36,115 nt of DNA, taken from positions 1 to 36,115 of IMG/VR virus record IMGVR_UViG_3300044832_000096; one strand, written 5' to 3'. Both the position numbers and the translations under genes were made by a program. This DNA comes from a virus. The notes under the pieces were generated by a model, which did not search any database, was not told where the DNA came from, and worked only from the letters and a program-made list of their open reading frames with translations. Of the stretch, positions 1-36,115 are shown piece by piece (position 1 is the stretch's first letter; each line of letters begins with the position of its first letter).

Positions 1-269
1 ACACGACGGCGCTTGCCCGCACGCGATCGGCGAGGGCGCTCGGTTGCCCGGACGGGACGGGACTCGACCCATTGGCGCACATCGGTTTCGCGCAGCAGGA
101 TCCGGTGGGCGGGACGGAACGCGGGCAGCTGGCCTGACTCGAAGGCGCGGCGGATCGTCTTCTGACCGCAGCGGGCCAGCTCTGCGGCCTCCTCGACTGT
201 CAGGTAGGGGTCTGCCTCGGCACGCAACCGTTCGCGGGCGGCGTCGAGGTTGGCGGCGATCTCACTCAC
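1..269 (-). CDS. Excisionase-family helix-turn-helix protein (partial at window edge)
   Basis: Reading the minus strand from a GTG at 269 gives an uninterrupted frame that runs off the left edge (89 codons seen). Residues about 24-65 have the layout of an excisionase/MerR-like (HTH_17) domain: YLTVEEAAEL, then a recognition helix around QKTIRRAFESG, then a wing with RPAHRILLRETD and a following VRQWV. The tail becomes Arg-rich. Such small proteins bind DNA as recombination directionality factors or as regulators. An integrase could lie to the left, but none is visible. The GTG is set by a GTGA overlap with the stop of the small repeat-derived ORF upstream. The family call is good; the excisionase role is inference. 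Confidence 0.72.
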   Translation of the reverse strand, partial: MSEIAANLDAARERLRAEADPYLTVEEAAELARCGQKTIRRAFESGQLPAFRPAHRILLRETDVRQWVESRPVRATERPRRSRAGKRRR

Positions 270-409
270 GATGCTTTGGAGGGGTGGGGTGCAGGGTCGG
301 GGTGGAGGCGGGGGCTTGAGGGGTTGCGGTGTTTCCGTGTTTCTGAACGTGGAAACTGCGAGGGTGAGGCTGAGGAGGTACTCATGCGTGGAAGCGACTT
401 CCTCATCAC
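266..409 (-). CDS. Repeat-derived small ORF linking two genes by stop/start overlaps
   Basis: A 47-codon frame starts at a GTG that overlaps the TGA of the gene upstream (stop 406-408). It ends in a TGA that overlaps the GTG of the excisionase-like gene (GTGA at 266-269). It lies almost wholly inside repeat copy L1, and its product is Ser/Pro-rich (STSSASPSQFP near the start, PHPSKAS at the end). The same TSSAS...SP peptide recurs in other copies of the repeat. It may be a real peptide or only a frame kept open to pass ribosomes to the next cistron. No function is recognised. Confidence 0.4.
   Translation of the reverse strand: MMRKSLPRMSTSSASPSQFPRSETRKHRNPSSPRLHPDPAPHPSKAS
273..379 (+). 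repeat. Intergenic cassette repeat, copy L1
   Basis: Read on the plus strand it has the outer end GCTTTGGAGGGGTGGGG, a middle GGCTTGAGGGG and the inner end CTGCGAGGGTGAGGCTGAGG. Before the inner end is a small inverted repeat, GTTTCC...GGAAAC, also present in copy R8. It lies just downstream, in transcription terms, of the gene at 406-693. Confidence 0.75.
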
Positions 410-693
410 CACTCCAAGCCTGCGGCCTCGGCGGTCGGTCGCCATTCCTCCACCAGGCGGTCCAGGCCCGCTGGATCGTGCTCGCGCAGGGATGTCAACA
501 TCATTTCCAGTAGGCCACGGAGACCCTCGCGCCCGCGGCGCCGACGAGCCTCGTCGCTGTTGATGAGCATCAATCGCATGGCTTCCCAGGTAGCCAACAG
601 GGCCAGCTCGTCCGACGAGGCCGACAGCTCGGCTTGCTGAAGCACCGTCCAGGCATCGCCATAGTCGCTCGGCTCGCCGCTACTTTGACTCAT
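406..693 (-). CDS. Small acidic helical protein, unknown
   Basis: This 95-aa protein is rich in Ala, Leu, Glu and Arg and is predicted by eye to be mostly helical (ELALLATWEAMRLML, then REGLRGLLEMMLTSL). I do not recognise the family. The ATG at 693 overlaps the TGA of the upstream gene (ATGA), so the pair is translationally coupled. Its stop overlaps the start of the repeat-derived small ORF that follows. It belongs to the early operon led by the recombination genes. Confidence 0.65.
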   Translation of the reverse strand: MSQSSGEPSDYGDAWTVLQQAELSASSDELALLATWEAMRLMLINSDEARRRRGREGLRGLLEMMLTSLREHDPAGLDRLVEEWRPTAEAAGLEW

Positions 694-977
694 CGCGGCG
701 ACCTCCTAATGCTCGGTCTCCCGCGCGTCTGCTCCATATAACGCCTCACCGCGCGAGCCGCGGCGATCATGCGACCCCGAAGCTGTCGATAGGTCTCGTC
801 GGCTTCGTGCTCCAGCCGGTAGGCGTGCATCTCCTCCCAGCGACGTGCATGAACCGCCAGAAGCCGATCGTGGACTCGTTCGGAGTATCTGCCCCGTGGC
901 TGCGGCTGTGGCCGCAAGCCACGCTTGCCTGCGTAATAGCCACTGTTGTAGCCGCGCTCGTAGTCGCTAGGACTCAC
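690..977 (-). CDS. Small Arg/Tyr-rich phage protein, unknown
   Basis: A 95-aa basic protein. Its N-terminus has the DYERGYNSGYYAGKRG pattern often seen in small phage proteins of unknown role. A helical, Arg-rich remainder follows. It starts at a GTG (977) that overlaps the TGA of a repeat-derived small ORF (GTGA), and its own stop overlaps the next ATG. I do not assign a function. Confidence 0.65.
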   Translation of the reverse strand: MSPSDYERGYNSGYYAGKRGLRPQPQPRGRYSERVHDRLLAVHARRWEEMHAYRLEHEADETYRQLRGRMIAAARAVRRYMEQTRGRPSIRRSPR

Positions 978-1102
978 GAGCGACTCCCAGCCATCCGTGT
1001 GCCCCCCGTTCGTATGACAGGTGCCGGATTGACGAGCGCGTCGTAGTTATGGCGGGCGGGTGCGGGCGTGGTCAACGGCGAGGGTGAGGCTGAGGAGGTC
1101 AC
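974..1102 (-). CDS. Repeat-derived 42-aa ORF coupling the methyltransferase to the next gene
   Basis: It starts at GTG 1102, overlapping the methyltransferase stop (GTGA), and ends in a TGA overlapping GTG 977 (GTGA again). The N-terminus VTSSASPSPLTTP is encoded by repeat copy L2 and matches the peptides encoded at L1, L3 and L4. A 4-nt overlap at both ends is hard to get by chance and argues that the frame is translated. The product is short and low-complexity, so its role may be only translational coupling. Confidence 0.42.
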   Translation of the reverse strand: MTSSASPSPLTTPAPARHNYDALVNPAPVIRTGGTRMAGSRS

Positions 1103-1105
1103 GCG
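1050..1105 (+). repeat. Cassette repeat, copy L2
   Basis: Contains GTCAACGGCGAGGGTGAGG followed by CTGAGGAGGTCACGCGG. The outer end is shortened. It pairs in inverted orientation with copy R2 across the methyltransferase gene. Confidence 0.75.
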
Positions 1106-1710
1106 GTGAGGGCCTCGGCGGGACCAGGTGCGGCGCGGAGGACCTCCGCGCCCAATTCAGACTGAGCCGCGAACGCCTCCCACGCGGCGGCCACCGCGCC
1201 CGACCCGGGAAACAGGTCGACTAACTCGTCACCGCTCTGGGCCCCCAGGCAGCGGAAGACCCATTCAAGGAAAGCTCGCGGCTTACTGCCGGTGACGTGC
1301 TCGGCGGGCTTTCGCCGCAGCGTGTAAAGATCGGGCGAGCAGACCAGCCAGTCGCGGGGCCAGGTGCGCGCGCCGGCGCGCCGGCCGCCGCGAAGAATGA
1401 CCGGCTCCCAGCCATACAGGGGCCCGGGGAGTCCGCCCGGCTGGGCCAGGTTCTTACACCAGGCCAGGACCCGCAGCTGCTCCCGCGTGCCGCCGCCGGC
1501 CGCGCCACGCGATACCTGCTGCTCGGGGCAGAGCGCGAGGACGTGCTGGAGCGCGGCCGCGCTCGTGCTCAGAGCCCAGCCATCGGGAAACTCTGCCTCC
1601 AGCCGTGTGATGAGTGCCTGGTGGTCGACCTCGCCGGCGTAGTCGCGGTGGGCCCCGTAGTACTTGCGAGACTTCCCGGGGTAGGGCGGGTCCGCGTAGG
1701 CAAACCGCAT
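1099..1710 (-). CDS. DNA N6-adenine/N4-cytosine methyltransferase
   Basis: The 203-aa protein starts MRFAYADPPYPGKS. The catalytic motif IV (DPPY) is at residues 7-10. The SAM-binding motif I (DLFPGSGAV) comes near residue 165, preceded by the motif-X-like stretch GSKPRAFLEWVF. The IV-to-X-to-I order is that of beta-type amino-methyltransferases. No partner nuclease is adjacent, so it is probably a solitary phage methylase that protects DNA or sets regulation; the target site cannot be read from sequence. The chosen ATG has GCTGAGGAGG about 11 nt upstream, supplied by repeat R2. The frame is also open back to ATG 1809, which would add a repeat-encoded N-terminus. The gene is bracketed by inverted copies L2 and R2. 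Confidence 0.88.
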   Translation of the reverse strand: MRFAYADPPYPGKSRKYYGAHRDYAGEVDHQALITRLEAEFPDGWALSTSAAALQHVLALCPEQQVSRGAAGGGTREQLRVLAWCKNLAQPGGLPGPLYGWEPVILRGGRRAGARTWPRDWLVCSPDLYTLRRKPAEHVTGSKPRAFLEWVFRCLGAQSGDELVDLFPGSGAVAAAWEAFAAQSELGAEVLRAAPGPAEALTA

Positions 1711-1720
1711 CGGGCCGTTT

Positions 1721-1838
1721 TCCTCCTCAGCAGGACTCTGCCGTTGCCCACCCTCAGCCACGACGCCACCGCCGGTCCCCGCCCGCTCCCGCTCTCTCTC
1801 AGATCCCATCGCCCTCTCCCTCCATAGCGCCGTTGCTC
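1721..1838 (-). repeat. Cassette repeat, copy R2
   Basis: On the minus strand it reads outer CTATGGAGGGAGAGGG, middle GGGGACCGGCGG, inner GGGCAACGGCAGAG then GCTGAGGAGG. It supplies the ribosome binding site of the methyltransferase and also encodes the last residues of the mIHF-like gene. Confidence 0.75.
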
Positions 1839-2248
1839 CGATGCCCGAGCACCGCTACAAGCTCACGGCGCTGCCGGTCAGTCAGTTGGCCCACCGCTTT
1901 CTTCTCTGGGATCGGCATGCGTGCCAGCAGCTTCCGGGCCCTGATGGTTCCCCACTGGCGCTGCCAGGTCAGCAGCGTGTGCACGCCCAGGCTGTGCGCT
2001 TCGCGGGGGCAGTCGAGGATCACCTGCGCGGCCGATAGGCGTCCTTCTGCGATCGCGCGTTTGAGTAGCGCACGTCCCATCCGGGTTTCGTTTGCACGGT
2101 CAAGGGCGGCGAAGCGCTGGGAGAGGCGCCCGGTGGATTCTTTGGAGGGGTGGGGCGGTGAGGCGATGGGTGCGAGCGGGGCTTGAGGGGACCGGCCGGA
2201 GTGCTGCCCGGGCGTGGTCAACTGCGGGGATGAGGCCGAGGAGGTCAC
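1799..2248 (-). CDS. mIHF-like (actinobacterial integration host factor) DNA-binding protein
   Basis: Residues about 50-135 align by eye with actinobacterial mIHF. There is a helix (GRALLKRAIAEG), a helix-two-turn-helix region (VHTLLTWQRQWGTIRARKLL), then the conserved end with QLTDRQRRELVAVL, the equivalent of the G-DRQRKAL segment of mIHF. mIHF bends DNA and assists site-specific recombination and replication, so a phage copy could serve excision, replication or host-nucleoid mimicry. The frame begins at a GTG overlapping the upstream stop (GTGA). Its first 35 or so residues (VTSSASSPQL...) come from repeat L3 and are low-complexity. A later start, such as the Met before GRALLKR, is possible. 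Confidence 0.72.
   Translation of the reverse strand: MTSSASSPQLTTPGQHSGRSPQAPLAPIASPPHPSKESTGRLSQRFAALDRANETRMGRALLKRAIAEGRLSAAQVILDCPREAHSLGVHTLLTWQRQWGTIRARKLLARMPIPEKKAVGQLTDRQRRELVAVLGHRSNGAMEGEGDGI
2139..2247 (+). repeat. Cassette repeat, copy L3
   Basis: A full-length copy: outer TTTGGAGGGGTGGGGCGGTG, middle GAGGGGACCGGCCGG, inner GGGGATGAGGCCGAGGAGG. The distance from the GGGACCGG block to the end of the inner CAACTGCG is 39 nt, the same as in R2, R3, R4 and L4. Confidence 0.8.
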
Positions 2249-2598
2249 GCGGACGGCTCCGGCAATGGGATCTCTGCGCTCGTCTCATCGGCCAGGCGGT
2301 ACAGGCGGCGGGGAATGACGACGACGCCATCGCACGGGTATCCGCCCTCCTCGTAACGGTCCTCAACCGCTGCCTTGATCAGGCTGGCGTCGGTCCCATC
2401 CCAGGCAGCGTGCTCATCGGCGGTCAGATCCCGGGCGTGCTCCCCCCTTTCGATCGTGGTCGCCCCGGCCCGGAAGTACAACCGCAGCTCGTGGATCACG
2501 ACGTAGCTGTTGATCTCCTCAGCCTCACTCTGCCGTTGCCCCACGCCGCTCTCAACCGCAGCGCCCGTCCCCTCCCGCTCGCGTCCTCCCTCAGCCAC
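2245..2598 (-). CDS. Unknown early protein, cassette-bracketed
   Basis: About 85 residues after the repeat-encoded N-terminus form a compact mixed alpha/beta protein (VVIHELRLYFRAG, later GVVVIPRRLYRL) that I do not recognise. The frame can start at GTG 2598. There GTGGCTGAG also holds the TGA stop of a 14-codon ORF coupled to the gene upstream. This start would give the N-terminus VAEGGREREGTGA...GQRQ, encoded by repeat R3. A shorter form could start at GTG 2499, 15 nt after GAGGAG. The gene is enclosed by inverted repeats L3 and R3, and its TGA overlaps the next GTG. Confidence 0.55.
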   Translation of the reverse strand: MAEGGREREGTGAAVESGVGQRQSEAEEINSYVVIHELRLYFRAGATTIERGEHARDLTADEHAAWDGTDASLIKAAVEDRYEEGGYPCDGVVVIPRRLYRLADETSAEIPLPEPSA

Positions 2599-2628
2599 GC
2601 CACCCACCCCCTCGATGCCAGCTGTTGC
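2515..2628 (-). repeat. Cassette repeat, copy R3
   Basis: On the minus strand: ATCGAGGGGGTGGGTGG, GTGGCTGAGGGAGGACG, GAGGGGACGGGCG, then GGGCAACGGCAGAGTGAGG and CTGAGGAG. It is the inverted partner of L3. Confidence 0.8.
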
Positions 2629-2631
2629 TCC

Positions 2632-3438
2632 TCATCGCAATCCCTCGCAACCAACAACCTGTAACCCGGCCCCGGCAGCCTGCGCCAGCACCGGAACGAA
2701 CCGGGCATGCACCCAGCCCACGGTCGCCGGGTGAAACGCGACCACAACCGCATCATCGTCCCGGCGGTGAGGGTGCGCGCCATGCCCCCAGACCTCCCAC
2801 AGCTGACCGAACCGCTCACGTAATCGGGCGTCCAGCTCAGCCCACAGCGCCTCCAGCTCGGGGTCTGACTCCGCGTCTGAGTGCTGCCGGGGGCAGGGCT
2901 CGGAGGCGACGCTTCCCTGTTCATCGGGCCTGCGTCTTCTGCGCCTTCTACGAGCCACCGCCGCGCCTTGCACAGCGCTGAGGGCGTGACCTGATTGCTG
3001 AAGTCCTTCGAGAAGTTCGGGTGTGCCCCCCTTGGGGGGTTGGGGGGTGCTGTTAAGTTCTTCCGTTCCTTCCACGCGCGCACGAGTGGCGGGCGGATGG
3101 CAGGCTGACGGGCGCCAGGATGCGGGCGCCAGCGCTTTGGCGCCCTGCCCCGGATCGTCGAGAATCGACAGCTGACCGGAGCCGACGAGATACACGCGGG
3201 GGCGCTGCGGGGACTCGAACTCGGGCACGCGGCGCAGCAGCCCGCGATCCTCAAGGCTGCGCAGCCCTCGCTGGATCGTACGCTCGGAGAGCCCCCACTC
3301 GCGCATCAGGCACTCGTTCGACGGGAACGCCAGGCCGCTCTCGCGGTTGGCGTAGTAGGCGACAGCCGCGCCGACAGCCCGCTCCATCCCGCGAGCTTGG
3401 GAGTCCTGGAGGACAGTTTGCATCGCCTCGAAGCTCAC
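2632..3438 (-). CDS. Phage replication initiator-like protein (winged helix N-terminus)
   Basis: The 268-aa protein starts VSFEAMQTVLQDSQARG. Residues about 20-75 form an HTH_36-type winged helix like that of phage replication initiators: PSNECLMREWGLSERTIQRGL, then SLEDRGLLRRVP. The middle is low-complexity and holds a run of eight Arg near residue 188. The C-terminal 70 residues (LWAELDARLRERFGQLW..., then VVVAFHPATVGWVHARF) resemble the fold pattern of DnaA domain I, a helicase-loader contact. It probably binds the phage origin and recruits host helicase. The first 23 bp of the gene are duplicated 313 bp upstream (see the direct repeats). Confidence 0.68.
   Translation of the reverse strand: MSFEAMQTVLQDSQARGMERAVGAAVAYYANRESGLAFPSNECLMREWGLSERTIQRGLRSLEDRGLLRRVPEFESPQRPRVYLVGSGQLSILDDPGQGAKALAPASWRPSACHPPATRARVEGTEELNSTPQPPKGGTPELLEGLQQSGHALSAVQGAAVARRRRRRRRPDEQGSVASEPCPRQHSDAESDPELEALWAELDARLRERFGQLWEVWGHGAHPHRRDDDAVVVAFHPATVGWVHARFVPVLAQAAGAGLQVVGCEGLR
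3416..3438. repeat. 23-bp direct repeat, copy at start of replication gene
   Basis: It starts GTTTGCATCGCC and ends TCGAAGCTCAC on the plus strand. It is identical to 3729-3751 and encodes the first residues (VSFEAMQT) of the initiator. Confidence 0.9.
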
Positions 3439-3440
3439 GG

Positions 3441-3707
3441 CTAGTACTGCACCTTGACGGTGTGGGCGCGCTCGGTGCTCCCGACCTCGCCGTACTTGTT
3501 GCGCTTGTCCTTGAACGAGATCGTGGTGACTGGGCCATCGCCCTCCGCGAGCACCTGCCCGTCGGCGTCGATGATCCGGATGCCGACCGTCTCGCCCTTA
3601 CGCAGCTCGCGCGTCAGCGCAAGACCACCGCTGACCTTCATCGATGCGACGTTCGGCTTCTCCCCGCCGACCTCAAAGCTGAGCTGGGTTATCTCGCGAT
3701 CGTCCAA
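3441..3707 (-). CDS. Small beta-rich protein inserted between 23-bp direct repeats
   Basis: An 88-aa protein with a strong beta pattern (ITQLSFEVGGEKP, VGIRIIDADGQVLAEGDG, VTTISFKDKRN) that I do not recognise. The likely start is TTG 3707, with GGAG about 9 nt upstream; Prodigal-like tools may choose differently. It lies exactly between two identical 23-bp copies of the initiator's start region, so it looks like a recent single-gene insertion. A substrate-binding or regulatory role cannot be inferred. Confidence 0.65.
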   Translation of the reverse strand: MDDREITQLSFEVGGEKPNVASMKVSGGLALTRELRKGETVGIRIIDADGQVLAEGDGPVTTISFKDKRNKYGEVGSTERAHTVKVQY

Positions 3708-3728
3708 CGGTCAGTCTCCTCTCGGTTT

Positions 3729-3751
3729 GTTTGCATCGCCTCGAAGCTCAC
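3729..3751. repeat. 23-bp direct repeat, upstream copy
   Basis: Identical to 3416-3438. In this copy the TGA stop of the upstream gene (3748-3750) overlaps the GTG, as it would have done in the ancestral junction with the initiator gene. Confidence 0.9.
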
Positions 3752-4068
3752 TTGGACCGTCCCAGCAGCCGGTACTCGCGGCCCAGAGCGGTGAACGTGA
3801 GCCGGCGGTGGATGGGATCGCTGACGCGTTCGATCAGCGCGTCGCCGTTACCACGCGAGATCCGGGTGACGACCCAGGCTTGTCCTTCCCGGTCCTCCCA
3901 GCGCTGGCCGTACTCGATCCGGGCTTTGACCTGTCGGGCTGAGAGTGGTTTGCGACGGCGCTTTGAGGGGGTGGAGCGGGGGGCCTGGGCTCGGGCGCGA
4001 GGCTGAGGGGACCGGCGCAACGGTTGGCCGACGTTTGACAATGGCGAGGATGAGGCTGAGGAGGTCAC
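3748..4068 (-). CDS. Small basic early protein, unknown
   Basis: A 106-aa frame. The first 40 residues (VTSSASSSPLSNV...RSTPSKRRRK) are encoded by repeat L4 and are Ser/Pro/Arg-rich. The remaining 65 residues form the folded-looking part: ARQVKARIEYGQRWED, then QAWVVTRISRGNG, then HRRLTFTALG. The pattern of a small beta-barrel with W-D and G residues is common in phage early genes, but the family is not recognised. GTG 4068 overlaps the upstream stop (GTGA). A later internal start is possible. Confidence 0.58.
   Translation of the reverse strand: MTSSASSSPLSNVGQPLRRSPQPRARAQAPRSTPSKRRRKPLSARQVKARIEYGQRWEDREGQAWVVTRISRGNGDALIERVSDPIHRRLTFTALGREYRLLGRSK
3958..4068 (+). repeat. Cassette repeat, copy L4
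   Basis: Outer GCTTTGAGGGGGTGGAGCGG, middle GAGGGGACCGGCGCAACGG, inner AATGGCGAGGATGAGGCTG then AGGAGG. The inverted partner is R4. Confidence 0.8.
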
Positions 4069-4358
4069 GCGGCGGGTGGCTCCGCGAACGCGAAGACCGG
4101 GACGGTCTTGTCACCGAGGTCGACGTGGACGGTGCAGATGTCCAAGAGCCCGAACGCGGCCCAGTCGCACGGCTCGGGGTCACCCCACTCATCGCGCGGC
4201 AGCACACGACCGATGCATTCCTGCGGCGCGCGTTGTGGGTCGGCGCCGAGCGCCTTGAAGTCGTTCGGGGAGGCTTCGTTGCCGCAGGCCGGGCAGACGA
4301 ACTTACAGTCCATCCTGCCGCGGCGGTCCATCTCGTCCTGCCACGCGGCGAGGGGCAT
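4065..4358 (-). CDS. VVA0879-family-like zinc-ribbon protein
   Basis: A 97-aa protein containing FVCPACGNEASPNDF and, further on, QECIGRVLPRDEWG. This is the arrangement of the VVA0879 family often carried by phages of high-GC hosts: a Cys-X2-Cys knuckle followed by a conserved C-I-G-R and a late Cys-Asp-Trp. The molecular function is unknown. The ATG at 4358 follows the repeat-encoded GAGGCTGAGGCG. The frame is also open back to GTG 4442, which would add VGEGLSKHAGTGARVV. The gene is bracketed by inverted repeats L4 and R4. Confidence 0.68.
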   Translation of the reverse strand: MPLAAWQDEMDRRGRMDCKFVCPACGNEASPNDFKALGADPQRAPQECIGRVLPRDEWGDPEPCDWAAFGLLDICTVHVDLGDKTVPVFAFAEPPAA

Positions 4359-4470
4359 CGCCTCAGCCTCTACCTGCCGTTGCCCAGCGCCCTCCACAAC
4401 GCGAGCGCCTGTCCCCGCATGCTTGGACAGACCCTCACCCACGGGCGCTCACCCCCTCAAAAGCAGGCCT
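4359..4470 (-). repeat. Cassette repeat, copy R4
   Basis: On the minus strand: GCTTTTGAGGGGGTGAGCG, GTGGGTGAGGG, GCGGGGACAGGCG, GGGCAACGGCAGGTAGAGG, CTGAGGCG. It is the inverted partner of L4. Confidence 0.8.
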
Positions 4471-4480
4471 TTTCGTCCCC

Positions 4481-4693
4481 TTAGCCGGTAGAATCCACAT
4501 CCACGAACACCTGTTCCGGTTCGTCGCGCGTCCCGCCTGGCTTCCCACCTGTTGCGGGGCGTGCATCGTTAAGGGGTGGACTCTGGGGCCCGACCTCGAT
4601 CGAGCGGGGGCCTCCGTAGAGCTTCTCTCGCACGGCGCGCTCGTCACGTTCGACCATCACTCTGCGCACCAGCCGATCGCGGGTCGCGCTCAT
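4481..4693 (-). CDS. Small charged protein, unknown
   Basis: A 70-aa protein with a basic helical N-terminus (ATRDRLVRRVMVERDERAV), a Pro/Gly-rich middle and an acidic end (EQVFVDVDSTG). The family is not recognised. The ATG overlaps the TGA of the upstream gene (ATGA at 4690-4693), so it is coupled to it. The stop is TAA just before repeat R4. Confidence 0.6.
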   Translation of the reverse strand: MSATRDRLVRRVMVERDERAVREKLYGGPRSIEVGPQSPPLNDARPATGGKPGGTRDEPEQVFVDVDSTG

Positions 4694-5010
4694 CGAGCGT
4701 GCTGCCGATCGACTGAGGCTTGGGAGGGGGTGGGATTGCTGCGAGTGGGCGGGGCCGTTGAGTGAGGGGACCGGCGGCGACTGTCCTCCAGATCCCGAAG
4801 GTCCTCCATCGCACTGACGAACGCCAGCAGCGCCGTGTCGGCCACATTCCAGAGCCGCAGGATCTCCTTCGGCGCCCCGTCCGGTATGTCGAAGGTCAGC
4901 CCGATGAACCGAACGCGGGCCTCGCGGGCCGTCTCCAGCGCGCGGCTGTAGCTTTGGGTCGTTCCCATCGAGGCGCCCGTCCCCTCAAGCTCCCGCTCGC
5001 TCTCAGCCAC
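4690..5010 (-). CDS. Small protein with repeat-encoded termini, unknown
   Basis: The central part is a short alpha/beta domain (MGTTQSYSRALETAREARVRF, IGLTFDIPDG, WNVADTALLAFVSAMEDL) of unknown family. The frame can start at GTG 5010, giving the repeat-encoded VAESERELEGTGA, or at ATG 4968. The C-terminal 30 residues (RRRSPHSTAPPTRSNPTPS...) are encoded by repeat L5. The stop overlaps the next ATG, so the repeat really is inside the reading frame here. Confidence 0.6.
   Translation of the reverse strand: MAESERELEGTGASMGTTQSYSRALETAREARVRFIGLTFDIPDGAPKEILRLWNVADTALLAFVSAMEDLRDLEDSRRRSPHSTAPPTRSNPTPSQASVDRQHAR
4713..4785 (+). repeat. Cassette repeat, copy L5 (inside a coding end)
   Basis: GGCTTGGGAGGGGGTGGG, then GAGTGAGGGGACCGGCGGCG. 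The inner end is lost. It is translated as the C-terminus of the gene at 4690-5010. Confidence 0.65.
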
Positions 5011-5042
5011 GCCGTCTCACTCCCTCAAAAGCCGCAGTTCTC
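4972..5042 (-). repeat. Cassette repeat, copy R5
   Basis: On the minus strand: GAACTGCGGCTTTTGAGGGA, then GTGGCTGAGAGCGAGCGGG and GAGGGGACGGGCG. A 13-codon ORF coupled to the gene upstream (ATGA) ends at the TGA inside GTGGCTGAG. Confidence 0.7.
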
Positions 5043-5166
5043 ATCGGTGCCAGCGCCCCTGGATCAGACCAAGACAAAGATCGAGCACCAAGAGGAGGGC
5101 CACGGCAGCCAGGAACGCGAGCCACAGGTAGCCCGCGATCAGCGCCAGGTCGTGCAGGAAGCTCAC
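5041..5166 (-). CDS. 41-aa single-pass membrane protein
   Basis: From GTG 5166 (GTGA overlap with the Cro-like gene's stop) the frame gives VSFLHDLALIAG followed by a strongly hydrophobic stretch rich in Leu, Ala and Val (LAFLAAVALLLVLDLCLG), then a short basic end GRWHR. One membrane span is predicted. In this position, after a Cro-like gene in the early operon, it could be an exclusion or small lysis-timing protein, but nothing in the sequence shows which. Confidence 0.62.
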   Translation of the reverse strand: MSFLHDLALIAGYLWLAFLAAVALLLVLDLCLGLIQGRWHR

Positions 5167-5417
5167 GCGGCGACTGACTGCTCGTCGCGCTCGATCAGGG
5201 CTGCTGGCTCGACGCCGAAGTACTCCGCGATCTGACGCAGCCGGCGCTTCTGCGGCCCGGTCTCGTTGCGCACCCACCGGGAGATGTTCTGCGGATGCAC
5301 GCCGAGCGCGGCGGCTAGTTCGACATGGTTGACGAAGCGTTCGTCCAGCAGCGCTCGCAGCGGGCCTCCGATCCGTGGCGGTGACCGCCGAGGCGTGGCG
5401 TGTTGACGACTAGGCAT
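5163..5417 (-). CDS. Cro-like helix-turn-helix regulator
   Basis: An 84-aa protein with a classic HTH_3 layout. HVELAAALGVHPQNISRWV forms the two helices, followed by RRLRQIAEYFGVEPAAL. It is divergent from the longer HTH gene on the plus strand, with start codons about 25 bp apart. This is the usual arrangement of an early-promoter (Cro) and repressor pair in temperate phages. The ATG at 5417 lies close to the presumed operator. Confidence 0.8.
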   Translation of the reverse strand: MPSRQHATPRRSPPRIGGPLRALLDERFVNHVELAAALGVHPQNISRWVRNETGPQKRRLRQIAEYFGVEPAALIERDEQSVAA

Positions 5418-5450
5418 CTAACCGCCATCATACGGCCGCCGATGGCCGCG
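5418..5450. promoter_or_regulatory. Divergent switch region between Cro-like and repressor genes
   Basis: This very short gap carries the two divergent starts. A small inverted repeat CGGCC (5433-5437) / GGCCG (5444-5448) overlaps the repressor start and is a candidate operator. No clear -10/-35 pair is evident. Confidence 0.35.
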
Positions 5451-5909
5451 TCAAGGGTTGCTCAGTCGATGCTCTCGACAAGTTCCGCGCAAGTTGCGAG
5501 CTTCTTGCATCGGATGGCTGAGGAGCGAGACGCGGAAGCGAAGCGGATCGGTGAGCTGATCGCGAATCTGCGGCTGAGCCGCGGCTGGAACCAGCAGGAT
5601 CTCGCGAATGAGATCGACGTGGGCGTATCGACCGTTTCGCGGTGGGAGCGCGGCCTGCACAAGGGCGAAGCGCCGAACGTGCGCAAACTGGCCCGCGCGC
5701 TGAAGGTCGACCCCGCGGTGCTCCGACCCGTCGAGCCGGAGGTGGAGACTCAGCTCGACCGGATAGAGGCCCAGCTCGCGGCCCTGACCGAGGCTGTCAA
5801 CGCGCTTCATCCCGGCGCTGCCGAACAGTTCGCCCGTGCGTTCGAGGATGCAGTTCCCGGGACAGAGCACGATGAGCCCGAAGAACCGCGGAGCGCCACC
5901 GGGAAGTGA
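5442..5909 (+). CDS. Phage repressor-like XRE-family protein
   Basis: From ATG 5442 the protein is 155 aa. Residues about 30-85 are an XRE/cI helix-turn-helix: IGELIANLRLSRGWNQQDL, then NEIDVGVSTVSRWERG, then RKLARALKVDPAVLRP. The C-terminal part is an acidic helix (ETQLDRIEAQLAALTEAVNAL) that looks like a short coiled-coil oligomerisation segment. There is no LexA-like Ser-Lys autoprotease domain, so induction would not be by RecA-stimulated self-cleavage of the usual kind. The frame is open further upstream to 5400, but that start would overlap the Cro-like gene. Confidence 0.8.
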   Translation: MAASRVAQSMLSTSSAQVASFLHRMAEERDAEAKRIGELIANLRLSRGWNQQDLANEIDVGVSTVSRWERGLHKGEAPNVRKLARALKVDPAVLRPVEPEVETQLDRIEAQLAALTEAVNALHPGAAEQFARAFEDAVPGTEHDEPEEPRSATGK

Positions 5910-6077
5910 CCGGTAGCGCGATGATCGCTGCCGCCAGGTGCTGATTGAGCTGGCCGAGCACCGTGCGCTCCGCCCCCGTCACCGTCGAGCTTTCCTTGCC
6001 TGGCGCATTCCTTGAGTCTAAGAAACGCCTTACCCGCTCTCAAGTTGCGCCAATCGACCGGGCGCGTGGACGAATGG
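5910..6077. other. Convergent intergenic gap
   Basis: This lies between the end of the repressor gene and the end of the HNH gene. I see no convincing gene or strong hairpin here. Confidence 0.4.
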
Positions 6078-6440
6078 TCAGTCGGCCCCGTAGTACCGAG
6101 ACAGGTAAGCCCCCGCGCCTGAGCCGTAGAGCTCGACGGCGAAGCCGATCGCCTCATCGGGGATCTTCGAGACCGGGATCCTCGCTACCGCGTCGTGGTG
6201 TTTGCGGTGGCAGTGGCAGGTCCGCCCGTCGCCGATCCACAGCGAGTTGCGCACGTCCCACGGGTCGGCGCCCTCCGCTCGGCAGTGCTGCTCTAAGACG
6301 ACGTGGTGGCGGCGCAAGAGCCCCGGCTTGTTGCAGATGCTGCAGCGTCCGAAGCGTGGTGCGGTGAAGCTCTCGCGACCGGGCTCGGCCAGGTGCTCGC
6401 GGCGGGTGACGCTGGCCCTGGCGAGCGGGGTTCGTTTCAT
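6078..6440 (-). CDS. HNH endonuclease
   Basis: A 120-aa HNH protein. C33-X2-C36 (RCSICNKP) is a zinc knuckle, RRHHVV at 43-48 carries the catalytic His, and DVRNSLWIGDG provides the Asn. HCHRKHHDA gives the second His/zinc ligand cluster. Such free-standing phage HNH enzymes nick or cut DNA in packaging, replication or homing. Here it is among early genes, so packaging is less likely. The ATG at 6440 overlaps the stop of the upstream gene (ATGA). Confidence 0.82.
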   Translation of the reverse strand: MKRTPLARASVTRREHLAEPGRESFTAPRFGRCSICNKPGLLRRHHVVLEQHCRAEGADPWDVRNSLWIGDGRTCHCHRKHHDAVARIPVSKIPDEAIGFAVELYGSGAGAYLSRYYGAD

Positions 6441-6772
6441 GGATTCATGGATTCGGGATCGGCTGGGGAGGGAGGGGCTTCGCCCAACGGCGAGGTAGAG
6501 GCTGAGGAGGTCCGGTCCTCGTGGCCCTCGCAGCCGCAACGCTCGCAGTAGCCGCCACCGGGTGGATCGGGGTCGTGCTCGTCGTAGCGGTGCCCGCACT
6601 CGCAGATCGCGCTGTCGCGCAGCTCCTCGGCCCGCGCGATCATCGCGTCGAGGTTCGGGAACCGCTCGTACATCGCGGCCTCGCGGGCGGCTGCCGCATA
6701 GCCAGGGTCGGCCATCCACGGGTCGGCGTCGGTGCCCGCCAGCTCGGGATGCTCTCGATGCCAGCCGCTCAT
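6437..6772 (-). CDS. Zinc-ribbon protein A of a tandem pair
   Basis: A 111-aa protein with helical LDAMIARAEELRD followed by ICECGHRYDEHD and YCERCGCEGHED, a Cys/His cluster likely to bind zinc. It resembles the product of the next gene upstream in the C-X-C-G-H...C...C-X-C arrangement, suggesting tandem duplication. The last 25 residues (TSSASTSPLGEAPPS...) come from repeat L6. It starts at ATG 6772 and ends in ATGA with the HNH gene. Confidence 0.65.
   Translation of the reverse strand: MSGWHREHPELAGTDADPWMADPGYAAAAREAAMYERFPNLDAMIARAEELRDSAICECGHRYDEHDPDPPGGGYCERCGCEGHEDRTSSASTSPLGEAPPSPADPESMNP
6461..6512 (+). repeat. Cassette repeat, copy L6 (coding)
   Basis: GGCTGGGGAGGGAGGGGC, then CAACGGCGAGGTAGAGGCTG and AGGAGG. 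It is translated as the C-terminus of zinc-ribbon protein A. Confidence 0.7.
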
Positions 6773-7083
6773 CGGGAAGGCGCCTCGCCCAACTTCGGGG
6801 AGGAGGTGAACGCCTCGCAGCGGCAGTCGCCGTCGTGCTCGCAGTCACCCTCCCCGGAGTGGCTGTGCCAGTGGGCCAAGTGACCGCAGACGCAGATCCG
6901 GGACTCGCGGGCGACGACGTCGACCGTCTTGTCCTCGATCAGCACCAGCTCGGCCAACGCCGCCGCCGCCGCGGGTGCTTTCTCGGGAGGCCCGTGCAGC
7001 ACCGCCCAGGCCAGTGCGCTGATCGAGCTCGGGACCCGCCAGCCCTCCCCCCTCGCTGCGTTGTTTGGCCTTTGCAAAGGCAT
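6769..7083 (-). CDS. Zinc-ribbon protein B of a tandem pair
   Basis: A 104-aa protein from ATG 7083, which overlaps the upstream TAA (TAATG). A helical middle (SSISALAWAVLHG, AAAALAELVLIEDK) is followed by ICVCGHLAHWHSHSGEGD and CEHDGDCRCEAF, a Cys/His cluster like that of protein A. The final residues TSSPKLGEAPSR look like a degraded version of the repeat-encoded TSSAS...PLGEAP tail of protein A. The function is unknown. Confidence 0.62.
   Translation of the reverse strand: MPLQRPNNAARGEGWRVPSSISALAWAVLHGPPEKAPAAAAALAELVLIEDKTVDVVARESRICVCGHLAHWHSHSGEGDCEHDGDCRCEAFTSSPKLGEAPSR
6776..6807 (+). repeat. Degenerate cassette repeat, copy L7
   Basis: CCCAACTTCGGGGAGGAGGT, a decayed inner end. 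It encodes the tail of zinc-ribbon protein B. Confidence 0.4.
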
Positions 7084-7412
7084 TACGCCACCCCGTACAG
7101 GTGCCGTCCGAAGCTGGCCGCGGCCCGCTCGAGCCCGGCGTACCAGCAGGCACCCCGCCAGCCGCACGAGCACTCGTAGCGGTGCAGCGTGTGCTCTGGC
7201 ACCTCCTCGCCCTCATCGGTTCGGTAGGCGCTGCCCTGCTTGCGCAGCACGACCGGCGTGTGTCCCGCGCCAGCCTCCTCCCCCTCCCCAGCGTCGTTGT
7301 TCGCAGGAGCGTGGCGCGCGATCAACTCTCGATGTGCCTCACGGTCAAGCTGCTCTTGAGCCTGACCCTCTAGCCGCTCGGCCATACGGTCGGGGTGGTC
7401 GAACATGCTCAC
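7083..7412 (-). CDS. Small Cys-containing early protein, unknown
   Basis: A 109-aa protein from GTG 7412, whose GTGA overlaps the nuclease stop. It has an acidic helical N-terminus (RMAERLEGQAQEQLDREAHR) and a C-terminal YECSCGWRGACWYAG module followed by AAASFGRHLYG. The ECSCGWRG pattern with a terminal H is common in small phage/actinobacterial proteins of unknown function and may bind a metal. Confidence 0.65.
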   Translation of the reverse strand: MSMFDHPDRMAERLEGQAQEQLDREAHRELIARHAPANNDAGEGEEAGAGHTPVVLRKQGSAYRTDEGEEVPEHTLHRYECSCGWRGACWYAGLERAAASFGRHLYGVA

Positions 7413-8233
7413 AGTGTCCCGAGCCGCAAGGCGCAGTCGGTGTAGCGGCAGGTCGAGCAGAACCACGTGTTCGGCGCCGCGCCTCCCCAGATCCCGGTCT
7501 CGCAGCGCCACTCGATCTCGCGCGCGAGGCCGAAGATCCGCGCGGTGAGGCGGTCGAGCTGCGTGTCCGAGCGCTCCGTGGCCACGACGTCGGTGACCGG
7601 GGTCTTGTTGCGGACCATGCAGTCGAACAGGAACCCGGTCGCGGGGTTGCCCTCGGCGCGGCGCGCGCCAAGCTCGATCGTTGCCTGCAGGTCGCCGTCG
7701 GCGTCGCGCTGGCTCATCCGCTTGGTGGTCATCTTCGAGTCGCGCACGCGGCCAGCGGTGTCTTCGAGGTCGATGTAGCCGGTCACGCGCCAGTCGACGC
7801 CCGGCCAGGAGAACTCGAACTCGCGCTCGACCGCGACCGGCACGACATGCGGAGCGATCTGGGCGTGGTAGGCCTTCAGCGCGCCGGCGCCTGAGTCCTT
7901 CAGCGCGCCGGCGCTGTCAGAGCCGTAGTCGACCTCCTCCCCTGCGGTCTTCGCATCCCATTCGGAGGCGAACTCGTCGAGCAGCCCCTCGGCGCACAGC
8001 CCCTCGCCTGTCTCCAGCTGCAGGCCGTAGTGCTGCGCGAGCGCGGCGTGGCCCGCGGAGCCGAGCAGCAGCTTCCCCGAGGGCGGCTCGGGCTCATGGT
8101 CGATGTAGCGCCGGCGCCACTTCTCCGGGCACATCATCAGCTGCCGGAGCGAGGAGATCGACAGGTACTCGACCGGCAGGCTCGCCGGCGGATCCACCCG
8201 GACGTTCGGGTTCAGCGTGATGGTGGCGCTCAC
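7409..8233 (-). CDS. PD-(D/E)XK nuclease of RecB/Cas4 type with probable Fe-S cluster
   Basis: A 274-aa protein. YLSISSLRQLMMCPEKWRRR carries the first Cys (35). GSAGHAAL follows, then VTGYIDLED (Asp of the GxxD motif), RDSKMTTKRM (D-x-K) and LQATIELGARRA (the Q motif). The C-terminus has Cys 259, 262 and 267 in a C-X2-C-X4-C layout. Together with Cys35 these match the 4Fe-4S cluster of AddB/Cas4-like exonucleases. It sits directly after the ERF gene (GTGA overlap), as exonuclease and annealing protein often do in phage recombination modules. A short tandem repeat (SAGALKDSGAGALK) occurs near residue 115. Confidence 0.82.
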   Translation of the reverse strand: MSATITLNPNVRVDPPASLPVEYLSISSLRQLMMCPEKWRRRYIDHEPEPPSGKLLLGSAGHAALAQHYGLQLETGEGLCAEGLLDEFASEWDAKTAGEEVDYGSDSAGALKDSGAGALKAYHAQIAPHVVPVAVEREFEFSWPGVDWRVTGYIDLEDTAGRVRDSKMTTKRMSQRDADGDLQATIELGARRAEGNPATGFLFDCMVRNKTPVTDVVATERSDTQLDRLTARIFGLAREIEWRCETGIWGGAAPNTWFCSTCRYTDCALRLGTL

Positions 8234-9033
8234 GATCCCTCCCCGATGCCATCCTTGACGGCGGTCACGAGCTTGGCCGGCAGGCGGTCGAGCAGCCGCT
8301 TGAGCGTCTGCTCAGCGTGCTCCTCGGTACGCCACACCCGCGGCGGCGCATCGCCGGCGACGAGCAGCACGTTGGCGAACTCGCCGGCGGACAGTCCCGC
8401 GGCCCGCGCCCGGGCTTCGAGCATTCCGCGCTCCTTCGCGTTGGCGGGGCGCTCGGTGGGCTTGGCGGGCGCCGCGACCGGCTGGGGTGCCGCATGGTGC
8501 GCAGCTTCCGCCTCGGCGTAGCGGTCCACCGGCGCCGACACGGGCGTGTTCGCACCGCGGCCGTCGTCGTCCTCGTCGATCGTCAGGTTCAGGTAGGCGG
8601 TCAGCGCTTGGCGCCGCCCGTAGGTGATCCCGGATCCGAGGGCCTGCATCGTCTGGTCGACGAGCAACGGCATCGTGTCCTCCTCGAACTCGGATGAGGG
8701 CACGTGCGTCATGCGGTAGCGCACGCCCGGGGCGCCGTTGACAAGGACGGTCGGGTAGACCTTCCACAGCAGCTGCTCCTCGACGAGCAGCGGCAGGACC
8801 TCATCGGTGACGGCGGTCAGGGTGGCGTAGGTGTACATGCGGTTCTGGATCTGGCCCTTCGCGTTGCGGACGATCGGCGCGACCTTCGCCTGCACGCGAA
8901 GCACCGCGGCGTCGAGGTTCGGCGTCGCGAGCGCGGCCAGCGGCTCGGGTGCCGGTTGGGGTTGGGGTAGCGGGGTGACGAGCGGAACCCGTGGCCCGCG
9001 GGCGCGGCCGTTGGGTGCGGTTGCGGCGCTCAT
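8230..9033 (-). CDS. ERF-family single-strand annealing protein
   Basis: A 267-aa protein. The ERF core spans about residues 30-165: TYATLTAVTDEVLPLLVEE, then a beta stretch ending RYRMTHVPSSEFEEDT, then ALGSGITYGRRQALTAYLNL and IDEDDDG. The C-terminal half is a linker followed by a helical region (KERGMLEARARAAGLSAGEF, RLLDRLPAKL). ERF proteins anneal complementary single strands and promote recombination between diverged sequences. That suits a mosaic phage genome with many repeats. The start ATG 9033 overlaps the SWIM gene stop (ATGA). Confidence 0.85.
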   Translation of the reverse strand: MSAATAPNGRARGPRVPLVTPLPQPQPAPEPLAALATPNLDAAVLRVQAKVAPIVRNAKGQIQNRMYTYATLTAVTDEVLPLLVEEQLLWKVYPTVLVNGAPGVRYRMTHVPSSEFEEDTMPLLVDQTMQALGSGITYGRRQALTAYLNLTIDEDDDGRGANTPVSAPVDRYAEAEAAHHAAPQPVAAPAKPTERPANAKERGMLEARARAAGLSAGEFANVLLVAGDAPPRVWRTEEHAEQTLKRLLDRLPAKLVTAVKDGIGEGS

Positions 9034-9281
9034 GCTGCCACCCGGGCCTGCTCGGACTGGCGGACCTGCGCTACTGCCAGCACGTGCGAGCACAGCGGCG
9101 TGCGCGCCTCACAGGAGCAGAAGATGCCCTGCTGGTTGGCGATCACGAGATGGTTGTCCGTGTCCCCGTCGACCACGTACACGAGCGCCGCCGGCACGAG
9201 ATGCACGCAGTCCTGGGCGATCAACCGGGCGGCCTTCTCGATCGGCTGCTCTCGGGTTCGGATAGGGTGCGTCACGCTCAA
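9030..9281 (-). CDS. SWIM zinc-finger protein
   Basis: An 83-aa protein, first in the early operon. FCSCEARTPLCSHVLAV is a C-X-C...C-X-H SWIM finger, preceded by a strand region HLVIANQQG. SWIM fingers bind DNA or proteins and occur in recombination-linked proteins; here it is coupled to ERF and the nuclease. The start is TTG 9281 or GTG 9275, with AAGGAG just upstream. Confidence 0.72.
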   Translation of the reverse strand: MSVTHPIRTREQPIEKAARLIAQDCVHLVPAALVYVVDGDTDNHLVIANQQGIFCSCEARTPLCSHVLAVAQVRQSEQARVAA

Positions 9282-9300
9282 GGGTCACTCCTTGGGTCAT

Positions 9301-9334
9301 GGCCCCGGGCGAGCTACAGTCTCGCGCCGGGGCC
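9301..9334. promoter_or_regulatory. Strong GC hairpin in the leader of the early operon
   Basis: GGCCCCGG then GCGAG pairs with CTCGCGCCGGGGCC around a 7-nt loop, with one bulged base. It lies between the promoter at 9354-9382 and the first gene. It has no U-tract on the minus strand, so it may be a leader or attenuation structure, or a protein binding site. On the plus strand it is followed by a T-rich GCTTGTTTGTGG. Confidence 0.55.
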
Positions 9335-9353
9335 GCTTGTTTGTGGTCCCGCC

Positions 9354-9382
9354 AATCTAGCAGACTTGATTGAGCGTGTCAA
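9354..9382 (-). promoter_or_regulatory. Sigma70-type promoter of the early operon
   Basis: The minus strand carries a perfect -35 TTGACA (9377-9382), a 17-nt spacer and a -10 TAGATT (9354-9359). It points towards the SWIM-ERF-nuclease operon. Confidence 0.7.
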
Positions 9383-9397
9383 CCAAACGTGCTAGAT
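9355..9397. promoter_or_regulatory. Paired operator-like inverted repeat around the early promoter
   Basis: ATCTAGCA (9355-9362) and TGCTAGAT (9390-9397) are perfect inverted copies about 35 bp apart centre to centre. One overlaps the -10 and the other lies just upstream of the -35. This fits a repressor-bound site controlling the early promoter, and possibly the divergent lipoprotein gene too. Confidence 0.55.
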
Positions 9398-9425
9398 GCG
9401 ATGCGAGCGGATTAGACTGCGCGCG

Positions 9426-9968
9426 ATGAGCGAGCGCGAGCCCCGCACGGCCAGTCATGCGCTGTTGACCGCGGTCGCGCTCGGCGCTCTCGCGCTCGCA
9501 GGATGCGGCAGCCAGATTACGGTCTCGCCCGCAGCGCAGGCTGGCGCCTCACCGCCCCCCGCCCAGATCGTGGCGATCGGCCAGCCGGTCGCGGTCAAAG
9601 TCAACGGCGCGAGCGTAACGCTCAGCGTGCTGTCGATCCGTTATCACCGCGGTGCCCTGAGCGCGCTCGGCCCGCCGCCACAGAATGGCCAGTACGCCGG
9701 CGCCGACGTGCTGATCAAGGTCACCGCGGGCCAGTTCACCTACAACGCCAGCTACGTGCGCTACCAGGCAGCCGATGAAAGGCTCTACATGTTCGGCGGA
9801 GGGAACGCCTCGGTCGCGAGCTATGGGCCGGAGCTGACCTTCGGGACGCTCGCCGCCGGCCAGAGCGCCCGCGGCTTCGTCACCTTCGACGTGCCTGCCG
9901 GCGCCGGCCAGGACGTGCAGATCCTCGACCCGCTCGGTGACGTGCTCGGCGAGTGGAAGCCGGCTTAG
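9426..9968 (+). CDS. Lipoprotein with Ig/telokin-like domain (moron)
   Basis: A 180-aa protein with a lipoprotein signal: HALLTAVALGALALAGCGSQ, with LAGC as the lipobox. A Pro/Ala linker follows, then a beta-sandwich-like domain (GQPVAVKVNGASVTLSVLSI, later ARGFVTFDVPAGAGQDVQI). The ending pattern of alternating strands and the DVPAG phrase recall DUF4352/telokin-like lipoproteins. It is transcribed opposite to its neighbours from the switch-like region. Membrane lipoproteins expressed from prophages often block superinfection, so an exclusion role is plausible but not shown. Confidence 0.75.
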   Translation: MSEREPRTASHALLTAVALGALALAGCGSQITVSPAAQAGASPPPAQIVAIGQPVAVKVNGASVTLSVLSIRYHRGALSALGPPPQNGQYAGADVLIKVTAGQFTYNASYVRYQAADERLYMFGGGNASVASYGPELTFGTLAAGQSARGFVTFDVPAGAGQDVQILDPLGDVLGEWKPA

Positions 9969-10219
9969 AGCCTGGCGCTGCGGCGGATCTGGTCGATCCG
10001 CTGGGGGGTGAGCCCGGTGAACGACGCAATCTGTGACGGTGTGACGCCCGCCGCGTGCGCATCGCGGATCACCCGGTCACGGTCTGCGTTGGCCTCGGCG
10101 GCAGCCTTCTCGCGGGCGTCGACGCGGCGGGTCACGGCTTTCAGATCCCGGCCGAACTTCGCCACGACGGCGGGCTCGGCCGGTTTGACAGGCTTGGCGC
10201 GAGTGGACGTGGCAGCCAT
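9965..10219 (-). CDS. Small HTH protein (sigma-region-4-like)
   Basis: An 84-aa basic protein. The C-terminal half reads VIRDAHAAGVTPSQIASFTG then LTPQRIDQIRR, a typical helix-turn-helix like those at the end of sigma factors and small phage regulators. The N-terminus is Lys/Ala-rich. Its stop overlaps the convergent lipoprotein stop by a few bases. Confidence 0.68.
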   Translation of the reverse strand: MAATSTRAKPVKPAEPAVVAKFGRDLKAVTRRVDAREKAAAEANADRDRVIRDAHAAGVTPSQIASFTGLTPQRIDQIRRSARL

Positions 10220-10252
10220 TGCGGGCAGTCTAGCGCGCTTGTCTAGCGCCGC

Positions 10253-10447
10253 TCAGGCCTTGCCGGCGAGGGTCTTCGCGACCTCGTCGAGCGCGTCGGC
10301 CTTGATCTTCAGGGCAGCGCGGGCTCGGGTGGAGCGATTCTGCTCGGCGTCTGCGGCGAGCTTCTTGGCTTTGCGCTGCGCAGCGCTCGCGAGCTTGCGG
10401 GCCTTCTCGGTGCGCTCTTCGAGGATCGTGAGAGTGGCGGCGCCCAT
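10253..10447 (-). CDS. Small Lys/Ala-rich helical protein, unknown
   Basis: A 64-aa protein, almost entirely charged helix (RTEKARKLASAAQRKAKKL, then ALKIKADALDEVAKTLAG). It may be a histone-like or DNA-associated small protein, but this rests on composition only. It starts at ATG 10447 with a GGGAGG-type ribosome site close upstream. Confidence 0.55.
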   Translation of the reverse strand: MGAATLTILEERTEKARKLASAAQRKAKKLAADAEQNRSTRARAALKIKADALDEVAKTLAGKA

Positions 10448-10517
10448 CGTGTACCTCCCGGGTGGAAGTGGTGATCGTGTGGGTGAGCAGGCTAACGTGG
10501 GTGGCGGTCACCATGGG

Positions 10518-10532
10518 TCAACCCTTGGTTGA
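10518..10532. promoter_or_regulatory. Small perfect palindrome upstream of the 64-aa gene
   Basis: TCAACC-CTT-GGTTGA is a perfect 6-bp-arm inverted repeat between repeat L8 and the gene at 10253-10447. It is a possible operator; a TTGACC lies inside or next to it on the minus strand. Confidence 0.3.
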
Positions 10533-10538
10533 GTGTCA

Positions 10539-10622
10539 TGCTGGGGAGAGAGGCGAGGGCGAGCGGAGGGCGTGGCAGCCCCGGCCGGTGGCTTGGGTGA
10601 ACAGCAGGATCAGTGCTGTGGA
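10539..10622 (+). repeat. Cassette repeat, copy L8 (GTGCTGTGGA type)
   Basis: Outer CTGGGGAGAGAGGCGAGGGC, middle CCCCGGCCGG, inner GAACAGCAGGATCAGTGCTG then TGGA. It pairs in inverted orientation with R8 around the gene at 10645-10935. Confidence 0.75.
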
Positions 10623-10625
10623 TGA

Positions 10626-10640
10626 TCCGGCTGCGCCGGA
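10626..10640. terminator. Small hairpin after the coiled-coil gene
   Basis: TCCGGC-TGC-GCCGGA is a perfect 6-bp stem immediately downstream of the stop at 10645, without a U-tract. It is a weak terminator candidate. Confidence 0.35.
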
Positions 10641-10644
10641 GGGC

Positions 10645-10935
10645 TTAGAACTCGACGCGGTCGAGCAGACCAGAGAGCCGCATGCGCTGGTTGTCGATCT
10701 GATTGGCGAGCCGCCCGAGGCGTAAGGTCGTCTCGGACCGCGCGGGCCCGACCTCGGCCATACCGCGCTCCCCGTCAGGCTCGGACTCTGAGGGCCGCAT
10801 GATCTGGTCGAGCGTTTTCTCGGCCTTTGCCACCGTCTCGGCGAGCATGTCGATGGAATGCTGCACCTGGTCAAGACCGTTGGGGATACCGGCTTCGCGG
10901 GTCCCGTCTTCGTACGCTCTCTCGGATGTCTGCAT
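10645..10935 (-). CDS. Small coiled-coil protein, unknown
   Basis: A 96-aa acidic protein with two heptad-like helices: LDQVQHSIDMLAETVAKAEK and LGRLANQIDNQRMRLSGLL. The family is not recognised. It is enclosed by inverted repeats L8 and R8. The frame is also open upstream through R8 (GEAEDVRRLG...), as for the other cassette genes. Confidence 0.6.
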   Translation of the reverse strand: MQTSERAYEDGTREAGIPNGLDQVQHSIDMLAETVAKAEKTLDQIMRPSESEPDGERGMAEVGPARSETTLRLGRLANQIDNQRMRLSGLLDRVEF

Positions 10936-10961
10936 GAGCAGAATTATCCCCAGCCGCCGGA

Positions 10962-11067
10962 CATCCTCAGCCTCACCCTCGCAGTTTCCACCTTGATCGG
11001 ATGGAAACCCCCGTCCCCCACGCTCCCGGCCACCCTCGCCCGCAACGACCCCACTCCCCTCAAAGCC
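10962..11067 (-). repeat. Cassette repeat, copy R8
   Basis: On the minus strand: GGCTTTGAGGGGAGTGGGG, GGCCGGGAGCGTGGGGGACG, a GTTTCCA...TGGAAAC inverted repeat, then CTGCGAGGGTGAGGCTGAGG. It is the partner of L8. Confidence 0.78.
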
Positions 11068-11082
11068 GTCCTTAACGACGAA

Positions 11083-11114
11083 CAGCCCCCCGAACCCGAA
11101 GGTCCGAGGGGCTG
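11083..11114 (-). terminator. Hairpin at the end of the lysis module
   Basis: CAGCCCC (11083-11089) pairs with GGGGCTG (11108-11114) around a GC-rich loop. It comes about 20 nt after the stop of the last lysis-module gene and is followed on the minus strand by TTCGTCGTT. It probably ends the late transcript. Confidence 0.6.
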
Positions 11115-11133
11115 CACGAGGTAGAAATAGATT

Positions 11134-11256
11134 CTAATGCCGCTGGTAGGCCGCCCTGCGCCTGGCCTGCAGGAACCGAACCACGAGCACCGCCAGGTGG
11201 TGCGCGTTGGCGACCGCGGACAGCAAGAGCAGCGCGTCTCTGAGCCGGCGGATCAC
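11134..11256 (-). CDS. 40-aa membrane protein, last gene of the lysis module
   Basis: GTG 11256 overlaps the stop of the peptidase-holin gene (GTGA). The product has a positively charged start (IRRLRD), a hydrophobic stretch ALLLLSAVANAHHLAVLVV and a very basic end (LQARRRAAYQRH). It could be a small accessory lysis protein (antiholin or pinholin-like); this is inferred from position and size only. Confidence 0.58.
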   Translation of the reverse strand: MIRRLRDALLLLSAVANAHHLAVLVVRFLQARRRAAYQRH

Positions 11257-11657
11257 GCCGAGACGGGAGGCGCGACCGGAGGCGCCGTGGTCGTACCGGC
11301 GGGACCTGCGACGACCGGCTCCGCTACCAGGGCGGGCGCAGGGTGAACATTCACGATCACCGGCGGATGCGGCTCGACATGCCCGATCTGGGCTACGAGC
11401 GGCTCGGCATACGGCAGCAACGCCCCAAGCGGCGCCACGTAGGTGCCCTTCAGCACGTGATGGGAGGCGAGGAACGCCAGGCCGGCGCTGATCCCGAACA
11501 CGCCGAGCTGCGTCAGCTCCCCCGCGACCGACGCGGAGCTGACATGAAACGCGGCGAGGAAGTGCAGGTGAACGACCAGCCAGTTCGAGGCGGCCCCGGC
11601 GAGCACTGGCAGCACGGTCAGTGTCAGGTAGTGGCGAATCTGGGTGATGGTGGGCAA
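11253..11657 (-). CDS. Possible internally initiated holin (in-frame within the fusion)
   Basis: From TTG 11657 the frame yields 134 aa beginning LPTITQIRHYLTLTV, with the membrane spans near the start, as in many actinophage holins. AAAGGAG at 11663-11669 is 5 nt upstream, the same strong site used elsewhere in this genome. This is an alternative product of the gene at 11253-12215, not an extra locus. Confidence 0.5.
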   Translation of the reverse strand: MPTITQIRHYLTLTVLPVLAGAASNWLVVHLHFLAAFHVSSASVAGELTQLGVFGISAGLAFLASHHVLKGTYVAPLGALLPYAEPLVAQIGHVEPHPPVIVNVHPAPALVAEPVVAGPAGTTTAPPVAPPVSA

Positions 11658-12215
11658 GGCTTCTCCTTTGGGGATGGTGTCGCCGGGCCCAGGGGCCCGC
11701 TCCACTGTGGTTTCTGCGCTGGCGTAGGACGCGAGCACCGAAGGGGTCATCGACGCGGGGTTCTGGTCGAAGTTGGCCCAGCCGCGGCAGAGCGCCTGGG
11801 CGACCTCGCCCGAGCAGATCTCGGTGCCGTCAAGCACGCGGCCGGGGATCAGCGTCCGTATGACGATCGCCGCGATCGTCAGCCACCCGTAACGCCGCCC
11901 GATGCATGAGCGAGCGAACGCGACAGCCTGCGCCGCGTCGTCGCCTGCCAGGCCGGTGCGCACGATCGCGTACTCGGTCTGCCGGTACTCCGACAGCGGC
12001 GAGCGGACGGTCCCGCGGGTCAGCGCCTCGATGATCGTCGTGGGCGTCTCGATCAGCGCGGCGTGTGACCAGCGCGGATCCCCGCCGGGGCGGATCCGCT
12101 CCCCCAACCGGATCAGCGCCGAGACGAGGCCCTTGCGGTGGCAGAGCAGAAAGTCTCCGGGCCGGGGATCTGAGGCGTCCTGGCCCGGGGGGACCAGCTC
12201 TAGCGTCCAGTTCAC
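11253..12215 (-). CDS. Permuted NlpC/P60-type (YiiX-like) peptidase fused to a holin-like membrane segment
   Basis: A 320-aa protein. The N-terminal domain (residues about 17-150) has RPGDFLLCHRKG, WSHAALIETP (His), then YAIVRTG and EICSGEVAQAL (Cys). This His-before-Cys order is that of circularly permuted papain-fold (YiiX/LRAT-like) enzymes that cleave amide or peptide bonds. Residues about 190-265 are holin-like: IRHYLTLTVLPVLAGAASNW, then ELTQLGVFGISAGLAFLASH, with one or two membrane spans. A Pro/Ala/Val tail follows. The two parts are in one frame, but a strong AAAGGAG 5 nt before TTG 11657 sits exactly at the junction. A separate holin could therefore be made internally. It follows the papain-like gene by 4 bp. 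Confidence 0.72.
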   Translation of the reverse strand: MNWTLELVPPGQDASDPRPGDFLLCHRKGLVSALIRLGERIRPGGDPRWSHAALIETPTTIIEALTRGTVRSPLSEYRQTEYAIVRTGLAGDDAAQAVAFARSCIGRRYGWLTIAAIVIRTLIPGRVLDGTEICSGEVAQALCRGWANFDQNPASMTPSVLASYASAETTVERAPGPGDTIPKGEALPTITQIRHYLTLTVLPVLAGAASNWLVVHLHFLAAFHVSSASVAGELTQLGVFGISAGLAFLASHHVLKGTYVAPLGALLPYAEPLVAQIGHVEPHPPVIVNVHPAPALVAEPVVAGPAGTTTAPPVAPPVSA

Positions 12216-12219
12216 GGCA

Positions 12220-12921
12220 TTATTTGATGGGGACCGTGACGTCGCCTTGCTCCTGCAGCAGCCGGTCCCAGGTGGCGAACTTCATCGCGAAGCGGCCGCC
12301 CAGCCCGAATGACAGCCCCCAGCTGTTCCAGAACCAGACGAGCTCGTTCGCGGCGTCGATCTCGTCGGCGAGGATCTCGTGGCCACCGCGGACCACAGCC
12401 TGGGCCGCGATCGACACGACGCCGCCCGAGTCGGGCGTGTCCATCGAGTCGTACCAGTTCACGCCGGTGATCACGGGGCGCAGCACGAGCGCCTGCAGCG
12501 CACCCTGGGTCCCGAACGCGTGGTCATAGCTTGAGATCAGCCCGAGCGTCACCGCCGCCTTGCAGACCTCCAGGCCCGAGCCGCCCGGATCGTTCGGTGG
12601 CCACGGCGACCCCTCGTTCTGAGTCTCGAGCGAATAGAGCTTCTCCGCGTCTGACTGCACGAGCGGCATCCCCGCGAGCGGCGTGCCGTCGTAGTTGGGC
12701 TCAGAGTTACGTGCACCGCACAACGCCTCCGCGGTGCACGAGCCGACCGACTGGGTCAACGGCAGCCCGTAGGCGGCATGTTTGACGCTGGCGATCGCCT
12801 GCGCCTGCTCGGCCTCGAAGTTGTGCGAGCGCTGGTCCTGGACGATGTGACGGCCCAGGCGCTTGCCCTCGACCTTTACTTCTGCGAGCGGGATGCGGCG
12901 TACGAACGGTGAGTCGATCAA
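12220..12921 (-). CDS. Papain-like (C1) cysteine protease
   Basis: A 233-aa protein from TTG 12921, with AAAGGA upstream. The papain landmarks are in order: the oxyanion Gln57 and nucleophile Cys62 in LTQSVGSCTAEAL, His181 in RGGHEILADEI, and Asn199 in WFWNSWGLSFGLGGRFAM, followed by the terminal strand. All catalytic residues are present. No signal peptide or membrane span is seen. It lies between the DUF1906 lysin and the peptidase-holin, so it may act on cell-wall peptides or surface proteins during lysis; intracellular host targets are also possible. C1-type proteases are uncommon in phage lysis modules. Confidence 0.8.
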   Translation of the reverse strand: MIDSPFVRRIPLAEVKVEGKRLGRHIVQDQRSHNFEAEQAQAIASVKHAAYGLPLTQSVGSCTAEALCGARNSEPNYDGTPLAGMPLVQSDAEKLYSLETQNEGSPWPPNDPGGSGLEVCKAAVTLGLISSYDHAFGTQGALQALVLRPVITGVNWYDSMDTPDSGGVVSIAAQAVVRGGHEILADEIDAANELVWFWNSWGLSFGLGGRFAMKFATWDRLLQEQGDVTVPIK

Positions 12922-12937
12922 CGGGTGTCCTTTGGTC

Positions 12938-13002
12938 GAATGGAAACTGCGACTGGGGAGAGAGGGGCTGGCGCCCAACGGCACGAGTCAGTTGCTGTGG
13001 AA
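12938..13002 (+). repeat. Cassette repeat, copy L9
   Basis: GGAAACTGCGACTGGGGAGA, then GCCCAACGGCACGAGTCAGT and GCTGTGGA. The middle block is missing. Confidence 0.7.
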
Positions 13003-13077
13003 GTGCTGCGCGGCCGGTCCCCTCGCGCAGACGCCCCGACGACCGCGAGGCTCCCCACCCCCTCCCCAGCCGAAGTT
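13003..13077 (-). repeat. Cassette repeat, copy R9 (no gene between L9 and R9)
   Basis: On the minus strand: CGGCTGGGGAGGGGGTGGGG, then GAGGGGACCGGCCGCG. It abuts L9 directly, so this inverted pair is empty. Confidence 0.65.
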
Positions 13078-13078
13078 C

Positions 13079-13123
13079 TCAGAACTCCGTGAGCAGCGCC
13101 TGGATGCGAGCGTTGGGCGTCAT
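13079..13123 (-). CDS. 14-aa ORF, remnant copy of the lysin C-terminus
   Basis: ATG 13123 overlaps the upstream stop (ATGA). The peptide MTPNARIQALLTEF closely matches the last residues of the DUF1906 lysin (ARIQATLKEF). It is probably the stranded original end of the lysin gene after a gene was inserted, not a functional protein. Confidence 0.35.
   Translation of the reverse strand: MTPNARIQALLTEF
13081..13113. repeat. Imperfect 35-bp direct repeat, distal copy
   Basis: The minus strand reads ACGCTCGCATCCAGGCG...GGAGTTCTGA. It matches 13324-13358 at 29 of 35 positions by eye. Confidence 0.7.
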
Positions 13124-13323
13124 GTGCCGTAGCCCTCCAGGGGCAGCACCATGAACCCAAAGTTCGTGACCTCGGGCGGCTTCTGAGCCTGGAGCTTCTC
13201 CCCGGCTGCCTGTGCCGCGTTCCTGTCGGTGAACGCGAAGGCGCGGCAGCCCGTGCCGGTCGCAGCTGTCTCGTAGGTGTAGAGCACGTAGATGTCTGGC
13301 AGCGGGTTTAGTCCCGGGTCCAT
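13120..13323 (-). CDS. Small protein inserted behind the lysin gene, unknown
   Basis: A 67-aa protein (DIYVLYTYETAATGTGCRAF, DRNAAQAAGEKLQAQ, NFGFMVLPLEGYG) with a beta-alpha-beta look. I do not recognise it. Its ATG immediately follows the lysin's TGA, and its own stop overlaps the 14-aa ORF. It sits between two imperfect copies of the lysin 3' end. Confidence 0.62.
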   Translation of the reverse strand: MDPGLNPLPDIYVLYTYETAATGTGCRAFAFTDRNAAQAAGEKLQAQKPPEVTNFGFMVLPLEGYGT

Positions 13324-13358
13324 TCAGAACTCCTTGAGCGTGGCTTGGATGCGAGCGC
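13324..13358. repeat. Imperfect 35-bp direct repeat, copy at the true lysin end
   Basis: It encodes ARIQATLKEF and the stop of the DUF1906 lysin. It is the counterpart of the copy ending at 13079. Confidence 0.7.
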
Positions 13359-14493
13359 CGAAGTAGTCCTCGCGCTGGCGGAGCGCACGACACGGCTTGC
13401 TGTTTGACGGCAGGCCGAACCCGGCGATGCCCTCGCAGTTCCTCGCTATGTATGCACGATCGGTGCTGGCGCCCGCACGCGACCAGACGGCGACCTCGGC
13501 CCGCACGATCTGGCAGACCGGCGCGTTGCGTTGCGCGTGCTTGCCGAAGCAGACGGGCGCGTTGGGCCGGTCGAGGAGACGCTGGAAGTGAACGACACGC
13601 CACGCGGACTGGCCGCAGCCGGCCGGGCCGAGGACCGGGAGCACGCAGTGCCGGTGACGGTAGGCGCGCAGCGAGGAGTCCCGGGCATGACGCCAGCCGG
13701 CGAGCTGCCTCGGCGTCGGGCCCGGCGGCGGTGCAGGCACGTAGGGCCACTGGCCGAAGTTCGCGGCGATCGCCCGGTCGTTGTCGAACGAGCTGCCGTT
13801 CAGGTACTGCTCAAGCGGGGCGATCGACGCCGGCAGCCACAGCCCGCCCGACCACGCGTAGGTCTGGAAGTTCAGGTGCCCGACGACGCCGTGCTGGTAG
13901 AGGTACAGGACCTGGTAGTAGCCGCCGTAGGCGTCATCGCGGACGCCGAGCACGTGGTGCACGCCCTGGAAGTAGGCGAGGATCGACGGGCCCGAGCAGT
14001 CACAGTCAACGGCGAACCCGATCGCGTCGCGCACGTTGCCGTCAGCCGCCGCTTGACGCGAGGCCTCGATCGCGTCAGAGACCCCGGCCGAGTATCCCTG
14101 CGTGGCGCGCGTGGCCGTTGTCTCCCAGCCGCCGACGGTCGCGATCCCGCACGCGTGGAACTGGTCGACGAGCGAGCGCGTCCAGTTCTTGCCGGAGCTG
14201 TCATAGCTCCAGTAGGACCAGGCGAAGTGAGCGCCGATCGCTCGCATCTCCGAGCACGAGCGCGGTCCGCCCCAGGCGAAGTCGACGCCGTAGACGCTCT
14301 GCACCCCGCGCGGGAGAGCGAGCCGCGGCACCGGCAGCTGCGCCAGCGCGCACTGCATCGCGTAGTCCTTCGCGTCGCACTGATGGCCGACGACGGTGGG
14401 TGCCGGCGAGAGACGGACGGTGTGGGTCGCTCCGCCGCCGCAGCCGGCGAGCAGAACTACGGCCAGGAGGGGGAGGGGCAGCAGGCGTCTCAT
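13324..14493 (-). CDS. Lipoprotein endolysin with DUF1906 (Rv2525c-like) glycoside-hydrolase domain
   Basis: A 389-aa protein. It starts MRRLLPLPLLAVVLLAGCGG, a lipoprotein signal with an LAGC lipobox. Residues about 65-260 are a DUF1906-like TIM-barrel: VYGVDFAWGGP, AHFAWSYWSYDSSGKNWT, ACGIATVGGWE, AIGFAVDCDCSGPSILAYF, NFQTYAWSGGLWL. Asp and Glu/Asp residues at strand ends are expected to act on peptidoglycan. The C-terminal 120 residues are Cys/Arg-rich and may bind the wall. A lipoprotein signal on a phage lysin is unusual and suggests Sec export with membrane tethering. AAGGAG precedes the ATG. Confidence 0.78.
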   Translation of the reverse strand: MRRLLPLPLLAVVLLAGCGGGATHTVRLSPAPTVVGHQCDAKDYAMQCALAQLPVPRLALPRGVQSVYGVDFAWGGPRSCSEMRAIGAHFAWSYWSYDSSGKNWTRSLVDQFHACGIATVGGWETTATRATQGYSAGVSDAIEASRQAAADGNVRDAIGFAVDCDCSGPSILAYFQGVHHVLGVRDDAYGGYYQVLYLYQHGVVGHLNFQTYAWSGGLWLPASIAPLEQYLNGSSFDNDRAIAANFGQWPYVPAPPPGPTPRQLAGWRHARDSSLRAYRHRHCVLPVLGPAGCGQSAWRVVHFQRLLDRPNAPVCFGKHAQRNAPVCQIVRAEVAVWSRAGASTDRAYIARNCEGIAGFGLPSNSKPCRALRQREDYFGARIQATLKEF

Positions 14494-14509
14494 TGGGGTG
14501 CTCTCCTTG

Positions 14510-14596
14510 TTAGATGACGTGTGCGAGCTTCAGGACGACGCCCAGCAGCGCCACGACGAGGCACGCAATCAGGAGGGTGCGTTCGGGCTCAACCAT
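14510..14596 (-). CDS. 28-aa membrane peptide
   Basis: MVEPERTLLIACLVVALLGV is followed by VLKLAHVI: a short acidic start and one hydrophobic span. It lies between the collagen-like gene and the lysin, so a small holin or antiholin role is possible. It is too short to be sure it is translated. Confidence 0.5.
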   Translation of the reverse strand: MVEPERTLLIACLVVALLGVVLKLAHVI

Positions 14597-14606
14597 TCGG
14601 GGCGCC

Positions 14607-15158
14607 TTACTGACAGGTCCAGCTAGTTGAGGGCGGAACTGGCGGGACGGGAGTGCAGGGCGGGCCCTGCTGTCCTGTAGCGCCCGCGTCACCCTTGGGC
14701 CCGGTATCTCCCTTGGGTCCCTGAGGGCCCGCGGGACCAGCCGCGCCGTCCTTGCCTGCGGGGCCGGTGTCGCCCTTCGGGCCTTGAGCGCCGGGCGGCC
14801 CTTGCGGTCCGGTGAATCCGAGGGGTCCTGCCGCACCGATGGCTCCCATCGGACCGGACGCACCGACGGCACCATTGGTGCCACCTGACCCACGTGAGCC
14901 CTGCGCACCAGTCGCTCCCTGTGGACCGCCCTGCCCCGAAGGGCCGACCGAGCCGATGCCGCCCGCCACTCCCTTGGCGCCGTTGACGCCGTTCTTGCCC
15001 GGCACGTTCGGCAGCCCTTGCTTGCCCTGCAGGAACTTGAGGACGTTCGCCGCGTCGCGCTGCTGGTTGCCGATGTCAACAACAACGACGATCGCTAGGG
15101 TCGCGACGGCCGCGATCAGCCCCACGAGTACCCAGTCGCGGACGCGAGCCCTGGTCAT
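14607..15158 (-). CDS. Membrane-anchored collagen-like protein
   Basis: A 183-aa protein from ATG 15158 (ATGA overlap with the upstream stop). RDWVLVGLIAAVATLAIVVV is a membrane anchor near the N-terminus. From about residue 45 to 165 it is Gly-X-Y collagen repeat (GPQGPPGAQGPKGDTGPAG and similar), then a Pro-rich end with two Cys (PPCTPVPPVPPSTSWTC). Collagen-like tracts are common in phage fibres, but with an N-terminal anchor and a place in the lysis module this may act on the host surface or trimerise a membrane complex. Confidence 0.78.
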   Translation of the reverse strand: MTRARVRDWVLVGLIAAVATLAIVVVVDIGNQQRDAANVLKFLQGKQGLPNVPGKNGVNGAKGVAGGIGSVGPSGQGGPQGATGAQGSRGSGGTNGAVGASGPMGAIGAAGPLGFTGPQGPPGAQGPKGDTGPAGKDGAAGPAGPQGPKGDTGPKGDAGATGQQGPPCTPVPPVPPSTSWTCQ

Positions 15159-15544
15159 CCGTGCCCCAGTGCCTGGATGATCGAGACGACCAGCGCCGCG
15201 GACGCAAGCAGCACCATCGCGAGAATGCCCGCTGACTGCAGTCGCGTGAAACGGCGCGCGCTGGACAGGGCGGTGCCCTTCTCCTCGTCCGCCAGGTCCT
15301 TGGCGATGTCGCGCAGCTGCTGCTTGATCTCTCTCAACTCGGTCACCGTTTCTGCTTGCGATCCGTTGATCTCGCCGAGATGGGTCCATGCTCCTGTCAG
15401 CGATGTGTCCATGCGGTCGAGGCGCTCGGCGAGCTTGGTCGCCGCGACCCCTCGCTCATACGCGCCCTTCTCGATGTCCTTGGTGCGCTGCTCCGCGAGC
15501 CGCTGCGCCTCGGACTCCTGGCTGGCGAACTCGTGGTCGCTCAT
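15155..15544 (-). CDS. XhlA-like coiled-coil membrane protein
   Basis: A 129-aa protein: a long charged helix (ESEAQRLAEQRTKDIEKGAY, TVTELREIKQQLRDIAKDL) and one C-terminal membrane span (LQSAGILAMVLLASAALVVS). The layout matches small haemolysin XhlA-type proteins found next to holins and lysins. It probably assists lysis at the membrane. Confidence 0.6.
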   Translation of the reverse strand: MSDHEFASQESEAQRLAEQRTKDIEKGAYERGVAATKLAERLDRMDTSLTGAWTHLGEINGSQAETVTELREIKQQLRDIAKDLADEEKGTALSSARRFTRLQSAGILAMVLLASAALVVSIIQALGHG

Positions 15545-15672
15545 CGGCCATGCTGATCGGGCATCGAGGGAGGGGTCCTTTTCAAGAGCGGGTGATCCTG
15601 TCTTTGGGCGGAGCGCACTCCTCCAAAGCGCCGTTTGCGTTCTGAGGCCAAGCGCGCTAGGTTCGGTGGACT

Positions 15673-16002
15673 GTGCGCAAGCTGCTCACTCTCCCGGTCG
15701 CGCTCGCGGTGCTCACGGCATCGGCGCTCGCCGCGTCCCGGCCGCTCACCGTCAAGCAGGCCAGGCGGGCCACGATGGCCTACATCTCAGATCGCCACAC
15801 CCGCGATCGTCACGTCGGGCGTTGCCAGCGTTTCTCGCGCACCTGGGTCCGCTGCGACGCGCACTGGCTCGACGACAGCTCGTTCGAGGTCAACGGGAGC
15901 CAGGGGTGGGTGCGCTACGACGGGGCGATCGACGTGCAGCGCCGAGCCCGCGGGACCTACTGCTCGGCGGACCCGAGCGCGTATCCCTGGCAGCGCTGCT
16001 GA
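15673..16002 (+). CDS. Secreted small Cys-containing protein (moron)
   Basis: A 109-aa protein from GTG. The N-terminus RKLLTLPVALAVLTASALAA is a typical Sec signal peptide with an ALA cleavage site. The mature part contains Cys residues (GRCQRFSRTWVRCDAHW, TYCSADPSAYPWQRC) that could form two disulfides. It is on the plus strand between minus-strand tail and lysis genes and ends against the fibre gene's stop. The family is not recognised; an envelope or lysogenic-conversion role is plausible. Confidence 0.68.
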   Translation: MRKLLTLPVALAVLTASALAASRPLTVKQARRATMAYISDRHTRDRHVGRCQRFSRTWVRCDAHWLDDSSFEVNGSQGWVRYDGAIDVQRRARGTYCSADPSAYPWQRC

Positions 16003-17070
16003 TCAGCTCGGCCTGCCGACCTTCGCGTACAGGCGCCGGTTGGAGACGGTCACTGTTCCCGAGGACGCCTTGAACTGAACGCTGATCGTGTAGGTGCCAG
16101 CGGCGGCGAAGATAACGCAAGGCGCCCCCCCAAGGGCGGTAGTTACACCAGTTAGGAGGGTCGCGCCGATCAGCTGCCCGGTGGTTACGTCACCCGTATA
16201 CGCAGCAGCGCCACCGCCACCAACCAAGCCTGCGCCGCCCTGAGTGGCAAGCGGCGTATTGGAATTTGCGAAACCCGACCCGCTAGCCTCTTGTACAGTG
16301 GGCGCAGCGGGACTCGTACCGTTATTGGCCTTGAGTTGGTTGCCGTTGAGGAAGATCGCGGCCCTGCTTGCACCAGCCCCCACCGACTCCTGCCAGGTCG
16401 CCTGGTAGGCCACTACGAACACCCCATCAGAGGGCAGCACTAGGTTCGGGACCTGATCTGGGTGGCCCATCAGCCCGTAGCTCGTGCCGGTGTAGGTGTC
16501 GGACCCGGAGATGATCGACGCGCCACCGCCCAGCCCAGCGCTCATCACCCCCACCACGTTCGCAATGTTCGCGGTGACGATCGACGTTGCCGCAGCGGGC
16601 ACCAGCACGTAGGCCAATACCAGCGAGGAGGCGGGGACGGTGCCTGCTCCGTCCGCTGCGGCTGCGGCGGCCGTCGTCGGCGGCACTGTGACCCCGGTAG
16701 TCGGAGTGCCGATCACGACGGCGGGAGCGAACGACTTGGTCACCCCTGCGTAGGCGGCGTCCTGCGCCTGGGCGATGATCGTGTCGACCCGCGGCTTCGA
16801 GGGATCCGCCGCCGAGATCGCGAGCGTGACCGCCGCCCCGTTGCGCGAGTAGTACGGGCCCTGCGACGGGGTGGACGTGCCCGGCACCCAGATCTGCCCG
16901 GCCGAGATCTGGATCGACATGTTCGGGACCGTTTGCTGCGCGACGGTCAGATCGCCGGGGGTGACGACCCCGCCCGCCGGGTTCAGCAATGAGCCGAGTG
17001 CGCGGCGGATCACCTCGCCGTCGAGCGGCGTGGTGGCGTCCATCACGAACGGAGGGTTGTCAAACGCCAA
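16003..17070 (-). CDS. Tail fibre / minor tail protein
   Basis: A 355-aa protein from TTG 17070, with AAAGGAG 5 nt upstream. The N-terminal half is typical of actinophage minor tail proteins: GEVIRRALGSLLNPAGGVV, MSIQISAGQIWVPG, SKPRVDTIIAQAQD. The C-terminal half is Gly/Ala-rich beta structure (GGGASIISGSDTY, AAAGTYTISVQFKASSG). It probably forms part of the receptor-binding tip. Confidence 0.75.
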   Translation of the reverse strand: MAFDNPPFVMDATTPLDGEVIRRALGSLLNPAGGVVTPGDLTVAQQTVPNMSIQISAGQIWVPGTSTPSQGPYYSRNGAAVTLAISAADPSKPRVDTIIAQAQDAAYAGVTKSFAPAVVIGTPTTGVTVPPTTAAAAAADGAGTVPASSLVLAYVLVPAAATSIVTANIANVVGVMSAGLGGGASIISGSDTYTGTSYGLMGHPDQVPNLVLPSDGVFVVAYQATWQESVGAGASRAAIFLNGNQLKANNGTSPAAPTVQEASGSGFANSNTPLATQGGAGLVGGGGAAAYTGDVTTGQLIGATLLTGVTTALGGAPCVIFAAAGTYTISVQFKASSGTVTVSNRRLYAKVGRPS

Positions 17071-17092
17071 GGTGGCTCCTTTGGATCGGTAA

Positions 17093-17184
17093 AAGGCGCT
17101 GGGGAGAGAGGGGCGTGGGCGGGTGGGTTTGTCAGGTCCCCGGCCCGGGTGCTCAAGCGCGAACGGCGAGGATCAGTGCTGTGG
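17093..17184 (+). repeat. Cassette repeat, copy L10
   Basis: GGCGCTGGGGAGAGAGGGGC, GGTCCCCGGCCCGGG, then GAACGGCGAGGATCAGTGCT and GTGGA. R10 follows without a gene between. Confidence 0.78.
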
Positions 17185-17297
17185 ATTTCCTCAGCCTCAC
17201 CTTGCTTTGACGGCGCTCGCGCTCGGGCGCCGCGGGTCCACGCAAGCTCGCGGCCGCGCACCGCAGCCTCGCCGCTTCACCTCTCTAAAAGCTCAGT
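17185..17297 (-). repeat. Cassette repeat, copy R10 (empty pair with L10)
   Basis: On the minus strand it ends in CAAGGTGAGGCTGAGGAAA, joined directly to TCCACAGCACTGATCC of L10. Its outer end reads ACTGAGCTTTTAGAGAGG. It is an empty cassette junction. Confidence 0.75.
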
Positions 17298-17772
17298 TGC
17301 CCTGCCTGAACGGGGCGACGTTCGCGAAGCTCAGGAGCGTCAACGTTGCCGGGGTCGCGATCGTGGGGGCGATCGCTCCGCCCAGAACGATCGCGCCAGA
17401 GGCGTTTATCCCGCACCTCGCGATGAAGTCCCCCGCGGTCGCATCCGTCCCGCGACAGATCACGTTGACAAGGCTGTCCGGTCGAGCACCGGGGGGCAAT
17501 GTTGCGACCGTCTCGTTTGGAACCCACGCGCTGCTCTTCTTGATAGCGCCCTGCAGGTGGATCATTCCGAACGGATCACGGAGCCACGTCCCCAGTTCGT
17601 GCCCGCCCACCCCTCCCCCGTCATAGTCCGAATAGCCGCTCGCGTAGGCGAGCGGAACATAGCCCGAGCCCGAGCGCATCCATGTCTCCAGGTTCGTGAC
17701 CCGCCCGATCAGCGCCTGGATCTGTGACCAGAACGCCTGCACCCCATGCTGCGGATTGGTGGTGCCGGGCAT
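17293..17772 (-). CDS. Tail tip/fibre protein
   Basis: A 159-aa protein. The N-terminal helix FWSQIQALIGRVTNLETWMR looks like a trimerising coiled coil. It is followed by a Gly-rich turn region (GYSDYDGGGVGGHELGTWL) and a beta-rich C-terminus (GMIHLQGAIKKSSAWVPN, FIARCGINASGAIVLGG). It is probably a short fibre or receptor-binding head. Confidence 0.65.
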   Translation of the reverse strand: MPGTTNPQHGVQAFWSQIQALIGRVTNLETWMRSGSGYVPLAYASGYSDYDGGGVGGHELGTWLRDPFGMIHLQGAIKKSSAWVPNETVATLPPGARPDSLVNVICRGTDATAGDFIARCGINASGAIVLGGAIAPTIATPATLTLLSFANVAPFRQGN

Positions 17773-18981
17773 CTACAAGGGCGGCTGGGGAGGAGGAATA
17801 GTCGCGAGCGGCGGCACCCCGGCGGTGATCGTGACCGTCGAGAGCCCCTTGTCGGCCACGTTGCACTGCCATGCGTTCATGCGCCACTCGAACTGGCAGC
17901 CGTCCGGGAACCTGGGGTCGGTGTTCTCCCCGCCCCCGGCGACCGGGTCGACGCGGAAGATGAAGTCGTCGCCGCGATCGAACGTGCCGAACGCCAGCGG
18001 CGCGGAGGGCGGCACCCGCCCGCTCGCGTCAGGCAATGTGACCGGCACGGTGAACGTCGGCGAGATCACCGGATAGCAGTAGAGGCCGAGATCCCCGAGC
18101 GTGATGTTCGAGAGCGTGCCCTCGTCCGATACCTGGGAGCGCGCGGTCGTCTGCTCCAATAGCGGATAGCCCGGCAGCGCGACGGCAGCGGTCGCAGGCG
18201 TCAGGCCGGCGGTGCCGCCCCCGGTCTCCGTGATCGAGATGGCCTGCTGCTTGCCGTCGACCGGATAGGTGAACGTGCAGTCCTTCGCGAGCAGCACCAG
18301 CTGCGAGTCCTCCGCGCGCCGGCCCTTGCGGGGATACCAGAAGTTCAGCGTGATCCCGGGGGTGCGGGTGCCGGGCAGGTACGCGACGTCGAAGCTGTAG
18401 TCGAACCCGAGCGTGTACCCCATCTGCGAGAGGATCGACAGGATCGAGTCGATCGTCTGCAGCGCGGTGCCCGGGTAGGACGGCGCGATCTTCGGCCCGC
18501 CCTCCCCCCCCGCCGGGTTCAAGGTGAGCGTGATCCCACCCATGATCGTGCCCTTCGCGAGCGCGTCGGTGCAGACCGTCTGCGCGATCACCATCGGGTC
18601 CGCGCCCGCGGCCCACGTGGCGGTGTAATCCGCGGCCTGCAGGCGGCGGTGGAAGTAGGAGCCGAACTCCTCCGCGCCGACCTTCAGCAGCTTCAGCGGG
18701 TCCGCGGAGTCGTAGTTGGAGCTCCACAGGATCCCGCCCCAGATCAGGGTGCCGGCGAAGTCGACGAACAGCGCCGTGTTCGCGGTCTGCGTCGCCCGCG
18801 CATAGTTGTATCTCGGCGTGTGTGTCGCCGGGTCGATCATCGAGGCGAGCGGCAGCGCCCCCTGCCACGAGCCGGGCTGATTCAAGGGCGCGCCGAACCC
18901 AACCCCGACGTAGGGCAGAGTGTCGATCGCCGTGCCGGCAACCAGATCCCATGCCGGATAGGTGAACGGATTACCGGTCAT
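17773..18981 (-). CDS. Minor tail protein (Gp37-like tail tip)
   Basis: A 402-aa protein of the type found after the distal tail gene in actinophages (ReqiPepy6 Gp37-like). Recognisable stretches are NTALFVDFAGTLIWGGILW, EFGSYFHRRLQAADYTATWA and ITLNFWYPRKGRR. It is likely to be a baseplate hub component. Its start overlaps the stop of the distal tail gene. Confidence 0.65.
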   Translation of the reverse strand: MTGNPFTYPAWDLVAGTAIDTLPYVGVGFGAPLNQPGSWQGALPLASMIDPATHTPRYNYARATQTANTALFVDFAGTLIWGGILWSSNYDSADPLKLLKVGAEEFGSYFHRRLQAADYTATWAAGADPMVIAQTVCTDALAKGTIMGGITLTLNPAGGEGGPKIAPSYPGTALQTIDSILSILSQMGYTLGFDYSFDVAYLPGTRTPGITLNFWYPRKGRRAEDSQLVLLAKDCTFTYPVDGKQQAISITETGGGTAGLTPATAAVALPGYPLLEQTTARSQVSDEGTLSNITLGDLGLYCYPVISPTFTVPVTLPDASGRVPPSAPLAFGTFDRGDDFIFRVDPVAGGGENTDPRFPDGCQFEWRMNAWQCNVADKGLSTVTITAGVPPLATIPPPQPPL

Positions 18982-19895
18982 AGCGACAGGTACGCGGACG
19001 CGGACTGGACGGTGAGCGTGCCCGCGACCGGCGCCGGGTCAGACGTCGTCATCTCGATCACACTTGTCGAGTTGGCCGGCAGGTTCCACCAGGTCGAGCC
19101 CCACTGCAGCGCGTTACGTCTGGGCGAGCCGATCGTCGAGCCGGCGGTCGTGTAGACCACGCTCTGCCAGTCGGTGTCGATCGTGAGCGTGTCGCCGGCG
19201 TTCAGTGCGATCGAGACCCCGATCCATGGCGCGCCGGCGATCGACAGGTTCGAGATCACCGGGTTCGTGCACGGCCCCGTGACGATCAGCAGCGGCCGGG
19301 ACTCAAAGCGCCCGGAGTTGACGACGTTGAGGATCGCGCCGACACCGCCCGCCCCGAGCGACCAGGGCACCGCCGCCGGGATCGCGAGACCGCCGCCGAC
19401 CGCGGCCGGCAGCGCCGCGCTCTGACTCAGCGACGGTGCCGCATACCAGCGCGGATCGGTCGAGTGCAGCAGCGTCGACGCGACGGTCCCGCCGGCGAGC
19501 ACCCGGTTGATGTCGATCGGACAGTTGTGCTTGCGCGGACGGCACAGCCGGCAGAAAGTGCCGGAGGGCAACTGCAGCCACAGCGGTGTCTCCGTGACGC
19601 CGCCGGGGCCGAACACGCCCCCGAGTGCCTGCGCCGCATGGTCGAGACTGGTCCCGTCCGATTGGACGGCCTGCACGATCGTGATGTCAGCGCCCGGCAG
19701 GATGTCGAGCCCGGCGAACTCGCCCTGGTCCAGTGCGCGCTGCACGTCGCCGGTCGCGACGTCGGGCATGTCGATCGTCAGGCTTTGGAGCTGGTACGGG
19801 GTGCCGTGGACGATCCCGCCGAACGTCAGCCCGCCATATGAGAGCTGGTAGGGGGTGAGTGCTGGGGGGGCGAGGCTTGGGTTCGGGAACGCCAT
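18978..19895 (-). CDS. Distal tail protein
   Basis: A 305-aa protein immediately after the tape measure, with the distal-tail (Dit-like) pattern. The start is ALTPYQLSYGGLTFGGIVHG, then LQSLTIDMPDVATGDVQRAL. The C-terminal galectin-like part is RPLLIVTGPCTNPVISNLSI, LNAGDTLTIDTDWQSVVYT and STWWNLPANSTSVIEM. It joins tail tube to tip. Confidence 0.75.
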   Translation of the reverse strand: MAFPNPSLAPPALTPYQLSYGGLTFGGIVHGTPYQLQSLTIDMPDVATGDVQRALDQGEFAGLDILPGADITIVQAVQSDGTSLDHAAQALGGVFGPGGVTETPLWLQLPSGTFCRLCRPRKHNCPIDINRVLAGGTVASTLLHSTDPRWYAAPSLSQSAALPAAVGGGLAIPAAVPWSLGAGGVGAILNVVNSGRFESRPLLIVTGPCTNPVISNLSIAGAPWIGVSIALNAGDTLTIDTDWQSVVYTTAGSTIGSPRRNALQWGSTWWNLPANSTSVIEMTTSDPAPVAGTLTVQSASAYLSL

Positions 19896-19917
19896 GCGCC
19901 TCCTAGAAGGGATGGGC

Positions 19918-20010
19918 TTTGGAGAGGGAAGCGGTGGCAGGGGTGCGGGCGGTGGTACGTCCCCGGGCGGTGCGGGCGGGCGCTACTGCGAGGATCAGAC
20001 TGTGGAGATC
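19918..20010 (+). repeat. Cassette repeat, copy L11
   Basis: GGCTTTGGAGAGGGAAGCGG, GTCCCCGGGCGG, then CTGCGAGGATCAGACTGTGG A. Confidence 0.72.
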
Positions 20011-20020
20011 CGGCGGCCGC

Positions 20021-20048
20021 GGGAAAGAAAGAAGCGGCTTTCTTTCCC
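20021..20048. terminator. Strong hairpin between tape measure and distal tail genes
   Basis: GGGAAAGAAAG (20021-20031) and CTTTCTTTCCC (20038-20048) form a perfect 11-bp stem with a 6-nt loop. It is a likely transcript-processing or partial terminator site, placed where a gene would stand between L11 and R11. Confidence 0.65.
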
Positions 20049-20155
20049 TCATCCTCAGCCCGTAACCGCCGTGACCAGCGCTCGGCCCGGAGCCACGATC
20101 AGCACCAGCCGCGGCTGACCTGACGCGCCCCGCCCGCCCTCTCTCCAGAGCGCCG
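20049..20155 (-). repeat. Cassette repeat, copy R11 (pair with L11)
   Basis: On the minus strand: GGCGCTCTGGAGAGAGGGCG, then CGGTTACGGGCTGAGGATG. It contains a hairpin-flanked gap instead of a gene. Confidence 0.6.
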
Positions 20156-20160
20156 TCTCC

Positions 20161-23100
20161 CTACCCCGGAACCGGTACCGCTGGAGCAACCGGCAACGCC
20201 CCTGTCCGTAGCGTCCACCCCACCTCTGCGAACAGTTGTGCGGCGGTCATGCTGCCGGCGCCGTAGATCGTGAAGTTGAAGTTCGGTGAGACCGCGGTTG
20301 GGCTGCCAGCGGTGGGCGTGCCCGCGGCGTTGGCTTTCGCCTGCGCGAGTGCGAGTGTGGCGGCGGCCTGCGCCTCGGCGAGCGTGCCCTTTGCCCCCGC
20401 CTGCGCCAGTCCCACGGCCGCCTTCGCCTGCTGTAGCGCCGAGCCGGTCGCTGCCTTGTCGACGATGCCCTGCGCTGCGGCGATCGCCTTGTCGGCCGAT
20501 TGGGTGACGACGTCGAGGTTCGTCTGCGCGTGCGCGGCGACCAGGCTCGCGCCGGTCAGTCCCGCTTCGGCCTGGCGGTCGAGGGTGACGGCGGTCGCGT
20601 CGGCGATCTGCTTGGCGCTGTCCTGGGCGGTCTTCGAGATGTTGGCCGCCTGCTTGTTCAGGACGGTCGCCTCGTGCGCCTCTTTCGCCGCCTCGCGCTT
20701 CGCGCCCGCGGCGACAGCAGCAGCGTGCAGCTCCTTGGTCAGCTGCGCCTGGGCCTGCTTGTGAACGGCCACAAGCTCTTTCGAGAGCGCGGCCAGCTCG
20801 CGGGAGTGATCGTGGGAGAGCGAGTGCTCGATCTTCGAGAGCCCCGCCAGGTGCGCGGCGAACAATGCGGAGTCGAGGCTCTTGAGCGACCCGGAGTGGA
20901 TCGCGGTCAGCATCTTGTTCAGCAGCGAGGTGCCGGCCTTGAAATCAGAGGTCTGCCTGGCCAGCTCCGCCTTCTGCGCGGCGTTCTGGGTGCTGACCTG
21001 GGCTTTCGCGTTCGCGAGCCACACCGCCTGGTCGGCTCTCTGCAGCACCAGGCCTTGCGCCAAGGACGACTTCTGGTTGGCGATCGTTGTCGCGAGGGCG
21101 GCCTTCTGAGAGGCGATCTCCTGGGCGACGGCGGCCTTCTGGTCGGCCGGCACGTGCTTGCCCTTGACCGATGCGCGCTCCTCCGCGATCGTGTTCGCGA
21201 GCGCCGCCTTCTCCCCCGCGATCTTGTTCTGAAGCGCTGCCTTTTCCGCGGCGACCTTCTCGGCGAACAGGCCCTTCTCGGTCGCGATCTCCTGGATCAG
21301 CGCGGCCTTGCGGATCGCGGCGATCTGCGCCGCGGTCAGGGCCGGGGCGGCGGCCACGGTTCCGCTTCCCGTTCCCGCGATCGTGCCGGCAGTCCCGGCG
21401 GCGATCGACGCGAGGAAGTTCGAGAACCTGATCCCGCCCGCGAGCGGGGTGTTGTGCGACTGGCCGAGGGCGTAGCGGTCGATCGGCAGCCCGTACTGCG
21501 ATCCCGATCCCTGCGCGAATCCCATCTCGATCCCGCCCGAGCCGCGGCCCTGCGCGATCGCCTGCCCTCTCGCGACGGTCTCGCCTGCGTGGGCGAGCAG
21601 GGTCGCGCCGTTCTCCAATGCCGTGTAGACAAGCTCGCCCTTGTGAGCGCCGGTCGTGAGACGCTCCTCGATCGTCTGGCCGAACCCCTGGAAGGACATG
21701 ATCTTCTCGATCACCCCGGCGCCGATCGCTCCGAGCGGCCCGGAGAATCCGAAGTCGACGCCCTGGTCGGTGCGGCTGCGCGAGACCCCGGACGCGCCCG
21801 CGAACGGGTTGATGTAGGCGGGGACCTGGACGACGGGGGCGCCGGTTCCGCCTGGGGTGCCGAGCCCGCTGCCGGCCGGCTCGCTCAGGTACTTGCCCGA
21901 GGTGTAGGTCGTCCACGGCTGCCAGTTCGTGCCGCCGTGGCTCATCGAATAGGCGATCCGGGCGTTCGTCGCCGGGTCGTACAGATTCGTGCTGGCGTAC
22001 TGAGGGTTGGCGGACGCGGCGACGTTGATCTGCCACAGCCCGCGCGAGTCCTCCTGCGATCCCGGGTTGTAGCGGTTGGTCGGGATCCCCGAGGACTCCG
22101 CCTCGGCGACCCTGACGGCGGTGTCGAGCGCGCTGCCGCGAAAGCCGGCCGCATACGCGATCGCCCGGATTTGATTCGGGGTCAGGGCCGCTGACGCGAT
22201 GCTCGCGCCGACCGACGCGCCGAACGCCTTGACGGTCGCGGCCTTCGCGACGCTAGCGATCGCCGGCGGTCCGGTGTCAGCAGCGATGTTCGCCTGCTGC
22301 TGCGCGTACGTCTCCCCGCCGCGGTTTCCCAGTCCCGTTGTGCCGGACGACTGGGGCAGCGAGATGCCAGCCGGGGGCGAGATTCCGTGAAAGCCAGTCG
22401 GCGTCTGATAGCCGGAATAGCGCGAGCCCGGGGTCGCGCCGGCCGGGTTCCCCGCCCCGCCAGCCCCGCCGAGCTGATGGGCGGCCACGCCAGCCGCGAC
22501 AGCCACACCGGCGACCAGACCAGCCGGGCCGAGAATGCCCAGGAACGATGCGGCCGCGGTCGCGTTCGCGGTCTCGATCGCCGTGTCGGCCACCGTGACC
22601 TCGGTCACGGCCGCTGTCTCCGCCACGCCGATCTCCGTCGCGGCGGTGCCTGCAGCCGTCCCGGTGGTGGCGAATGACGTGGTCGCCGTCGTGTTCGCGG
22701 TCACCGTGCGCGCGCTCGCCCCTTCGACTGCGGTCGCCTCGGTCCCGGCCGCAGTGACGCCCTTCGCCGCGTTGCCCTGCATGTTGAGCGCGTTCGCGTC
22801 GGCTGCGGCGGACTGCTTGGTGAACAGGCCGATCACCTTGTTCACAGCCGACTCGACGCCGGAGGCGAAGCTCTTGACGTGTGAGCCGGCGGTCACGAAC
22901 GACTGGCCGAACGCCGCCATCTTGTTGACCGTGAAAACGGCGATCGCCGGCCCGAGGATCCCGACGACAACGGCGCCGAGCGCGATCAGCACCGCCTTGT
23001 GATCGGTGACGAACGTGGTCGCCTTGATGAACCATCCGATCATCGAGGTCACGATCGGGATCAGGACCGTGCCGATCCGCGTGCCGAGATCTGACACCTC

Positions 23101-24393
23101 GGCCTTCAGGACCTGCTCCTCGACGTGCAGGGTGCGCGACTGCTTGGCGGCCGCGTCCTGCGCCGCGCCATGCTTGGAGACCGATCCGGTCGCCTTGTCG
23201 TAGGCGGCGGGCCCGGCCTTGATCACGGCGAGCATCTGCCTGGCGGCGCCGGCCCCGAACAGGTGCGAGACGGTCAGGAGCTGCTGCTGCTGGGTCAGGC
23301 CGGAGAGCTTCGGGTGCAGCTGCTCGATCACCGAGCGCATCCCCATGAAGCGGCCGTTGGCGTCGAACACCGACAGCCCGAGGTCGTGCTGGGCTGCGGT
23401 CGCCGCCTTGGACGGTTTCAGCAGCGAGTTCATCGCCCCGTTCAGGGCTGCCATCGCCGCGCGGCCCGTGACGCCCTGGTTGGTCATGTCGACCAGCAGC
23501 CCCGCGAGCTGCCCGACCGACCCGCTTGTCTCCCCGAGCTTCGAGCGGACCTTCTCCAGCTGGTTGGCGAGCGTGTCGACGCCCTGCCCGGTCGCCGCGG
23601 AGGCTTGGAACAGCACGTCGGTGACATGGGCGGCGTCGCCGGTCTGCAGCTTGAACGCCTGCATGATCCCGGCGGTCGCCTGGGTCGCGGTCCCGAGGTC
23701 GATCTGCTTGCCAGTCGCGAGCGCGTCCGCGGCGGCCATCACCCGCGACGCCTGCGCTGCAGTGAGCGCATGCCCCTCGGTCGCCTTCAACTGGCCGGCT
23801 ACGCTCGCGAACGCCCTGGCCATCTGCTGGGCGGTGAACTCCGACGCGCCGCCGGTCTTCAGGAACGCGTCGCCGATCTTCGCGGCGGAGGTGACCGAGG
23901 TGTTCGATGCGGCCGCGATCGCCGCGTCCGCCGACTGCATCGACTGGCCGAGATGGATCGCGGCGCCCGCCGTCAGGATCGCGGCGCCCGCAACACCGGC
24001 GAGCGCGATCCCACCGAGATGATGAAGCGTGCCCGCCAGGCCCGAGGATTTGCGGTCAACATGCTCGGCCGCGCTGGCGGACTTCTCCAGGCCGCCCGAG
24101 AGCGCGCCCAACGGCAGGCCGGTGGCCGACAGCGCGCCGGCGAGCTTCGAGAGCCCTCCCGACATGCCCTTGTGCAAACCGTCGCCGGCGCGCTTGCCGT
24201 CCTTCTCAAGGTCGCCGGCGAGCTTGCCCGACTCGCGGGTGACGCCGGTGCGCAGGTTCGTGCCGGCCGCGGCACCGGCGAGGCCCGCGTCCTTGTGGAA
24301 CCCGCTGAGCCCGGCCGCGGTCTCCTTTTTCAGCGCGCTCTCGAACCCGGTGGTGACCGGGACGATCAGGACTTCAGCGGTCCCGACTAGCAC
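20161..24393 (-). CDS. Tail tape measure protein with lysozyme-like and degenerate M23-like domains
   Basis: A 1410-aa protein that sets tail length. Residues about 150-340 are the TP901-type tape-measure core (AAIAAASNTSVTSAAKIGDA, QASAATGQGVDTLANQLEKV). Hydrophobic spans follow near 430-500 (TSMIGWFIKATTF, VLIALGAVVVGILGPAIAVF). Residues about 738-838 are lysozyme-like: AVRVAEAESSGIPTNRYNPG, DSRGLWQINV, TNWQPWTTY, with Glu as the probable catalyst. About 865-960 resembles an M23 fold (QGVDFGFSG, LLAHAGETVARGQAIAQG) but lacks the H-x-G and HLH zinc ligands, so it is probably inactive. From about 1015 on it is Ala/Lys coiled coil. It would remodel peptidoglycan during DNA entry. Confidence 0.9.
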   Translation of the reverse strand: MLVGTAEVLIVPVTTGFESALKKETAAGLSGFHKDAGLAGAAAGTNLRTGVTRESGKLAGDLEKDGKRAGDGLHKGMSGGLSKLAGALSATGLPLGALSGGLEKSASAAEHVDRKSSGLAGTLHHLGGIALAGVAGAAILTAGAAIHLGQSMQSADAAIAAASNTSVTSAAKIGDAFLKTGGASEFTAQQMARAFASVAGQLKATEGHALTAAQASRVMAAADALATGKQIDLGTATQATAGIMQAFKLQTGDAAHVTDVLFQASAATGQGVDTLANQLEKVRSKLGETSGSVGQLAGLLVDMTNQGVTGRAAMAALNGAMNSLLKPSKAATAAQHDLGLSVFDANGRFMGMRSVIEQLHPKLSGLTQQQQLLTVSHLFGAGAARQMLAVIKAGPAAYDKATGSVSKHGAAQDAAAKQSRTLHVEEQVLKAEVSDLGTRIGTVLIPIVTSMIGWFIKATTFVTDHKAVLIALGAVVVGILGPAIAVFTVNKMAAFGQSFVTAGSHVKSFASGVESAVNKVIGLFTKQSAAADANALNMQGNAAKGVTAAGTEATAVEGASARTVTANTTATTSFATTGTAAGTAATEIGVAETAAVTEVTVADTAIETANATAAASFLGILGPAGLVAGVAVAAGVAAHQLGGAGGAGNPAGATPGSRYSGYQTPTGFHGISPPAGISLPQSSGTTGLGNRGGETYAQQQANIAADTGPPAIASVAKAATVKAFGASVGASIASAALTPNQIRAIAYAAGFRGSALDTAVRVAEAESSGIPTNRYNPGSQEDSRGLWQINVAASANPQYASTNLYDPATNARIAYSMSHGGTNWQPWTTYTSGKYLSEPAGSGLGTPGGTGAPVVQVPAYINPFAGASGVSRSRTDQGVDFGFSGPLGAIGAGVIEKIMSFQGFGQTIEERLTTGAHKGELVYTALENGATLLAHAGETVARGQAIAQGRGSGGIEMGFAQGSGSQYGLPIDRYALGQSHNTPLAGGIRFSNFLASIAAGTAGTIAGTGSGTVAAAPALTAAQIAAIRKAALIQEIATEKGLFAEKVAAEKAALQNKIAGEKAALANTIAEERASVKGKHVPADQKAAVAQEIASQKAALATTIANQKSSLAQGLVLQRADQAVWLANAKAQVSTQNAAQKAELARQTSDFKAGTSLLNKMLTAIHSGSLKSLDSALFAAHLAGLSKIEHSLSHDHSRELAALSKELVAVHKQAQAQLTKELHAAAVAAGAKREAAKEAHEATVLNKQAANISKTAQDSAKQIADATAVTLDRQAEAGLTGASLVAAHAQTNLDVVTQSADKAIAAAQGIVDKAATGSALQQAKAAVGLAQAGAKGTLAEAQAAATLALAQAKANAAGTPTAGSPTAVSPNFNFTIYGAGSMTAAQLFAEVGWTLRTGALPVAPAVPVPG

Positions 24394-24431
24394 CGGCGCT
24401 CACCTGCCCTTCTCGGTCTGTCTTATGCTGT

Positions 24432-24494
24432 GGAACTGCGGCTGTGAGGAGTGGCGGGCGGTGCCCGCAAACGGCGAGAGTCAGTGCTGTGGAG
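24432..24494 (+). repeat. Cassette repeat, copy L12
   Basis: GGAACTGCGGCTGTGAGGAG, then AAACGGCGAGAGTCAGTGCT and GTGGA. It flanks a plus-strand gene, with R12 on the other side. Confidence 0.78.
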
Positions 24495-24528
24495 GATCGC
24501 CCGCGGCGGGAGTACGGTTGAATCGACG

Positions 24529-24765
24529 ATGAGCGACCTCTCGATCAGCCAGCTCGTGGCGGCTGGGCTCGCCGAACGTCGAGCAGCGATCTACGCGATG
24601 CACGAGCTGGCCCAGCGCGTCAACGCGGCCGAGCACCTCGATACGGCGGTCCGACGCCTGGCGGCCGCGCTCGACCCGGATGGAGACGACTGGAGCACCG
24701 AGCGCCTGCAGACCGAGCTGACCGAGGCGATCCTCGATGCGCTGGCGAAAGTCCGCTACGCGTAG
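24529..24765 (+). CDS. Small helical protein on the opposite strand, in an inverted-repeat cassette
   Basis: A 78-aa protein (LSISQLVAAGLAERRAAIYA, AEHLDTAVRRLAAALDPDGD, LQTELTEAILDALAKVRYA), all helix and acidic. I do not recognise it. It stands on the plus strand between the tail chaperone and tape measure genes, which normally adjoin, and is bracketed by inverted repeats with identical inner ends (AGTGCTGTGGA). A 35-codon ORF through L12 ends in a TGA overlapping this ATG, and another frame from GTG 24451 runs into it, so the true start could be earlier. Confidence 0.68.
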   Translation: MSDLSISQLVAAGLAERRAAIYAMHELAQRVNAAEHLDTAVRRLAAALDPDGDDWSTERLQTELTEAILDALAKVRYA

Positions 24766-24771
24766 CGGACC

Positions 24772-24864
24772 GTCCACAGCACTGATCCTGCCGTTCGCCC
24801 ACACCATCGGCCGGGGCTCACCTAACCGCCCCGCCGCCGTCGCCTCTCTCAAAGCCCGCAGTTC
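24772..24864 (-). repeat. Cassette repeat, copy R12
   Basis: On the minus strand: GAACTGCGGGCTTTGAGAGA, CCCCGGCCGATGG, GGCAGGATCAGTGCTGTGGA. The outer end overlaps the stop of the chaperone frameshift frame. Confidence 0.78.
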
Positions 24865-25198
24865 ACTCGCCGTACGTGACCGCTCCGAGCGTTGCGTCCT
24901 GCCGTTCTGCCTCTGCTATCGCTTCAGCGTCTAGCCCCCAGCGCTCACGGTCGTGCTCCTCTGCCTCCTGGCGCTCCAGCGGGCGGGCGAGCAGCTCGTC
25001 GACGCTCGCGCGAGCCTCAGCCCGAGAGAGCGGCGAGTCGTCGAGGATCAGCGCGTAGACGACGTCGAGCGCTAGGTAGAGCGGGAGCCCTTCGAGCGTG
25101 ACCCCTTGGAGCGTGCAGCGGCCCGAGATGTCCTCTTCGCAGGCGAGCCAGTAGAGGCAGAGGCGGGCGGCCGTCGGGTAGGGCGCGATGAGTAGAAC
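24863..25198 (-). CDS. Tail assembly chaperone, downstream frame (probable -1 frameshift product)
   Basis: Downstream of the chaperone ORF the -1 frame is open from about 25200 to a TGA at 24863-24865. It reads ...LIAPYPTAARLCLYWLAC, then GVTLEGLPLYLALDVVYALI, then a charged end. It has no plausible ATG/GTG/TTG start near its 5' end and overlaps the first ORF by about 125 nt. This is the G/T arrangement of siphophage tail chaperones that precede the tape measure. I could not pick a convincing slippery heptamer by eye, so the exact slip site is open. Confidence 0.6.
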   Translation of the reverse strand, partial: VLLIAPYPTAARLCLYWLACEEDISGRCTLQGVTLEGLPLYLALDVVYALILDDSPLSRAEARASVDELLARPLERQEAEEHDRERWGLDAEAIAEAERQDATLGAVTYGE

Positions 25199-25521
25199 TC
25201 GACGAGCTGGCGGTACATCGTGACCAGCGCGCCCGCGTCGATCATCACGTCGTTGCGGTCAAGGAACGCCTTGAACGGCTCCTGGTCGCCTTCGAGCAGG
25301 CACTTGTCGACGTAGTCGAGGATCGGCCCGAGCGGAATGTTGCCCTCGGTGTCGGTGTGACGGATGATGTCCAGCGCGGCGCCGGTCGCGACGACGGGCC
25401 GGAAGCGGAACGTCTCGGCCACCTCCTCGCGCTCGAGCGTGTAGCCGACGAGCGTTATCTCGAGCAGCTCGAGGTCCAGCTCCTGGGGGTCCTCCACGCG
25501 TCCGATGACGATCGGGTCCAT
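25072..25521 (-). CDS. Tail assembly chaperone, first ORF (G-like)
   Basis: A 149-aa protein. The folded N-terminal part (QELDLELLEITLVGYTLERE, AETFRFRPVVATGAALDIIR, ILDYVDKCLLEGDQEPFKAF) has the character of actinophage tail assembly chaperones. The last 40 residues are Arg/Ser/Lys-rich (RTSRAAARSKGSRSKGS) and look like the out-of-frame end past the frameshift region. AAGGAG lies 7 nt before the ATG. It binds the tape measure during tail assembly. Confidence 0.75.
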   Translation of the reverse strand: MDPIVIGRVEDPQELDLELLEITLVGYTLEREEVAETFRFRPVVATGAALDIIRHTDTEGNIPLGPILDYVDKCLLEGDQEPFKAFLDRNDVMIDAGALVTMYRQLVEFYSSRPTRRPPASASTGSPAKRTSRAAARSKGSRSKGSRST

Positions 25522-25696
25522 GGTTGTGCTCCTTCTGTGGGATGGCTAGGCGCGCCGACTGGCGGCGCTGACTGCGGGCATCGAGGGAGGGATGGGCTTG
25601 GCGCTGCTGTGAGAGCTGCCGCGCGGCGCCATCCCGAGGTGGCCGCGCGGCCTGCTGGCGGCCGTCTTGGCGGGACGCCTGCAGGTCGGAAAGGGG

Positions 25697-26104
25697 TCAG
25701 CCCGCGAGATGCAGGTTGTCTGAGAGGAAGCGGTTCGGGCCGGTGCCGGGGTGGAACTTGCCCGCGAAGCGCCCGCCGATCCCGAACGGCAGCGGGTGCC
25801 CCCAGGCGCCGGGAATGTCGTGCGGCTCGGTGCCGTTGTGGACGAACAGCGAGTAGGAGATCCGCTTCGGGCTGCAGGGGGTCGTGTCTGACTGGATCCG
25901 GATCGCCAGCTCGACCCCGAGCGTCTCCGCGCGCTTGACGATCGAGTCCTGCAAACAGCCGGTCCGGCGCGGGGCCTGCTGCTTGGCGGCTGACTGGACG
26001 CGGGTGGCGCGCTCGATCAGGTGGCGGCCGACGGGCCCTGACGGGGAGCGCAGCAGCTCGGCCATCTTGGCGCCGTCGATGATCAGCTTGAAAGGTCCGG
26101 ACAC
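25697..26104 (-). CDS. HK97 gp10-like tail completion protein
   Basis: A 135-aa protein of the gp10-like fold. The N-terminal helices RHLIERATRVQSAAKQQAP are followed by RTGCLQDSIVKRAE and a beta part with YSLFVHNGTEPHDI, the usual YA-x-x-E/H-x-G region of this family. It connects head and tail. The 175 nt after its stop (25522-25696) hold only a weak outer-end repeat trace (CATCGAGGGAGGGATGGGCT) and the chaperone ribosome site. Confidence 0.72.
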   Translation of the reverse strand: MSGPFKLIIDGAKMAELLRSPSGPVGRHLIERATRVQSAAKQQAPRRTGCLQDSIVKRAETLGVELAIRIQSDTTPCSPKRISYSLFVHNGTEPHDIPGAWGHPLPFGIGGRFAGKFHPGTGPNRFLSDNLHLAG

Positions 26105-26125
26105 AGCGCGCTAGGCTCCTTGCTT

Positions 26126-26458
26126 GTGGCTCTCACCACTGACGATGTGAACGCTGTCGTGGCGCAATGGGAGGAATGGACCGCTGACGCGGGGTTCGCA
26201 CTCTCGATCGAGGTCCGCGACGATTGCCCCGACGCGGTGATGGTCGGCGAGGATGCGATCGGGCTCGGCGCTCGGCTCCCATCCTCGCTCTACTGCCAGG
26301 TGCAGATCCGCCGCGGCGAGGTCCTCGTGTTCGACGAACGCCTGCCGTATGACCGCGAAGCACTGCAAGCATCGGTGTCGGTGCTGGCCAGGACGATCGC
26401 GGCGAAGCTGGACGGAGGGGAACTGCCTGCTGGGGTGGGTGTGGGGTCGGGTGGCTGA
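26126..26458 (+). CDS. Plus-strand insert gene 1, unknown
   Basis: A 110-aa acidic protein from GTG 26126: VNAVVAQWEEWTADAGFALS, SLYCQVQIRRGEVLVFDERL, ALQASVSVLARTIAAKLDGG. It has a mixed alpha/beta pattern not recognised as a family. It is divergent from the gp10-like gene with only about 20 bp between starts. The Gly-rich tail (ELPAGVGVGSGG) is encoded by a cassette repeat, and its TGA lies inside the GTGGCTGAG where the next gene starts. Confidence 0.62.
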   Translation: MALTTDDVNAVVAQWEEWTADAGFALSIEVRDDCPDAVMVGEDAIGLGARLPSSLYCQVQIRRGEVLVFDERLPYDREALQASVSVLARTIAAKLDGGELPAGVGVGSGG

Positions 26459-26495
26459 GGAAGGACGTGGGATTGAGGGGACGGGCGGGAAGCGC
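26421..26495 (+). repeat. Cassette repeat, copy R14 (plus-strand orientation)
   Basis: GGAACTGCCTGCTGGGGTGG, then GTGGCTGAGGAAGGACGTGG and GAGGGGACGGGCGG. It has the same order of blocks as R3 and R5, upstream of the gene that follows. Confidence 0.65.
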
Positions 26496-26756
26496 TGGAC
26501 TTTGCGATGGGAGGAAGATCTGAGCTGGGGGCCGTATCTCGTGGTCGAGCCCGACGATCTGCCCATCCGGCATCCCCACGCCGTCGACGATGGTGACCCG
26601 GAGTCCATCGAGGTCATGCCGGTCAGCGACCACGAGGCGGTGTGCAACGCTGCGAGCTGGCTGGTCAACGGGGTGATGGGCGGTTGGAACTTCCCCGCGA
26701 TCAATGAGCTGCGCGCGGCGCTAGACCGCTCGCCGTCTAGCTCAGCGACAGGCTGA
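26451..26756 (+). CDS. Plus-strand insert gene 2, unknown
   Basis: GTG 26451 lies in GTGGCTGA, which also holds the stop of gene 1. The N-terminus VAEEGRGIEGTGG is repeat-encoded. The rest (WGPYLVVEPDDLPIRH, DHEAVCNAASWLVNGVMGGW, INELRAALDRS) is an acidic alpha/beta protein of unknown family. The end of the gene carries one copy of the 19-bp direct repeat. Stop and next start overlap as TGATG. Confidence 0.55.
   Translation: MAEEGRGIEGTGGKRWTLRWEEDLSWGPYLVVEPDDLPIRHPHAVDDGDPESIEVMPVSDHEAVCNAASWLVNGVMGGWNFPAINELRAALDRSPSSSATG
26738..26756. repeat. 19-bp direct repeat, copy 1
   Basis: TAGCTCAGCGACAGGCTGA, identical to 26954-26972. Here it encodes the last codons and stop of insert gene 2. Confidence 0.9.
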
Positions 26757-26956
26757 TGCACGTCACGAACAAGCAGCTCGGCGATCTCGTGGTCGCGCTG
26801 ATGGTCGCCGCCGAGGAAGGCGCGCTACGCAACGAAGGTTTGGCGAGGACGCTTGAGGCCGAGTGCCGGGTCAGGGGCATCGACATCGTTGAGTTGCCCT
26901 ACGGGCACGGAACCACCACGCCCGAGCGCTGGCTTGAGAGCTACCTACAGCTTTAG
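26756..26956 (+). CDS. Plus-strand insert gene 3, flanked by 19-bp direct repeats
   Basis: A 66-aa protein: VTNKQLGDLVVALMVAAEEG, ARTLEAECRVRGIDIVELPY, WLESYLQL. It is helical and acidic and its family is not recognised. It starts with TGATG coupling to gene 2. Its stop overlaps the minus-strand tail terminator stop. The gene occupies exactly the space between two identical 19-bp copies, so it appears to have been added last. Confidence 0.65.
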   Translation: MHVTNKQLGDLVVALMVAAEEGALRNEGLARTLEAECRVRGIDIVELPYGHGTTTPERWLESYLQL

Positions 26957-27453
26957 CTCAGCGACAGGCTGACCAGCAGCCGACTCGCGACGAGCCCGCC
27001 CTCTGGCCCGAGCGGCTGCAAACCGTCGATCACGAACCCCTCGCCCACTCCGGCCAGCAGATGGTTCTCCGCGAGCGAGATCCCGGCGAGCATCAGCGCC
27101 TGCGCGTCGGTGATCGTGTGCTTGCCATCGGCGTCCTGCTCGTCCGCGGTCGGGATCTCGCCGAGCGTGAACCCCTCGGTGTTGATCACGGTCACGGACC
27201 GCACCAGGTTGACGGAGAACGTGGCATAGGTCGTGATCCGCTGGGGCACCATCGTGCTCGCCTGCCCGAGCCCGGGCTGGCCCTGGGTGATGCCCATCAG
27301 CGCGACGGTCATCTGCTCGCCGTCCCACACGATCTGTGACCCGGCCGCCACGTATTGGCGCTCGGGCAGGTCCACGTCGAGCGCGGTCAGTTGCGCGCCG
27401 AACACGGCGAGGATCTGCTCGGCGAGCCCGGGCAGATCCGTGAGGCTCGCCAT
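26953..27453 (-). CDS. Tail terminator-like protein
   Basis: A 166-aa protein located between the head-tail adaptor region and the gp10-like gene. The pattern SLTDLPGLAEQILAVFGAQL, ITTYATFSVNLVRSVTVINT and ALMLAGISLAENHLLAGVGE fits small head-tail or tail-terminator proteins of siphophages. The assignment rests mainly on gene order. Confidence 0.5.
   Translation of the reverse strand: MASLTDLPGLAEQILAVFGAQLTALDVDLPERQYVAAGSQIVWDGEQMTVALMGITQGQPGLGQASTMVPQRITTYATFSVNLVRSVTVINTEGFTLGEIPTADEQDADGKHTITDAQALMLAGISLAENHLLAGVGEGFVIDGLQPLGPEGGLVASRLLVSLSLS
26954..26972. repeat. 19-bp direct repeat, copy 2
   Basis: Identical to 26738-26756. On the minus strand it encodes the C-terminal residues of the tail terminator-like protein. 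Confidence 0.9.
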
Positions 27454-27768
27454 CTACTTGCCGCTGGCGCCGGTCCCGAGATCCTCCACAGCAGGACCCT
27501 TGCCCTGACCCGCGTCCGCTGGCGAGGCCACGCCCAGCACCGGATCGGGCCCTGAGGAAGGCTCCGCTCCGCCCTCCTCCCCTGCCAGGTCCTCACTCGA
27601 CCGTGAGGCTACGAGCTGCTCGGCGATGTCGTAGGTCGAGATCCCGGCCAGGTGCTCCAGCTGCGAGGCTTGCGCCGACTCACTGGAGGCATCGAACGCC
27701 TCTTTCAGCCTTGCGATCTCCTCTGGGGTGGCGCCCGCCTGGGCGAACCGTTCGCTGGGGAAGTCCAT
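27454..27768 (-). CDS. Small acidic virion-region protein, unknown
   Basis: A 104-aa protein with a helical first half (FAQAGATPEEIARLKEAFDA, LEHLAGISTYDIAEQLVAS) and a Gly/Ser/Pro/Glu-rich disordered tail. The start has TGATG coupling with the gene before it. The function is not recognised. Confidence 0.6.
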   Translation of the reverse strand: MDFPSERFAQAGATPEEIARLKEAFDASSESAQASQLEHLAGISTYDIAEQLVASRSSEDLAGEEGGAEPSSGPDPVLGVASPADAGQGKGPAVEDLGTGASGK

Positions 27769-28460
27769 CAGGACGCCTCCTCGCTCGGGGTGGGCTCGGG
27801 CACCGGCTCGACCGCGGGCTGTTCCGCTTCTGCCGCCTCGGATGAGGCCGGAGAATCGGAACCGGCTACCTCTGCCGCCGGGTCGGGCGTCGGGACTGGT
27901 GCGCCCTGCTCGTCGACGGGCTGGGCCTCGGGCTCAGTCGGGCCAGCCGACTCCGCTGCAGGCGTAGGGTCCGGCTCGGCGGCGGGTGAGTCAACTATCT
28001 CAGCGCCGGGCTGGTCGATGTGCTCGGGCGAGGCCTCGAAGCTCTCGACTGGCGCGTCCGGGACCGGCTCCGCCTGCGGCTCCGTACCGACCGGAACCGC
28101 GGGGGCATCGGTCTGCTCGGGATCGGCAGCCGCACCAGGCACACCGGGCTCCAGCGATGGCTCAGGCACCACGGCGTCCGGATCCTCGACGCGGGCGCGT
28201 GCGGCCTCCGGGGAGAGCGGATCCTCCAGCGGGTCGACCTGCTCGACCGGCTCGGCGGCGGCTGCTGGCTCCTGCGTGGCCTCGGGCTCGGTGCCCTCGG
28301 GCGCAAACGGGTCATGGCTCTGGGATACGTCCACTGGGACTCCTTTGGTAGAGGGGAACAGAGATTCGAGGCGATCGGCCAGCCGCTCCAACCGCTCCAC
28401 GGTCGCGAGCGATTCCGGATCCAGCCTGACGACTATCGTTGCTTCGCCCAAAACGGCCAC
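27768..28460 (-). CDS. Long acidic, disordered Pro/Ala/Glu protein
   Basis: A 230-aa protein. A short first part (ATIVVRLDPESLATVERLER, LADRLESLF) is a leucine-zipper-like helix. After residue 43 it is almost only Pro, Ala, Glu, Val and Asp (EPSLEPGVPGAAADPEQTD and similar) with no visible fold. A strong AAAGGAG lies 5 nt before GTG 28334 in the same frame (VDVSQSHDPF). Two proteins may therefore be made, or two genes have fused. It may be a scaffold-like or DNA-mimic protein; this is composition only. Confidence 0.6.
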   Translation of the reverse strand: MAVLGEATIVVRLDPESLATVERLERLADRLESLFPSTKGVPVDVSQSHDPFAPEGTEPEATQEPAAAAEPVEQVDPLEDPLSPEAARARVEDPDAVVPEPSLEPGVPGAAADPEQTDAPAVPVGTEPQAEPVPDAPVESFEASPEHIDQPGAEIVDSPAAEPDPTPAAESAGPTEPEAQPVDEQGAPVPTPDPAAEVAGSDSPASSEAAEAEQPAVEPVPEPTPSEEAS

Positions 28461-28475
28461 GGGATGGCTCCTTTT

Positions 28476-29354
28476 TTACGGCACGGACGGGTTGGCCTGG
28501 CGGCGCGGGCGTCCGACATCGGGGGACCAGACGGCGCCCTGGCGCTGCAGTTTCCTGGGGTTCACGGACAACACGAACGCGTCGACCTCCCAGATCCCGA
28601 GCGAGCCCTTGGAGATGATGTCGATCACCGAGGCGACCTGGGTCGTGACGCCCTGCCGGGCCATCTGGGTGATGCGCTGCGGATAGCGTGTCTGATCTCC
28701 GAGCTGTGGCAGCGCCAGGCACTCGGCGAGCTTCAGCGCCGCGAGCTTCCCGGAGGCCGGAGGCGGCGTGCCGAAGCGGAACGTGACCGAGAACGTCCCC
28801 TGCTCGGTGTCGGGCAGGTCCTGGATCTGCGAGGTCGGCCAGCCCCAGCGCGCCGTCGGCGTCGAGGAGGCGCTCGGCCGGATCCGGACCAGCTCCTGGA
28901 AGTCGCGCAGCTCATACTCGTTCGATGGGATCACGGTCCCGTCGATCTTGACCTGCACGATCGACGAGACCGGCCAGGGCAGGCGGATCGTTGGCGGCTC
29001 GACCGAGCCGTAGTGCGCGAGCACGCCGGGCGCGACCGTGCCGTACGCACTCGCCGATCCCCATACCGAGAACCATCCGCGCGCCGCGAACGAGCCGCGG
29101 GTGTCGGTGTCGGTCGGCCGTGAGACCGGCCTGACCGTGACCGGCCCGCACTCGCCGGTGAAGATTCGCCCCGACAGCTCGTACAGGATCTCCGAGGCCG
29201 CCAGCGCGCTGTCGGCCAACGCCAGGTCGATCTGCTCCTGGTCGAGCCTGTGATCCTCGATCGCCTTCTGGGCGGCCTTCGCGACCCATGACAGCGCCGC
29301 CACCTGCTCGCCAGATGTCCAGGGGGAGCACGGTCCGGTTCTAGGAGCGGCCAT
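28476..29354 (-). CDS. Head-tail adaptor (connector) protein
   Basis: A 292-aa protein. The N-terminal helix IDLALADSALAASEILYELS, then GRIFTGECGPVTVRPVSRP, is the hallmark start of actinophage head-tail adaptors. A beta region with VSSIVQVKIDGTVIPSNEYE and a helical C-terminal part (LAALKLAECLALPQ) follow. It joins the portal ring to the tail. Confidence 0.75.
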   Translation of the reverse strand: MAAPRTGPCSPWTSGEQVAALSWVAKAAQKAIEDHRLDQEQIDLALADSALAASEILYELSGRIFTGECGPVTVRPVSRPTDTDTRGSFAARGWFSVWGSASAYGTVAPGVLAHYGSVEPPTIRLPWPVSSIVQVKIDGTVIPSNEYELRDFQELVRIRPSASSTPTARWGWPTSQIQDLPDTEQGTFSVTFRFGTPPPASGKLAALKLAECLALPQLGDQTRYPQRITQMARQGVTTQVASVIDIISKGSLGIWEVDAFVLSVNPRKLQRQGAVWSPDVGRPRRQANPSVP

Positions 29355-29391
29355 GCTTCCCCCCTCGCTGCGTAGTTTTCACGTGGTCAGA

Positions 29392-30609
29392 TCAGACCGT
29401 GGCGGGCACTGCGGTGAACCCTGCGACCGGCACGATCGCTGACCCGACCCGCACGCGCTGATGGACCTGCGTCGAGGCGAACGGCCAGGTCCCGAACGGA
29501 CCGGAGCCCCAGTTCGGGTTCTGGAAGCCCTGCCCCTCGTAGATCGACTGCGTGTTCGCGTTGGTCAAGTCGCGCGGCATCACGTGCATCGCGGAGACAC
29601 GCGGCCACACCCAGTACCAGTAGGGCTTGTCGGTCGCCTGGAAGCCGCCGGAGATCGCCTTTGACCACACCTCGAGCGAGACCCCGTTGGGGTTCGCGAC
29701 GATGCCCATGTTCGAGGCGGCGTAGCCGGCGATTCCCGGGCCCGCGGTCTGGTCGACCTGCGGAATGTTTCCCGACGGGGTGACAGAGCCCGTGTCGACG
29801 AACACCGGGACGATGTTGCCCGCGGCGATCGTGGTCGTGATCGATTGCGAGACCGACACCGGCAGCGTGACCGCTCCGACTGGCGCGAACGCCGTCGTCG
29901 TGAACACGATCTTGACCGCGTTCGTGTCGCCCGCGATCTGGAACGTGGTGCCGGGCGGGATCGACTGCGTCAGCGCCGTGACCGTCAGCGACGTCGGCGA
30001 ACCGGTCCCCGAGGCGGCCGAGGTCGCCTGCGTGCCGATGTTCGGGTAGGCGCCGATCAGCTGCTCGCCGCCGATCGTGCGACCGTAGACGCGCACGCCG
30101 ATCGCGCCGGCGCCCATCACCACACCGGAGATCACGTTCGCGCCGGTGGTCCCGGACGCAACGGTCGCGGACACGTCGTTCGCCGCGGTCGACTCGCCGA
30201 ACGCGTTGTACTGCGTGGCCCGGTAGCCGTAGGTGCCGGCGACCAGCGAGCCGAGCGTGATCTGCGGGGTGACGACGAGACCCGAGGGGGTCCCGAGCGC
30301 CGCCGCGGAGGAGGACAGCAGCGTGCCGCCGCAGAGGATCTGCTCGAGCGCCGGATCCGGCGTGCCGAGATCGAGCGCCATCGTGTGGTACTTGGGGATG
30401 TCGCCGTGCTTGGCGAACACGACCAGGTCGCCGTTGGCGTTCTTGAGCGAGACGTCATCGCCGGTCTCCATCACCGGCGTCGAGGTCAGCTTGACCATCT
30501 GCGCGGTGGTGTACGTGTTCGCGCCCGGATCCACGTAGCCGTTGGCGTCGAGGACCGAGATACGCAGGGCGGAGCACCAGACTGATGCGGCGCCATCAGG
30601 AAGTGACAT
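29392..30609 (-). CDS. Major tail tube protein with inserted Fn3/Ig-like domain
   Basis: A 405-aa protein. The N-terminal part (MVKLTSTPVMETGDDVSLKN, GDLVVFAKHGDIPKYHTMAL, TPDPALEQILCGGTLL) matches the tail tube pattern of siphophages. Residues about 105-175 are Fn3-like (LVAGTYGYRATQYNAFGEST, AIGVRVYGRTIGGEQLIGAY). A tube-like C-terminal part follows (GVSLEVWSKAISGGFQATDK, YWYWVWPRVSAMHVMP). The Fn3-like insert resembles one in the neighbouring virion protein and would project from the tail surface. Confidence 0.7.
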   Translation of the reverse strand: MSLPDGAASVWCSALRISVLDANGYVDPGANTYTTAQMVKLTSTPVMETGDDVSLKNANGDLVVFAKHGDIPKYHTMALDLGTPDPALEQILCGGTLLSSSAAALGTPSGLVVTPQITLGSLVAGTYGYRATQYNAFGESTAANDVSATVASGTTGANVISGVVMGAGAIGVRVYGRTIGGEQLIGAYPNIGTQATSAASGTGSPTSLTVTALTQSIPPGTTFQIAGDTNAVKIVFTTTAFAPVGAVTLPVSVSQSITTTIAAGNIVPVFVDTGSVTPSGNIPQVDQTAGPGIAGYAASNMGIVANPNGVSLEVWSKAISGGFQATDKPYWYWVWPRVSAMHVMPRDLTNANTQSIYEGQGFQNPNWGSGPFGTWPFASTQVHQRVRVGSAIVPVAGFTAVPATV

Positions 30610-30654
30610 TCTGGGGCTCCTTGGGTTGGGCTGGGTGAGTGAAAAGGGGTGTCA

Positions 30655-31941
30655 TCAGGCGGCGAGGTTGACCCGCACACCGAAGTGGCAGGCGGCGTCG
30701 AAGTAGGCGCAGCCGAACTTCTCGGCGCGGAAGCGGATGGTGTTCGGCTGCCCCGCGTTGCCGCGATCGAGCGCTTCGGAGAACGTGTCGGGGAACACGG
30801 TCCCCTCATCCTCGACGCGGACCATCACCAGATCGGTCGCGAACATCACCGCGGTGCCGGCGGCCGGGGTGCCGATCCCCGAGGCCGAGCCGGGGTAGCC
30901 GACACCGGGGACGATGATGTTGTCGTAGAGGTCCAGCAGCAGGCCGCCGACGCGGCGCGCGTTGAGCAGGTTCGGCGCGGTCTGCGGCTGCACGTGCAGC
31001 ATCCCCTGGCCGCCCATCCCGCATTGCGCGAGCGCGTCCTGCAGGATCTGCTGGCCGCGTGCGACCGACGGGACGGTGCCGGGGGTCAGGTCGGTGTAGG
31101 ACGCCGCGTTGGTCAGATAGTTGTTCGGCAGGCCGGCTGCCTGCGCGAGCGCGCCGGTCCAGAACTCCCGCTCGAGCGCCTGCGGCGTGGCGTTCTCGAG
31201 CAGTCTGAGCGCCCGGCCCTTGAAGTCGCGCTCCTCGAAGCCGAATGCGGCACAGGAGTCCTCGGCGACCATCAGCCACGGGATGCAGGTGACGATCGGC
31301 AGGTTCGTGTACGGGCCGACACCGCCGGTCGTGTTCGACACCGGGGGGGCGGCGCCGGGCGCCGGGGTGCCCGTGTCGGTGTAGTGCGGCGGGTTCTCCG
31401 GATCGAACGGGCCGACCGTGGCCAGCAGGCCGATCGAGCCGCCAACGCGGCCATAGACCTTGTAGGTGACACCGTCGGCGGTCGGGTTCCATGTCAGCGC
31501 GACCGAGCCGGTGGCGCCCGAGGTCGTGACCGCGATCGGCGCGAGCGCCGTCGTCTCGCCGTTGGCGTTGACAGCGGTGATCTGGTAGGCCTTCGCGCCG
31601 GCCGCCAGCGTCCCCCCGGAGGCCGATGGCACGCCCGCAAGGCCGGTCGGTGCCGGCAGTGCCGGCTGGTCGACCGTGATGCCGTCGCAGCCGGCCCGGT
31701 TCTCGACCGCGTAATGGTTCTCCGGCGCATAGGTGATCCCGCGAACCCAGCTCTCGCCCTGCCGGGCGTTCAGCTCGTCGCGGAGCTCTGAGGGCAGCAG
31801 CGCGAGCTGCTCGGCGCCGAGCTCGAACACGGGGTTTGACGGATCCGAGCTCGAGTCGGGCCTGACCGAGCTCGAGAGCAGCGAGAGCCGCGGGCCCTGG
31901 GGCGGGATCGCCGGGACGACCACTGGAAGGAAAGTGGTCAC
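30655..31941 (-). CDS. Virion structural protein with Fn3-like domain, possibly second capsid-type protein
   Basis: A 428-aa protein next to the capsid gene. Residues about 105-180 are Fn3-like (LAAGAKAYQITAVNANGETT, DGVTYKVYGRVGGSIGLLAT). The remainder has EDSCAAFGFEERDFKGRALR, LEREFWTGALAQAAGLPNNY and a C-terminal FATDLVMVRVEDEGTVFPDT with IRFRAEKFGCAYFDAACHFG. That end resembles the end of HK97-fold capsid proteins, but the match is by eye and weak. It could be a minor capsid, decoration or vertex protein. It ends shortly before the tail tube gene. Confidence 0.55.
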   Translation of the reverse strand: MTTFLPVVVPAIPPQGPRLSLLSSSVRPDSSSDPSNPVFELGAEQLALLPSELRDELNARQGESWVRGITYAPENHYAVENRAGCDGITVDQPALPAPTGLAGVPSASGGTLAAGAKAYQITAVNANGETTALAPIAVTTSGATGSVALTWNPTADGVTYKVYGRVGGSIGLLATVGPFDPENPPHYTDTGTPAPGAAPPVSNTTGGVGPYTNLPIVTCIPWLMVAEDSCAAFGFEERDFKGRALRLLENATPQALEREFWTGALAQAAGLPNNYLTNAASYTDLTPGTVPSVARGQQILQDALAQCGMGGQGMLHVQPQTAPNLLNARRVGGLLLDLYDNIIVPGVGYPGSASGIGTPAAGTAVMFATDLVMVRVEDEGTVFPDTFSEALDRGNAGQPNTIRFRAEKFGCAYFDAACHFGVRVNLAA

Positions 31942-31993
31942 CGGCGATCCTGCCTGGTTAGGCGCCCGCGCATCCGCTCAAGCTCCGAGCGGC

Positions 31994-33745
31994 TTACGCG
32001 CAGCTGCCGGCCGTGGAGATCGTTCCCGCCGAGCCGCCGTTGGCGCAGAGGGTCGAGACGTACTGGATCGCTCCGCCGGTGAAGCCTCGGAACGCCAGGT
32101 TCTCGAACACCTCCACGAACGTCTCGTAGTCGTTCGTGGCGTCGAGCGTCGAGTCGCGGACGACCCCGAGGTCGAGGCGGCCGCCGTCGAGGTACTGGAT
32201 CTGCCCTTCGGCGAACAGGTACCAGACCATCTTCGTCGGGAACGGCTCGATCACCGCGGAGCCGGTCTGCACCGCGAAGGACTGGGCGACCCCGCCCGAG
32301 ACACCCGAGGGCTGCCCGTCGAGGTGGAACACGGGGTTCACGCCGGCGCCGCGCAGCAGCTCGTCGACCTGCTGGTCGGTGATCATCAGCGAGTTCCAGC
32401 TCGAGTCCTGCTGGTGGCCGATCTCGCGGGCCAGGTCGGCCTTGATCAGCTCGCGGACCCAGTCGGGGAAGATCGCCGTCAGCGTCTGCGAGCGCGGGAT
32501 GCGATGCGAGTTGCGGTACGCGGCGACTGACTGGTTGAGCGCTGTCAGCAGGTCGCGCGTCGCGCCGAGCAGCGTCGCCGTGGTGACGCCCTGCGTGCAG
32601 ACGGCGGCGAGCAGGTTCAGCAGGTTGTTATCAGCGATCCTCGCCGCGGCGGCGATCGCCAAATCCGTGTTGGCGGCCACCTGCTCGGGAGCGAACCGGG
32701 ACTGCATGTTCCCGAAGCCCAGGCGCGTCGAGACCGCCTCGACGAACACCTGCGTGGTCGAGCCGCACGCAACCTGGATCACGGGCTTGGTCGACGCGCC
32801 CGGTGAGAGGTCGGTCGCCTCTGTCCAGATCCCGGTCGCGCCGGCCAATGCGGCGATGTCGGGGGGCGCGACGAACAGGATTCCGCCGCGGGTCGCGCCG
32901 AAACCGGGGAACGCGTCGCGCACGGGCCGCTCGGCGGTCGCCCACACCTCGACGGCGTAGTCGACGTTCGTCGGCGCGCAGATCCCGCCGGTCGCGGTCA
33001 GTGCCTGCGGGCTCGTGACGGCGTCCATCTTGCGGGAGGTCTCCCACGCATCGGAGCCGAGCTGGCGCTCCTCGGGGTACTCCCAGCTTGCGGAGGCGAG
33101 CAGCACGTCCCCGCGCGGCGATCCTTGGCGCGGCAGGCGGTCCAGGGTCTCGGCCATCGCGGCGGCGAGCTCCTCGGGATCCTCGATCGGCTTTGAGGGG
33201 TCCAGGCGGCCGCGGAGCGCTCCGGCGGCGGTCAGGGTCGCGCGCCGGCGCGAAGGTGTGCGCGTCTCCGGGGACGGCTCGGGCGGGCTCTGGCGGGCGG
33301 CCATCCGCTCAACCTGGGTGCCTTCGCCGGATGCGGCGACAGGCTCGGGAACTGCGGCTGGGGAGGGGGTGGCGGCAGGGGTCTCCTCGGCCTCGGCTTC
33401 GGCTGCCTCGCGGGCGGCCTTCTGCTCGTCGGTCTCCTCTTCGGCAGCGGGGGTCTCGGTCGACTCCTCCTCTGTCTCCTCGGCGGGCGGGTTCAGGGCG
33501 GCGATCCGCTCGCGGGCGGCCTCGCGGTCGGCCTGCGCCTGGGCGGCGGCGGCGTCGCGGGCGGCCTGCTCGGCCATCACCTGCTCGCCGAACCCGGCGA
33601 GCTCCTGCAAGATTGCGATGTCCTCGATCGAGGCGGTGTCGACGTCGAGGCGCTCGGCCTCTGCGACGATCTGGGCGCGGAGCTCTGCGAGCTCGTCCGC
33701 GGTAAGCGTGGAAAGGCGAGACAGCAGTTCGCGGATCGTCTCCAT
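31994..33745 (-). CDS. HK97-type major capsid protein with long N-terminal scaffold-like region
   Basis: A 583-aa protein. Residues 1-90 are coiled coil (RELLSRLSTLTADELAELRA, AQAQADREAARERIAALN), as in capsid delta/scaffold domains. Residues 90-160 are a Glu/Pro/Ala linker. From about 240 the HK97-fold capsid domain follows: VRDAFPGFGATRGGILF, TKPVIQVACGSTTQVFVEAV, VAANTDLAIAAAARIADNN, RSQTLTAIFPDWVRELIK, FPTKMVWYLFAEGQIQYL. The linker near residues 115-135 is encoded by DNA matching the outer end of the cassette repeat. The capsid protease encoded upstream probably removes the N-terminal part. AAGGAG precedes the ATG. Confidence 0.82.
   Translation of the reverse strand: METIRELLSRLSTLTADELAELRAQIVAEAERLDVDTASIEDIAILQELAGFGEQVMAEQAARDAAAAQAQADREAARERIAALNPPAEETEEESTETPAAEEETDEQKAAREAAEAEAEETPAATPSPAAVPEPVAASGEGTQVERMAARQSPPEPSPETRTPSRRRATLTAAGALRGRLDPSKPIEDPEELAAAMAETLDRLPRQGSPRGDVLLASASWEYPEERQLGSDAWETSRKMDAVTSPQALTATGGICAPTNVDYAVEVWATAERPVRDAFPGFGATRGGILFVAPPDIAALAGATGIWTEATDLSPGASTKPVIQVACGSTTQVFVEAVSTRLGFGNMQSRFAPEQVAANTDLAIAAAARIADNNLLNLLAAVCTQGVTTATLLGATRDLLTALNQSVAAYRNSHRIPRSQTLTAIFPDWVRELIKADLAREIGHQQDSSWNSLMITDQQVDELLRGAGVNPVFHLDGQPSGVSGGVAQSFAVQTGSAVIEPFPTKMVWYLFAEGQIQYLDGGRLDLGVVRDSTLDATNDYETFVEVFENLAFRGFTGGAIQYVSTLCANGGSAGTISTAGSCA
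33345..33385 (+). repeat. Cassette repeat outer end inside the capsid gene
   Basis: GGGAACTGCGGCTGGGGAGG, then GGGTGGCGGCAGGGG, matching the outer end of intergenic copies such as 33874 onward. On the coding strand it encodes a Pro/Ala linker. Confidence 0.55.
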
Positions 33746-33873
33746 CAGGGGCTCCTTGGGTGCGGCGCGATTTGGGCGCCGGATGTTCTGGTGAGACGGA
33801 GGTGGGCTATGCCGTTCCGTTTCAGGAGCCGCCTATGGCGACCCATCAACTGTAGCGCGGGGGGTGAAACGCT

Positions 33874-33938
33874 CGGGAAACTGCGGGCTTTGGAGAGGGT
33901 GGGGGTGCTGCGGTTACGCCGAGCGAGGCGGGAGGGGA
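33874..33938 (+). repeat. Cassette repeat, copy L13
   Basis: GGGAAACTGCGGGCTTTGGA then GAGGGTGGGGGTGCTGCGG and GGGAGGGGAC. With R13 it brackets the two genes at 33939-34522. Confidence 0.7.
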
Positions 33939-34211
33939 CTAGCGGGGATCTCCGTAGCGGGCCTTGAGCGCATCGGTGGCGGCGAGCAGCAGCTTCATGC
34001 TTGTCTCGGCGACCACGACCTGGCCGTTGGGCAGCTCGAAGCAGAACGCGACCGACGGGGCGCCCGAGGCCATCCCTGCTTCAAGAGCACCGACCTCGAT
34101 GTGCGCGTCGTCCCCGAGGTGGATCAGGCGCGGGTCATCGGTTCCTTCAAGGCCGCGCATAGCGCCGAACCCGTTCTGCTCGACATCGAGCACGATCGTC
34201 AGCGCGGGCAT
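33939..34211 (-). CDS. Small virion-region protein, unknown
   Basis: A 90-aa protein: LTIVLDVEQNGFGAMRGL, AHIEVGALEAGMASGAPSVA, PNGQVVVAETSMKLLLAATD. It is a small alpha/beta protein with an E-T-S-M-K-x-L-L motif common in phage proteins of unknown function. The stop of the gene upstream overlaps its ATG. It sits between the protease and capsid genes inside a repeat-bracketed block. Confidence 0.62.
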   Translation of the reverse strand: MPALTIVLDVEQNGFGAMRGLEGTDDPRLIHLGDDAHIEVGALEAGMASGAPSVAFCFELPNGQVVVAETSMKLLLAATDALKARYGDPR

Positions 34212-34522
34212 CAGGTGCCGACCTTCGAGCCGTCGAGCCAGACGAACTCGCCGTCAGCGCCGACCGGCTTGTGCATCTGGCAGTGGACGCAGTAAGTCGC
34301 GCCGTAGAACATGGGGTTGCGAGCGTAGGTCTCGGCGATCGCCACGCCCATCCGGGTCTCGGTACCGCAGACCTCGTGGACGTAGACCTCGCGCACCGGC
34401 CGCACGAAGCCCTTGCCTCGCTCCTCGTCGCTGAGCACCAGGTAGCACTCGTTCTGCGGCCCCGGCTCATCGTTCGAGCCGTGACCCAGGCAAGGGTCGT
34501 TCGGATCAGTGGTCAGGCCCAT
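34211..34522 (-). CDS. Cys-rich protein of a widespread phage family
   Basis: From ATG at about 34522 (AAGGAGAGGAG close upstream) it is 103 aa: GLTTDPNDPCLGHGSNDE, ECYLVLSDEERGKGFVRPVR, VCGTETRMGVAIAETYARNP, FYGATYCVHCQMHKPVGADG. The C-G-T-x-T-x-M-x-x-x-I-A-E-T-Y-A-R and F-Y-G-A-T-Y-C signature is frequent in phage proteins of unknown role, probably zinc-binding. A longer frame to 34564 exists. Local coordinates here may be off by one base. Confidence 0.66.
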   Translation of the reverse strand: MGLTTDPNDPCLGHGSNDEPGPQNECYLVLSDEERGKGFVRPVREVYVHEVCGTETRMGVAIAETYARNPMFYGATYCVHCQMHKPVGADGEFVWLDGSKVGT

Positions 34523-34567
34523 GCTCCACTCCTCTCCTTGGCTCATGTCATAAACCGATGTCATAAG

Positions 34568-34640
34568 TGGGGATCGTCCCCCCCAGGCCTGCGCCGGTGC
34601 CCCGACTTGCTCCCCTCTCCCTCCCCAGCCGCTGTTCAGC
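34568..34640 (-). repeat. Cassette repeat, copy R13
   Basis: On the minus strand: GAACAGCGGCTGGGGAGGGA, then GGGGCACCGGCGCAGG. It is the partner of L13. Confidence 0.62.
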
Positions 34641-36024
34641 TTCGCAGCGGCGAGAGTCGCTCCCGTGCGTGCGCCCGGGCGTCGGCAAGCAGCGGCGAGA
34701 GCGCAGCCCGCAAGGCGACGTCGCCCTCCGGGGCCTCAGCTTCGACGGGATGCTTGAGCCGATGCATGACCGACGCCCCCGCGGCCACCAGTGCTTCCTG
34801 CTCGGCGCCGGCGACCATCGCATGCGGGAACCCCGGCACCGGCACCGCGAGAGCCGCCACCAGTTCGAGGCTGCCGCCGAGACCGCGCCAGTCCCCGGAG
34901 ATCGACGATGCCCGCAACGCCCGGATCTGCTCCTCGGTCGCTGTGGGCCGGATCGCGCCGGCGATCCAGATCCCGTACTCGTCCTCGCCGGCGTTCACGT
35001 CAGCGGCAGCGGTCGCGATGTTGTCGTAGTGCGCCATCGCCTCTGTGGAGGAGGAGTGAACGTCAGCGTGGCCGACGTCGACCGTCAACGTCCCGACGCG
35101 GACCTTCTCGCCCTCCGCGGTGACGACATGCTGGCCGCGCTTGAAATACGCGTAGTCGGACTTCGACTCGGGCGCTGTCACGCAGCCGGGCTTGCCGATG
35201 TGGCACACACCCCATGGTGCGAGATGGCCGTACACGCGCCCGTCGTCGGTGATCGTCAGCGGGCACGCGAACTTGCCGCCCAATGCTCGCTCGCCGCGGC
35301 GGTCGAGGATCTCCACCAGGCGCCCGTCGCCGGCGGTGAAGTTCGGATTCTCGAACCATGCGGCGGGCGGCCTCGTGGGACCTGCCCCGGACGCCACGAG
35401 GATCTCCAACCCCTGCTCGCACGGCTCACAGGACTCGTAGCTCATCAGGTGCACGAGCTGCCCGCCGGCGGTGACGGCCGCGGGCGGCGCGGAGGGAACC
35501 GGGGTCTCTGACTGCTGGGGGATCGCGACCGCTTCCGGTGTCTCCGAGCCGTCGCCGAGCACGATGTACGCGCCCTCGAACGCCGGATACGGGCAGACCG
35601 TCAGGCCCATGATCTGGCCCTCGGTCAGCTCCTCGGTCATGTCGGTCGGCCAGCCGTCCTCGTCGATCTCGCCGATCGAGATCTCCGAGGCCTGCACGGC
35701 GACGTCGGCGGAGATCCCGAGACGGCCCATCTGCTCGTTGAGGTCGGCGAAGTAGCGCCCGTCATCGTTGGAGAGGTAGAACCCGCGGGCGAGGATCACC
35801 TGCGTCTCGCCCTCGCCGGGGACCCGCTCGAAGCTGTCGATCCGTCCGCACATCACGGCCGGGTCGTTCAGATCCCAGCCCTCGGGGTCGTGCGTCTCGG
35901 TCGCGAGGCCCATCAGCGGCAGCGGCGGGGTGCGCCATGTCAGCGCGTCGACGGCGATCTGACGCCCGTCGCCGGTCGGCTGGCCCTCGATGATCGCGAC
36001 CGGGATCGTGAACGCGGGGCCCAT
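34636..36024 (-). CDS. Capsid maturation protease
   Basis: A 462-aa protein from ATG 36024, with GGAGG 10 nt upstream. The N-terminal domain has AFTIPVAIIEGQPTGDGRQI, LPLMGLATETHDPEGWDL and MGRLGISADVAVQASEISI, the pattern of actinophage prohead proteases with a conserved His and Ser. The C-terminal half contains GGKFACPLTITDDGRVYGHL, APWGVCHIGKPGCVTAPES and DYAYFKRGQHVVT, a block typical of these proteases, followed by GHADVHSSSTEAMAHYDN and IWIAGAIRP. It trims the capsid N-terminus after assembly. The reading frame is open upstream to the window edge as a Pro/Ala stretch, so an earlier start or a fusion with the preceding (portal) gene cannot be excluded. Confidence 0.78.
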   Translation of the reverse strand: MGPAFTIPVAIIEGQPTGDGRQIAVDALTWRTPPLPLMGLATETHDPEGWDLNDPAVMCGRIDSFERVPGEGETQVILARGFYLSNDDGRYFADLNEQMGRLGISADVAVQASEISIGEIDEDGWPTDMTEELTEGQIMGLTVCPYPAFEGAYIVLGDGSETPEAVAIPQQSETPVPSAPPAAVTAGGQLVHLMSYESCEPCEQGLEILVASGAGPTRPPAAWFENPNFTAGDGRLVEILDRRGERALGGKFACPLTITDDGRVYGHLAPWGVCHIGKPGCVTAPESKSDYAYFKRGQHVVTAEGEKVRVGTLTVDVGHADVHSSSTEAMAHYDNIATAAADVNAGEDEYGIWIAGAIRPTATEEQIRALRASSISGDWRGLGGSLELVAALAVPVPGFPHAMVAGAEQEALVAAGASVMHRLKHPVEAEAPEGDVALRAALSPLLADARAHARERLSPLRS

Positions 36025-36115
36025 GTTCTCGCCACCCTCCACAGCGGGCGGGCGGTTCAGCTCGGGGACCTCGGTGGCGGCCGCGGGCCCCGGGGGTACG
36101 GGAGCGTCCGGGACG

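Follow-up and report, generated by a model that had tools for sequence, protein, structure and literature searches.

The closest described parallels to the arrangement reported here come from mycobacteriophages. In the Cluster O phage Corndog, copies of a 17-bp direct repeat lie on both sides of a single small gene, gene 14; related phages have one copy at the gene junction, and the reading offered is recombination with partner DNA (PMC4351075). Gene 60 of YungJamal is a reverse gene among the tail genes, located between 24-bp imperfect repeats of a gene junction (PMC4351075). Island3 gene 68 and the block of LRRHood genes 43 to 46 are flanked by a repeat of a neighbor's 3' end (50 to 60 bp and 29 bp, respectively) that is single in relatives (PMC3029335). 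Both acquisition through recombination at the repeats and deletion between them were weighed by the authors (PMC4351075, PMC3029335). The morons of tailed phages are likewise single genes that are present in one relative and absent from another, and the ultra-small MPME elements of mycobacteriophages are very small insertions without an obvious standard transposase. MPMEs have inverted-repeat ends and recur as one conserved element.

We analyzed the genome of a siphovirus-like phage whose early region lies on the minus strand, the 36,115-bp IMG/VR record IMGVR_UViG_3300044832_000096 (the window, that is, the whole stretch of DNA analyzed). It contains a small gene, here called X, that is bracketed by a short direct repeat, the repeat being the edge of the neighboring gene (Table 1). 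Like Corndog gene 14, X is a small repeat-flanked gene; the differences are the repeat length, 23 bp, and an ortholog that is found elsewhere in a relative. X is a single gene, unlike the four genes gained by LRRHood, and it runs with its operon, unlike ORF Q of the same genome, which runs against its operon and in this resembles morons. The presence of one gene in one relative and the lack of an obvious transposase are shared with morons and MPMEs, respectively, but X does not recur as MPMEs do. The case looks like an already described kind of mosaic joint produced by imprecise recombination and not like a new mobile element. What is added here is the relocated ortholog, another such event in this genome, and three further cases, in Microbacterium phage Hendrix, G007, and G024.

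Table 1. Coordinates of the features of the two repeat-bracketed loci and of the recombination genes in the window
Feature	Position	Strand	Basis or remark
Replication-initiation-like gene (initiator)	2632-3438	-	268 aa, HTH_36
Inner 23-bp copy, intact initiator start	3416-3438	-	Repeat search
Gene X, 88 aa, TTG start	3441-3707	-	Ortholog L003:14573-14839, 77% aa identity
Leader of X with ribosome-binding site GAGAGGAG	3708-3728	-	Sequence
Outer 23-bp copy, probable footprint of the first 23 nt of the initiator; start of a 20-codon mini-ORF	3729-3751	-	
Upstream neighbor, 106-aa ORF	3748-4068	-	TGA stop at 3750-3748, in GTGA overlap with the outer copy
PD-(D/E)XK exonuclease, paired with Erf	7409-8233	-	Domain/family searches
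Erf-like single-strand annealing protein, possible recombination agent	8230-9093	-	phrog_2324, 7e-20
Second case, 19-bp copy at the 3' end of ORF P	26738-26756		P on the + strand, predicted at 26541-26756
ORF Q, 66 aa, flanked by the 19-bp copies, oriented against the late genes	26756-26956	+	
Second case, 19-bp copy at the 3' end of the late gene	26954-26972		
Late gene, phrog_810, 3' end duplicated	26953-27453	-	70% aa identity in G001

The 23-bp sequence, GTGAGCTTCGAGGCGATGCAAAC, corresponds to codons 1 to 8 of the initiator gene, in frame. It occurs in the window in two copies only, which are 100% identical and lie 313 bp apart from start to start. Read along the minus strand, the order is the 106-aa gene, the GTGA overlap, the outer copy, a ribosome-binding site, X, TAG-CC, and the inner copy with which the initiator starts, so that X ends TAG-CC-GTG, running into the inner copy. 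Both copies have sharp ends (outer, CCAA/GTGAGC...AAC/AAACC; inner, TAGCC/GTGAGC...AAC/TGTCC). The mini-ORF opened by the outer copy encodes MSFEAMQTNREETDRWTIAR and stops just inside X. A chance origin of the repeat was ruled out with 200 dinucleotide-shuffled versions of the window, in which the longest direct repeat within 500 nt measured 13 nt on average and 16 nt at most. The first-pass annotation had described a perfect repeat of the initiator start with exactly one small gene between the copies, an outer copy overlapping the upstream stop as GTGA, and no visible transposase. This description is accurate: X is the only ORF that the copies enclose, neither a transposase nor an inverted repeat was found, and no inverted pair has both arms inside 3416-3751. 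A DNA search with the window junction returned no match; a 20-mer shared exactly with a tail gene of IMGVR_UViG_3300018059_000108 was rejected as unrelated.

The initiator matches Pfam HTH_36 (6e-9), phrog_391 (7e-9), and phrog_1032 (8e-9), and searches of Pfam and PHROG with the 106-aa ORF gave no match. X matched no family in Pfam, PHROG, and further protein searches. No recombinase or nuclease domain was found in X by domain searches, nor was an HNH, LAGLIDADG, or GIY-YIG domain that would indicate a free-standing homing endonuclease. Comparison with solved structures gave no convincing match. The predicted structure of X was too poor for use (mean pLDDT, 43.5). Protein searches among named phages with X and the initiator gave no matches, and GTDB genomes scanned with X and with the exonuclease yielded no prophage. 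Among all genomes searched, X was found in two only, the window and a close relative, IMGVR_UViG_3300031452_000170 (G001; its locus L003), which was reached via the exonuclease gene. Within a set of 31 related records, retrieved with the capsid maturation protease/portal-region protein as the query, only G001 has X, many of these records being fragments that may lack the early region.

G001 is collinear with the window at about 73% nucleotide identity (70 to 80% in the late genes), and the early region is mosaic. The initiator homolog in G001 starts with GTGAGCTTGGAGGCGATGCAG, a single diverged copy that overlaps the preceding stop as GTGA, and X is not at this junction. Because of this single, uninterrupted start, we infer that X was probably joined in secondarily in the window, the part of the first-pass proposal that stands. 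The uninterrupted junction for which that annotation had suggested a search is matched in G001 on one side only: the gene upstream differs from that of the window, so only the initiator side is homologous. The G001 genome also contains an exact 1,082-bp tandem duplication spanning a collagen-like gene (L007:14322-16485), either a recent duplication or an assembly effect, and record G003 begins exactly inside it.

The X ortholog of G001 lies two genes downstream of the initiator, a few hundred base pairs away. It has its own ribosome-binding site, CCAGGAGGAATCCA, before a GTG start, and no 23-bp repeat surrounds it. On the 3' side of X, G001 has AAAGCCGTGAGC, the start of the next gene, where the window has TAGCCGTGAGC, the initiator start; on the 5' side, GGCAACCCAACC in G001 corresponds to GCAAACAAACC in the window, at the end of the outer copy. 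A relative with the gene and without either duplicate had been named in advance as evidence against the insertion. G001 is such a relative to the letter, but it carries X at another locus, and this is evidence against a mobile element rather than against secondary joining. For X, the synonymous divergence between the window and G001 (dS, 0.62; dN, 0.12) is within the range of the exonuclease, major head, tail, and protease genes (dS, 0.46 to 0.79); for the initiator, dS is 1.13 and dN is 0.73. Judged by these values, X is as old in this pair of genomes as the shared core genes. This match speaks for a resident gene that moved or for an exchange among members of the lineage, one or the other of which is probable, rather than for a recent arrival from a distant source. 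The neat insertion with target duplication that had been proposed is not supported, in view both of this equal divergence and of the repeat-free X of G001.

The explanation that we consider reasonably probable is that imprecise recombination (short-homology or illegitimate) placed X directly in front of the initiator and left the 23-bp duplication as its footprint. One join would lie 23 nt inside the initiator coding sequence and the other at its GTG start, and therefore the first 23 nt would be retained twice, the outer copy preserving the end of the overlapping upstream gene and the inner copy preserving the initiator start. Most likely, X would have been resident near a G001-like position downstream of the initiator and then moved, through a local tandem duplication followed by loss or through an unequal exchange between coinfecting kin. 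An unequal exchange at the shared CCGTGAGC together with a join at GCAA would give exactly the window structure, which we offer as a suggestion only. The flanks of X in G001, AGCCGTGAGC (3') and GGCAACCCAACC (5'), resemble the window joins CCGTGAGC and GCAAACAAACC; on the left flank, the resemblance lacks significance (p of about 0.02 by shuffling, several unrelated gene starts scoring equally), and microhomology at the left join was dropped as evidence. A remnant of a second X downstream of the window initiator was looked for and not found. The likely agent would be the Erf/exonuclease pair of the phage itself. Rad52-like recombinases, an Erf among them, can recombine diverged DNA that shares short identical stretches, and the pairing segment of Red-beta is quoted as 23 to 27 bp (PMC3945230). 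In a compact array of overlapping genes, such duplications may survive selection because an insertion without a duplicated overlap would break a neighbor; only events that duplicate the overlap would spare both neighbors and be kept. The locus is a datable example of phage gene rearrangement in such an array, with a direction and a footprint that can be read because a relative holds X at another place.

Lateral acquisition, in which X would have arrived from another phage through recombination with a partner DNA carrying a similar initiator start, is possible and clearly the less likely account. The published precedent and the mosaic early region speak for it, as does the absence of X from the other 30 related records searched, many of which are fragments; against this, X has diverged at synonymous sites as much as the core genes have, and G001 holds it within a few hundred base pairs of the initiator. 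We regard the reverse polarity as improbable. The repeat-X-repeat arrangement would then be ancestral, and G001 would have lost X by deletion between the repeats and regained or kept it elsewhere. Direct repeats do delete readily, and deletion was not excluded by the authors of the Cluster O and C1 studies (PMC4351075, PMC3029335), but a 23-nt fragment of an initiator start is a derived structure that still needs an earlier duplication, and the two copies are still identical.

The window contains a second case, in which a perfect 19-bp repeat (26738-26972) brackets ORF Q. This is the layout of YungJamal gene 60, whose copies are degenerate (14 of 24 positions conserved) whereas those of the window are perfect. 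Both P and Q are absent from G001, the late gene is present there, and no recombinase or nuclease domain was found in Q. Without the duplication, the late gene and P would overlap tail to tail, and with it each retains its end; the 23-bp duplication likewise leaves the 106-aa gene and the initiator intact.

To these two cases, a survey added three, for a total of five clean two-copy edge duplications around one small gene. The survey covered 2.40 Mb, made up of 18 named phages, most of them cultured actinophages, together with 13 related uncultivated records, and genes were predicted with a simple script based on coding potential. In G007, the repeat is 19 bp long and covers a ribosome-binding site; in G024, it is 21 bp long and consists of codons 4 to 10 of the next gene; and at gp32 of Hendrix, it is 20 bp long and consists of the gp33 start (L154, NC_047977.1 14011-14381). 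The duplicated gp33 start now acts as the start of Hendrix gp32, and the homolog in phage Rasputia has another N terminus. The genes inserted in the five cases are unrelated to one another, and no clean two-copy case was found in the survey at 16 to 17 or 24 to 60 nt. Other repeats near genes, longer or shorter, were mostly multicopy regulatory repeats, tRNA pieces, or paralogs, and candidates in G013, W01, W16, W21, and G023 and at Marcie gp4/gp6 were set aside as paralogous or multicopy repeats. A characteristic length of 20 bp seemed clear in the first 1.36 Mb, and the doubled sample gave no further clean case. Such a length is not claimed here because two-copy repeats of 11 to 15 nt are in modest excess in the doubled sample (17 seen versus 8.9 expected) and the published lengths range from 17 to 60 bp. 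We doubt that an unnamed process of actinophages inserts single small genes at junctions, in either orientation and with unrelated cargo, duplicating about 20 bp; if it did, this would imply an enzyme whose stagger or pairing length is fixed and not random illegitimate joins. The five cases, two of them in one genome, suggest a cheap screen for repeats of a neighbor's edge around one ORF, which could decide between short homology of set length and random joins filtered by selection.

True transposition, in which X either is or was once carried by a small mobile element that makes a target duplication of about 20 bp, is very unlikely. The narrow spread of the clean cases (23, 19, 19, 21, and 20 bp) would fit it, but the published repeats measure 17, 24, 29, and 50 to 60 bp, the inserted genes are unrelated, the ends of the insert do not form an inverted repeat, neither X nor Q has a recombinase or nuclease domain, and the only other copy of X found has no repeat. 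Least credible is a functional element doubled for its own sake (an operator, origin iteron, or translational signal): multicopy start-associated repeats are indeed present in the window and in G013, but this repeat has only two window copies, comprises in-frame initiator codons with sharp ends, and is represented in G001 by a single diverged copy.

Dispersed repeats, GAGGGTGAGGCTGAGGAGGTCACGCGG and its kin, are located at gene starts in the window (346-379, 1063-1106, 2209-2252, 4039-4086, 6485-6512, and, inverted, 10961-10994), and a companion family occupies 1723-1839, 2515-2631, 4357-4458, and 4973-5026. Several minus-strand ORFs of the window begin with GTGACCTCCTCAGCCTCA, representing either shared N-terminal leaders or start-associated regulatory repeats. 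In G013, two families of 18- to 24-bp repeats, with three copies each, lie at successive gene starts (46909-47535 and 48135-48552) and probably are start-associated regulatory sequences. Finally, an 18-bp in-frame duplication in G010 (49194-49355) surrounds a small Cys-rich domain within one reading frame and is the same kind of joint, with a domain inserted instead of a gene.
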